A DNA stretch of 64,000 nt from Ecdyonurus torrentis (taxonomy: Eukaryota; Arthropoda; Insecta; Ephemeroptera; Heptageniidae), in the NCBI GenBank assembly GCA_949318235.1, contig OX439132.1, positions 5,502,886-5,566,885 on the forward strand. The letters run 5' to 3'. The notes beneath the pieces are model-generated. The model saw nothing but the letters and a program-made list of their open reading frames with translations. It was not told where the DNA came from and searched no databases. The stretch's first letter is position 1. The number at the start of each line of letters is the position of its first letter. A program made the translations under genes and the position numbers. Of the stretch, positions 1 through 64,000 are shown piece by piece.

Positions 1-426
1 TTTTTTTTTTTTTTTTTTGTAATATATTGGGTTTGTTTTTATTAGTATGTATATTAAAATATATTTTTATGTCTTAGATTTTGTTTGTTGAACCAATAAT
101 AATATGTATTTAATATTTTTTATATGTATTTTCTTGATTGAAAAAGCGTGGTATTTATATAAAAAGGTACGCTTTTTCAATGAAAATGTGTGTAGTATAT
201 AATAATGGTATTTTTGTTTATTCAAAGGAACATACGAGTGTAAGTAGAAAATGTTGTGTTCTGTTCTAATTCAGGTGCAGTGTGACAATAAAAAGTAAGT
301 TTTTCACGACAATATCGAACCAGAAAGGTGCGGAGCCCATGCACTGAGAGCGTCGGAGAAGACGGCATTAAGGTTCAACAGCACGTGCCATGTAAGCCAA
401 AGAGCCATCTGGGTTCAACGTAAGAA
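1..426. other. AT-rich non-coding DNA with no gene seen
   Basis: It opens with a poly-T run (1-18). The stretch 120-180 contains a short inverted repeat around AAAAAGCGTG / ACGCTTTTTC. A more balanced, CpG-containing patch at about 320-426 leads into the GC-rich palindrome cluster. I see no coding potential or splice structure I would defend. Confidence 0.5.
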
Positions 427-626
427 CCGCCTGGTAACCGGGCGGTGCCCGGCAGCCACGCGGTTTTAACCCAAAAACCGCGCGGCTTCAACTCAAAAAC
501 CGCGCGGTAACCGCGCGGTTTTTGCGCGGTTCTTGCCCGGTAACTGCGCGGTAACCGCGCGGTTTTTGCCCGGTTACCGAGCTCGGTTTTTTGCACGGTA
601 ACCGCGCGGTTTTTTGCGCGGTTTTG
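427..626. repeat. GC-rich palindrome cluster (AACCGCGCGGTT)
   Basis: About 200 bp of dense, overlapping copies of the 12-bp palindrome AACCGCGCGGTT and variants (GGTAACCGCGCGG, TTTTTGCGCGGTT, TTGCCCGGTTACC), in a genome that is otherwise strongly AT-rich. Full copies lie near 514, 550 and 600. The open frame across it (375-596, - strand) is a by-product of the repeat and is not called. It resembles the subterminal repeats of a DNA transposon, but I cannot find paired termini. Confidence 0.75.
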
Positions 627-1446
627 TGAGCAGGGATAATTTATATAATTAAAAGTTAAATAAATTTTAAAATGATCGTATTCGAATATGCCGGTCTGGT
701 CTTAGAGTATACATTTTTATGGATATATTTCTAAGGTGCATTTCACATTATTCTGTTTTAATGGGAAAAATTATTTTGCTGCGCAAATTAAAAGTTACAA
801 CAAAGAATATAATGCACTTTTAATATCATTTTTTTTTTTTTAATGCGATTATTATTGTTGCTCTTATTCCCGCAGGCTCTTTTTTTTTGTAAACTCTAAA
901 ATCTTATAATTATATACAAAAAAAAATCAATTAATTATATATACATAAATGTATAATATTTTTTACGATATATTATAAGAATTAAATCTGTGGCTGATAA
1001 TGAAATTCCTATAAATAATTTGGGTGCCGGAATTAAAGAAAAATTGACAGTTATAATTATATATTTAATAAATTTATATGATATACTTATATTATAACTA
1101 TATAAAACCCGTAAAAGGGACCACACGGGAATCGCCGAATTACGAATCGACAAAATATATTTACTATATACATATAAGTATATAAAAGCTTCGTTAAATT
1201 TTAAATTGTAGAAAAATGTATGCCGTAAATATATACTTGTATAATTTATGAAGACGTTACAATAAAGCATATTTAAGTATTTCATAACTGTTTTGAAAGA
1301 AAAAGGTCTATAAATGAAATGTAAGCCGGTGCTCGGCAGCTCGGAAGAATAAATGCGTAGCCGGAGCTGCGCTCGATCCGGTAAAAGGAATTATAAATGT
1401 TGATTTTTTGCAAATATTGTAACTATATCTATATATAGTAACTATA

Positions 1447-1487
<41 letters not shown>

Positions 1488-1751
1488 AAATAATGTAAAA
1501 ATAATAATAATAATAAAAGAAGAAGTTTTCATATACTTGTGTATATTTCTCAATAAGTTTCAGTTTTATATTATGTTTTTGCTATATATATGTAATTTTT
1601 AATAGAGCGAATATTAAAATATCAAATAAAATCACAATTTGTTGACTCCAAAATTTCATTTTTACATCTCTGCGTTCAGAGGCAAAAAATTGTACTAATG
1701 TGCAATTATTGTCATATAATTATATGCTTATTTTTATTTTCAACCTCAGAA
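627..1751. other. AT-rich non-coding DNA with (AT)n microsatellite
   Basis: No gene is recognised. It holds an (AT)n tract at about 1448-1482 and a small GC-richer patch at 1320-1385 containing CGGTGCTCGGCAGCTCGG and GTAGCCGGAGCTGCGCTCG, probably a repeat fragment. The rest is low-complexity A/T sequence. Confidence 0.5.
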
Positions 1752-4700
1752 CCCTGGTCAAAAATCTTGTGCAAGATCTTGTGCAAGATCTTGACAAGAT
1801 CTTGAATAAGGCAAGATAAAATCTTGATAAATCTTGACAAGATCTTGTGCAAGATCTTGACAAGATCTTGTTCAAGATCTTGAGTTAATCTTGCAAGATG
1901 TCTTGTGACAAGATGTTCGCAATCTTGCATAAGATCTTACCGTAAGAATTGTCTTGTGCAAGATCTGACGTCGTAATATCTTGCTTTAAATTGATTCAGG
2001 ACAAGATAAGATTCTTGTCGTAAAATCTTGCAATATAATCTTGACAAAACTAAGCAAGATTAAAATCTTGCAGAAAATCTTGTCAAGACTAAGCAAGATT
2101 GTTTTAAAAAATCTTGCAGAAAATCTTGACAAGACTATGCAAGATTTTTCAAGAAAAAATCTTGTTAAGTCTATCTGCAAGATTTCTCAATAAAATCTTG
2201 CAGAAAAACTTGTCATCATCGCGGCTTCTTGTAAATTAAGCTTGTCAATAAGATGATGCTTTCATCCTGTAAAATTGAATCCTCTACGCTTCATCCAACA
2301 TATCCTGGAAGCAATCTAAAATTAAAATAATATTACACTATATCAAAGTCATACGTGTGCTTTTTTGTTCTTCAATCTAGCAGATAAGCAATCAAAGAGA
2401 CGAGGCATCTATATATTATATATGATTGAAATATTAAAAAATTAAAAAAATAAAAAAAATATATATTAATTTATAAAAGTTGTTCATTCTGCATCGAGGC
2501 GATATAAAATATCGGTCTATCAATCAGTCCAGCTGCAGGACTCAATACTCAGCAGTCTGAAAAAAATAAAATAATAATATTGTACAACAAGGCATGCATT
2601 TAATAAAACTTTTATCTCATTCTGCAACAGGGAATATCAACCTTTGTATTCGTCAATTATTCTAGATGAAAGATGTAAAAAATAATAATATAATAGAAAT
2701 TAAGTGTTTTTAATAGTCCAGGTTATAATCTGAAATAATATTTTACAGAGCATACAATAAATTAAAAATATTTGCAGTGTTATTGTAATCTGAGTTGAGC
2801 AATCCAGCACAACGTAGTCATGCAGATAGGCAGCATTCTGAAAAAAAAAATCAATTTTATGTGCAATTTCCTGCAACGTGTAGGAGCATCTGAATATTAT
2901 TCAAGATCGCGGCAGAAATCTGAAATTAAAAATCATAAATTTTTTAAGTGCACACTTTTTCTTGAATTTCAGGAATAACGTATTCGTTAATTTTTGTAAG
3001 TCCAAAAAAATAGTAATCTGGAAAGAGAGCGAAGAAAAATTTAAAGTGCTTTTTATCAGTGCAATTTTAAAAGTATTTCCATCAGCTGTAAAATATAAAT
3101 AGCCAATGCAGAGCGTAAAATCTGAAGATAGAAGTAAAAAAGGCAATTTCAATAATTTCAATCAAAATAGTATAGTAATAAAATCTGCTTGAGTTAATTC
3201 TTGCAAGAGATAAGCTCTAGATATTACCGCAAGCAATTAAAAAGTGTAAAATTTTAATTTCAAAAACATACATTTATATTGCTTTTTTTATTTATAAATC
3301 TTAAAGGCAGAGATAAACTAAAAAAATAATAATAACGAAAATCTTGCGTTAATTCTTGCAAAATATTAGCTCAAGATTATTACCGTGACAAAATCTTGCT
3401 TACACTCTTGCAAGATCTGCTCCAGATTTTTAACCGTTAAAAAATCTTGTCTTAATCCTTGCAAGATAAGCTCAAGATTTAAACCGTTAACAAATCTTGC
3501 AATGAATCTTGTAAGATTAGCTGAAGATTAAAACCGTTAAAAAATCTTGCTTAGATTTTCGCAAGATCAGCTCAAGATTTTATGTTTTTTTAATGAACGC
3601 TCCCCCAATTGCATTTACATAATATTTTTTATTAAATATTGAAATAATTAACTTATACTCACCTCATCAAAAAGCCTCTAGCGCTAAAATACCATTATTT
3701 CACAGCGTAGAAATTAATTTGCTCCATATATGTTTGTTGTTTTCTCATGCCAAAGTGTCGTATGAAACAAAAGACACGTTCCTATTAGCGAAACATCTAA
3801 ATTAAGTGTGGAACGATTACTAATTATGTTTCTTACCTGTCAAAGTAATGTCTTGGTCCAACAAGTACTTCACTATCAATCTTAATTACGCCACAAAAGT
3901 AATAAAACCACAGAGCTAAAGTACGGCGTCATTATCAACAGCGGCCATTATTTCCCATGATGCATTGCAATGGTAAAGCACCAAAATAATCTTACTCAAG
4001 ATAGTTATGATGAAACAAGACAAGATAATATCTTACTCAAAATTTCCACAAGAAAAAATCTTATATGTTCTAAATAATGCAAGATTTCAAATCTTGCTCA
4101 AGATTCAAACAAATTTTGCAAGAAAGTTATTTGGAACCAAGATATCATAAAAAAAAAAATAATAATACCTCAAAAATTCTTGGACACACGGTATATATTT
4201 TTTCTTGTGAAAATTTTGTGTAAGATATAATCTTGGATATTGCTTACGCAAGTTTTTAACGTAAATAATATATATTCTTGCAAAAAGATAAATTTCTTGC
4301 TTAAACTTCAAAATCTTGCTTTAATCGAATCTTGCAAGATATATTTTCTTGTTAAAATTTTGCATAAGATTTTATCTTGTGTTTATTTACTTGTGCAAGA
4401 TTTTTACATGTGTAAGATTATGTTTCTTGTCTAAGATTCAAAGTTCTTGCATTGCTTGTATCTTGCAAGATATTTTCTTTTGATATTTTTTTGCAAGATA
4501 TCATCTTGAGAAAAAAATTTCTTGTGCAAGATTTTAACGTAAGTAAGATACTTATTCTTACACAAGATAAATTTTATCTTGAACAAATTGTGCAAGATTT
4601 TCACCTTGACAAGACTATCAAATCTTGAGCAAGATATACTCTTGCCAAGATGCTGATCTTGCACAAGTTTTATTTTCTTGAGCAAGATTTTTAACATCTT

Positions 4701-4934
4701 GTGCAAGAAAATTTAATCTTGAGACTTATTTTTTATCTTGCACACGATAATATCTTGTGCAAGATTATATACAAGATCTTGAGCTTAAAAGTACTCAAGA
4801 TTTTAAACTTTTGTAAGATTTTTAACAATCTTGCCTTACTTTTTCCAAATTTGCAAGATCTTGACTATCTTGAAGGCATCTTGCAAGATCTTGAGTTGAT
4901 CTTGCAAGAATCAAGCCAAGATTTTTGACCAGGG
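1752..4934. mobile_element. Foldback-like element of CTTGCAAGAT palindromes
   Basis: The ends are inverted: CCCTGGTCAAAAATCTTG at 1752-1769 and its reverse complement ending at 4934. Both flanks (about 1752-2220 and 3960-4930) consist of dozens of diverged copies of AATCTTGCAAGATTTT-like palindromic words, spaced irregularly. The middle (2220-3330) is AT-rich and carries no transposase frame. A set of about 50-bp tandem units lies at 3330-3585. The long, internally repetitive inverted flanks and lack of coding capacity fit a non-autonomous foldback or MITE-like element. I could not fix a target-site duplication; a 2-3 bp AA/GAA match at the edges is not informative. The superfamily is unassigned. 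Confidence 0.75.
3330..3585. repeat. About 50-bp tandem repeat inside the foldback element
   Basis: Successive units share the order AATCTTGC, then CTTGCAAGAT, then AGCTCAAGATT, then an ACCGT(T)AA box. The ACCG box recurs at 3382, 3433, 3483 and 3533, a spacing of 50-51 bp. A more diverged unit lies near 3184-3235. Confidence 0.7.
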
Positions 4935-5071
4935 AAGTTATATATTATACTAATATTATATATTATTAAATTTTTTAATCTACAATTGAAATCCACAAAT
5001 ATTCTTTTTCATATTATGATTATTGTGTGTATAGTTATTGGAGTTAAATTTAAAAATTGCTTCCGTAAATA

Positions 5072-5107
<36 letters not shown>

Positions 5108-5589
5108 GTTCTTTTCGTGCAGAGATTCAAATTTGTCTGTGTTTTTTTTGTTATCATTTTTTGACTCATGTAAAAGAACTAAAAAAGTTGACTAAGGGCT
5201 GTAACCTGCAACCTCTAGTTAAACCTTAGTTATCTTTTTTTAATTTTTGTTGCAACAATCAAAATAACAACTTAACTACGGTTTAATTAGTTAGTTAGCG
5301 TTGCAGCTTACGGGGGTAATATAAAAATTTCATTGCATTTTTATAGTTTATCATTGTAATATATACCAGTATACTAAAAAATCCACAATATTTTATAATA
5401 ATTATAATAATTAACAATAAAATCTTTTTCTTATATAATATGTATAAAATATAAATGCAATGATAAAAAAATGGATTTTAAATAAAAATATATAGTTAAT
5501 ATAAATTTTAATTTTGTGTTTAGAAAATCGAATGAAATTAAAAATAGAAATGTTAATTTAAAAAATATGTGTTTTACAATTACATCAAT
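4935..5589. other. AT-rich non-coding DNA with long poly-T
   Basis: No gene is seen. A poly-T tract lies at about 5080-5106. The short frame at 5038-5229 reads through it and is not a gene. Confidence 0.5.
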
Positions 5590-6990
5590 TAGAAGACTTG
5601 CAAAGGTATAGGTTTATACGTGTGTAAAAAAAAAAAAAAAAAATCGCAGCTCAACAAAATACAAACAAAGTGCTAGCAGACGATTTGTGTTCCTGTCTAC
5701 ATTTAACATATGCTTTCTTATGGGACAAAATGAAGCTGCTAACTTAATTGAGTTAGTATTATTTCTCCAAAGCTGATTTTTTTTTTTTTTTTTTTTTTTT
5801 TTGTTTATTGAGCCTCTCACGCCTTTTTGCTTTCCTGGGTTTCAATCAATTTGGTTATATACAAATTATTTATTTCATCCTGGCTTCAAATTCAGAAAAA
5901 CAAAAAAATAGGCTCAGTAAGCTACAGTAAAAAGATTTCAGATTTAAGAAATAATTCCAAATCCATTTAGCTGCTGCATTTTGCCTCATATAAGAAAGCA
6001 TGTTAAATGTACATACATACAGAGGCAGGGGCGGATCCAGGGGGGGGGGGGGGCAGTGGGGGCGACCGCCCCCCCCAAACGGCCCACGTGGGTGGAAAAA
6101 AATGAGCAAAAGTTGAAAAAAATTTAGTCGAAAAAAAATTTTTTTGCGCCTTCGGCGCAACTTTTATTGCTGGATAAGCTTTTGAATCCTGACTACAGTA
6201 AATACAGTATAACAAAAAATAATTTTTTTAACATCCCCTAGTTGTCATGTCATCAGGGTAATATATCAGAGATATAGTTCTGTTAATACTTGGACATCCA
6301 CGAAATAGTTTGCTCGCGAAAAGAACTAAAAAAAAAAAAAATTTAATGTAAATGTTATAATTTTTATCTCAAAATATTTTTCCATCCAAATATAAGTTTT
6401 ATGTTTTACAATATCGATAATAGTTTGAAAAATTGCAAAACAATTTTTAGTAAATTGGTGTATAAAAAAATAATAATAAAAAATAAATTAATAAAAATAA
6501 AATAATACACAATATTAATAATTTATTTAAATTTTGCTCTTTTTTTTTCAAGTTTTTTTTTTCGTTTTTTTTTTTTTTTTTTTTTTTTTTCAGTGAAATA
6601 ACATTAATAATTTTACAAAGAGATGAAAATAGAAAATATTTCAGAAATCATTTGTCCAACTTTTACTTTTTTTTTTTTTGGCTTACATAAAAAAAAAAAA
6701 AAAAAAAAAAAAAACTACCAAATCAAAAATTTTGCAATTCAAGAATATTTTTTCAAAGGCATACTAATTTTGCAATATTTTCCAGAAAGGGGCGTGGCCA
6801 AATAAAATTTTTCGCCTGCGGCGCGCTACCCCCCCCGGTCCTACATTGTTAATTTTCTAGGAGATCGCCCCCCCCAAACACAATTACTGGATCCGCCCCT
6901 GTACAGAGGAACACAAAGTATCGCTGCTAGCACTTTTTTGTTAGTATTGTTGTAGCAGAGTCATACTGTAGTTTCAGTAGTTTGTTTATT
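5590..6990. mobile_element. Inverted-repeat element interrupted by a hAT insertion
   Basis: Sequence at 5590-5790 (with GTGCTAGCAG, TTTGTGTTCC, CATTTAACAT, GCTTTCTTAT in order) reappears in reverse complement at about 5940-6025 and 6902-6980. The second arm is split at 6026-6901 by the hAT element described separately. A third diverged copy of the arm lies at 42945-43170. Poly-A/T stretches occur inside. There is no coding capacity. It is probably a dispersed foldback or retroelement fragment family; I cannot classify it further. Confidence 0.65.
6026..6901. mobile_element. Non-autonomous hAT-type element, 876 bp
   Basis: Perfect 15-bp terminal inverted repeats CAGGGGCGGATCCAG (6026-6040) and CTGGATCCGCCCCTG (6887-6901). 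They are flanked by a perfect 8-bp target duplication TACAGAGG (6018-6025 and 6902-6909), the hAT hallmark. G-runs and C-runs follow just inside the ends. No transposase frame is present, so it moved in trans. It splits an arm of an older inverted-repeat element, so it is the younger insertion. A longer sibling lies at 9620-11331. Confidence 0.93.
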
Positions 6991-7015
6991 TTTTCATTAT
7001 AATATTAAAATTTAT

Positions 7016-7240
7016 CCTGAAAATTTTTGTCATCTTTATTTCATACATATGTCATTGAAATTTCATCGATAATTTCTAGTAGTATAATTTTGTCGTCATT
7101 ATTTCTGATTTATGTCGTCGTTGTGTCATACTTATGCCATCGTTGTTTCATACTTATGTCATCGTTGTTTCATACTTATGTCATTGAAATTTCGTCGAAA
7201 ATATTTTGCTCATTTAGCTAATATTTCTATTTTTTAACTC
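7016..7240. repeat. Dispersed repeat, copy 1 (TCATCGTTGTTTCATACTTA type)
   Basis: About 220 bp nearly identical to 8880-9114: TTTTTGTCATCTTTATTTC, then TTGTCGTCATTATTTCT, then several TCATCGTTGTTTCATACTTA units. The two copies diverge where each abuts a different element. The open frame it carries (7027-7221) is a by-product of the repeat. Confidence 0.8.
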
Positions 7241-7242
7241 CA

Positions 7243-7788
7243 TCCCGAGTAGAACGCTAAGTATGACAATTCTATGATTTTTCAATGAAATTTCAATGAA
7301 ATGTCCCATAACGATGACACAACTGCGATTTAATGAAGACAAAGTATGACAAAGTCACAAAAATAATTTTTTTAAAATGTCTAACACTGAAATTTCGATG
7401 ACAAAAAGACGACATAACGACGACATGAAATTTTTTGTTTTTACAAAAATGAAATAAGTATGACAGCAAAAAATTATTGATGAAATAACGATGGCAGTTT
7501 TATTTTTCAAAAACCTAAATGCGACACAACGACGACAACGATTAAAATTCAATATGTATGAAATAACGATGACACGAAGAAATAATAATTTAAATTATTA
7601 TTTCTTCGTGTCATCGTTATTTCATACATATTGAATTTTAATCGTTGTCATCGTTGTGTCGCATTTAGGTTTTTGAAAAATAAAACTGCCATCGTTATTT
7701 CATCAATAATTTTTTGCTGTCATACTTATTTCATTTTTGTAAAAACAAAAAATTTCATGTCGTCGTTATGTCGTCTTTAAGTCATCGA
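7243..7788. repeat. Near-perfect spacer-free palindrome, arms ~198 bp
   Basis: The arms 7394-7591 and 7592-7788 are reverse complements with no spacer; the turn reads ATAATTTAAATTAT. Only a few mismatches are seen, for example GTCGTCG against GTCATCG. The arms contain the same GATGACA / TGTCATC words as the flanking repeats. The left edge at 7243 carries ATCCCGAGTA, whose inverse TACTCGGGAT ends the tandem units near 9245 and 9377, so TCCCGAGTA is probably the family terminus. No coding potential. Confidence 0.85.
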
Positions 7789-8877
7789 ATTTTCGGTTTT
7801 AGCTGGTAGATTGATAGAAAAATATCATATTATATATATAATTAAATAATTAATCTATATTAATATAACGTGTTTGATTAAAATTTTTACTGACATAATT
7901 ATATAGATTTTTTGTCCTATGTGCAAAAATGCATGCTAAACGGTTTCGGAGTGTGTATTTTTCAATATTGTAAAAATATAAAATAATTATTTTATATTAT
8001 ATTAGTTATTAATGTAATGAAATTTAATATTTTACTAAAAATTATGCCAATCTAATTTTTATTGTTATATATTTCTTAACACGCGTACGATAAGGCAAAT
8101 TAATTGCAAGCATTAAAAGAAAATTTAAAAAAATATATTATAAATATGTTTCAAACAATTCAAAATTTAGTATTGCATAAATATATGGAAAGTAATAATT
8201 TAGTGCCAAAACTGACAATTATTATAATCACTTATATAGCTTTTTTTTAATGCATAAAATAATGCATAAAAAATATTATTAAATATTAATTGCAAATACA
8301 TTGTTGCGTTTAATTAATATTCAATACAAGCAATATATTTGATAAATACATATTATGATTAGAATCCTGTACAAAATCTTTGTGGTAGTGCAATGTAATA
8401 TAGTAGCTTTTTCCGGTGACTCTCAGACTTGAAAAAAAAAAATTCAAAGTCAAGAATTAATACCTATTTTTTCGTTTGTTTCGGAGGTTTTGATACTTTT
8501 TAGGGCAGGTAATAAAAGTTTTAATTATTAATAAAATATGTAATTTACTACAAAAATGACGATTTATTGTGTTTTCTGACTTAGATTTGCATAAAAGTAT
8601 TCACTTGATTACAAATTAATTAAGAAATCTGCAAAACAAGTTTCAAGTGAGACTTAAAAAATGCTGGGTTACTGAGTTTGGAAAGCTTTTTTATATAATA
8701 TAATGCGAGCTACTCTACACGAAAGAAGAAAACTCCAACCCCGTATATAAAATTTCATGATAGGCAGGTAGCATTTGGTATATAGGCACTATAGATTTTA
8801 TTAACAGGCAGGTCTCCGAGGTGGTCGCGCGGTGTACTTTGAAAGTTTGTCGTCGATATTTCATATTTTTACATTAT
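7789..8877. other. AT-rich non-coding DNA between repeat copies
   Basis: No gene is recognised. It is low-complexity A/T-rich sequence with a short poly-A near 8433. The GC-richer patch CGAGGTGGTCGCGCGG near 8817 is an unassigned fragment. Confidence 0.45.
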
Positions 8878-8879
8878 TA

Positions 8880-9114
8880 AAATTATCCTGAAAATTTTTG
8901 TCATCTTTATTTCATACATATGTCATTGAAATTTCATCGATAATTTCTAGTAGTATAATTTTGTCGTCATTATTTCTCATTTATGTCATCGTTGTGTCAT
9001 ACTTATGTCATCGTTGTTTCATACTTATGTCATCGTTGTTTCATACTTATGTCATTGAAATTTCGTCGAAAATATTTTGCTCATTTTGCTAATATTTCTA
9101 TTTTTTAACTCCAT
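8880..9114. repeat. Dispersed repeat, copy 2
   Basis: Direct-orientation copy of 7016-7240 with only scattered substitutions, for example TTTCTCATTTATGTCATCG in place of TTTCTGATTTATGTCGTCG. It joins directly to the 131-bp tandem units at 9117. Confidence 0.8.
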
Positions 9115-9116
9115 AT

Positions 9117-9378
9117 AAATAGCATGGGGCTAACGATGAAATAACGATGAAATGGGACACGTTTCATCGTTATTTCATCTTTGTGTCGCATTTATTTGTC
9201 ATTCTTATTTCATCGTTGTGTCATCGTTAAAATTTTACTCGGGATAGAAATAACATGGGGCTAACGATGAAATAACGATGAAATGGGACACGTTTCATCG
9301 TTATTTCATCTTTGTGTCGCATTTATTTGTCATTCTTATTTCATCGTTGTGTCATCGTTAAAATTTTACTCGGGATAA
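9117..9378. repeat. Two tandem 131-bp units with internal palindrome
   Basis: The unit 9117-9247 is repeated at 9248-9378 almost unchanged. Each unit contains AACGATGAAATAACGATG followed by its inverse CATCGTTATTTCATC, and ends in TTTTACTCGGGAT, the inverse of the ATCCCGAGTA edge at 7243. Confidence 0.85.
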
Positions 9379-9619
9379 TATGTGCAGGGGTGCAAGAGAT
9401 GAATATATATAACTCCTCAAAAATAGGAGAAAATGCACTTTTCACAAACTTTTTTTCCGTGTTTGTTTGGCAATGCGGCAATTTATTTAAATCACAGGGA
9501 AAACAAGGTGTTTTTGAAACATCAAAATTTATATACTTAAAATTTGATTGAAAGGTAAAATTTCCACAAAATGATAGAAGAAGAAGAAAAAATGGGAATA
9601 TTGATTTTACTATATATAA

Positions 9620-11331
9620 CAAGGGCGGATCCAGGTAGGGGGGGGGGGGGGGGGCGAGGGGGGCGATGGCCCCCCCAAACGGTCCACGTGGGCGGAAAAA
9701 AAAGGAAAAAAAAAAAAAGAGAAAAAAATTATCTCCAAAAAATGAAATAAAAAATCGCAGCTACAGCGTATTTCTTTCTTACCTAAGATAATACATAATT
9801 TATTTTATTTTTTAAGGCCTTACTTAAGGGTAGTACTTTTGTCGTATAACACTCAATTATGACATTTTTAGCTTAAATGAACGAAAATACATTGATTCTC
9901 TAAACTCCAAAAGTTTCAGCTCAAATTAAATCTTCCGCAAATAAGCCCCCTTTAGCGTGTATATAGATACGAAATTTCAAGCTCACCGTGTAAAAAATTA
10001 AATTGATAAACTTCTCAACAAAATACCAGCGTAATCTGCAGATATATTCTTTTAATGAATTTGAGATTTAAAACAATTTTACTGATATTTTTACAAAGAA
10101 AAAAATTATTGAAGATTGCATATATATTTAAATTAAAATGGGACAATTTGTGTTTTTTTTTCTCGGCAAATGCGTTCTGGAAAAAAGCTGAAAGTTACTT
10201 TTCATTAAAAGTTAATCTATATAGTATTTTCATAAACAACTGTAAAAAAATTCAAAGTGGGGCTAAATTGAAGTTCATCAATGTATATAGATTCATTTGC
10301 AAAGGAGAAATCCAACTTTCCAACACTTTTTGACGCTGTTCGATTGTGACGATAGTTTTTGAGATACAATTTTTTTAATTTCATTTTCGGCGGGTACAGC
10401 AACCTCTGAACTTAATAAAAATGATAACAATAAAAATACACCGCTACAAAATAGTATATATACCTTATAATTATTTTACTTTCTTCGCCCCCCGTGCCTC
10501 CCTCCCTCATAAACTACTTTGTGAGGAAAAAATAGCAATATAACAATAATGGACCACTTGCGAGAAACGAACTCTTTAAAATAAATTTGAACTTTTCGAG
10601 GAGTTCAATATCTAATATCTCCGGAATCGGTGGAGTATAGTTTTTCAAAAATCGCAAACGACGTATTTTTCTTCATCGGCGTGATGTTAAATTAGGGGAC
10701 TCTTAGCTTTCCCCGCGCGCTAAACCGCGATGAGCTCCATTAAATCTAATGTTTCGATTTAATCGAAGTGAAAAAACCTTATTGATTTTCATCACGTAAC
10801 GCCAGTCTCAATTAAAAATTTTATGCGAAAATTTCATTTGCATTTTATTTATGATAAAAATTTAGGCCCTGTATGGTTAAACCTTTTTTATTCTAATTTT
10901 GTTGAGCTTCATTTTTAAATTAAATTGAGGTGGATTATTTTTGTCATTTAAAATAAATGACTTGCTAATCGTTTATTATAACATTATAACCTAAAAAATT
11001 CTTTTGGTATACTCTGTAATAAGATACAATTTAAAACATAGAGAGATTAAATTTGGAATTTCAAAAATATGAAATACACACAAAAAAAAAAAAAAAAAAG
11101 CATATTTTATACTTTTTTTTAAGGTTTCAGTTAAGAATTTGCATGCAAATAAGTGCACTTATTTTCTACTGTCATTAAATAAGGGTGGAAAAAAAACGCG
11201 ATAAAAAAATTAAACTAGATAGTTTGAAAACTATTTTATCAAGTATACTATTTTTGCGTTTTTTCCAAAAAGGGGCAAATTTCCCTGGTGTCGCCCCCCC
11301 CCCCCAAACCAAATTACTAGATCCGCCCTTG
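9620..11331. mobile_element. hAT-like element, 1.7 kb, sibling of 6026-6901
   Basis: The ends are CAAGGGCGGATCCAG (9620-9634) and CTAGATCCGCCCTTG (11317-11331), 14/15 complementary. The subterminal poly-G, CCCCCCCAAACGG, CCACGTGGG and AAATTACTAGATCC blocks match the 876-bp element closely. The flanks share CTATAT but no clean 8-bp duplication is visible, so an edge may be degraded. The interior holds other repeats (10552-10760) and no transposase frame. Confidence 0.8.
10552..10770. repeat. Dispersed repeat block shared with ~12010 and ~49631
   Basis: The block starts GGACCACTTGCGAGAAACGA, resembling 49631 onward (GACCACTTGCAATGAACGAA). It continues to TTAAATTAGGGGAC, TAGCTTTCCCCGCGCGCTAA and GAGCTCCATTAAATC, which recur at 12057-12115. 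It is an unclassified interspersed repeat. Confidence 0.6.
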
Positions 11332-11382
11332 CTATATCGGTATAGAGTACTTTTTAGTATAGAGTAGTTTTTTTAAGGGACC

Positions 11383-11552
11383 GGAACTGGAAACGGTTCC
11401 GAGAATCAGTTATAAAAAGAACCGCATTTTGTCGAAACGGTACTGCCTTTTGAGAAGTGGTTCCTACAAAGAACCACCTTTTCAGAACCGGATCCAAAGT
11501 ACACAGCGCCCTTTGAGAACCGCTTTTAAAGAACCACATGTCTCGGAACCGT
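11383..11552. repeat. GGTTC/GAACC hairpin-rich MITE-like repeat
   Basis: Alternating GGTTC and GAACC words fold on each other. ACGGTTCCGAGA near the left end pairs with TCTCGGAACCGT near the right end. It is non-coding and about 170 bp long. The flanking duplication was not resolved. Confidence 0.6.
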
Positions 11553-11566
11553 GGTACTTATTATAA

Positions 11567-11870
11567 AGCCATAGAATAGACCATGCACATAGCTTAAAAC
11601 AACAACATGTGCTTTTTAATGAAAACAGGATTGGATTTTCAAAACTGTGATGACAATTTTTACCAGAATGTAGCAATGTATATAGCCCACGAGAGAGCGT
11701 GAAAATACTGTAAAGTATGCAATTTGCGTGACTATTCATATTTCTGACGTAGCCGAAACATATTATGCAAAAATAAGTAAAAAAAAATTGTTGTGTGGGT
11801 TGAATAAAATCGAAATTTTCTGATCACTTCTATGGAGCTACGTACAGTTATTGGTTTTTGAGACAAAATA
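11567..11870 (-). repeat. Dispersed repeat, inverse of 57410-57705
   Basis: Read on the - strand this matches 57410-57705: CTCAAAAACC, then TGATCAGAAA, then TGAATAGTCACGCAAATTGC, ATACTTTACAGTATTTTC and ATTCTGGTAAAAATTGTCAT. The shared order over about 300 bp shows one interspersed family with a copy here and one inside a Myo3 intron. Confidence 0.8.
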
Positions 11871-12009
11871 ACTATAAAATTATTTATAAATAACATACAT
11901 GTTAAGTCCCATCAAGAGTACGTGTTTTGTGATATCAATTGATTTCTTCTGGTCTACACTCCCTTTCTTTACAAAGGGTGGCTCAATTGACCCTGCTATT
12001 TTCAAAAAT

Positions 12010-12135
12010 CGCACAAGAATGTGTCTTTCGGGTCTTTCCCCACAATTAGCGTAATATTAAATTAGGGGACCCTTTTAGCTTTCCCCGCACGCTAAACTGA
12101 TAAGCTCCATCATATTTCGATCGAGATGGCATTGC
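12010..12135. repeat. Second copy of the 10627-10760 repeat
   Basis: Shares TTTTCAAAAATCGCA, TTAAATTAGGGGAC, TTTAGCTTTCCCCGC and AAGCTCCAT in the same order and orientation as 10627-10760. Confidence 0.75.
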
Positions 12136-12671
12136 AACGTGTTTTATTGCGTTTTTTTTTTTTTTTTTTTTTTTTGCAGCTATATAGATCTGCCGCAAGC
12201 ATATTAAATGTATACTATATAAATTTTACTTCATACTTTTTTTACTATCCGATTTTTCATATAGTAAAACCATGTAGCGTATATATTCACTATATATAGT
12301 GAAGTAATTTTTCAGCGGGTGAAATTTACATCCAAAGCATAGGGCAAACTTATTAAAATTGTTGTAACAAAATTTCGTTACAGCGAAGAAAAAAAATCAA
12401 AACTTTATAGTAAAATAAAATAAGTAACAAATCCAAAAACTATCGTACAAACATCGCGCTCTTTCTTACAATAATTCTTCCGGAAAAGCGCGATAAAAGA
12501 AATTTGAATAAGTATAATGCTGTGACTGACCCCTATTTCATATTTCTAATAGTGAAATATGTATGTAATATATTTAGTGTCACCTATGGCAGTAAGAGGT
12601 CATCAGTTTATATTAGTTTGCAATACAATCCACACCACGCTCATGAGCTTCTGTGTTATTGCTCTATCATA
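12136..12671. other. AT-rich non-coding DNA with poly-T
   Basis: A poly-T run lies near 12150-12175 and a small ACTATATATAGT palindrome near 12290. No gene is seen. Confidence 0.45.
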
Positions 12672-12860
12672 AAAACGTTCCCTTAATGATGTAGTTCAAA
12701 TTTTCGCCGCAACAATCAACATGTAAAAAGTAAGTGGCGCTGCAATCTGGGGGAAATTTTAAAAATTTCCCCCACGTCGCAGCGCCACTTTTGTATGTAA
12801 TTTTGTATTCTTGCATTGTTGCGGCGAAAATTTGAATTACATCATTAAGGGAACGTCTTT
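12672..12860. mobile_element. Hairpin MITE, arms ~90 bp
   Basis: The left arm begins AAAACGTTCCCTTAATGATG and the right arm ends with the inverse CATCATTAAGGGAACGTCTT. The arms pair through TTCGCCGCAACAAT and GTGGCGCTGC down to a turn at about 12760 (GGGAAATTTTAAAAATTTCC). No coding capacity. Arm identity is roughly 85-90% by eye. No target duplication was resolved. Confidence 0.8.
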
Positions 12861-13680
12861 TCAACAATAGCTTCCAATCCTGGTTTATATATCCGTCGTG
12901 ATCCACACGATCACGTGGATCCTCCCGTACTTCCTCGTCCCTGTCTTTCTCTCACGCAAATAAGCATTCGTTGCTGAGCGGTAAAGCTAAACAGGATGAA
13001 GTTTCGCATCACTCTCGGAGTGGTCGATCTTTTATATAACATCCATCTTGTAAGCGATATCTATGATATCGGGCGTTGTCTCCTGACTTCGTTTCAGTAA
13101 TTATAAATGTGGGTGAAAAATACCTAATCCTTAACCTATCCTTAATTAATTTGATTACTGTTTCTGCTATTTCGCATTATTTCTTTGTCACGAGAGAATA
13201 TTTCGTATTGCTATATTTCGTCAATAAATAATATACTAAAGTAAAAGATATTTTTATGTTTGTCATTTGTTTATAACATTAATCTCCTAATGCCTTTAAA
13301 TATAATTTGCCTAGGGGTTTAATTAGGGTTCATTCACGTTGCGTATATATTAAGAAATGCAAATTATATTAAAATAAAAAAAAAACTTTAAATTATTTTA
13401 CTACAGTATACCCACGCTTGATCGGCTTTATGCATCCGCGGAACCTCTGCAGTCACCACCCAAAAAATTATAATAATTCGAAATCAGGTATACCTGATAC
13501 CTCAATTTAACCGACCTGTTCGACCATGTTTCGTAAATGAACGCAGTCACAATTTTCAATTCATAAAACAAAAATTTCCTTATGTTAATATAATAATACA
13601 CTATATAATCTATATAATAATATATATATATACGCTTATTCAGAAATAACATCTTCCATTTTTTATAATAATAAAATATT
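12861..13680. other. Non-coding stretch with a CpG-richer segment, no gene called
   Basis: 12870-13100 is more complex and CpG-richer than its surroundings and includes a GATCCAC...GTGGATC hairpin at 12900-12921. It has no convincing exon, and the rest is AT-rich. It could be a degraded repeat or an unrecognised UTR. Confidence 0.4.
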
Positions 13681-14322
13681 TAAAGTAATAATAATAAATA
13701 AAAAAAATTTTAGATCCTAACCAAATTCTGAAAACATTTAGTGAGCTTTTTGTTTAGAAAATAAAATTTGAAATTTTTATAACACACAATTAGTGTTAGT
13801 TCAAAGAAAAAAATTAAAAAATATATATATGAGAGAGAAAAAATTATAAGAAACATTATATCTTATAACCCAACTATAGAAACATTAATGGGGGTAGCAT
13901 AAATAAATTGTTATATTTGTTTCAAAAAACTTCTCCAATTTTTATAATACACAATTAGTGCCAGCCAAAAAAAGATAGAAAAAAAATACCTTTTTTTCTC
14001 TAAAAGTAAAAAAATTATGAAAAAAAAAAAAAATTGAAACATTGGGATTTACCCAAATCTAGAAACATTCTCGGGGGACAAATTCGTTTTAAAAATAAAA
14101 ACTTTCTTAACAATAATACACAATTAGTGCCAGTTGCGGAAAACATACATTTTTATCACTTATTTATAAGTGATAATAACCAAATAAAAAAAATGTGTAT
14201 ATTATGGACATATAACCAAACTCTGGAAACTTTTAGTGCGATGGAGCTATATAAACTTTTAAAAAAAATAATACTTCCATTCCAGAGATTCTATAGTTTA
14301 GTTAAGATCCTATAATAATATG

Positions 14323-14354
<32 letters not shown>

Positions 14355-14679
14355 CTTACTCTCATATATATTATATATATATATATATACTAGTATTAGT
14401 GGTTTTTTTCTTTATTCTGGCCTCTGGCACTAATTATGTGTTGTAAAAATTGGAGATATTATTTTTTAAACAATTAACTTTATAAGCTATAGTACTAAAT
14501 GTTTCCAGAGTTTGGTTGTATAGATCCAATTTTTTTTAATTGTTATATATTATTTCTTAAGTGTTTAAAAAAATGTTTTTTTCCACTGGCACTATGTGTT
14601 GTATATTATAAAAAATAAAGTTTTTATTTTTGAAACGTACTTTGTATAATACTATAGCACTAAGTTTTTCTAATGTTAA

Positions 14680-14718
<39 letters not shown>

Positions 14719-14810
14719 CCTCTCTTTTAATTTTTTACTTCAAGTGAGAAAAAGTATAGTGTTTTTCCCCTGGCCTGGCACTACTTGTTTTTAAAAATTT
14801 TAATGTGTTC
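13681..14810. repeat. Two-orientation tandem array of ~160-bp units
   Basis: Three units carry ACACAATTAGTG(CC/TT)AG in + orientation (about 13785, 13950 and 14118). Three carry the inverse CTGGCACTA..(T)GTGTTGTA (about 14426, 14586 and 14774). Other words (AAACTCTGGAAAC / GTTTCCAGAGTTTGG, AATTTTTATAA) are also mirrored. The turn lies around 14310-14400 and contains a (CT)n tract and an (AT)n tract. Short frames inside, such as 14034-14315, are repeat by-products. Confidence 0.8.
14321..14352. repeat. (CT)n microsatellite
   Basis: About 15 uninterrupted CT units near the turn of the two-orientation array. A second tract of similar length lies at about 14682-14716. Confidence 0.95.
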
Positions 14811-15090
14811 GATCAATTTGCAATCTTTGTATATTCTAAATTGTTCACTTTCATTCTGCCGCCTAGCTTCTACACGATCGAAAGGAACCCGCATACTGTC
14901 AAAACACATACAATATATATGATTATGTCCTAAGAACTTGAAAATACTAAAGCAAACGATATATATTAAATCTTTTATTATAAAAACAAATAATCAAAAA
15001 AGAATAATACAATGTTTGTGACTTTTCTCAAATAACTATATAAAATAACTGAAGATGACTGAAAAATGATTGTATAGTATATATATATAC

Positions 15091-16040
15091 CAGTGGCGTA
15101 GCCAAGATTTTACCACAGGGGGAGGGTTTCAGGTTCAAAGCAGCCGGGGCGAAGCCCCCAAAAGGCCGCCGTAGGCGTGAATTTTTTTGAGGCACGCCCT
15201 TTTTTTTGATGAAATTTATGTATTTCCTATGCATTTAATTCAGGGTTTCTAGCAACAGGGAGAACAGCCGGGAAAATGCAGGGAATGTGAAAACCTCTGG
15301 AAAACAGGGAAAATTCAGGGGAAAAAGCATAAAATACTGGAAAATGATATAGTTTAATTATAACACTAAAATAGTTTCTTTTTATACAAATATATATAAT
15401 ATGTATCTCATTTTAAAACTTTTTTTGTAATTTGTATAAATTAGAGCGTGTAGTTGTATTTAATTTGAGTTTTAAAGCGATTTTGTCCATATTTATACTT
15501 ATTTATTTAATTTATATTTATTATTTTTTTCTTTTACAGAGAAAAAAATGATTGCAAATTGAATATTTTAATTATTGAATTAGTTTAATTGTCAAGTTTT
15601 TTTTTCGCGAATTCTTTCTTGAAACATCTGAAATTTCAAAATTTAAAACAAAAATTTTAACCTGAAAAACAAAAAAGGTAGTATTTTTTTAAGCATATGC
15701 AGCTGAAAGAAAATTTCAAAGTCACTTAGAATTAAAGAAACATTATAACATATTCTCTCAATTTTTTACTCAAGCAGTGAAAAAATATTAAACTAAAAGT
15801 GTACTTTAAATGTAATAGCAAATTTTTTGAAATATCCAAATTTTGCATTTTCTGGCAAAAAGGGGCATGTCCCCAACAAAAATCGCGCCTGTCGCGTGGG
15901 GTTGTCAAATATGATAACTGCGCCCTATTGCAATAATCTTTGACATTCTAATATTATAAAAGAATAGAATAAAATTTCTGGAAAATGGAAGAAATCTCTG
16001 GAAAAAACATGGAAAATGCAGATAAAATGAAAGTTTAAAA
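15091..16040. mobile_element. Nested DNA-transposon remnants
   Basis: Two hAT-like starts are seen: CAGTGGCGTAGCCA at 15091 and CAGGGTTTCTAGCAACAGGG at 15242. The second is followed by repeated CAGGGAAAA / CTGGAAAA words. Matching CTGGAAAATGG and CTGGAAAAAACATGG words near 15985-16015 suggest the other side. Exact ends and target duplications are not resolved, and no transposase frame is present. Confidence 0.6.
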
Positions 16041-16044
16041 CTGC

Positions 16045-19000
16045 TATACCCTATTTTAAATGTCGTCAAATGGTCTTGGTATAATATTCGTGTTATTTTG
16101 AATAAAAATTGAATTAATACATGTGAATTCGTATTTATCAGAATAAGTTTAAAGTGACCTAAATATTCATAAAAGATAGGAAAAAGGGGAAAAAATTATG
16201 TCGAACCTATTTTAAATGACGTCATTAGATACTTGTATAAGATTCACATTATTTTGTGAATAACAAATCAAAAAATACATGTGAATTCGTATATTTCTCA
16301 GAATTAGTTGAAAATGACCTAAATATTCAAAAAAGATAGGCAAAAGTCGAAAAAAAAGTGTCGAACCTATTTTAAATAACGCAATTAGATACTTGTATGA
16401 GATTCACATAATTTTGAATAAAAAATCAATAAATACATGTGAATTCGTATATTTCTCAGAATAAGTTAAAAGTGACCTAAATATTAATAAAAGATAGGCA
16501 AAAATCGAAAAAGTTGTGTCAAAACCTATTTACAAATATGTCACATCGCACATCGTTCTTGTATATTAAAATTTTATAGAAGTACAATTGTTTGCCTTTA
16601 AAATAGGTTCGACACATTTTTTTCGACTTTTGCCTATCTTTTATGAATATTTAGGTCACTTTTAACTTATTCTGAGAAATATACGAATTCACATGTATTA
16701 ATTCAATTTTTATTCAAAATAACACGAATATTATACCAAGACCATGTGACGTCATTTAAAATAGGTTCGACACATTTTTTTCGACTTTTGCCTATTTTTT
16801 ATGATTATTTAGGTCTCTTTTAACCTATTCTGAGAAATATACGAATTCACATGTATTAATTCAATTTTTATTCAAAATAATACGAATATTATACCTAGAC
16901 TATGTGACGTCATTTAAAATAGGTTCGACACAGTTTTTTCGACTTTTGCCTATCTGTTATGAATATTTAGGTCACTTTGAACTTATTCTGAGAAATATAC
17001 GAATTCACATGTATTTTTTGATTTTTAATTCAAAATAATGTGAATTTTATACAAGTGTCTAATGACGTCATTTAAAATAGGTTCGACACAATTTTTTCGA
17101 CTTTTGCCTATCTTTTATGAATATTTAGGTCACTTTAAATATATTCTAAGAATTATACGAATTCACATGTATTTTTTGATTTTTTATTCAAAATAATGTG
17201 AATCTCATACAAGTATCTAATGACGTCATTTAAAATAGGTTCGACACAATTTTTTCGACTTTTGCCTATCTGTTATGAATATTTAGGTCACTTTCAACTT
17301 ATTCTGAGAAATATACGAATTCACATGTATTTTTTGATTTTTTATTCAAAATAATGTGAATCTCATACAAGTATCTAATGACGTCATTTAAAATAGGTTC
17401 GACACAATTTTTTCGACTTTTGCCTTTCTGTTATGAATATTTAGGTCACTTTCAACTTATTCTGAGAAATATACGAATTCACATGTATTTTTTGATTTTT
17501 TATTCAAAATAATGTTAATTTTATACAAGTGTCTAATGACGTCATTTAAAATAGGTTCGACACAATTTTTTCGACTTTTGCCTATCTTTTATGAATATTT
17601 AGGTCACTTTAAACTTATTCTGAGAAATATACGAATTCACATGTATTTTTTGATTTTTTATTCAAAATAATGTGAATTTTATACAAGTGTCTAATGACGT
17701 CATTTAAAATAGGTTCGACACAATTTTTTCGACTTTTGCCTATCTTTAATGAATAATTAGGTCATTTTCAACTAATTCTGAGAAATATACGAATTCACAT
17801 GTATTTTTTGATTTTTTATTCAAAATAATGTGAATCTTATACAAGTATCTAATGACGTCATTTAAAATAGGTTCGACACAATTTTTTCGACTTTTGCCTA
17901 TCTTTTATGAATTTTTAGGTCACTTTAAATATATTCTGAGAATTATACGAATTCACATGTATTTTTTGATTTTTTATTCAAAATAATGTGAATCTTATAC
18001 AAGTATCTAATGACGTCATTTAAAATAGGTTCGACACAATTTTTTCGACTTTTGCCTATCTTTTATGATTATTTAGGTCACTTTTAACCTATTCTGAGAA
18101 ATATACGAATTCACATGTGTTGATTCAATTTTTTTCAAAATAACACGAATATTATACCAAGACCATGTGACGTCATTTAAAATAGGTTCGACACATTTTT
18201 TTTTACTTTTTTTTATCTTTTATGATCATTTAGGTCATTTTCAACTTATTCTGAGAAATATACGAATTCACATGTATTTTTTGATTTTTTATTCAAAATA
18301 ATGTGTATCTTATACAAGTGTCTAATGACGTCATTTAAAATAGGTTCGACACAATTTTTTCGACTTTTGCCTATCTGTTATGAATATTTAGGTCACTTTA
18401 AATATATTCTGAGAATTATACGAATTCACATGTATTTTTTGATTTTTAATTCAAAATAATGTGAATCTCATACAAGTATCTCATGACGTAATTTAAAATA
18501 GGTTCGACACAATTTTTTCGACTTTTGCCTATCTTTTATGAATAATTAGGTCATTTTCAACTAATTCTGAGAAATATACGAATTCACATGTATTTTTTGA
18601 TTTTTTATTCAAAATAATGTGAATCTTATACAGGTATCTAATGACGTCATTTAAAATAGGTTCGACACAATTTTTTCGACTTTTGCCTATCTTTAATGAA
18701 TATTTAGGTCACTTCTAACTTATTCTGAGAAATATACGAATTCACATGTATTTTTTGATTTTTTATTCAAAATAATGTGAATTTTATACAAGTGTCTAAT
18801 GACGTCATTTAAAATAGGTTCGACACAATGTTTTCGACTTTTGCCTATCTTTTATGAATATTTAGGTCACTTTAAATATATTCTGAAAATTATACGAATT
18901 CACATGTATTTTTTGATTTTTTATTCAAAATAATGTGAATCTCATACAAGTATCTCATGACGTAATTAAAAATAGGTTCGACACAATTTTTTCGACTTTT

Positions 19001-19448
19001 GCCTATCTTTTATGAATAATTAGGTCACTTTGAACTTATTCTGAGCAATATACGAATTCACATGTATTTTTTTATTTTTTTATTCAAAATAATGTGAATC
19101 TCATACAAGTATCTAATGACGTCATTTAAAATAGGTTCGACACATTTTTTTCGACTTTTGCCTATCTTTAATGAATATTTAGGTCACTTCTAACTTATTC
19201 TGAGAAATATACGAATTCACATTTTTTTTTTTTGATTTTTTATTCAAAATAATGTGAATCTCATACAAGTATCAAATGACGTCATTTAAAATAGGTTCGA
19301 CACAATTTTTTCGACTTTTGCCTATCTGTTATGAATATTTAGGTCACTTTTGAACTTATTCTGAGAAATATACGAATTCACATGTATTTTTGATTTTTTA
19401 TTCAAAATAATGTGAATTTTATACAAGTGTCTAATGACGTCATTTAAA
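16045..19448. repeat. 158-bp satellite array with one orientation switch
   Basis: About four monomers run in one orientation (16045-16555). After an irregular junction (about 16556-16600), about 18 run in the other. The word ATAGGTTCGACAC recurs at 16602, 16761, 16919, 17077, 17235, 17393, 17551, 17709, 17867, 18025, 18182, 18340, 18498, 18656, 18814, 18972, 19131 and 19291, so the period is 158 bp. Monomers share TTTTTTCGACTTTTGCCTAT, a GAATTC site in ACGAATTCACATGT, and usually the palindrome TGACGTCA. The array is cut by the sequence gap, so its true size is unknown. Confidence 0.97.
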
Positions 19449-19648
19449 NNNNNNNNNNNNNNNNNNNNNNNNNNNNNNNNNNNNNNNNNNNNNNNNNNNN
19501 NNNNNNNNNNNNNNNNNNNNNNNNNNNNNNNNNNNNNNNNNNNNNNNNNNNNNNNNNNNNNNNNNNNNNNNNNNNNNNNNNNNNNNNNNNNNNNNNNNNN
19601 NNNNNNNNNNNNNNNNNNNNNNNNNNNNNNNNNNNNNNNNNNNNNNNN
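19449..19648. other. Assembly gap of 200 N
   Basis: Exactly 200 N follow the satellite directly, which looks like a fixed-size placeholder for a gap of unknown length. Missing satellite, and possibly upstream exons of the XKR gene, may lie here or further upstream. Confidence 0.98.
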
Positions 19649-19934
19649 AAAAATACTATTTATATTTATTTAGTTACTGTACTGATATTTTAGATGTTTT
19701 TTTCTTTCAGGGAAAATAAACTTTTGTAGTATAAGAATTTATTAATGTATGTACCCTCATATATTATATTTTACATATTTTACTAATTATATATATAAAA
19801 AAAAACTTAAAAAAAAATATTTACTGTATCAGATTAAATTGTTGTAAATTAAAGTTACATTCATTATAAAAAGCTATTTGTATGTTTAAACATTTTTCAT
19901 AAAATAACATTGTAAAAAATTGTTTGTATTCCAG
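19649..19934 (+). other. Intron sequence upstream of the first visible XKR exon
   Basis: AT-rich sequence ending in a splice acceptor (TTGTATTCCAG, 19924-19934). The first visible XKR exon begins mid-codon, so at least one coding exon lies upstream and is not in the readable sequence. Confidence 0.7.
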
Positions 19935-22900
19935 GTATGTGCTAGCCTTGCAGACAGCAGCAAGCGGCACTCCTGAGTCGTTGCTACATCAGCAACAAGA
20001 TCTTTGTCTACTCCACTTGTTTAACAGCTTCCTGGAGGCTGCCCCACAGCTCGTACTACAACTGTACGTCACAGCAAAGCTTGGAAATATCCCTCCGTGG
20101 ACTGGTATGTGTAACTTAATTTTAATTCATCCCAAATATACACACATATCACTGGCATAGATGCTATTTAAACGCAAAATTAATTTCTTTTTTTCCCCTT
20201 AAAGGTGTAGAACACCTTGAAAGAAAGAAAAAAGTCAAATACATATCCTAACACATTGTACCTAAATATCAATGTTGATTTGGCTGGAGTTATTGATTTC
20301 TAATTTATTTTCCATTTTCAAAATGACAGCTGCTGGTATATGACGTCACAGCTCACTAGTCAACGTGCGCGGAAACAGGCTCCGGCCGAATCAACATCGA
20401 TATTTATTTATGTTGGGATATTAGACATGTTTTTTTGTTCAAGGTGTGCTACGCCTTTAATTTCTTTATTAGGTTATAATGTTCATATGGTTTCAATTGA
20501 TAGGTTTGAGTCTCCTTGCCTCGCTACTATCACTTGCCTGGGCCATTGCTGGCTACACACGTGCCATGAGACTGTGTCGTCCTGACAAACAGCCTGCATC
20601 ATGGGCAGCATTGGCTTTGCAAGCAGCTTGGAGAGCAGGCACTCTCACTGCAAGAATCACTGCACTTGCTGTTCTTGCTCTCACCAGTCCTACGTGGCTA
20701 GCTATTATGTTGGGTATGTCAAGAATTGTTTTAATTGTGTCTGCCAAGTTAAAATTTCTATAATAGACTTCTAAATTTAGTAATAGCTATTGCATTCTCA
20801 TGAAATGCATTTTAAACAAAGACCTAATGATGCTTGAAATCCCCTGTTTCCTTGCTCCAAAACATGTGCAATTCCATTTAAAATTAGGTGATTGTAATTT
20901 TTCCTGAATAACTGGAGCACAACCCCCCCCCCCCCCCCCAAAGTGACATAAAGTCATGTGCTAGCACTTTGTTAGTACATTATTTTTGAGCTATAGTTTG
21001 TTGAATTAACCTGATTTTTGCTAGTTTTCTAATATCTCTTGTGATGGTGTTTATTTTATACTCCTATGTTTGTAGGTCTCCATTGGCTTGCCATGACAGC
21101 ATGGGCAATTTGGCAACGTACTGACTTCTGTGAGACGTGGTGGGAGGAAAGAGCATACAATGCTGTCGTGGGTGTGGTCTACTGCTTTTGTTTCTTCAAC
21201 TTGCGAGAAGGTCCATCACGTCACCGTGCAACTGCATTCTACCTGCTCGCTGCTGTGGAGAACGCTCTGTGTGTTGCAGCCTATGCAGTGTGGGGTGGTG
21301 ACCAAGTGGAACGTGTCACTCATATTGGAAATGTGAAGCTAGTTACACTGGCAGTTACTCTCACCATGTTGCTCGGTAAGTTACATGTCCTGGTGATTTC
21401 ATATTGTCCTGGTACTGTATTACTTTATAATTAGAAATCAACTTACCAATATACTAATTTTAAAGTGTTTTATTATTATTATTATTATTATCCAGTATTA
21501 CTTGTGATAGGTAAATTGAGTTTTTTCAAGGTCTATAGCAGGGTTTCTCAACCTTTTTGAGCTGCGGAGCACTTTTAGGAGTAAGGAGTGCTCACGGAGC
21601 ACTGGGGGGGTTTGGAGGGCGTAGCCCCCTCAAAAAGCCCGCGATTTTTTTTCCAACCACGTGACCGTTTTTTAGGCAATTTAAGTGAATTTAAGTGAAG
21701 ATTTTCAAGAAGATTAACATTCACCCCATTAAAAACTATAACTAAAATTAGAGCTTTAAATTTTACAAATATAATGGAATCAAGGAAAAAATTAAGTAAT
21801 AAATTTGTAACTTCAGAGCAGAAATTGTGTGGTTAATTGAAAAATTAATAAAATAACTTGTTTTTAAAAGCGTGATTTTTAACACTTCTGAACTATTTTA
21901 TTTTACGATTAAAAATGTTATTTTGAGAAATAATATTTTTCTGAAAATATTTGGTAGTAATAGAACTGTCACAAATACTGTCTCCTGTTAAAAAAAAATC
22001 AAAACGATTCTGTCAAAAAATTGAAAAATTAACTTGAATTTATATTTTGGAAAAATTAAGGCTGCCTAGAAAAAACAATATTTATGGCCTTAGTTTCAAC
22101 CTTCAGTATTTACTGAAAGTTTAAAATAGGGACCTTTATAATTTTCAAAATCTAAAATGACTTCACCAAAATTAAATAAATTGTTAATAATACATAACAG
22201 GTATTATTCAAAAACACAAAATACTCATGAAAATTGAGACGTTTTGTACTGTATTGTTTAAAAATTATGAACATATTTTATTTTATTTTTTCTTTTTTTT
22301 TTCTTTCTTTATTTATTATTTTTTTTTTACTTCTTTCTAAATTCTGGGGAGCACCTGAAACCATCTCGCGGAGCACCAGTGCTCCGCGGAGCACCGGTTG
22401 AGAAACCCTGGTCTATAGAGTCACAGATTCAATACTGTTTTTTTTTTTGTTTTTTTTTTTATTATTATTATTATTTATTATTAATAAGTTAAAAAAAAAA
22501 AAATTATTTAGAAAATAGTTGGTAGAGATTAGAGCACGTTGAATTGAAAATTAATAAAACGCGAAAATTCTCTAATTTAAATAGTAAATTGGGACTAGGG
22601 ATCAAATATTCTAGCTTTAGCTAGTTAAAAAGTAGACGTTAAAGGGATGGAGGTATAGTGTCAAAATAAAATACGATGTGCCTAGCATCTCACGTTCTCA
22701 CACTACGTCAAAGACACAACATTATAAAACAGCATCAGACTTACTCTTTGCCTTAGACCGGTTTCGTCCTTTACCTAGGACTCATCAGTAAGGCTTGGCA
22801 GAGAGCTCTGTACAGCTAGAGATGGCTCACACCACATCTGCTAACTGACTGAGCTGAGGAAGCAAGTGGCAGTCGCGTTTATATACGCGATGCCCCCGCA

Positions 22901-25900
22901 GCTGCACGCGCTGATTGGTTAAAATCGCGCGCGCAAACTCGGCTTGCTGTTTAAAACCTCTCATCCTCACACTGTAATATAAAATCGTGTCTAAGAGGGG
23001 TGTAAGACAGGCAGCCAGCAAGTAATAGTGTCCTCCCTCACTTCCCAGAGTTCCCCAACTCTAGAAAGATCGCGAGAACACTACGCCTACCGACTGCACA
23101 GTATCGTGATTCACGCTAGTTACATCGCTTTATATGTTGACACTGGGGTAGGAAAAGCAAAAAGGAGATAGAGTAGGAGAGATAGAATAAATATTATGCG
23201 CTTTGGCATATATAGTTTAATTAATTTAGTACGTGCTCTTATTGACGTTGGCAAGTAAAAGGGCCGAATGAAATAAAAATGAAAGAATATTATTTACAAA
23301 AGCTTAAAATTGACTTGGCGATAATATGCGTATTAGGAAAAAACCATCGTATACATTTGGTATACATTTGGACTATAACTGGGTTATGTTCCTTTCCCCA
23401 AAATTTTCAAAGCTATCTGTGATTATTTCACTACTGTATCAAAATATTTTTATTAGATTATCATCACGAAGAGACTGGCCTTAATTTGTTTTGTAAGGAT
23501 AATTCTTTTCAGTTTTATACATGTGATATACCTATATATTTTTTTTATAAAAATGCTTTAATTAATGCATTTAATTAAATACTTAATACATAATTTCCAT
23601 CACATTCAACAGCCTACCTTGTACAATAAATAAGGAGAAAAATATTTTCTTTTCCAGGTTTGTCCAGCATGCTAGTGTACTATGCATTTTTCCACCCCGC
23701 TGGTGTGATTTTACCCTGCGTGTCTATGGACGACAGTGAGGCGAGGCAGAACCTGTCAGGGTCTTCAATTGGTGCCAACTCACAGTTGGGGAGACACACC
23801 TTACGCTCCCTCAGACATGAACAGCCTGCAGACAGTAGAGCTGGGACTCCTCATAGGTTAGTTTAGTATTGCAACATTTTTTATTATAATCACGGAATAA
23901 TATTTGTGTCATCATCATAAAATATTTAATAATTATGAGAAATTGTATAGAAACTTTTATGGTAATTTGTGCATGCAAGTACACTCGAGAAATAACTTCA
24001 AATTAAATATTTGTAAATTCAACATCTGACTACAGCGCTGCATGTGATAGAAATCTTAACAAACTTAGGGTAGGTAAGTTAAGGTAGACAATAGGCATTT
24101 TATGTCACTTCCCTCACTTCTATCAGGCTGCTAACAAGCAGTATAAAACTAGCAATAATATCACTATGAGCACCTGCCTTCTTGCAGGAGAATGTCATCG
24201 TCTTTTACCTATAATGGTTATTACAAATTTTGATTAAAAAGTGGCTATACTTATGAATTGTTCAATGCCATTCATTCATCATTTGCAATTTCTTCTACTG
24301 TTTTGCATGTTTTGCATTGTATTAAAATATTATGAAACTTTCAGACCTCCATCTTCAATTGCCAACAGCACATCTTTGTCAGATGACAGCCCTAACACAA
24401 GCAAGCAGCTATCATCACCTTCTCCTTCAGCATTAAGTGTAAGTATTCCCACTATCAACTGTCTTAATAATCGACTGTTTGAGTAAAGGGAACAAGTAAT
24501 GGCTTGATTTAATTTTTATTTGTTCATGCAATTTTTTTATTCATAACATGTAAATCTTAATTATTCAGTTATTCGTGTCTATGTTAATTACGTAGATAAT
24601 AGTAGGTAGAGAGTTTAGAGTATGCTGAATAGCAAATTAATTAAATGTGGAGATTCTATAATTTATATTATTAAGTATTGTTCACATGTAAATGTTCAGA
24701 TGTAACGTAAAAGTTACGTGCGTCGACTCAAGTCAACGGATAAATTAAATTGGAACAAATGCAATGAAACAAAGCCGTTCACATGTAATTTTCAATATTA
24801 ATATGAATGGCCCCATTTGTTTACATTGTTCTATTGAGGCATATCAACGCACGTAACCTTACCTGTGAACAATACTTTAAATGGTATTTGGGATCAAATG
24901 TTCTAGCATAGAGAGTGCTAAATATTTTTTGATAAAATAGATATTAAAAAGATGGCGATGTCGTGTCAATAAAATATTATGTACATACCTAGTATCTCAA
25001 GTTTCTGTAGAACCTGAAACTTTTTTAAAAAGTTGTATAAAATATTCTTATTCATTATGTTAACAGATACAGGAAAGCCCCATAAGCAACAGTGAAGCTC
25101 AGATGAAAAGACGCCCTATTTGTGACATAAATTTGTCCGACATTGAAGATGACGAGATCCCTTTACCACCCTCCCCTGCTGAGTCCCAAGTTGAAGAATC
25201 TCCTACTAAAACAGAAGACCAGTTGAAGAGACGTCCAGTATGTGACATTGACTTGAGTGAGATTGACATACCCCCTGTCGAGGAAGCCCAAGGTGCTTGG
25301 CAGCAAGTTAGTGAGGAGAAGCAGACAGAGTGGGAGGCTGCTACCGTAACTACCAGTGACGACAAAGGACTTGGAGATGAGACGGACGTTACAAGTACGT
25401 GCATGTCCACACACGACTATGAAAATATCTGTGCTGTTAACATTACACGAGAACCATGGGGTCTCAGACATTGGGATGGTTATTCTTCAGATATTGCAGA
25501 ACATGACTCCAGTGTGGCAGGAGGTGTAGATTGTGCTAGAGATAGGAGACGTGATACATTAGTGTCTACTTCAACATCTTATTATTCCTCATCATCATCT
25601 TCATCAGGAGATAAGTTAGCACGTGAACCTAGAAGTGAGTATTTAGACTCATTAGCTGATGAACTTAAGTTAGTGGAGACTGAGGATTATGTGTATGTAG
25701 CACAGCCATATGTCATAGATCATTCAGGTGTGGGCTATCCACTTGATACTATCATTGAAGAGGAAGGTAGTTATGAAACTTCAAGTGAAGATGCTACAAT
25801 TATTGTACCTAATCAGAAACCTTCACAGTTAACTAACAGTTGTAGTTCTTTAGTAGCTACAATAGAAGAAATACGACTTAGTGCCTCGTTATGTAATCTG

Positions 25901-26380
25901 TATTCACCAGATATTGATACAACGTTAGAATGGGATGAAACGTCGGAGAACATTGATGATCAAGATTGGGATTTAGATATTGGTGCCATGGCAAAAGACT
26001 TAGAACAAGATGATAATTTAAATAATTCAAATGATGTTAATTGGCAAAACGTAAGTAATAAACCTTTATCACAAACTGAAATAGACTTTTTAGCTCAGTT
26101 AAAAACAAGTGATGTAAAAGAAACACCTCCTAAAAAATTAAGGAGAAAATTCTCTTTATTAAGAGAAAGGTTTGAGTTAGGTTCTCCTAAATCTGACTCA
26201 AGTGTTGTAGATAAAAATGGACTAATTACTCCACAAAGACCTGAGGTAGCTAACGTTACATCAAGAATACATCAATTTAATAATATCCTTAGGGGAAGAG
26301 GAGCTTTACCAAAAGTACCTGAGAGACCTCCACCCCCTCCAGCAGGTACAAGTGTAACTCTTTTCCCTGTGGCTAGTTAG
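19935..26380 (+). CDS. XKR: XK-related (XKR) membrane protein, 3' six exons
   Basis: The family contains plasma-membrane phospholipid scramblases and relatives. Exons (GT-AG, phases consistent): 19935-20104, 20504-20713, 21076-21375, 23658-23856, 24345-24438, 25067-26380 (stop TAG 26378). They give 761 residues without the start. The XK-family signature FLEAAPQLVLQLY is in the first exon, and LYYRYFHP-like LVYYAFFHPAGV is in the fourth. Hydrophobic segments fill exons 1-4 (about residues 20-245). From about residue 246 a long hydrophilic Ser/Asp/Glu-rich tail follows. It carries two copies of KRRP(I/V)CDI(N/D)LS(D/E)I (residues about 338 and 378), a DETD motif (428-431), a basic RRKFSLLRERFE stretch, and a proline-rich end (RPPPPPAG). 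Closest in style to the XKR4/6/7 group, with a tail longer than usual as I know the family. The N-terminus is missing because of the gap. Family call is firm; paralogue and scramblase activity are not. Confidence 0.93.
20105..20503 (+). other. XKR intron (first visible)
   Basis: A 399-bp GTATGT...ATAG intron with nothing recognised beyond a short TATGACGTCAC site near 20338. The 20714-21075 intron likewise holds only a poly-C run (about 20922-20939). Confidence 0.8.
21539..22410. mobile_element. Non-autonomous hAT element, 872 bp, in an XKR intron
   Basis: Perfect terminal inverted repeats CAGGGTTTCTCAACC (21539-21553) and GGTTGAGAAACCCTG (22396-22410). Perfect 8-bp target duplication GTCTATAG (21531-21538 and 22411-22418). 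Subterminal GCGGAGCAC / GTGCTCCGC words recur at both ends. No transposase frame. Intact ends and duplication suggest a fairly recent insertion into the 21376-23657 intron. Confidence 0.95.
22750..22794 (-). ncRNA. Hammerhead ribozyme, type I, short stem III
   Basis: On the - strand all core parts are in order. Stem I GCCTTA (22794-22789) is followed by CTGATGA, stem II GTCC, loop TAGGTAAA, GGAC, then GAAA, then CCGGTC, and TAAGGC closing stem I (22755-22750). Stem II pairs perfectly, and so do the six inner base pairs of stem I. Beyond a small internal loop, CTCT (22803-22800) pairs with AGAG (22747-22744), giving the two-part stem I seen in natural type I ribozymes. Stem III is the self-complementary ACCGGT with no loop, as in newt Sat2 and other animal hammerheads that act as dimers. 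Predicted cleavage is after the C of GGTC, between 22756 and 22755. Activity is inferred from structure. Confidence 0.92.
22842..22920 (-). promoter_or_regulatory. Promoter-like block upstream of the hammerhead
   Basis: On the - strand: AACCAATC (22920-22913, CCAAT box), then TATATAAA (22885-22878), then initiator-like TCAGCTCAGTCAGTT (22857-22843) about 30-40 bp downstream. A transcript starting there would carry the hammerhead about 50-60 nt from its 5' end. This is based on motif spacing only; no transcription evidence. Confidence 0.55.
24590..25015 (-). repeat. Second copy of the hammerhead element tail
   Basis: Diverged direct copy of about 22515-22720 in the intron before the last XKR exon (GGTAGAGA, AGAGTATGCTGAATAG, GATCAAATGTTCTAGC, TACCTAGTATCTCA). 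It lacks the hammerhead and promoter part. It is interrupted by the MITE at 24678-24872. Confidence 0.65.
24678..24872. mobile_element. 195-bp MITE with TA target duplication
   Basis: Ends TTGTTCACATGTAA (24678-24691) and the inverse TTACCTGTGAACAA (24859-24872), 13/14 matching, flanked by TA on both sides (24676-24677 and 24873-24874). The host repeat continues in register across the insertion when compared with its other copy, which confirms the borders. A TA duplication and short inverted ends suggest a Tc1/mariner-type non-autonomous element. Confidence 0.85.
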
Positions 26381-26885
26381 AACTTACCACCTATGTATGT
26401 ATCCTATTACATTTTATAACACTTATAAATGTGATTCATATTCATGTGAATACTGTATTTTATCTTGTATGGCCTAATTTAGTACAGTAGTACAATTCTT
26501 TTTTATTAGTCAGTATTGCAAAAGTATGCTTTGTAAGAAAATAAATTGTATTATGTATTTTGAAAGATATATTAACAGAAAGTGCCAATTATAGTGCCTT
26601 GCTAAAAGAAATATTGCTGTACAATTATCTGTAGTATAATGTGTTCATGGAAGGTGATAATGCTTACAATAAAAACGGACTCAAAACTAAGTGTTAGTAT
26701 GTGCTAGGTTGCCAGCACTGCTCGCAACATCTGTAGATCTTTGTGTCAGTCATCATAATGTTGTTGCTGTTGTCATTATAAGAATGTTGTTATAAATATA
26801 ATGGAAATAATAGTTGAAAACTGTAATGGCAATAGAAACAACATTTTAATGGGTGACAGGAAGTCAATGAAAAATAATGAGTGTG

Positions 26886-27058
26886 TATGTTTACTCTAAA
26901 AAACAAAAAAGCAAGTACCGGAAAAGGAAACCATGTAACGGTAAAAGTGGGAGAAAAGTTGGTGCCAGCAGCAAGCTAGGCCTGAGCTCCTCCCACTTTT
27001 ACCGTCACGTAGTTTCCTTTTCCGGCACTTCCTTTTCCGCATTTTGAGTAAACATAAG
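26886..27058. repeat. Long imperfect hairpin (MITE-like) in the XKR 3' region
   Basis: GGAAAAGGAAAC...GTAACGGTAAAAGTGGGAG (about 26920-26953) pairs with CTCCCACTTTTACCGT...AGTTTCCTTTTCC (about 26989-27024). The outer TGTTTACTC (26888) pairs with GAGTAAACA (27056). The loop is about 35 nt. If transcribed it would form a stable double-stranded segment in the 3' UTR. Confidence 0.8.
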
Positions 27059-27660
27059 CGGTCACTGCAGCTATCCCAGGCAAAGAGCTTGAAATCAGTT
27101 ATAACACCCTATCTTTTGAAATTTGCATGTCCTTTCATGTAACCTGTATGCCATGGTTAAGTGTGTTCTTTTAAATCAAGTTTTTTTCTCAATTGTCTCA
27201 TGATAGTAAGGCAATGGTGTGTTTCACTTTTGAAAGCAGCAGTAGTACTGCAAAGTATAGTACCGGTATGTATATTTTATTGTATAAATAAAATTTTACT
27301 CAAAAGCTCTCACAAAGTATAATTAAAAGAAAATGTACTCAAGTTATATTGATTGTTTAAAAATTGTATGTAATTCTACAAAAATCACATTTTTTATACA
27401 GTATTTTTTTGAAACTTTTACTGTATTTTCTATTTTACGCAGTATGTAAGTACATTTTTGTACATCAATATCAATACATTTACTAACATATTTTAAGCAG
27501 ACAGTTAACCAATTTTAGAAGGAGATCAATCTCATCCCCAGTATGAACATAACGCTTATAAACTGTAGACAAATGAAAGCAAATGTGTCTAATTAATTGT
27601 ATCTAATATTTGGGTTCTATTGAAGAAAATGATCTGTTACATGTAATGGGCTTTACTGGT

Positions 27661-27665
<5 letters not shown>

Positions 27666-27697
<32 letters not shown>
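27666..27697. repeat. Poly-A tract
   Basis: More than 30 uninterrupted A following GGTGC, before AGTTTTTCAACTTC. It could be a retroelement tail or simple expansion. Confidence 0.9.
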
Positions 27698-27700
<3 letters not shown>

Positions 27701-28445
27701 TTCAACTTCAATGAAGCAGTGGACAATATAGCAGCACCATGGTGAGATATATTGTGGGTGCTACGCTATAATGTCCGAAGTCTGCTTGGCCTTGAAAATT
27801 GAAATTTGGTCCTATCGACGCCAAATTTTAGATTTTTCCATATTTAGTATCCATAATTTAATTCTCTATGCTTGATGAACTATTTAAAAATAATAATAAG
27901 TTTTACATTGCTAAAAAAATAAGGTCCTGTGTTGCCTTTTCATTGACCGTACTATTCACAGTATAACTGAACCACAGGGTCTTACCTGTAAACCAGAAGT
28001 CACCTAGTGGTTCAGCTAAACGAATGGTGTGCCCGACCAGTAAGTCCCATTATATTATTATTATAGCCTAGCTATTAGCTAAACCTGTGTGCCATAGTAT
28101 GATGCAAATCTTTTATTCGTCTACTTTTAATTATATCAATTAAGTGTATTCACTTGTAATTGTTTTTATTCATTGATTCGTAATTCAAACTGCCCCTATG
28201 TTAAGGACTTGTTTGCAGTCTATGAATATTGCATTTAAAGTTGCATGAATGGTTAATGAAGATAAAACTTCTTATTTCTGTCCATGTATTATGTTTTTAT
28301 TGTGGCCATTTCATGCTCTTTTTTTATTATTATGCCGCATTTTTAAATGTTGTTTATATTTTATACACATTTTAAGAATTTGTATATTTTTATGTTTTAA
28401 AAATACTTTTTGTAAATAAAATACTTTATAATTAAATTTTCTTGT

Positions 28446-29139
28446 TTTTCTTACTAATTATTAGTAGTGGAGGTTAAACGTAAGTTCAGCCTAATATGTA
28501 AATCATAGCTTTAATTATCTGTTAGCATAATTATTTATGATGTTATTCAATTCAGTAGAAATTATGCTATAATTACGTAAATGCAGCATAAATTGCATAA
28601 ATGTACTTTCCTTGTATCTATTGAACATGTTACAGGTTTAACTCAAAATTTAACCAAGTTTCTTATTATATCATTTATAATAGAATACAGAATACTGTAT
28701 GATCGTCGTACCATGCTTAATAATATGTTAATTCAAACATGGTGCTAAAGCGCGTAATACCATGCGAGCACCCTTTTATAATCATTGATGCAATACCACA
28801 ACGCTCGTGTAGATGCCGCGAGTAAATAAAAATAGAACTGTAAAAAGAAACTTCAACAAATTAGAAGGCTAACAAAAATGACTTTAGTTATATTTAGGTT
28901 CACTAGATGGCTTTTTCCCTGAAAAGTTATCATTACTAGCGGGCATTGTTTACGTAATTTGAAAGCAAAGTTCATAACACTCAATGAACCCTATGTATAC
29001 CGAATGGACAATAATTATATCAAAGCTATTTTATTGTTTTCGGCCACATCATAAAATGATTAAATTTTGTTATCATTTTTGTTTAATAATTACATTTACA
29101 TATTAATTTTTGATTGAAGTTTCACATATTGAAAGGTAC
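28446..29139. other. Non-coding intergenic DNA, nothing recognised
   Basis: AT-rich and without repeats long enough to name. Confidence 0.45.
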
Positions 29140-29457
29140 CGTAATCTAAAACTCCGGTGAGCGAGACGCCAGTGAGCTTAGCGAGTGAGAGAGATACGCG
29201 CATTGCATACTGGTGGTAAAGCGCGGTGAAGGTTGAGAGCACACGACGGTGTGCAGTCAACGCTACACTTTACTTTATTTCTTTATTCTCATCTCTCAAT
29301 ATATTCCGTGGTGTGTGTGTGTGATCAAACATTGCGAGTGCGGTCCATGGACTTACGTCGTTATAGTTTTGTGTGAGACAATAAGACGTGTTCGTGTAAA
29401 TATTTACATATTGTGAATGTTATAACATGGTTAAACCTCCGCGTATTTACTAAAAGG
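29140..29457 (+). promoter_or_regulatory. CpG-containing island, candidate non-coding first exon
   Basis: In very AT-rich surroundings this 300-bp block is CpG-containing and of high complexity (GGTGAGCGAGACGCC, GAGATACGCGCATTGC). It ends in a good splice donor, ACTAAAAG|GTAAGA (donor at 29458). The only short frame before the donor (ATG 29427) stops after eight codons, so a coding role is unlikely. The first in-frame Myo3 exon downstream has an acceptor five bases before its ATG and therefore needs an upstream leader exon. This block is a candidate for a distal one, or it could belong to an unrelated transcript. Confidence 0.4.
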
Positions 29458-30092
29458 TAAGAATGTTTATTGTTTTTATTTTTTTATATTATTATTATTT
29501 TTGTCTGTTATTTCAATAATTGCATTGTGATGCAAGGGATCATATGAATTAAATAATATGGATTAATTGTTGCCAAATTAATAAGGATATAAATGTGCGA
29601 GTGGTTTTCGTGATAAATACAGTTTTATGCATAAATTAAAAGCAATATATAGTTTATACGGGATAAAGCTATTTTATGTGGGTTCTCTATCGTTGTAACG
29701 GTAGCAAATATTTTTCGACCAAAAGCTATAAATAAAAAAACATACATGATATATGAATTTTATACATTCTTAAAATATTTTACATATTATCTCCGATACA
29801 CATTAAAAAAAAATGCAGCGGTTGCATGTATGAAAAAAAAAACAGTGGAGTTGTGCGCAAGTACATTAATTATTATTTAATGGTGACATGTGACATAATT
29901 ATACTGAAGATATTTATAATAATTTTTACCTGCGAAAAGTGCTGGTGTATGCATATTTATAGACTCGAATTACTCGCATATCGATTATGCTCACGTCAGT
30001 TTTAAAATTGACATGCAAATTCATGTTTAAAAACAACGCAGCTAGATTAATAAAATATTAGCTGCGTATTTACATTTTTTATATCTTTTAAA

Positions 30093-30178
30093 ATTCATTC
30101 ATTCATTCATTCATTCATTCATTCATTCATTCATTCATTCATTCATTCATTCATTCATTCATTCATTCATTCATTCAT
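30093..30178. repeat. (ATTC)n microsatellite
   Basis: About 21 uninterrupted tetranucleotide units, followed by degenerate ones to about 30200. Confidence 0.97.
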
Positions 30179-31842
30179 CTATTTATTCGTTCATTCATTA
30201 CTTTATTTGATTCATCAAAATTCATTTGATTAATATTTATGAATCTAAATTTACATATTTACAGCATATATAACGCAATTAGACAAGTGGATTGCAAAAT
30301 GCAATAACAATTCTTTTCATAAATAAAATTCTTACATAATGTATTTTTATTATTTACTCATACACTCTTACAAATTTATAATTAATGCATGATTATTATC
30401 AATATTATCTTTCTTTTTTTTTTTTCTCTCTAAAGATTGCTATATCATATTGAGACGAATGTGTGTTGCCAATAAAATGTCATAGTTATACAGTACTGAT
30501 CTTAATCGTAATATAATAATAAAATGATTTAACACATAAATTTTAATTGTTTGTAAGTATTGTAACGTTTTCAGCTTATTTCTAATGTTTTGTATGTTAA
30601 GAAAATTTAAATATTAGTATAGATTAATTATCAGAAGAGTATAGTTATAAACATTTTATTAAAATTATTTAATAATTATTTTCCAAAAGTAAACAAACTT
30701 TCATTTTCTTTAAATCCTGATGTCCTGTCATTTTCTTAGAAAATTATTCAACTTCTTTAAATAATAAATAAAAAAGTGAAAACGTCATTTTTTTACATAT
30801 ACGATAAAATAAAATTAATTTTCACCCATCATAAAAATAATTTAAATTTAAGAAAGTTGTCGTATTTTTTGTCGTTTCATATTTTATTGGTAGACTTAAC
30901 ATTTTATTGCCTCTAATCAATTAAATTAGATAGAAAATTTTTATAGACTCTAATCTCAAGATGTTTGTTCTTGGATTATAATTTTTCAATACGTAATAAG
31001 TTTGATAGTTACGTTAATTCTTTTAATGCCTTTGTCAAAGTACTATTCAGTTATCTACAAGTTTATCAGTTTTCTTACTTTACATCTGTCATTAATCATC
31101 GCTGTTTTGTCAAACTATATCATTATCGTTCTGGATACTGTAATTATCTTGAACATTTTTTCATTTTTCATTTTTTGTTACTATGATGTAAGTAAAAACA
31201 CTTGAATATTTTTATAAAAGATTTTGGAGCGATTAAATTCCTGATTTGATTATAGATTTGGAATTATACAAATATTATAAGAGATTTTCATTTGATGAAT
31301 TTTTTTTCTCCTTCATTATAAAAATAACAAAAAGCTTTAATATGACAGTCTTAAGCTATTTTATAAAACTCTGCTTAAATTTCTGTGTAGTGAAAATTTA
31401 AATTTCCTTGCTAATGCAGATGGTCATAATAAAATGATAATATGTTTCATAATATATTAACATTAAAATCATACAAAATTTAATTAAACCTTAGATCAAT
31501 AATAATTTTTTTTTTTTAAAAATAGAGTTATTTTCTTTCTTACTGATGAGTATTATGAGAGAATTTATCTATTTCCAACCACGGTTTTTGTGAATTGTGT
31601 ATCAAATTAAATATATATTAACTTTGTTATTAGTAAAAAAGTTTATAAGTACTGACAAATTTTTGCTACTAATATAAAATATCACACGTTCAAAAATTCT
31701 TCTTCATAGTTTTAATAGTATTTTAGGAACGAATGAAGACAAGAATGTGACTACGCATACTGAAATCATATATGAAGCAGATTTTTCTTATGCTATGCAT
31801 TTAAGACCAAATGAAGTGTTTATTTTAGTAAATTTATATGTT

Positions 31843-31890
31843 CATGATCACGTGTCAAAATCACGTGGCACGTGTTAAAACGTGATCATG
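31843..31890. promoter_or_regulatory. 48-bp palindrome with three CACGTG E-boxes
   Basis: CATGATCACGT...ACGTGATCATG forms the outer palindrome. CACGTG occurs at 31849, 31862 and 31869. CACGTG is the consensus for bHLH factors (Myc/Max, USF, CLOCK/CYC). A regulatory role is inferred; it could also be a short foldback repeat. Confidence 0.45.
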
Positions 31891-34344
31891 TTCAGGTGAA
31901 AAATAATTTATAAGGTTTCACTCTCAACACATCATATCACGAGGGTCAAAATAAAGTAAAGTTTTTTTTTTTTTTTTTTTTTTTTTTTTGCCAAACTTAT
32001 TTATACCAAAATTTAGTCTCGGTTACAAGCTGTATCTAAAACATGCCCTGTTTTTTTCTTCAGATTTTCAACACATCCTTTTTTTAATTATACGATTCAA
32101 TCATGCTTCATTAAACTCGACGTCTGCACTATTTTATTTTTAACCAAAACAAATCTTCACTCTGTTTTCTAATGTAAATCTGAAATTGTAAAGAGAATAG
32201 GATATATTTATTTTACATGGTGCTATGGTAGAATATATGAGGAACATGTTGGGAAATTTGTTTAACTTTCAAAATTTTCTTGCTTTATTTAAATTTGATA
32301 TATTTTTTAGAAATATAAATTTTAACGCTGTAGTTTTTGGCAGTTAGCCCTGTTAGTTTTGGTAAGTGTAAAATCTATGTAAGTTTTTATTTTTACTAAA
32401 ATTAGTCAAATAAACATAGAGGGAATTTACGAGGAAGGGTGTCTATTTTATATCTAAAAATAGCTTCTCTCTCTCTCTCTCTGTCTGTCTCTCTCATACA
32501 CACACACAATCAGACCCTAATCATGGAGAGTTATATTGCGGGTATATACATATTCCAAATTATTTCAATTGCAATAAATTTCAAAAGCTTTACCAAAATT
32601 TACATATACAATGAAAACTTAATCTTTTAACAACATTTTTAGAAACAATTTTTGGCGAATCACATTCAGTTTGGTTTCTGAACAAAAGTAAAAGTTGTGA
32701 TATTTGAACTTTTCTGATTTGTTTATAATTTTATTTTTTATTTGCATTATTCGCACTCATTACATTAATTATTGAAACATGAGTAAACCAATAAAAAACC
32801 CAATAATAAACCAATAATAATGAAAGCGCAAAAGCACTAAACATAAGTGGCGTGATTATAAATTGATTGTAACAAAAATAATGAATATTAACAATTGTTA
32901 TTAACATACTTAAGTATGTGAGCCAGACGTTTTTTAAATAAAATATTTAATAATTTTTTTATAACAAAAAAGCCAGGAAGAGAATTGAAGTACTATTGAA
33001 ACCTCATAAAAACTTCTAAGTATGCGAGACATCATTAAAACATATAATTATTCTCTTATTTCAAATATAAAAAGTAAATTAAAAAATATATTTTTATATC
33101 ATTATATAAAATAGTATTACAATGTCATTACTTTCATTACTTTTCGTAACAATGAGTATTGTGTTGAATGAATATTAAATAAAAATATAAAAACATATGG
33201 GCATTGTTAAAATAAAACTTTATTTCACAAAGTTATTAATGAAATAAAATTATGATAAATTAATAATTTTAAACTCTGTTTAATTGCAATTAAATCAATA
33301 TACAATTAATTAAGAAAATTGCAATTAAATGCTTTGTATTTAATTGATAGGTATAGGAAATATTAAATATTTGCCAGGAGGTAACTGATAGTGATTGATT
33401 GAAAGGAGGAAATTGACCAATCAATTGAGAATATTCAATGAGTTTGTATAAGGAAAATGAAATAAAAAACGGTTGAACGTATATAGAAAAAAAAAAAACT
33501 AAATAGCTTGAAGCATGAATCTTAATGAAGATTCCATCATAATAATTGATTTTGTTTTCTCCTTTCGAATGCATTGATGTATAGTATAAATAAGTGAATA
33601 TTGCCGCAAAAAAAAAAAAAAAAAAAAAAAAAAATGAGGTCTAACATAAAGAGTTTGAAGCTTTACTGACGTCACTCACATGAATTAAAATAAATTTCAT
33701 TATAATTATGCTGTATTCAGCATAATATAGTGTAAACATATTTATGTGCTCCTACGATGTAATACTTTGTTATTGGGTGTCTCATGTTGTATTACTGCTC
33801 AACAGAGTGACTTTGCAGTTGGAGCCTTAAAGTTTGGTGGCTTAAAAATAAATTTGCAATTCAGTTTAGTTGAACCAACCACTTCCATCTACTTTCCGGT
33901 AACTTTTTAACTGATATATATTCAGCTTGTTAGGTACTATCATAGTGGTACTATTTATACTAATTTCAATCTTTTTTTTAATACTTTTAATAATAATAAA
34001 ATATAGTGGAAAATGATAAGATAGCACTTTTTACCAGTTAACATTAAGAGTAATTTTACAAGGTATTAAAGATTTATTCTCGTACAATGCATTCAGTAAA
34101 AAGTAAAAAAAAAAAAATAGATTTTTGTTTTAAATCTTTTAATAATTGGGGGGGGGGGGGGTGAGAATGGGGAACTATTATACGTCATGCTGGTACATAT
34201 CTCAATGCATTTAATGTAACTACATAACTTCATATATAATGTTCAACATAATAATCATATTAATAATTACATAGTTCGTGTACTTTTTTCCGTATAAAAA
34301 AAAAAATTCGCATGCATAAAAAGTAGGCTGAATGGAATTCAACA

Positions 34345-34545
34345 TGGTACGTTGGTAATTTCATTAGGACCCCCTACAAGTGATTTCACCCTAAAGTTAA
34401 TCTTGTTTAGGGTTTATTACAAGTTCACTCGCCTCGCAAGCAGGCAAGGTAGGCTGGTTAACTCCAAAGGCGGATTTTTGTGTCGTTTTGTGGCCAGTTT
34501 TGTTGCGGACCTCCATCAAGGCATGTCACGCTGAATAAAACTACG
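34345..34545. other. GC-richer island, unassigned
   Basis: About 200 bp of more balanced sequence with an open frame of 60 codons (34352-34534) that I do not recognise. It has no flanking splice signals I would trust. It may be a repeat fragment. Confidence 0.35.
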
Positions 34546-37500
34546 CAATTTTTTATTTTGTACATTGTTCTTCAAGAAAGAAGACAATATAGGGTAATTA
34601 ATATTTTTAATTTTACTTATTAATTAATATTATATTGTTAGATTTCTTTTATTATAATTGTATATGTTGTTCTTTTAATTTAATTTATTTTTAAATTTCA
34701 ATTATAGATTGTGTGGATTTATATCAATAATGAGAGTAACTTCAAAGTGAATTTAAAAAGAACTTGATTTGAGATACTGCCTTAATATATATTGACAGTT
34801 TGTGTACTTTTTATTAGGTATATTTGTGATATTGCGTATATTATATAAAGACGTACCCTGTTGGAATAAAGTTCTTTTGCCTTTTTATTTTTAATTTTTT
34901 CATTTTTTAAAAGGCAGAGTTTTCGTGTGAACTGTAATAAGTAACCATGCATACATTTGAACTTTAAAAAAAAAAAGCACTACAGCCTTGACATTATAGA
35001 TGCTCACTCACTTAACATTGCAAAAGGTACCTAGGTCCTTACCCGAGTGAAACAAGTTGCTGGAAGTTAATTGGTTGGTGGTTTAAGTTAGCGGAATAGG
35101 GCTGTATTAAGGGCTGTGATAAAATGTTTAAAATCCATGATCGTCAGATGGGGGAGACATTTTTTTATATTATATTTAATACCATGGAGTCTTATGGGAG
35201 TACAGTTTCAAAACATTATCATTCATTTCGAAATTTAGTAAAATGACTTCTCGTTTTTTTTCTTAATATGAGAAGATGTCATCATTAACTATCAATATGG
35301 AATAAAAAAACTACTCAAACAACTTTAGTCAAATCCACGCAGTTCCTCATTTTTATCCTTAATTGCAAACTTTTTATATCTATGCGAGAACAGGATATCT
35401 TGCTCAAATACCTAAAAATTTGGAGTAATTCAAAATAATACCACGACCAATGCGGGGAAAAAACTTATATGGAGAATTTTAGAGTTCTTATTCTTAAATG
35501 TCATTAAATTATATAAAAAAACTGGCAATAATATAAAAGTGAAATATTCTATACGCAATCCAGCTATACATGCTAGGATACAACTTAACAAAAATAATCA
35601 TAAGGAAAATGCGGCATTCTATTTTGATCAGCCAACCGTTAAGTAATTGAAATAATTTTACTGTAATTAACATTTTCGTAAGTTTTTATTATAGCAATAA
35701 ATAATTCTTAGTTTTAAGAATTGACAGAGTCAATAAAAATTTAGTTTACATGTAGAATTAAACATATCGTTACGCGGTTACATTATACTGTAAGTACTAC
35801 TTTTTTTTTTTCAAACATATGTAATCTGTGCATCATGTTATCATTTTTATGAGTCAAAAATTTATTGATAGTAACATTTTATGAGTTAATTGAAACGTGC
35901 ATCACGAAAAATCTAATATAATTACAATTAGTTAATCATATTCATGAAAAAACAGCATCTCTTGTATAGCTCTTACCAATTTAATAAAAAAAAGTAAAAA
36001 AAAACAAAAACAAAAAGTTCTAAAATAAAAGGTGTGAGCAACTCATAAACTAAAACTCTATTTTAAAGGCCTATTTTCACATTTAAACAATGATCTAATT
36101 TGTGTGTAAACTAATACGTAAAATGACAGTTTAGGGTGTGAACCTATTTTAGCAGTAGCAGTATGTGTCGTGTCAACCCATACAACACTTTAAATTGCGA
36201 TTAAATGAATTAACAAGCTTAATGTTAAAATTAATGAGATTTTTATTTTTAATTTAATGAAACTATTTTTAAAATATATTATGTATAATTGTACATAATA
36301 TAAAGCATCTGTATACATGAACTGTATAAAATAAGACTATATGGATATGAATACAACGTTAGGTTTTTTAACTTATAGTAGTTACAGAATATGTGACTAG
36401 CTCCTTTAATAATTAGGTATCGCATGATAAAAGTAATATATTAATATTTTATGTATACAGGAAACATTATTTTCTACACTAGATGTATGAAAGAATTTTA
36501 ATTGAACTCTATCTTCTTCTTTTTTTTTTCTGGGGCTATATTTACGTAGCGTATAAAATGGTTTTAAACTTGGTACATATAAGAACCAATCACGCATGTT
36601 ATGTACCGCTAAATTGTGATCTTTGTTAATTAGTGCAAGTAATAATTATTTTTAGAACTAAACAATTCTTCTTTGTAAATTTTAACTTAAAGCTGGAATA
36701 ATAATTCTAATTAAACTATGAGTGAATTTAATACACCTAAATTTTATAGTACTTATTTGTAATACTTAAGACAAGACACTATTTTTTAAGTAAAATATAT
36801 TTATTCTATAAGCTTACTTTCAGCAAGGGCAGTATTTAGCTGCAGTAAAGAAAAAAAAGTGATGCATTTTTTTTTAATATTATAATTAGTAATTACTAAT
36901 TACTATAATAAGACATGAGATAAAATTTGGTATAAAATAAAATTAAAAATAAAAACCAAAGCATAAGGCCTTGGTCTAGGCTGGAAAATATAAATATTAT
37001 AAATTGATTTATAAAAGTAAAATATTAATATAATAATTCACACGCATTTTGTTTTTTACTTCTTCCTGCATGTATTAAATTAAGATATCAGATGCATATT
37101 TTGCTATTTTTATTCTTTTTGCAGAAAATGCAATAAAAATATTTTCACACAATAGTAACAATTTTCTGGAGATACAGATAAAGAAAATAGTTTTCTTTTA
37201 TTTATTGCATTGTAATCCTAATTTATCTTTAACTATGTATAATACAGTATGTTATATATATGATACTAATATAACTTAAGTGCGGCAATACTAAGGGCTT
37301 GGCAACCCTTTTCAAACAACCTTGATCACAATTTTATCAAGAATTATTACACGGTAACTCAGGACCATCTTAGAAGGTGCCTGTGGTAACTGCATGTTAA
37401 CTTATATAGCAGTTCACACACTACGACTATATATATATAAAAAAATAGGGGGAAAAAAAGAAAAAAAGATAGAATGAGAGAAAAAAATGTATATTCTATA

Positions 37501-38271
37501 TTAATTTATAGGCTATGCAATTTTTTTCCCTTTTAGTAAATTAAAATGTATCCTATTATCATAAATGGATTATTATGTGCATACATATTTTTATATTTGA
37601 TTTTTCTCCCCTCATCCTGAATAGAAAATTTATAAGGCTTCTTTTTCATTTAATACAGGATGCTGTATAAAATATATTAAATAAAAATTTCAGTTTTTTT
37701 TATTATTATAAATAATAAAACCACACGTACAACAACCAGTAGTTTCTCTTTTGTGTACATACAAAAAAAAGACCGATATAAAGTAATAAAGAATGATACA
37801 ATAATTATACTATTGAAATTGCCAGTGGTGCTATTTATAGTTGTTTTATTATTATACCATTATATGCAAAGTTTTCTTTAACTTGTATAATAGAGTATAA
37901 CATTGAATGCAATGGACTAGAATAACCTATATATTTTTTTGTTTTATCTTTTTTTAATTTGTTTCAAACAGAACTGATTCAGTTCCAACCGATTTATTGA
38001 CTAAAACGTGAGTCACGGGAGATGACATAAAAATTATTATTATTATTTTTTTATGTATAAAATATCTTCATCTTTTTTAAAAATTATTTTAGCTTTATTT
38101 ATTATGCAAAAATTATAATTTATTACTATTATTGTACAGTTATCAATTTAGATGTGCTCCTGGTAATTTTGATTAATTTGCAAAATTTAATTATATTTTA
38201 AATCTATGCTTTATATTTTTAATTTTATTTCAAGTCATGTGAATCTAATCTATTTTTATTAGCATCGTCTC

Positions 38272-38287
38272 CTCTCTCTCTCTCTCT

Positions 38288-38370
<83 letters not shown>
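38272..38370. repeat. (CT)n microsatellite, ~100 bp
   Basis: Nearly uninterrupted CT, with one TTA break near 38287. Confidence 0.97.
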
Positions 38371-38372
<2 letters not shown>

Positions 38373-38736
38373 GTATCATTTTTTTTATCCATTTTAAAAA
38401 TTTCCTTATTTTGTCCAACTCCTATAAACTAGACTGAAACATGCAGAGCATGCAATTTTGACGAAAATAAAAATATCAACTTAATCAACTCCATAGAGTT
38501 TGAATGACATTTGGTCAATATGATAATAACTTAAGAGCTGTCAATCAAATAATAATTTTAAATATTTCCATTGATAAACATGAGTTCATTGTAGCTATTC
38601 TGACTGACTCTCCATTATAAAATCATGGAAGGTAATAAAATCTTTAACTATCAAATCATTCTTTTAGATTTAAAATCAAATCTTAAAACTTTAGTGTTTG
38701 TAATTATCCTTCGTGTAATGTATAACGTTTATTCGT

Positions 38737-39030
38737 ATGACGTCATACTGAATGCGCTTCGACGCCATACTGGATCAATGAACAACATTGCTCAGCATAG
38801 GACAAACTTTGTTTTTGGCTATTTTCTGTGCGAAATCGATTATTTCATTTTATTTGTTTTTTTCTCACATACTTGCGATAATAATTCAACCTATTTACAG
38901 TATCAATGATCTGAAAAATATTGCCTAGTGTTCTATATAATATATATTTAAACTGGCAAAATGGGTCTTTTTCCTATATACCGGTCCAAGTTATTGAGTA
39001 ATTTAACATGGTGTTGACTTTAACATAAAT
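38737..39030 (+). repeat. Dispersed repeat, inverse of 48410-48705
   Basis: TGACGTCATACTGAATGC, AATGAACAACATTGCTCAGC, ATAGGACAAACTT, AAACTGGCAAAATG and TTGACTTTAACAT occur in order. Their inverses occur in reverse order at 48410-48705. One interspersed family with two copies about 10 kb apart in opposite orientation. Non-coding. Confidence 0.85.
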
Positions 39031-39965
39031 GCATACCTTAATGTTGCTACCAATTAATCTTGCATATAAATTATTATGCACCTCAACATATTTGTTATGC
39101 TATGCAGCAGAATACTATCCAATATTGTGAAAATTTTGATATTTTGAACTCCTGCTAGTATAATTATTTTGTCTGTGTAGACTTGAAAATCTGTGGAATA
39201 ATCTTGAAATTTTGAGTGAGAGAATGAAGTGACGAAGTCAGACAATTCTTTCCTTCCCATAAGGAGGCCGTACAACGTGATGAATACAACGACTGCTGTG
39301 TTGTCGTGAATGTGTGCGTGACTTTACCCGAGCTGACAGAGAATATAAGAGACTTAATACTTGCTATATTGTACGCATCTCGAGCAAAAATTAATTTCTC
39401 ATAATTATCCCCTCCTCAACACCGTGAAAATGCTTCTTTTTTTTTAAAGTTTTTTTTCTTATATATGCGTACATTTTAAACTTGCACGATCTATATCATG
39501 CTCCCTTTTTTATGTAGATGACAATAACAATAACAGCAGCAAAAATAAGATTTTTTTTGTCAAAATTATAAATATAACGAAGAAAATTAAGAATTTTATG
39601 GAATAACCTAAAAAAAATTGAATTTATAGAAAATAGATTAATAACAGTAAAAGAACTAGAAAATTATATACAGTATAATACTAGTATAGTAACCTCTTAG
39701 CTAAATTTTCAGTTCTTTATTATCATTGTTCACAATAATTGGACTTTATGTTAATGGAATAATTCAAAATGATCTCTTATCTTCAAAAAACAGATAAGTA
39801 TTTTGTACAATGTCTGAAATACATTTACTTTTTATTTTCTATGTTATATTTTTTGTAACAAATATTTTTGAGAAACTAAAAAGTTATTATAGTGTAAAAA
39901 TGATATATTGTATCACCACTTTAAAATCACTGTACTTCCTTCAAAGTAACAAAAATAAAATTATT

Positions 39966-39996
<31 letters not shown>

Positions 39997-40881
39997 ACTG
40001 CAAAATACAAGCTGAAATTTGATATTCTACCATATAGCATCTTTAATAACTTTTCCTTGGTTCTACTCAGTTAATGTGTATTTAAAAAAACTATTTTAAT
40101 AATAATTAACCTATAATTTAAAACACTTGGCCCGTAAATATTTTAAAAAGCAGCATAATCAGACAATGTGACACCATAAAATTTGTTTTTAAATGAGTTT
40201 TTAATTTAAAATAAAAAAATTAAAGTCTGTAATTATTTAATTAACTTAAAACACGTAATGCTACTTCAAGTTGTACTTTTAAGTTCGTATATTTTCACTT
40301 TGCCTTTTTTTTAAAGTCAAAAAATTATGTACGTATTTCTGAAAAATCGATTACATATTTGGAAATTACTATTCTTCTGAGTGTTACATATCTCAAATAG
40401 AACTTGGAATTTTTGAAGTAGAAAATGTTGTTATTACTCTCCTTTTTTAGTGGTTAGAACATAAACAAAGCAAATTTATTAGTAGCACATTTATTTTATA
40501 AATCGCAATTTAAATTATTTATGATCAATTTTTATCTTAATTTAAGTATTGGTTTGATATTAGAATTAAAATACTTCATATTTTTTTCATGAAGATTCCT
40601 AATTCCTATATCTGTATAGCTACAAAAAAAGTAATCAATTTATACTTTTAGAAACATTTAATTTTTATGCAACACATAAATATTTAATTTTTATGCATTT
40701 TACTCCTACAGACATTTGTCCCATTGCAAACATTATGTAATACAACGAAAAACACACATATATTTTAAGAATTAATAATTGCAATACAAATACAATTTAT
40801 TATCTTTTTACGTTATTGTGAAATACGTAAAAATAGTAAGAAATCAGTTGTTAGTAAAATACATATAACGCAACACATTGA

Positions 40882-41004
<123 letters not shown>

Positions 41005-42354
41005 ATTTATTATTTTTATTTTTTACTTTGTTATTGTTATTATTATATTCATATGCAACAGCGTGAAAATGAATTATTCTTTATTATAGATTTACACATT
41101 TAATTTAAAAAAATTGTTGTTATAATACAGAACAGTAGTATATAAATAGAAATGATATGCAATTGCTCAGCAAAATATTAAAAAAAAAAAAAAAAAAAAA
41201 GGATTACTTGTCAAAAGTTTATCCCAAAGGTAAACCTACAATACCTTAATTCATTATGCAAGCACAAAAGTATTGCTGCCTATAACTTTACACTTAAGTA
41301 CATATAGTAAATTAACGTCAATTTTCTATGTCCTATATTAAACCATATAATAAACATATATACAAATACTAATATAATATAAAAACACTATAAATTGAAA
41401 TAAAGAAATACATTTTACAAGTAAGTATAAATCGTGATTGAAATAAATAAGGTCATCACCAATGTTGTGTACAGCTGGAAAACTTTTTTTTTTTTTTTTA
41501 ATTTAACTCTACATAAAAAATTATAGATTTTCTACAGTCTACATAAACTTGCTCGCGGCAAATGACACTTTACTATAATTTCTTCCTTTAATTTAATTGA
41601 GCTAGGGAAATGAGTATCCGCATTATTATTTATTTGTATGTAAATTATTATATCTTCAATAATCATTTTTAATATTAATGTAAAATTATAGGATGCGCTG
41701 ATAATAATATATTTAAAAAAATAAAAGAAGATTTATTTTATTTTAAATACTCGACCTTTATATAGTTTGCAACATTATTCACACTACATTTTGTGTAATC
41801 AGTGAAGCACACTCAGAAATTGACAAAAAAAAAATACAGTACACCAGGAAAAAAAAAGTCTTTAAAAATAAGATTAGAAACCAACCACACTTCAATTCTA
41901 TTTTCAAGTTAAATTTCTTTAAGCAACCTAATTTTTTATAACATGCTTACGTGCTAAAACTAAAAATATTCTCTTTGTTTTTAATGCAAGTACAGTACTT
42001 ATTTCAAAATAACTTCTTAAGTTAATGAATCGTTTAATACAATTTAATTTAGATATTATGTGTACTTTTTTACTTTTTTTTTCTTTTGTAATATTGGTTT
42101 ATAAAGAGATGAAATGTTTTAGGTCAGAAAGACGTTCATATAAACAAAACGTTCTAATTTTTAATGCTTTTTACTTAATACCTATTGCAAGAATTGACTC
42201 TTTTTTCCAGTGACTAAATGTTCATGTGAAGTGACCGAAGCATTGCAATTCACAAAGATATTTGACTTAAAATAACTTTTTTTTTTGTCCAATTTTTAAA
42301 AGTAAAGTCCTTTTCCTATTTGACATTGTAATATATCAAAGTTATATAGTTGAG

Positions 42355-42360
<6 letters not shown>

Positions 42361-42419
<59 letters not shown>
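42361..42419. repeat. (AG)n microsatellite
   Basis: About 29 uninterrupted units. Confidence 0.97.
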
Positions 42420-42421
<2 letters not shown>

Positions 42422-42944
42422 TAGGATTTATCAATTGTGATATAGAGTAATTTTAATGTGATTTTGTGTGTTATGGAAAATTAAAAAAAAAGTATAGCAA
42501 TATATTATATTAGGTATTAATTAATTCAAAAACACAATAAACGGAAGCCGTATATATGGCAGTAAAAGTTATGCCTTTAATATAAAACAAATTACATTGG
42601 GTATCATGTTGAATGTTGAATGCATCATTTATCATTTTATGAAATGAAAATTAACTGCATGCAGGAAATAAGAATACATTAAAAAAATTTCATTACAAAG
42701 TAAAAATTTCTTGAAATTTTTGAATAGAAATTTTATTATCTTATTGTTTTCAGTTTTTATACAGTATTTTTAATTTTTATTGGTAATTTTTTTTATAATA
42801 CTGAATGATTATTGTATTATATTCATGTCATATTATAATATATTGTTTCGCTAGTATATTTATTACGATCGCGATCATGTTTACTGATTCGGTATTAGGT
42901 TTTGATTAGGTATTACTGATGTTGATTTATTGAAGTGGACAGAT

Positions 42945-43170
42945 TAGAAGACTTTCAAAAGTGGGGTTTAGTGCGAGAAAATAAACAAAGTCATAGCCCA
43001 ATACAACAAATTGCAAGCAGGGGACTATGTTGTGTTAATGATTTTTATTTAACATGCTTTCTTATGAGGTAATGAAGTAGCTATAACTGGAATTAGAATT
43101 TTTCTTGATACTGAAATTTATACTGTAGCTTATTGTTTACCTGAATTTCAATTATATTGGATGCAACGCT
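42945..43170 (+). repeat. Third copy of the 5590-6990 inverted-repeat family arm
   Basis: TAGAAGACTTTCAAAAG, then TTTAACATGCTTTCTTATGA, then AATGAAGTAGCT and ACTGTAGCTTATTG match 5590-5790, and the inverse of 5830-6000, in order. Confidence 0.7.
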
Positions 43171-46100
43171 ACTAGCAAAGTATTTACTAGCAATTTTATT
43201 TATTAGTATGCTTTATTGGCTCTAACTTTTTTTTTTTTTTTTTTGTAACAAAGCCCCCTTTTTGTAAGTTTAGCATTGATTATGCCAATGGTTATTTACA
43301 AAAACAAAACAAAAAACCCATATGTGGTATGAGACATTTTTGCTTTAACTTTATATACTTTTTTTTTTGTATGACATTTTTACTTTATAAAAATGACGAA
43401 TATAATAAAAAGTTATTCCAGGTCACATTTTATTCCCACGGCGTGCTTGTTATAAAATATATAGCCACAAGCTAACGCTTTATTGTATATACGTACTGTA
43501 CTATGTGAAGAAGATATTATGTTAATTTTACTTAACAATTATCCACATTTCGCACCACAGAAGAAAGAGAAAATACGTATCTCGTAAATTATAAAACAGA
43601 ATGCACAAACAATTTGGAAGAAGATGAAAAAAATGCACATATTTTATATTCTATGTATACAAAGAAAAACTTTTGACCTGAATTTTTGGTTCTTACCTTG
43701 TGACTATTTTAATTCATTTTGAATAAATAAATAAGTAATTATAAATAGATTGAAAGTAAAAAAAAAAAAAAAAGTTTGTGTGAACTTTAAAGAAATAAAA
43801 ATACATTAAAACATATCGCTCGTTGAGAACAAGATTGATAGCCAGGAATGGTAATGCATTTAATTGCATGATACTGCATTAACAGACCATGACTTCTATA
43901 TGTATGTACTTCAACATTTCAATTATTATAATCATAAAGATGGCATTAAAAATCCTTTTCTTTTACTCTGAATTGCATATAAAATTTTATTATACTAAAT
44001 TAGCTAAGAGGTTCAAGTAACGCTTTTTATTTATTATTATTATTATTATTTTAGTGTAAAGAACATCATCGTGTTTGAGAGATATTTTAAGATAAACAAT
44101 TTTTATATTTTATCTGAAGTGATGATGTGAAATTTTAATGTTATTTTTGTGTTAATGTAGTATTTAAAATATGAGAGCCACTTTTGTTTTGAAGTGAAGC
44201 TTTTAAAGAAATGTGATGAGTTTTTTTTTAATAGTATGGAGATTTTAATTTTAAAAAAGTTTTTATAAATTGGATTTGTCTGTAATATTTGAAAATTATT
44301 TAAAGTGTTGGGTCAGTTTTTTTATTGTGAACGTAATATTGATTATAATAATATATAAAAATCATAATCTCATTTAACTTGAAAATAAAGAAGAAGTAAT
44401 AAACGTGAAACGTGAGTGTGATACAAGGTTTAAACCTAGTTGTCCCGTATATATTTTTTAGTTTTTATTTTTTTAATTACAATCCTTTAAAATCTATAAA
44501 ATAATATAGCGTATTTCATGTAAAAAATATATATTTGACCATTCCTGCGTTAAATAAACGTTAAAGTAGTGAGTTAGTTTTTTTTTATTATTATTATTTT
44601 CTTTTTTTATACAGTTTTTTTTTATTTATGTAATGACTGATGGCACTAATACACAAATGTTTTTATGACGTCACTGGTGCTAACGTTTAATTAGTATGGC
44701 AATTACTTTAAAATAAGGAAATAACCCCCGTACAAATTCCTTTATCATAAAGAAAAATATTGACTTCGTCAAGTTTTTTTTAACTTTCTCTTAAATTATA
44801 CAATAATATCACTTAATTTATTTAAATTTTATAAAAGACAGTTGCAAATATTTCTTGTGTAAAAAATGGTACAAAAGTTTTATGATACACAAGCATATCA
44901 AACGTGTGTTTTAATTTACGTGAAGATAAGGTTTATCAATTTGTGACTCGTACAGTATGTTAGATTGATAAGATAACACAATCATAAATATTCCTACATT
45001 ACTATATTGAGATCACTGTCAATAATATAATAAAAAAATGACATCATTTGACACATTGTGATGCACTGTGTGAGGAAAGACTGAAGATTGAAATTAAGAA
45101 GGGTCCCCTAAGTCATTTCAAATTTTAAAAAAATAATAATAATGTATAGGTTTTTAAAATTCTACAATTCAAATATTTACTTCCACTGACTTTTGGTGAT
45201 ACATTTCAGATTTCAGACTTACATTATATATAATATATTATTATATAAACAAATATAGTAAGTAAATGAGTAAAAATGGATCAAAATAAACAGATAAATC
45301 ATAAGATGGGACTATCATACATACACCTATTGTGTCCCTTAACCCTTTTGTACCCTCAAAAAATAGGGCTAAAAACATTGGAAAGTAGGCAACTTGTGGT
45401 ATTCATGGCGTCACAAAATCTAGGTCTACAATAGAAATTGCCTACTTTACAATTTTTCCTTGCAGTTTTTGAGACATATACAGAAAGATTAAAGATATGT
45501 GTATTTTTAAAGGTACCATCCTGTTTGATCGGGTTTTGATTTTTATTATTATATTGCAATTTTTTTATTTTATGTATTTATTTATTTGTGTAGTACATGG
45601 CCTGTTAAACATTTCAGCACAGATTAAAAAAAAATAGAGTTATCCTATTGAACAAAAAAAAAAAAAAAAACTGCTTTAGAAAGTAATCTTCAAATTATCT
45701 AAAATCCATCTAAATGTACTAATCCGGAAATTATAAGAAAAGCTGTTACGTTTAACATAATTTTTTGCCTAACGATGTGTCATGTCAAAAACTATTTTAT
45801 TTCAAGGATACAAATCAATTAAAATGAACTTAATTTTGACATTTTTTATGACTCATCTAACGCGATAACTTGCGATAAGGAAAAATGTTTGATAACAATG
45901 CTTCAGTAATTAACTTCTATGTTAATCTATAACTAACTAATCCATACTCTTACTCTCAATATTTTGCTCTTCTTATTCAAATACATTATAGTTTATATTC
46001 TTGTACCAAAAGGGGACAACTCAACCGTTGACTGCATTAGAAATATATGATATAAAAAATAAAAATAAGTTACTAATAAGTTATTATTATTATTAGTAAT

Positions 46101-46280
46101 ATCTTTTCCTATATACATTTTGAATAAAGATGCGTTATTTCAAAATTGCATTATCATATTTTGCAAAGAGGCATTCATAAATTAAATAGCAGATGAAAAT
46201 TGCACTACCAAAATTTGAAATAATTTTATTCACATCAATGTTCAAAAACAAAATTTTTTCTTTCTTTTTTTCTTCCTTCT
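43171..46280. other. AT-rich non-coding DNA
   Basis: Nothing is recognised except a short inverted repeat AAAGTAGGCAA...TTGCCTACTTT at about 45383-45447 and poly-A/T runs. Confidence 0.5.
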
Positions 46281-46383
<103 letters not shown>

Positions 46384-47410
46384 AATTGAATCGCAATACT
46401 ATTTCAATTTGAGTTCTACTGCAATAATGTTACACTAAATTTTAGGCTTTTCAAAGCCTATAAAAAGTAAGGCTTTAAATACTCTATTCGCTTAAAGTTA
46501 GTATTTCGTTAATGATTTGCTTTACATTTGATTAATTAATAATTTATTGTATTTTTGAAGTTACTTGTGATTATAATTAATGAGTACAGAAAACAAGCAA
46601 GACATCAAATCGTAATTAGAATTATTTTATTTGTATTAGATAAAAATATTGTATAAAATATTGTTCATTAAAAAGTACCGCCATCTTGAACCATAATTAA
46701 TTTCAAAAAAGCCAAAGAACAATGTAATTATTTTTATTTCATACAACTTTTACAGTTGATGCTGCAAACCAGTGATGTAGTTATGAGAATTTAGATTTTT
46801 ATCAGTTCATATTATATAAAGTCATGTTTTATATCATAAATCAGTAAAAAAATATATATAGAATAAATTATCAAGGTACTTAATCGATATATGACGTGTT
46901 TTTTGTGTGTATAACTTAATGCAATAAATTAGTTTAAGTATCATTAACACTATACGTAATTATTTCATCATTATTTATTATCATGTTATTAATATATTTT
47001 ACATCAAGTTATTAAATTTTTTAATAAAAATTATTTATATTACTTGAACCGGTTAAAATTTTGGTAACTTCAAAATGTATTGCCGATCATAAACCTTAAT
47101 ACATGATAATACGGTCCTTATAAATTTATAATCATAAGCAGGAAAAAAATATTATTTTCTGTATAATAACACATAATATACACATTCATACTCTTTGTAT
47201 AAGCTCCAAAAACTCACTTTTCAGAAAATAAAACAAAACAACAACATCTTAATGCTTTTTAATTAGTGCTGTGCATTTTTGAGACACACGTTCAAGATTT
47301 AGGAACCCCTATATTAGATATACTGTATGTTACTTTTTTTTTCTTTTTTTTTCATTAAATTTTTTCGAATCGCTTGTGTTCTACAGACATGGCTTTTAGA
47401 GTCTCTAAAA

Positions 47411-47412
<2 letters not shown>

Positions 47413-47503
<91 letters not shown>
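47413..47503. repeat. (AG)n microsatellite, ~90 bp
   Basis: About 45 uninterrupted units. Frames on both strands through it are not genes. Confidence 0.97.
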
Positions 47504-47505
<2 letters not shown>

Positions 47506-48409
47506 CAAAAAGCTTGATCGAGTGAATGTTAATATTTTAATTTTTTTAGTTTGAGTGCGGTTTAAAGCTTCAAATATTTTGTGACCTCACGTAGACAAAA
47601 TTTACTTTACTTTTTTATGAGCTGCAATCAAAAGTATGAAAGAAGCTCAGACATAAAAACTTAATACAGCGTTTTTTTTTTGTTTTTTTTTTTTCCTTAA
47701 GTGATACTTTTTTATGTGAGAGGAACGATATATATATATGAATTTTATTACATTTGGATTAATCAATTTATTACTTTCAATAAAATAACTGTCATGTGTA
47801 ATGCAATATTATTGGAGCTCGATCATAAATTGAATTGAATCATGCAGTTTCAATAGAGGAACTCACAATAAAAACGTATGAAAACAATAAACTTCATAAT
47901 GCAGGTTATATAGATGCGTAATTGCAGCGTGTTATATATATGGAGCAATACTTGCAATAAGTTGGATTACATGTAAATTGGGGTTAAATTGAGATTATAC
48001 ATGAAATAAGACTGCTTGCGCATTGAAAATATTGCACAACGTGAACATGGCTTAAAAGATAAAGGAATATAAATATGTAAGGAAGTTGTGAAAGAACAAA
48101 ATAAAAATAACATTTGAAATAGAATTTAAGTGTACACGTGTAGACTTAAAAAAGTGCCCCCTCCCCACCACATTGTAATACACCACTGAGCCATGTACGC
48201 ATTAATATATTTTATCAAACCAGTCTTTTGCTTGAAGATCGTGGACGTTTTTGTACGTCCATCAGTGTACTAAAGTTTAATTTTCTTTCATAATTCTTTC
48301 AATGCATGCATATTTGGAGATATTTGTTGATTTATTTTAAAACCTAGAAACTTTATACTCAATAGAGCTTACCGGTGGGGTGCGCTTACTCTTACTATAT
48401 AATCACAGG

Positions 48410-48705
48410 CGGAGCAAGAAAATCTTATATTGGGTGGTTGCATTCATGTTAAAGTTGACGCCGTAAGTGAGCGCTTAATAACATGGTCTAGTATGGGAAA
48501 ATGACTCATTTTGCCAGTTTAAAAATACTTCCCAATATTTTTGAGAGCATTGATGCTGAATTTGTTTTTCAAGTATGCAAGAAAAATAATAATAACCAAA
48601 GAATAACTAATTTTCCAAAGAAAATCGCCAAAAACTAAGTTTGTCCTATGCTGAGCAATGTTGTTCATTGCTCAAGAAGAGCATAGAAAAGCATTCAGAA
48701 TGACG
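48410..48705 (-). repeat. Dispersed repeat, inverse of 38737-39030
   Basis: Carries AAAGTTGACGCCG, ATTTTGCCAGTTTAAA, AAGTTTGTCCTATGCTGAGC, AATGTTGTTCATTG and CAGAATGACGTCAT in order, each the inverse of a block in the other copy. Confidence 0.85.
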
Positions 48706-49630
48706 TCATGCGCACACACCCTTATAGTGTTCTCTTATCTCCTATATCATTGCGGAACCGTGCTCTTATATATTTTTTGAGAAAAGTGCTACACCGAGGC
48801 TGCACAAAGTTAAATGAGGAATATTTGACAACATTTTACGTGTTTTACGCGTATGAAAAAAAAAATATATATATATAATAACGCCGGTAACATCCATTGA
48901 TTAACAAAGTGTAACACTAATGACCAATTTTTTTTCTATATACAAAGAAATTAATATAAAATTAGCATGCAAATTACATAGATTTTAGATTGTATTGAAA
49001 TATAATTATATATAGCGTAGTAACGTAAAATAGTATAATATACTCTTATTCTATTTGTATTTGTACACATAGAGCACCACATATCACTAAGCGTAACGTC
49101 ATGTTTCACGATCCATACTTCCTGTCACATTATTTCTATAGTGTACTTGACATTATACATAGAACATTTTGCGATATTTAAATTATATGCAACATGTTGA
49201 GAAATAATGAAAAGAATATAACTTTCTTTAAAAATAATATAAAAAAAAAGAAAAGAAAAGAAAAGAAAAAGGATACAGAGCATGGACCTCTTCATGCATG
49301 TAAGCGGATCCAAAGTATTATGGAGAAAAAAAAAATAATACAATAGATGTATGTAAAATAATAAGTAGTCTTTAGTATCCTCTTTTCCTATGAAATTTCT
49401 GTATGTAAAATAAACATGGAACTTCTAATGTTATGAAATTGTAATGATAACAAAATTAAATGTTATTGTTTTAGTTACGAAATAGTTTGTTTGTTTGTTT
49501 AATTGTTGCTTCCTATTTTAATTACATAATATTTCTTAAGGGGAGAGGTTAGATATCTAATATCTCTTGATTGTGACCGTTAATTACTTTCAAATTTGAT
49601 AACATTTTCAAGCATTAAGATACAATTAAT

Positions 49631-49755
49631 TGACCACTTGCAATGAACGAACTTTTTAAAATAATTTGAATAATTCTTAATGCATTTCTTATGTAAAAAT
49701 CGTTTTCACTTACTTGCTGTAACAATTAAAAACATTTTATTGCAAGTGGTCCATT
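49631..49755. repeat. Small inverted-end repeat
   Basis: Begins GACCACTTGCAATGAA and ends TTGCAAGTGGTC. The left end matches 10553 onward inside the hAT-like element. Probably a short MITE. Confidence 0.55.
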
Positions 49756-50156
49756 GAAGATTTATAGGAAGTTATCACTGAAATATTTTTTTTTTTTAAT
49801 TAACATTCACCTTAGAGGGCATAAAATTTTATTTTACAATTTTGCATAATTACATATTATAAGTTTAAGCTGTTTGTGTTCCTATATTGATCCAAATTAT
49901 CACTAACGTAAGTAAAAATCAGAATGATTAGAATACGTAACTCTTTTGATTCCCGGATTACTGCTATTTCTATAGCCCTCTCCTTAATATAAATTGCTTC
50001 ATTTTAATCTATTTTTGAACTAATTTATTTTAATGTGTTTGTTTATGGCCTTGGAGCTCAATAAGTTCGTTAACCAGAAAGATAATTATAACGGACAAAT
50101 AATGACGAAATAAAAATTGCAATGTCCAGGCAATCGTGACACCAGATAAACATTGG

Positions 50157-50159
<3 letters not shown>

Positions 50160-50199
<40 letters not shown>
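50160..50199. repeat. Poly-A tract of ~40
   Basis: Uninterrupted A between GGAGC and CATGATT. May be a retroelement tail; no body was recognised. Confidence 0.9.
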
Positions 50200-50200
<1 letters not shown>

Positions 50201-52326
50201 ATGATTATTTTTAATAGAAGAGATAAAATCACTATTATTTCGCATTTATTTATCAAAAACTATATAGTTATTGTAGCATTTTAAAAGGCATTATTTTATA
50301 TAAATCTTAAGACATGTTTCAAAGTTTTTATCGTTTTCATTGCACAGTAAAATAATAAAACTCATGCCGTCTGTAGTTTTATATAAAAAAAAATTAAAAA
50401 CAGGGGAAAAAAATCAAATGACTTGCATTTCACTTTTTTTTTTATCAATTTATTGAATTATAAGCAAAAATATTTATTTAAAAGTTATTACACGGTATTT
50501 ATTTACTTTTACAAATAAAGAAATAAATTACTTAATAACGTGTTTTTAACTAAACAATTAAAAAAGAATTAAGAAACTTTATACTTTTATTACAAAAGTC
50601 AAAACAGTAACTGATAGTAAAATAATAATAATAAAATAACAAATAAATAATAGAAGAAGAAACTTAAAAAGTATAATTTTTTAGTTTACAATAGAGCAAT
50701 TTACTGGTATAATTTCAAGTTAATCTACCATGCATGAACACCCACCCCCGCGTGCACTCATTACATATTCATTATTTTTTACATTGGTGAACTGCAGGTT
50801 TATTTCGGTCAAGCCCAGAGGGGGGTCCACTACATTTAAATATACAGAAGGTGGGTTAAATCACTCGTCCGTGACAACATTTTTTGTTTTTCTAAACGTA
50901 AATTCAAGTTAGTTTTAAAAGTCTAATAATAACGGTATTTATCAATAATGTTTTGAATTTAATGTATAATATCTTAATTAGCTACATATACTTTTTAAGG
51001 TAGATTTTAATGAATAAAATTAAATATTTAAGCTTGTGCTATAGACTCATTTACATGAAGTGTAAATCCTAAAAATCAGACAACATGTAAATTAATAATT
51101 TATTACCATGTAATTACATGTATTGAAAATGATCGGGATTAATGTAGTGTACAGATACTAGTATTAAAATATTTATTTATTATTTATCGTTATTTTATTG
51201 AAATCTTTATTCATATAAAGATCTTACATGACAGCTTGCCACCTCGGTTTAAACTAATCACATGGTTCCTTTATATGCGCGCAACAGCCATAATGGTGCC
51301 TAAATATCTTGATTAATGAAATATGGGCTTGTTTGGAAATTAAGATTAATGGATATCTACTATATATAGTTTTCATAGCTCAAAATTAAAGTTTTAAGAT
51401 CAAATATTGTACATTTGACGTAAATTACTCCAATATTTGTGACATTTCATAAATGTCAATTTTTATAATTACTTTAACTACAACACTCTAGAACATTTAA
51501 CATTCTCCATGTTAGAAATTTCTTATATTCAAATTTTAATTACATGTGTCTTTACATAGTAATTTTAAATGAATTCATAATGTAAGACGTCTGTAATTTT
51601 TTGAAATTATTTAGCAAATTGGAGCAATACTTAAGAAAGGTAATTTTAATTAAGTATAAGTGACGACGTGAAGTTTACAGTTTACTTTAATAAAAAGAAA
51701 AAGGCGTAAAAATTAAATTAAATACTCCCTTTTTAAATTTCATTAAATTTAATGTTAAAATAATTGATATAATAACTAAGTTATAAGTTATAGCTATAGT
51801 GGGTGTTAACAACTTATTTTAAAATAGTAATTTTCAAACACTTTTGAAAATGAAAAAAATTCTCCTTAATACTTAAATAAAAGAGAAAAAAATAATTTTT
51901 ATCCGTTTGAAGAAAACCTCAGAAACCTGAGAAATGATTGTTTAGAAGCAACCTCTTTGGTCCCTATAATAAGAAGATGCCTGGGAAAATTCAATTTGTC
52001 ACTATTTCAATTTTTACGTAAAATTTAATGTATTTAGATTTGCAATTGAAATCAGATTTTTCTGATTAGATAGAAAATTTTAAATGAAGTATTTTTTTTC
52101 CTTGCCTTTCCTTTTTCACAATTATATGGTTTGAACTGTCTGTGTATAGAAAAATTGTTGTGTCAGCAAATAATATTAAAAGTTTCACCATAGTGACAGT
52201 TTAATACCAATAAAGTGTTAAGTTTCAAGTAAGGTGTATCGAATATCATGATATAGACGTAATTGACACACATGTGTCACATTTCCTTGTTGCATGTTGC
52301 CGCTAATATCACAAAGACTGTGAGCC

Positions 52327-52330
<4 letters not shown>

Positions 52331-52369
<39 letters not shown>
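52331..52369. repeat. (CT)n microsatellite
   Basis: About 19 uninterrupted units. Confidence 0.97.
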
Positions 52370-52373
<4 letters not shown>

Positions 52374-54232
52374 CAATAACTGTAACTGCAAACATAACAT
52401 ACTTTACCTTAGTTTTATAAAAACACTCTCTTTATTTCATAAATAATTCAACTATACCACTCACATAGAATGAATGTTAATAATTTTTACGTAATATTTT
52501 AAAAATTAACTTAATAAACATTAATTTTTATATTTATGATGACTTTTATTAAATATTTTTCCGCTCAATAAATTTTTCTGAATAAGAATTAAAATCTTCA
52601 AATTTTATATATATAAAAAAAAAGACATTAGATTTTTATCAACAAGAAATAATAAAATTTCTTTTAACTTTCCATATGCAGGTTTTTGATTTTGATAGAA
52701 TAAACACACTATACATAATAAAATAATTTCAATGTTTATTACATTTATAAGATACAATGGTTTTAAAATGCATAGAAAGTTGAACAAAAATGCTTTAAAT
52801 TTTAGCTTAATCGCTAATGTATTTTTGCAATTAGCATTCTTTAATATTTTAAACTCAGTTGAATAACTTAAAAACGTGGGTAAGCGAAAGGGTCGCACTG
52901 ATTTGAAAAGGTCTGCAACAAAACAACGAGGAAACATAGAAACAACTTATCTTTTATATGAGGTAGGTTACTGATCTGATAATAAATTGCCAAGAAATTT
53001 AAAATGTAAATCAAGTAAAGATGACTTTGTTACAAGATTGTGATAATATATTTTACAACTCAAAAACTTGGGTGAAATTGGCAATAATTTGAATGGTAAA
53101 ATATGTTATACACAATCGTGTACTGTTATACAAAGTAGATGAAAGAATGTAATTAAGAGCTTTAAAAGTTATATCAAATTGTTTAAAATTTGTTATCTTT
53201 TTTATTTGTATTTTATTTTCAGTATTATGAGTCAATTCAGAAATTTTTGTATGTAAAAAATAATTATAATGAAAATTAAGCTTTTTCAAAAGTTTTTTAA
53301 ATTATTATTAATATTATTTGCCAAAAATTTAACAGAAAAATAAACAACCTTTAAAAATTTAGTCATTTATAACTGTCTATTTCTGGTCCAAAGTTGGAAC
53401 TCGCTGAATTATTTTGAGAATTCGTATATAATTAGAAGCTTATTATTATTGTCAGTAAATTTAAAAAGTAAAAACAAAAAAATAAATTCAAGTATTTCGC
53501 TCTCAATGTAAATTTCAGTTCAATATTAAAAAATGTATAGTTAATTTTTGTAATGGATTTAAATATAAATATACTTTAATTAGCAACCAATAATTTGGTG
53601 CAGTGTAAAAATACTTATTATAGAAGCTTAAAAGATAACAATGATGAATCATATCATAATGATACATGATGATGATGATTTAACAAGAGGTCACGTGGCT
53701 TAATTAACATTCGCGGCAGCTTTGTAGACATAAAAAAATCTCCAATTTACAATCAAGCACTCTTGTTAATCTTGTCTTGTCATTGTCTTTTATTTTAAGT
53801 AATGTATACTTAATTAATTAAGTTATTCATAAAAAAACACTTTAATGTAATAAAATAACAACACACAATACAATGATTAAAATCAAAGGTTAAAATTTGT
53901 AATTAAAATATAGGTTTTCTAATTAATTAAAATTACATTTGATAGCAAAATTTTATCTGATTTTATCTATTATTATTAGCTTTATGTTAATTCTATTTGA
54001 TGTGGTATAATTTAGAAATTTATTTTAATAAACTTGTTGCTTCAGAATTGAAAGCTCGTTTTATTTAAATTTAAAACATGGCAACCTTTTACTTATGAAA
54101 ATTTCCAGACGCTAATCTAAATGCTAGAAAAAATATCAAATATATCCAAATTCTTAAAATACTTGTTCAATTCATGTGCCTTCTTTTTCTTTTAAGTAAC
54201 ATTACGCAAAAAAGGGTAAATTAAATACCAAT

Positions 54233-54514
54233 ACACGTAAAAAATAGCACTTATGCCAGGTATTGAATTGCAACAGGTATAGTAACCTGAAACAGGTATT
54301 GATATACTACAATGTCAACTAATCTACAGGTGAAATATTTGTCACCTATATATACAATCTATAGGTGAGGCATACCTTTCTTGTAGTATGTTTTACCTGC
54401 ATTAGATATTATTGTAATATAATATCAACACCTGTTCCACGCTAATGTTTATAATATTATAATTTACAGGATTTATGTACACCTGCCTTTAGTGTGGTAA
54501 TTTTTTTTCCGTGT
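54233..54514. mobile_element. ~280-bp MITE with ACACG ends and internal CAGGT words
   Basis: ACACGTAAAAAATAGCACTT at the left and AATTTTTTTTCCGTGT at the right are imperfect inverses. A TA flanks both sides if the ends are taken one base inward, which fits a Tc1/mariner-type duplication. The interior carries about ten ACAGGT(A/G) or (C/T)ACCTG words on both strands. No coding capacity. Confidence 0.6.
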
Positions 54515-55559
54515 ATAATATACAAATATATCAAAAGTTGCAATTTAAAAAACTCTTAATTCCTGTTCACATAATATGGAGCAATATTTTTAAAGTGCAC
54601 TAATTTTAATTGTTTGTAATTTGATTCACACAACCAAATTAAATGCACAAGGTAAATATTGCTATGGTTACGGGCTAAAATCTTTATACATGTTATATGT
54701 AATTATATATAGTACTAATTATGCTGTTAAATTTTGAAACTTTTCTGGTAATTCCATAACAAGAAATTAAGAAAGTTCTCGTTTGTCGAGCATTTTTCTG
54801 CTGCGTTTTAGTGACACCTGACAAATCTGACATGCATTTAGAGTAAAAATTCATTTTGCCACCTTATCTGTAAAAATGGCTTATCTCAATCAAATGTTCC
54901 ACAGCCATCCATAGCTAAATCTACCACAAGGGATTATATCGTGCAAGCGGTTCCTTTCTTATGATAAAAAACATTACATACGTATCTATTCATAGAATCC
55001 TCTTATCAAAGAAATATATAAAATTGAAAAATAATAATAACAATCATGACATAGAGGACGATGATGAGGCTTAAATTCACAAAATACTATTTTATTTAGA
55101 GTTCATCTCTTTACGCACATTCTAATAAAACCAAACTCTTTCACAGGCTATCATTTAATATAAAAATAATAGTTCATTAATAAATAATAATTTAGTTGCG
55201 TAGCCAATTCCCGTTCGTTGGTGTCTACGTAAATAATAGTACAAACTGATGACGAAGTTTAATTATACCACTTAGTGGTTACCGACGAGCAATTTTTACA
55301 AAGTAAACAAAAGCTCAACTTGATTCTTTGTAACCGTCATGATGGTGTTTATAAATTCCCATTGACGCGTTCTATCGTCAATTTAAAACTTCCTTCATTA
55401 TAATAAAAAATAACTTATGATGACAATTTGTATAATTTTTCCTCACGTTAAATAAGCGTGAGAGTTTTATTTATTATGAGTATTATGACTATATATAAAA
55501 AAATACGTAATACGTATTTATATTATACGGAAGTCGGAAGTTGATACATGATTGCATAG
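54515..55559. other. Non-coding region upstream of the candidate proximal Myo3 exon
   Basis: AT-rich. A more complex part at 55190-55375 includes TTGACGCGTTCTATCGTCAA. It may be promoter-proximal, but no element is diagnostic. Confidence 0.35.
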
Positions 55560-55758
55560 ATTACACGCCCCTAACAATGTTTTTTTCATTACTGTCAAAT
55601 CACGCGCTCCTGTTGTTGGTATGTTACATCATTTTAGTACAAGTGCAATCGTAACACAATCCACATCATCAATGTGGTTCTGGTGACATCGTATCATTTT
55701 TTTATATTTTAGTTTAGTTTTAGTATAAAAATGTTTAGAAAAAAACAAAGTTCTAAAG
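55560..55758 (+). CDS. Candidate first exon of the class III myosin gene
   Basis: ATG at 55731 is followed by nine codons and then a strong donor AAAG|GTAAGA (55758/55759). The trailing single base joins in frame with the exon starting at 57116 to give MFRKKQSSKGE directly before the Met of 57121. The 170 bp before the ATG are more complex than the neighbourhood and could be its leader. The exon is too short for homology to decide. In-frame joining has about a one in three chance of being accidental once a start and donor exist. It may be an alternative to the leader near 29.2 kb. Confidence 0.35.
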
Positions 55759-57120
55759 GTAAGATTATACTTATGAAGTTCAAATATATCATCTTAAGTA
55801 TTATTTTTACTGTGATGTATACGTAATTATAACAGTAATTAGTGAACTTTTTTGTGTTATTGTTTAAACGTGCGAGATTAAAAAACAAAGAAATATATGT
55901 ATAAGATTATGTGTTACGTTATATATATTTTTCTTTAACTAATTAAAATTACATTTGTTTTGTTTAGATTATTTTTCAATTATATTATTATTATTTTTTT
56001 TTTTGTTATTTTAATTAAGGTTTATAATTATGACAAAAGTTAATTGTGGTGAAAAAAAAATAGAAATTTGTTTTGAGTGTCACATGTTAGTCATATTTAT
56101 TTTCTTTTTTTGTGTGTTTTTGGAAATGTTCTAGAATAAATCGTTCCATATGAACATGTATTTATTAATAATAATAATAATATTTCTTTATTGGGTTTAA
56201 AATGGAAGTGTATGTACAGTACATATAAAAAAATGACATATGTTATATTACCTTTGGTGTTTTTACCTTGATAGGTACGACAAATACAAAATCAATAATT
56301 TCATCTATTAGAAATTAAAAAATATATTTTCTCTAATTTCAATTAACAAACCATTAAAATTTTATGAGCCTCACTTAATATTAAATATTTAAATTTTTGC
56401 AATTTACACAGTCAATAAATTTTCATTTTCTGTATATAAATTTCAATTTAAAATAGATAGCACTCAAACTAGTCACATTTTAAAAAGTCTACATTCTCAA
56501 CGGGAAATCGTTTTGATAATATTTATCGTTAGTGTATTAGGTTGAAGAGAACACATTATTAAAGTGCTTAAAGGGCTTATAATGTTAGAAGGTTTATATA
56601 TCTATAAAATTCAAAAGTTAACACCCTATAAATTTTTATGTTATTCAAAAGTTAAAAGTATTATCTACCTATTATAAAAATTGCAGTACCCATTACTATC
56701 AGATAAGAGAAATAAAATATTGAAATCAGAATAGAGTAATATTAAAAAAAAAAATCGTAATTTAATGCTTGGTAACCACACTTTTTTTTTCTAATGTAAA
56801 GTTGTTTTATCCTTTAAAAACACCGTGCAAAAAAAAAAAAAAAAAAATCTACCTGTACAGCTTTTAATTACAGCATTTCGAAATGTTAGTTATGAGATGA
56901 GGTACGCACATTCAATGTGTCAATACATAAATATAGGCTGTTCAATACTATATTGACAATAGATTCAATGTTATATGGAGAAGAAATAATAATTATGTAA
57001 GCAAAAGATATACGTAGATAATAAAGGAAGGTTGTATATTATGTTTCGAGATAAGAAATATTTGCATTTGAGTTGAAGTTTATATAACGATGAGGTGATG
57101 TTTTTGTTGTTGCAGGCGAG

Positions 57121-60100
57121 ATGTCGCGGTACCACGGGCTCAGCCAACATGTGGACTTTGACTCGCTACCCTCACCTGGGGAGAGATTTGCCCTTGAGCA
57201 GGTCATAGGTGAGGGAACCTATGGTGAGGTTTTCTGTGCTCGAGACCAGGACACTGGTAAGTCTTTTTATATTTATATACAAGGACAAACAAAAAATTAC
57301 GTAATAATTAAGCTAGTTTAATTTCAGTTATATTTAATAATAAAGGAATAGAACAGCGAAGAAGACATAAGCATTTATATCACAAAACACTTGATGGGAC
57401 TTACGTAAGAAACTTTAGTTTGTCTCAAAACCCAACTGTAGCTCCGGAGCAGTGATCAGAAATTTTCGATTTGTGCAACACGCACAACATTTTTTTACTA
57501 ATTTTTGCCTGTTTCTGACGTCAGAAACATGAATAGTCACGCAAATTGCATACTTTACAGTATTTTCATGCTCTCTTGTGGGGCTACTTTAGCATTCTGG
57601 TAAAAATTGTCATTAGTTTTGAAGATCCTTTAGTTTTGCAGTGTTTATTCATTAAAAAGCACCTGTTGTTTTATGTGGTCTATGGCTACAATAATAGTTC
57701 TTTATTGGGTTCAAAATAAATTATACATAAAAACAAGTAAATTGCACAACGGATGATGACAAAAAGGCAAAAATGCCTCCACTAAAGTGACGTCACACCG
57801 TAATATCAGAAACACTACTTCATTCATCTTCTGCTGCTTTTTATTAAACATTTTATTGCGTTCCATCTCCCTTACAGAGTAGAACATACATACATAACAA
57901 AAAACATTAAGTACACTCTGTGCATCAAAACCAAGTGGAACATTTAGTCAGCAGTATTTAACTTTTTTTTTTTTTTATTCGCTGCCAGATATTCTGACAC
58001 ACTATGAAACATAACAAGTACTTTTTAGATGACTTTTTAAAATAATCATAGTATTCACATCGCTCTATTTCATTATAGGTAGTGCATTATAAATTAGAGG
58101 TATACAGTACATTGAGGTCCTATATCATATATTTCTAATTATAACTTATACTGTACACATATCAAGATTACATATTATATGTAGGGAATATGTTACAAAG
58201 CATAACAGTTACATTGTACATCATAATTATTTATGTTATGTGACATAGTAATTATTAACCGCAGCATAAAGTACATATTTTTAGTTTTCATTGAATGATT
58301 ACTCAATGTCATTCTTATTATTACATCGTGTATTATTTTTCTTCTTTTTGTAACACAAACACAGAGGGCTCTTGTTTTAGTCAAGGTAGAGGTGAGAAAT
58401 CAAATCAAGGAAACTTACAAACATTATTATTATTATTTAAGTTATTATCCTTACTTAAAATTTCACAGGGAAAATTCAATGAGAAAAAAAACGAAAAGAA
58501 AAAGAAAAGAAAACAACACTTTATTGCACTATACGTAATGATTTTTTTATATAAATTTTTCCAGTATGCAGTTTTTATACTTAAGTTTTTCATATTTTTC
58601 ATATTAAAAGAGTAGCACACAAATGTCTTTTCATACCTCTCACCACTTAAATTAAACATGAGATTATTGTTTTAAATATAGAGCCACCAGGAACTTAATT
58701 ATCATTATTTACTTCTATAGCATTAGTATTTTTCCACCACTAAAATTGAATGAAATTCACGTTTATTTTAACACAGATTTTTATTACATTTTTTTCTACA
58801 ATGATAATAATTGTTTTGTTGCCTGCAGGTGCTCGAGTGGCTATCAAGATATTGGAGAACGTAGCTGACAATGTTGAGGAAATTGAGGAGGAATTTCTGG
58901 TGCTGCGTGACCTTAGCTTGCACCCCAACATCCCTCTCTTCAATGGTCTCTTCTTGAGGCGAGGAGCATCTCAGGATGATGACCAGCTCTGGTTTGTCAT
59001 GGAGGTGAGTTCACATGATGACATTAAGTCTTAAATATTGACGTTGCTTTTATATTTCATGGGAATAGAATAGACTAATTGAAAAAAAAAATGTTAAAAA
59101 TTAATTTCAGTGTAAACATATGACCACAAAAATTGAATTTGGAAACGTTATTCTACAAATTTAAGTTATAATACAAAAAAAAATTATGTATTATAATTGT
59201 TATAATACATAAAATAATATAAAAAATTGTTGTTGTTTTTCCCATGAGTTATGAAAGGCTATTAATTTTCTACCTTTCATTACTTTGTAAGTGGCTTATT
59301 GTACGAAACATTTAATATTTTCCGCAGATACGGAGAAAAATTATACAACTAATTCAAATCAGCTCAAAGTAATTTCCTTAATTTGTGAGAACTCGTTAAA
59401 TTTCGTATTAATAGAACACATTCACAAATTTGGTAATTCAAACTATTGCTTCACTGAAAGAAAAAGTGATATAAATCAATAAAGGCATTAACTCTAACTT
59501 CTCTAGGCTGTTTCTATAAAATAAAGTAATACAGTATACAATTTAATATGATTTCTATTAATATTAAAACTAAATTGTTCTGATAAACTGGAAACAAAAA
59601 CTTGTGGAAGGTTAACTTTTTTACTAAGTCTGAATAAAAACTTTCATCACTGAAATATGCCATTATTGAATCAGAATTTACTATCAGTTACAGTGATTGC
59701 GTATTTTATTTACAATATAATGTTTTGTGCCCTAGAAGCTCCCTGCTTTAGTTACATAAGAAATAAACTTAGGATTAGATGATCAAGTGTGACAAAGACA
59801 TTTTTACATCCAAGAGAAATGTTTGCATTATTTCCATCTCTGATGTACGTCTCTTTACATTACTTATTCAGTTACACGTTTAATTCACTGATGCGAGTAA
59901 TTATTATTCTACTCACGAATTTTTGTACTAAATAAATGTTTTCCTTGACAGCTAAAATAATTTGCACTTAAAAAAACAATAGTGGCTGTTAACGCCCAAA
60001 TATCTTTCATCACTATTATTTATGAGGCGTTTTCAAAGTTTTTTTTTTTTTTTTTTTTTTCAGTTGATTAGATTATTTATATATTACTTTTAAAAACTCT

Positions 60101-61128
60101 TAAACAAAATATATATTTTATATCTAAGAATTAATAAGTGATAACATGAGGCAATATGTATTTTTATGTATAATTAGAATATTTAATTAGACATTTAATT
60201 AATACACATACTTATTAGACATTGAAAAGTAAAGTCAATGGGTCATCTTTTTGAAATAAGTCACAAATAATATGATAATTATTATAATATATATTTTATT
60301 ATACTCTCACACCCCCTCTAAACAATATCAAAGAAGTGCTTCATATAGTTATGCGATTGATAATTGTTTAACGCTAAGAATTACTATCGTACAGAGATAA
60401 TATTTTGATGAAATTTCATATAAATAAAATAAAATGACACAATTTATTTTATATTAATTAATCTTTAAGCAATACATTAATTATGTACAGCTACAATAAA
60501 TTATGTGTCAAAGTCCTTATAGTATTTTATTTTATACATATTATATAATTAAAAGATCAATTAGAAAAATATCAGTTGGCTGTAATTACGCGATTAAAAG
60601 CAATATTTAATAGGGATGCATTTTTTTAAGTGTTTCTACGAATGCATGTTTAAAATAAAAATGCACGCATCGGAGCTTCTTTTGATTGCTATGTAATTAA
60701 CGCTCCATTCGCGAGATTCCATATCAAACATTACTTTGCGAGAATATTTCATAAAAAACATACACACACATACACCTGTCGTTATAATTTATAGCAGTGA
60801 TTTATGTAAGTCTGGTTCAAGTATATTATAAAGAGAAAGAACCACTCATAAAAAAAAATTGCGTGCAAATATGCTACAATAGCATAACTATAATATGATA
60901 TGAAATTATCGTATTATTTTTTAATGAATGATATAAATTCTTCATGATATGTTATTAAAACTTAATCATATTTAAAACGTTATTTTTCACAATTACTTTT
61001 TATTATACATAAAAAAATCTAAGAGATTCATACAATAAAGTGTACTTATTAAACAGGTGAGAAAATTTTAAAATGTTTTAGATGTCAATTTTTATTTATA
61101 CATACATTAAAATAAATTTTAATCTAGA

Positions 61129-61163
<35 letters not shown>

Positions 61164-62883
61164 TTCACTGTGGATATAACTTAAAGGCACCATAAAATAA
61201 ATTTAAAATACTTTTTAAAAGTCTTATTATTTTTATTTTACTTACTTTTTTTAATGATAATTAGAATATTTCAAACGTACCGTCTCTTTTGCATAATTTA
61301 TTTAAAACGTTTTATTTTATAGAATGTATACCAGGAAAGATAGATTTGATTTATAAATAGCGTCAAGAAATATATATTTATATCAATTAATATTTTTCTT
61401 TCTCAGTAAAAAAAAGAAATTAATAATATTTTCTTTAATTGTTCTGTATACTCATTCTGTCAATCATATCACACGTAAACTATATCATAATTAAAACTAT
61501 TTCACTCTTTGGTGAGACAACTATATAAAAAATTACTATGCATAGCAGAACGTCATAAACGGATGAAATAAATAATATATAAAAACAATATTTATAATCA
61601 TAAAGTCTCACTTATAAGATTAGAAAGAAAAATCTCTTTTCTCTTTTATTTATCTTTTAAAAGAAAATATTTATATTTTTATAATTTTTTCTCATGATAT
61701 AATTAGTAGACAATATCACCTGCTTGTGTGTTTGTTCAAAGGGTTATAACCTCTATCTCAGGCTACTTTATAGTGACCTCTTTCACATCAGGTGTTATTT
61801 TTACTTTATTTCAGAGGGGATTTTCCTTTTTTTTTTTTTTTTTTTTTAAGAATATAATCTCAGGTCAGTTTCCCTAGCATGTGACCTCACAATGTCAAGT
61901 ACTGGCAACTTCTTGTTCTCCCACTGCTAAACTGAGCTGATTTCTCTAGTAAAAGATGAAAGAAGTGAAGAGGGGGGTCAGTCTTTATGTATACTTCGTA
62001 CTACTAAGTTTACTCGTCCGTGGTAAAAAAATATTTGATATATATATTTTTTTATAATAATATATCAGTGTTTTGCATGATTTTATTTATCAAAAAAGTG
62101 TGTACTATATAATTCAAATTCATTCAAATATATTGTGTTTTGTAACTTTAACCATTAAGCAGTGAGTGCAGAAGTTTTAAAAAACTGATTACTGATTATT
62201 AATATTTCAATATTTAAAATTGCATCTAATTTTTAACAACTTTTTTGATCGTGTTTATAATTTTTTTGACCATATTGAAGTGTTTTATTTGTCTTAAATC
62301 TATTTAAATATATTTTATTACATTAAATTGACTAAAAAATAAAACATTTTAAACGTTTTGTTTCTTAGTATTTTGCAAAATTTAAAATAAAACCATTTTT
62401 AAAATAAAACGAAGGCTATTCATTTATTCATTATTATTTGTGATTCTATTTCATCTGAGAAACTTATTTATTAATCTAATTACTATTTATCAAGTGCAAA
62501 AATATAAGTATATATGTATATATAATTTGATTGTGAAGTGATTAAAAAAATTGAATAAGGAAATGAACTACAATGTATTATTGTTTTGAAGAATTGATTG
62601 TGTAATTTTTTTTAATATAAATATATACCGCTCGTGCATGGGAGCTTAATATTGTATTTCCTCTCAAATAATTTCGTGTGTAAAGTCCCGCAGTAGTCAT
62701 GTGTATTTCATTGCAGTTCAGTGTGTGAAGGTGTTATGTAGTGTTTAGAGGTGACAACTAAAATTGTGATATTTTCAGTTGTGTGGCGGAGGATCAGTGA
62801 CTGACCTTGTACAAGGACTAAAGAAGAGAGGTCATAGGTTATCTACAGAGCAAATTGGTTACATTCTTCATGAAACTGTACAG
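57121..62883 (+). CDS. Myo3: Class III myosin (Myo3/NinaC family), N-terminal kinase lobe, partial
   Basis: Class III myosins join an N-terminal Ser/Thr kinase to a myosin motor and act in photoreceptors and actin protrusions. Visible exons: acceptor then 57116-57256 (ATG 57121), 58829-59004, 62779-62883; phases agree and all are GT-AG. They encode 139 residues: a [10 protein letters not shown] lead-in like the family's FDxLPDPxDxW, the Gly-rich loop GEGTYGEV (30-37), VAIK with the ATP-binding Lys52, the helix C acidic run EEIEEE (likely Glu67), [22 protein letters not shown] across the hinge, and YILHETVQ. The order and spelling fit vertebrate MYO3A/B and insect homologues better than Ste20 kinases. 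The catalytic loop, activation segment and motor lie beyond the window. A 3.8-kb intron separates exons 2 and 3. The start at 57121 could be internal if the 55731 exon is used. Confidence 0.92.
57410..57705 (+). repeat. Dispersed repeat in a Myo3 intron, inverse of 11567-11870
   Basis: CTCAAAACCCAACTGTAGCT, AGTGATCAGAAATTTTCGAT, TGAATAGTCACGCAAATTGC, ATACTTTACAGTATTTTCAT and CTGGTAAAAATTGTCAT match the other copy in order. An interspersed element without coding capacity, in the 57257-58828 intron. Confidence 0.8.
59005..62778 (+). other. Myo3 intron of 3.8 kb
   Basis: AT-rich with poly-T (about 60039-60060 and 61827-61849) and poly-A (about 61132-61160). A GGGGGGTCAG...ACTCGTCCGTGG block near 61975-62022 shares its end with 50820-50873. 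No exon is recognised. Donor GAG|GTGAGT at 59005 and acceptor ATTTTCAG ending 62778. Confidence 0.75.
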
Positions 62884-64000
62884 GTATGTGTATTTCTTAT
62901 ATTTTTATTTAAATTGACAAATATCTCGATTTTTAGACGTGTGGAGAAAGTTTAAAACTTTAGCGTTTACTTTGAAACTACAAAATTCATAGTTTAGGAG
63001 CAAATTTCTGGTAGAATAAAATGTAAATTGATTGAAATAGGTGATAAAACAATATATTGGCTACTAATGTATAATGCTTTTTACATTATATTAAAAAATA
63101 TTTTTGATGAAATATATTTTTATCTAGATTTTTGCTAGTTTGCTAGCAAAATTTGCGTACCAAACAAGTTTTTTCTGTATAAAATAAACCTTGCGTATCA
63201 AAGATGTATCAAATCATATGCCATCCTATTTTAGTATTAAATACAGCTAATTTTAAAATATGTAATCAATAATCATGGTCCATATAGTGCTGAATTACTG
63301 TGCAATGTAAATTTTAGCTTAAAAGTCTATGGACTATTTTTTCTCTCTCAATATTTAAGTAGCAAACAAAGTGATCACACTGATCACAAGAAAAATAGCT
63401 TTTGAATGAAAATAAATAACTAATTTCAAGAAAGGTTTTAATGATTCTTCAATCATAAATCTACTAAAACTTCTTCATTTTATCACCTTTATAAAATATG
63501 TGTTTATGTTTAAGTAAAGTAATGAATAATTTTTAAATAAACAGACACGTTAGAAATTTAGTTCGACGAGGTCAAAATAGGTTCATAAAACTATGGCTCA
63601 TTTAGTTTTGAATTACTATAATTAACTAAATATACTTGCATTTATAATGCATAAAATTTATAGAATTAAAAGCATGTTTTTTGACCTAAAATTTTAAACC
63701 TTATTGTGTTTTTCTACAATAGAAATTTTTCTTTCATTTTTTTCTTCTCATGCTTAATTATTCATTATTACTTTCAAAATAGTCTCAAAATCATATTTTC
63801 TGTATATAATGTAAAGAATTTAATTGCATTTTTTCAAGCAATACAATTCTTTTTTTCAATGTACAGTACAGATTATAAGTTATGTTAACTTTACGAATTA
63901 TTAATTTTGGCTATTATATTTTTCCTTGTTTTAAAGTAAATTTGAACCACCATAAAATTAAATGTTGCGTTAAGTTTGCATTATATACTGTACGTAGAAA
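62884..64000 (+). other. Myo3 intron running to the window end
   Basis: Starts at the donor CAG|GTATGT (62884). No further exon is recognised in the remaining 1.1 kb; the sequence is AT-rich and repeat-poor. Confidence 0.7.

Follow-up and report, generated by a model that had tools for sequence, protein, structure and literature searches.

A hammerhead ribozyme antisense to a mayfly XK-related gene is one copy of a high-copy retrozyme-like element, probably mobilised by a Penelope-like element

Introduction

What is a hammerhead ribozyme doing on the antisense strand of an intron in a mayfly XK-related (XKR) gene? The question arises from a 64,000-nucleotide stretch of the Ecdyonurus torrentis genome (assembly GCA_949318235.1, contig OX439132.1, positions 5,502,886 to 5,566,885), hereafter the window, to which all coordinates refer unless a contig or locus is named. 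The original prediction described a type I hammerhead within the intron and expected antisense RNA across it to cleave itself. Here, we examine the motif, the repeat that carries it and the structure of the other copies in the genome, and we ask which mode of amplification best accounts for them.

Results

The hammerhead lies antisense in an XK-related intron

The motif lies on the minus strand of an intron (approximately 21376-23657) between two plus-strand XK-related exons, 21076..21375 on its 5' side and 23658..23857 on its 3' side, both recognised by open frames and splice sites; the predicted antisense placement was therefore right. For the last coding exon, proteins that are XK-related or uncharacterised match at 37-39% in two mayflies, Neocloeon triangulifer and Cloeon dipterum, and one unnamed protein matches at 91%. 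While the location holds, the motif is not a feature of the XKR intron as such, being carried by one copy of a genome-wide mobile element. No remnants of Penelope-like element (PLE) proteins were recognised by eye in six-frame pieces of at least 30 amino acids from this intron. Two other repeats were seen in the window. A non-coding insert with matching, GGTTTCTCAACC-like ends lies immediately beside the mobile element at 21541-22412, and we take it to be hAT-MITE-like. A 158-bp satellite occupies 16050-19448 with about 18 copies plus about 3 inverted ones, adjoining a 200-base N gap.

In the hammerhead itself (22744..22803, minus strand), every part that had been named was found in its predicted place: CTGATGA, the GTCC/GGAC stem II, GAAA, the palindromic ACCGGT of stem III, the triplet GTC, the inner stem I GCCTTA/TAAGGC and the outer CTCT/AGAG helix. 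The 8-nt loop of stem II reads TAGGTAAA on the minus strand. The motif geometry also agrees with the predicted cut between 22756 and 22755, after the C at 22756 and between positions 608 and 609 of the repeat unit described below; the position follows the general hammerhead rule, and 5' ends of older relatives cluster nearby. The site is unlikely to have arisen by chance, because the core pattern CTGATGAN{4,30}CGAAAC has a single match in the window and none in 100 shuffles, and because the full type I descriptor, whose sole match in the window is 22803-22744, gave 1 match in total across 150 Markov-1 sequences of about window length.

At gathering thresholds, an Rfam search of the window returned zero matches. 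Under laxer settings and with 261 bases, RF00163 (Hammerhead_1) aligned to 22794-22750 over model positions 1-45 with 30.0 bits (E 9.5e-6). A covariance score above threshold had been set beforehand as a check, and strictly it was missed, since the gathering cut-off is 34 bits. The shortfall is probably due to stem III, which is two bases shorter than in the model and has a single pair closing a palindromic tetraloop (A-CCGG-U). Element hammerheads at seven other loci (L001, L008, L037, L038, L040, L057 and L060) are below the cut-off too. The descriptor and the Rfam alignment both recover the catalytic core (CUGANGA ... GAA ... H17) in a three-helix arrangement that opens at stem I. We regard the hammerhead as real, and against the sub-threshold score stands its recurrence: with loops of 4-14 nt, the core pattern was found 1,107 times in the 503-Mb genome (556 forward, 551 reverse; reversed control, 0). 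A scan of viral contigs for a hammerhead with this stem III found 0 stretches. Free-energy folding of the 72-nt minus strand alone kept stem II and the outer stem without the hammerhead core, at an ordinary energy (z -1.5, equalled by 11 of 200 shuffles). Monomer and dimer folding did not reproduce the core, and these results were left unused.

Three parts of the original prediction hold up: a type I architecture, a stem III without a loop, and the likeness to newt, retrozyme and Penelope-like hammerheads. Self-cleavage of antisense RNA from the XKR-intron locus is uncertain. The window has one unit only, and in Rtz_331, an axolotl hammerhead whose stem III likewise has one pair and a palindromic tetraloop, monomers are reported to have cleaved poorly, reaching 6% in an hour; this ribozyme is described as working better as a dimer (PMC7229834).

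The motif is part of a dispersed 887-bp unit without a long open frame

The hammerhead is embedded in one complete unit at 22475..23349 on the minus strand, corresponding to reference-unit positions 885 to 2 (BLAST, L009 1496-2370 against unit 2-885, 97.1% identity) and containing no long open reading frame. Elsewhere the unit repeats seamlessly at ~887 bp. As the longest open frame in the reference copy is 77 amino acids, the single frame encoding a reverse transcriptase and a GIY-YIG endonuclease that marks an autonomous PLE is absent from the reference unit.

An 821-base query around the site gave at least 138 genome matches (40 of 1,382 candidates scored), the full-length ones being 98-100% identical. 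Over the 80 bases around the ribozyme, 47 of 75 distinct copies equal the reference, and 19, including the window copy, have one internal-loop change in common. Loci L001-L008 and L055-L060 were fetched by exact core, so that core conservation there is by construction and not independent evidence. The first 100 core matches listed all lie on contig C1; 97 of them have a window-like loop, and 3 represent a second ribozyme family in the same genome. This second family (CTGATGAGTCCCAGTAAGGACGAAAC, stem III tetraloop AACT) was seen at L046, L047 and L048, on C1 near 10240479, 18642461 and 25060914, and passes the Rfam cut-off with 39.2 bits at two of the three loci.

Read along the minus strand, the unit begins with a 5' region, followed by a CCAAT-box-like CCAATCAG (22911..22918), a TATA-box-like TATATAAA (22878..22885) and an arthropod initiator-like CTCAGTCAGTTAG (22841..22853), which is the predicted transcription start. 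It continues with the hammerhead, a GTAAGT immediately after it (22739..22744) that resembles a splice donor by sequence alone, and a 3' part that closes with a T-run and TTATTAATA. The three promoter assignments are by likeness to consensus sequences. The initiator lies ~33 nt after TATAAA, and one older copy, L062, aligns from it onward (unit 511), which fits the predicted start.

Comparison of ends places the 5' end of the window copy at CGATGG (23344..23349) and its 3' end at 22475..22483, where a short, tail-less end passes into (AAT)n target DNA; no target-site duplication is recognisable at this copy. Elsewhere, at L067 (2700-2830) and L054, the 3' end of the element shows repeated T-run and AAACTT blocks, as if the reverse transcriptase had slipped or re-copied a short template at initiation, in a manner reminiscent of telomerase.

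Insertions have divergent arms and a tail at one end

The insertions consist of tandem full units with their 3' ends outward and a 5'-truncated unit inside, and many have two head-to-head arms. On contig C1, 97 of the first 100 core matches listed form 63 clusters, and all 22 clusters that contain both orientations are divergent. Outer ends take two forms: a short one that stops at approximately TTATTAATA, and a long one that extends ~30 nt further via ACTAACCGCGATGGTTTTTTCCTAATACGCA into target DNA. Counted by genomic position (34 stitched blocks, 35 element stretches, 21 of them two-armed by orientation), exactly one end carries the ~30-nt tail in 18 of the 19 two-armed insertions with both ends in view; the other 2 of the 21 have one end out of view. 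The exception, C8:47159109, has a long end that passes the tail site to unit 46, while its other end is tail-less. Among the tail-less ends, some fall short of the usual stop, as at unit 739, 813 or 849. Two stretches, C1:1930849-1933590 and C1:1934347-1936773 (L004 and L005), are halves of one insertion, whose true ends are one tail and one non-tail. The ~757 bp of other DNA between them, at C1:1933590-1934347, sits between the two arms. L037 (--+-), which ends beside an older copy, was excluded from tail scoring.

Target duplications of ~8-16 bp accompany many insertions. At least 9 nt are common to both flanks in 14 of 18 insertions versus 30 of 306 mismatched pairs, the 18 having been hand-picked after an earlier look at duplications, and three of the 14 matches are simple repeats (L043, L044 and L054). 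This set comprises 17 of 24 entries plus L028; dropped were L006, L015, L032, L037, L048 and L060 because of an unclear end, and L009, the window copy, because it shows no duplication.

The two arms meet within 20 nt of the same unit position at 8 of 22 centres, against a permutation mean of 1.6, a count attained in 2 of 10,000 permutations. By eye, several of these coinciding centres lie at palindromes such as CGCG, AGCT and the ribozyme's own ACCGGT. At the remaining centres the arms overlap by 1-5 bases or have 1-44 inserted bases between them. The three marks of PLE integration, namely a tail at one end, divergent 5'-truncated inverted copies and a short target duplication, were all found in this family. 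We read the window copy as a single-arm, single-unit product of the insertion process proposed below.

Units within an insertion are nearly identical

A comparison of 63 units (19 loci) over their first 850 bases gave 0.14 differences per 1,000 within the same arm (61 pairs), 0.84 between opposite arms of one insertion (61 pairs) and 6.22 between different insertions (1,831 pairs). In L039, none of the 55 pairs among its 11 units, of which two are incomplete, shows a difference. Such near-identity would follow from a single circular template read repeatedly, or from multi-unit RNA of a homogenised array, and it is compatible with a circular RNA intermediate. One deviant unit was seen in the otherwise uniform array at L045 (766-1631), differing only at unit 43-55 (13 positions) by two substitutions and a 5-base gap. 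It may reflect a later mutation or a different template; a second template need not be assumed.

5' ends differ between the main family and older relatives

In the main family (copies at least 85% identical), the 56 5' ends include none within 5 nt of the cut and none within 15 nt of unit 510, where transcription is predicted to start; the set contains diverged copies and two entries at unit position 1 that are not ends (L014 and L045). Linear monomers released by cleavage therefore do not usually serve as template in the main family. Five ends at unit 1-5 had suggested stops of the reverse transcriptase after one full circle. This reading is not adopted, as L014 and L045 continue with unit-end sequence and only the window copy, L004 and L054 stand.

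The same XK-related gene also holds an older relative of the 3' part of the element, in the next intron but one (24586..25050, minus strand). It has no hammerhead, is ~78% identical over its best 83 nt, and is split by a nested ~200-bp insertion at ~24677-24880; its 25050-24884 part has at least 40 genome matches (40 of 185 candidates scored). Among the older relatives found with this copy, 12 of 27 5' ends lie at unit 599-619, near the cleavage site, and L075 begins immediately past the cut, at 609. Compared with starts spread uniformly over 470-704, this clustering has p 1.2e-6, a value that is indicative only, as 599-619 was chosen after seeing the data and 470-704 was our own choice. The starts come from local alignments of ~80% identity with an uncertainty of ~10 bases, and the count leaves out L061 and places L072 at 661 despite a piece of unit 606-635 further upstream. 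The position of these 12 ends is suggestive of some older copies having been made from ribozyme-cleaved RNA. The upstream flanks of 25 older copies share no common junction module and show few similarities, at varied distances and orientations. In 3 of 20 older copies (L073, L078 and L083) a reverse-oriented piece of the unit lies upstream. Ten re-fetched older copies gave no convincing target duplication (best 7-8 nt), and by eye two of them (L089 and L094) contain a tail-like AATGGTTTTT stretch.

These ends bear on the strongest alternative for the template, namely linear RNA that is transcribed from a homogeneous tandem array and stays uncleaved, the hammerhead having no part in making it. 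This corresponds to the in-vitro view of the PAc element, and we regard it as close to an even prospect, falling slightly on the doubtful side. The lack of main-family ends at the cut speaks for it, and the clustering of older 5' ends near the cut speaks against it. In addition, if every unit has a promoter, 5' ends are expected near 511, yet the main family has none there; the one older copy that does start at 511, L062, is an exception.

Alternative origins of the repeat

It is also conceivable, although we think it unlikely, that the units are the pseudo-LTRs (pLTRs) of an autonomous PLE and appear non-autonomous only in the copies sampled. Solo pLTRs and pLTRs flanking unrelated sequence are reported from A. 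vaga (PMC3846280), and coding copies could be rare among 1,107 core matches, part of which was read. Against this, the tandem spacings listed on C1 are ~890-900 bp, and the sampled arrays have no segment of coding size between tandem units.

An ordinary satellite that multiplied through unequal exchange or amplification of its DNA and carries a transcribed hammerhead as classical satellites do, would account for tandem arrays of near-identical units, but a satellite without transposition is disfavoured by flank duplications, varied 5' truncation and the one tail per two-armed insertion among dispersed copies, and we hold it to be very improbable. Barely credible is a co-option of the hammerhead for antisense control of XKR expression: the promoter-like and ribozyme sequences are intact and antisense in the intron, but a function specific to XKR is disfavoured by a core pattern that recurs 1,107 times and by an 80-nt ribozyme stretch that the window copy has in common with a group of 19 of 75 copies.

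Discussion

The reading that we prefer, and consider likely, is that the mayfly family is a young, high-copy, non-autonomous retrozyme-like retroelement with an ~887-bp unit that is mobilised in trans by a PLE. As part of this explanation, the unit would carry a TATA/initiator-like promoter, a dimer-type hammerhead and a Penelope-type start region for reverse transcription.

We propose the following cycle for such an element. Transcription would run across tandem units from the unit's own promoter, and the multi-unit RNA would be cut by the hammerhead, probably as dimers, a step supported by the older copies whose 5' ends lie close to the cut. From the integration signatures, we infer that the enzyme of an autonomous PLE, acting in trans, captures this RNA; no gene for a PLE reverse transcriptase or endonuclease was seen in the sequence read. 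AT-rich DNA would be cut with a short stagger, which shows in the ~8-16 bp duplications of many insertions. Reverse transcription would then proceed from both DNA ends, beginning at the short site on one and ~30 nt further on the other; this two-site start is drawn from the pairing of one tail end with one tail-less end in two-armed insertions. The near-identical units in the arms point to repeated copying of one unit template, either circular or homogeneous multi-unit RNA. Finally, the structure of the junctions suggests that the two cDNAs may be joined head to head via microhomology or palindromes.

A more specific version of this cycle, which we offer tentatively and are more inclined to doubt than to assert, is that the hammerhead makes circular RNA and that a Penelope-type enzyme copies it by rolling circle from both ends of the break, using different fixed start sites. 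If this is true, one small RNA circle would give rise to a two-armed insertion with many identical units. It would also give PLE hammerheads, whose role is called unknown in a review (PMC7761336), a job, and make PLEs the mobilising machinery of animal retrozymes. If the proposed cycle holds, circles of unit length should occur, RNAs should have 5' ends at the cut, and each DNA strand should have a single start site for cDNA.

The family bears on how animal retrozymes move. The authors who describe metazoan retrozymes propose PLEs as strong candidates for their mobiliser (PMC7229834), and the mayfly family joins a protein-less hammerhead tandem element with PLE tails and two-armed insertions, two kinds of feature that had been linked by hypothesis. 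It is young enough for its junctions to be still readable. Titles and abstract openings of the papers listed on non-autonomous Penelope elements and on retrozymes with Penelope features mention no such family, in a comparison outside which Cervera and de la Pena 2014 and Lunse 2017 fall.

Among known hammerhead repeats, the satellites of newt and axolotl are similar in their one-pair stem III with a palindromic tetraloop (CCGG in the mayfly) and in favouring dimers (PMC7229834), but they are a different repeat of ~330-353 bp. Short Penelope elements of Heliconius are likewise called non-autonomous and recently accumulated; the passages compared give no structure, and the word hammerhead is absent from the main text (PMC6685494). 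With metazoan retrozymes the mayfly element has in common protein-less tandem repeats, a type I hammerhead and a high copy number, whereas its 887-bp unit is outside their range of roughly 150-450 bp (PMC7229834). It also differs in its promoter-like sequence: plant and metazoan retrozymes seem to be without promoters according to a review (PMC7761336), and abstracts report a promoter in the LTR of a plant retrozyme. The PLE tail and two-armed inserts of the mayfly element are a further difference, as they do not figure in the retrozyme descriptions compared, one of which mentions target duplications and not a PLE-type tail (PMC7229834).

By analogy, two-armed inserts with one tail and short duplications correspond to the published PLE signature. 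In Adineta, PLE inserts are reported to have an inverted pLTR, in one case with a 31-bp tail, and target-site duplications of 8-10 bp; a TATA box occurs together with an initiator, and palindromes are found at inverted junctions (PMC3846280). The pLTRs of the Penelope/Poseidon clade resemble the mayfly unit in their minimal type I hammerhead, tandem and head-to-head copies and 5' truncation, and PLEs resemble it in the optional tail of ~30 nt, the short target duplication, the TATA box and initiator, and the palindromes or microhomology at inverted junctions (PMC3846280, PMC11167929). Unlike PLEs, the mayfly unit of 887 bp has no protein-coding frame, and the element reaches up to eight full units in one arm (L039). 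For the Anolis PAc element, the optional 30-40-bp tail is described as matching the sequence between two start sites of the reverse transcriptase, and the enzyme as cleaving and extending both DNA strands, with start sites that did not appear to differ between strands in vitro (PMC11167929). The single tail end in 18 of 19 two-armed mayfly insertions goes beyond that in-vitro report.
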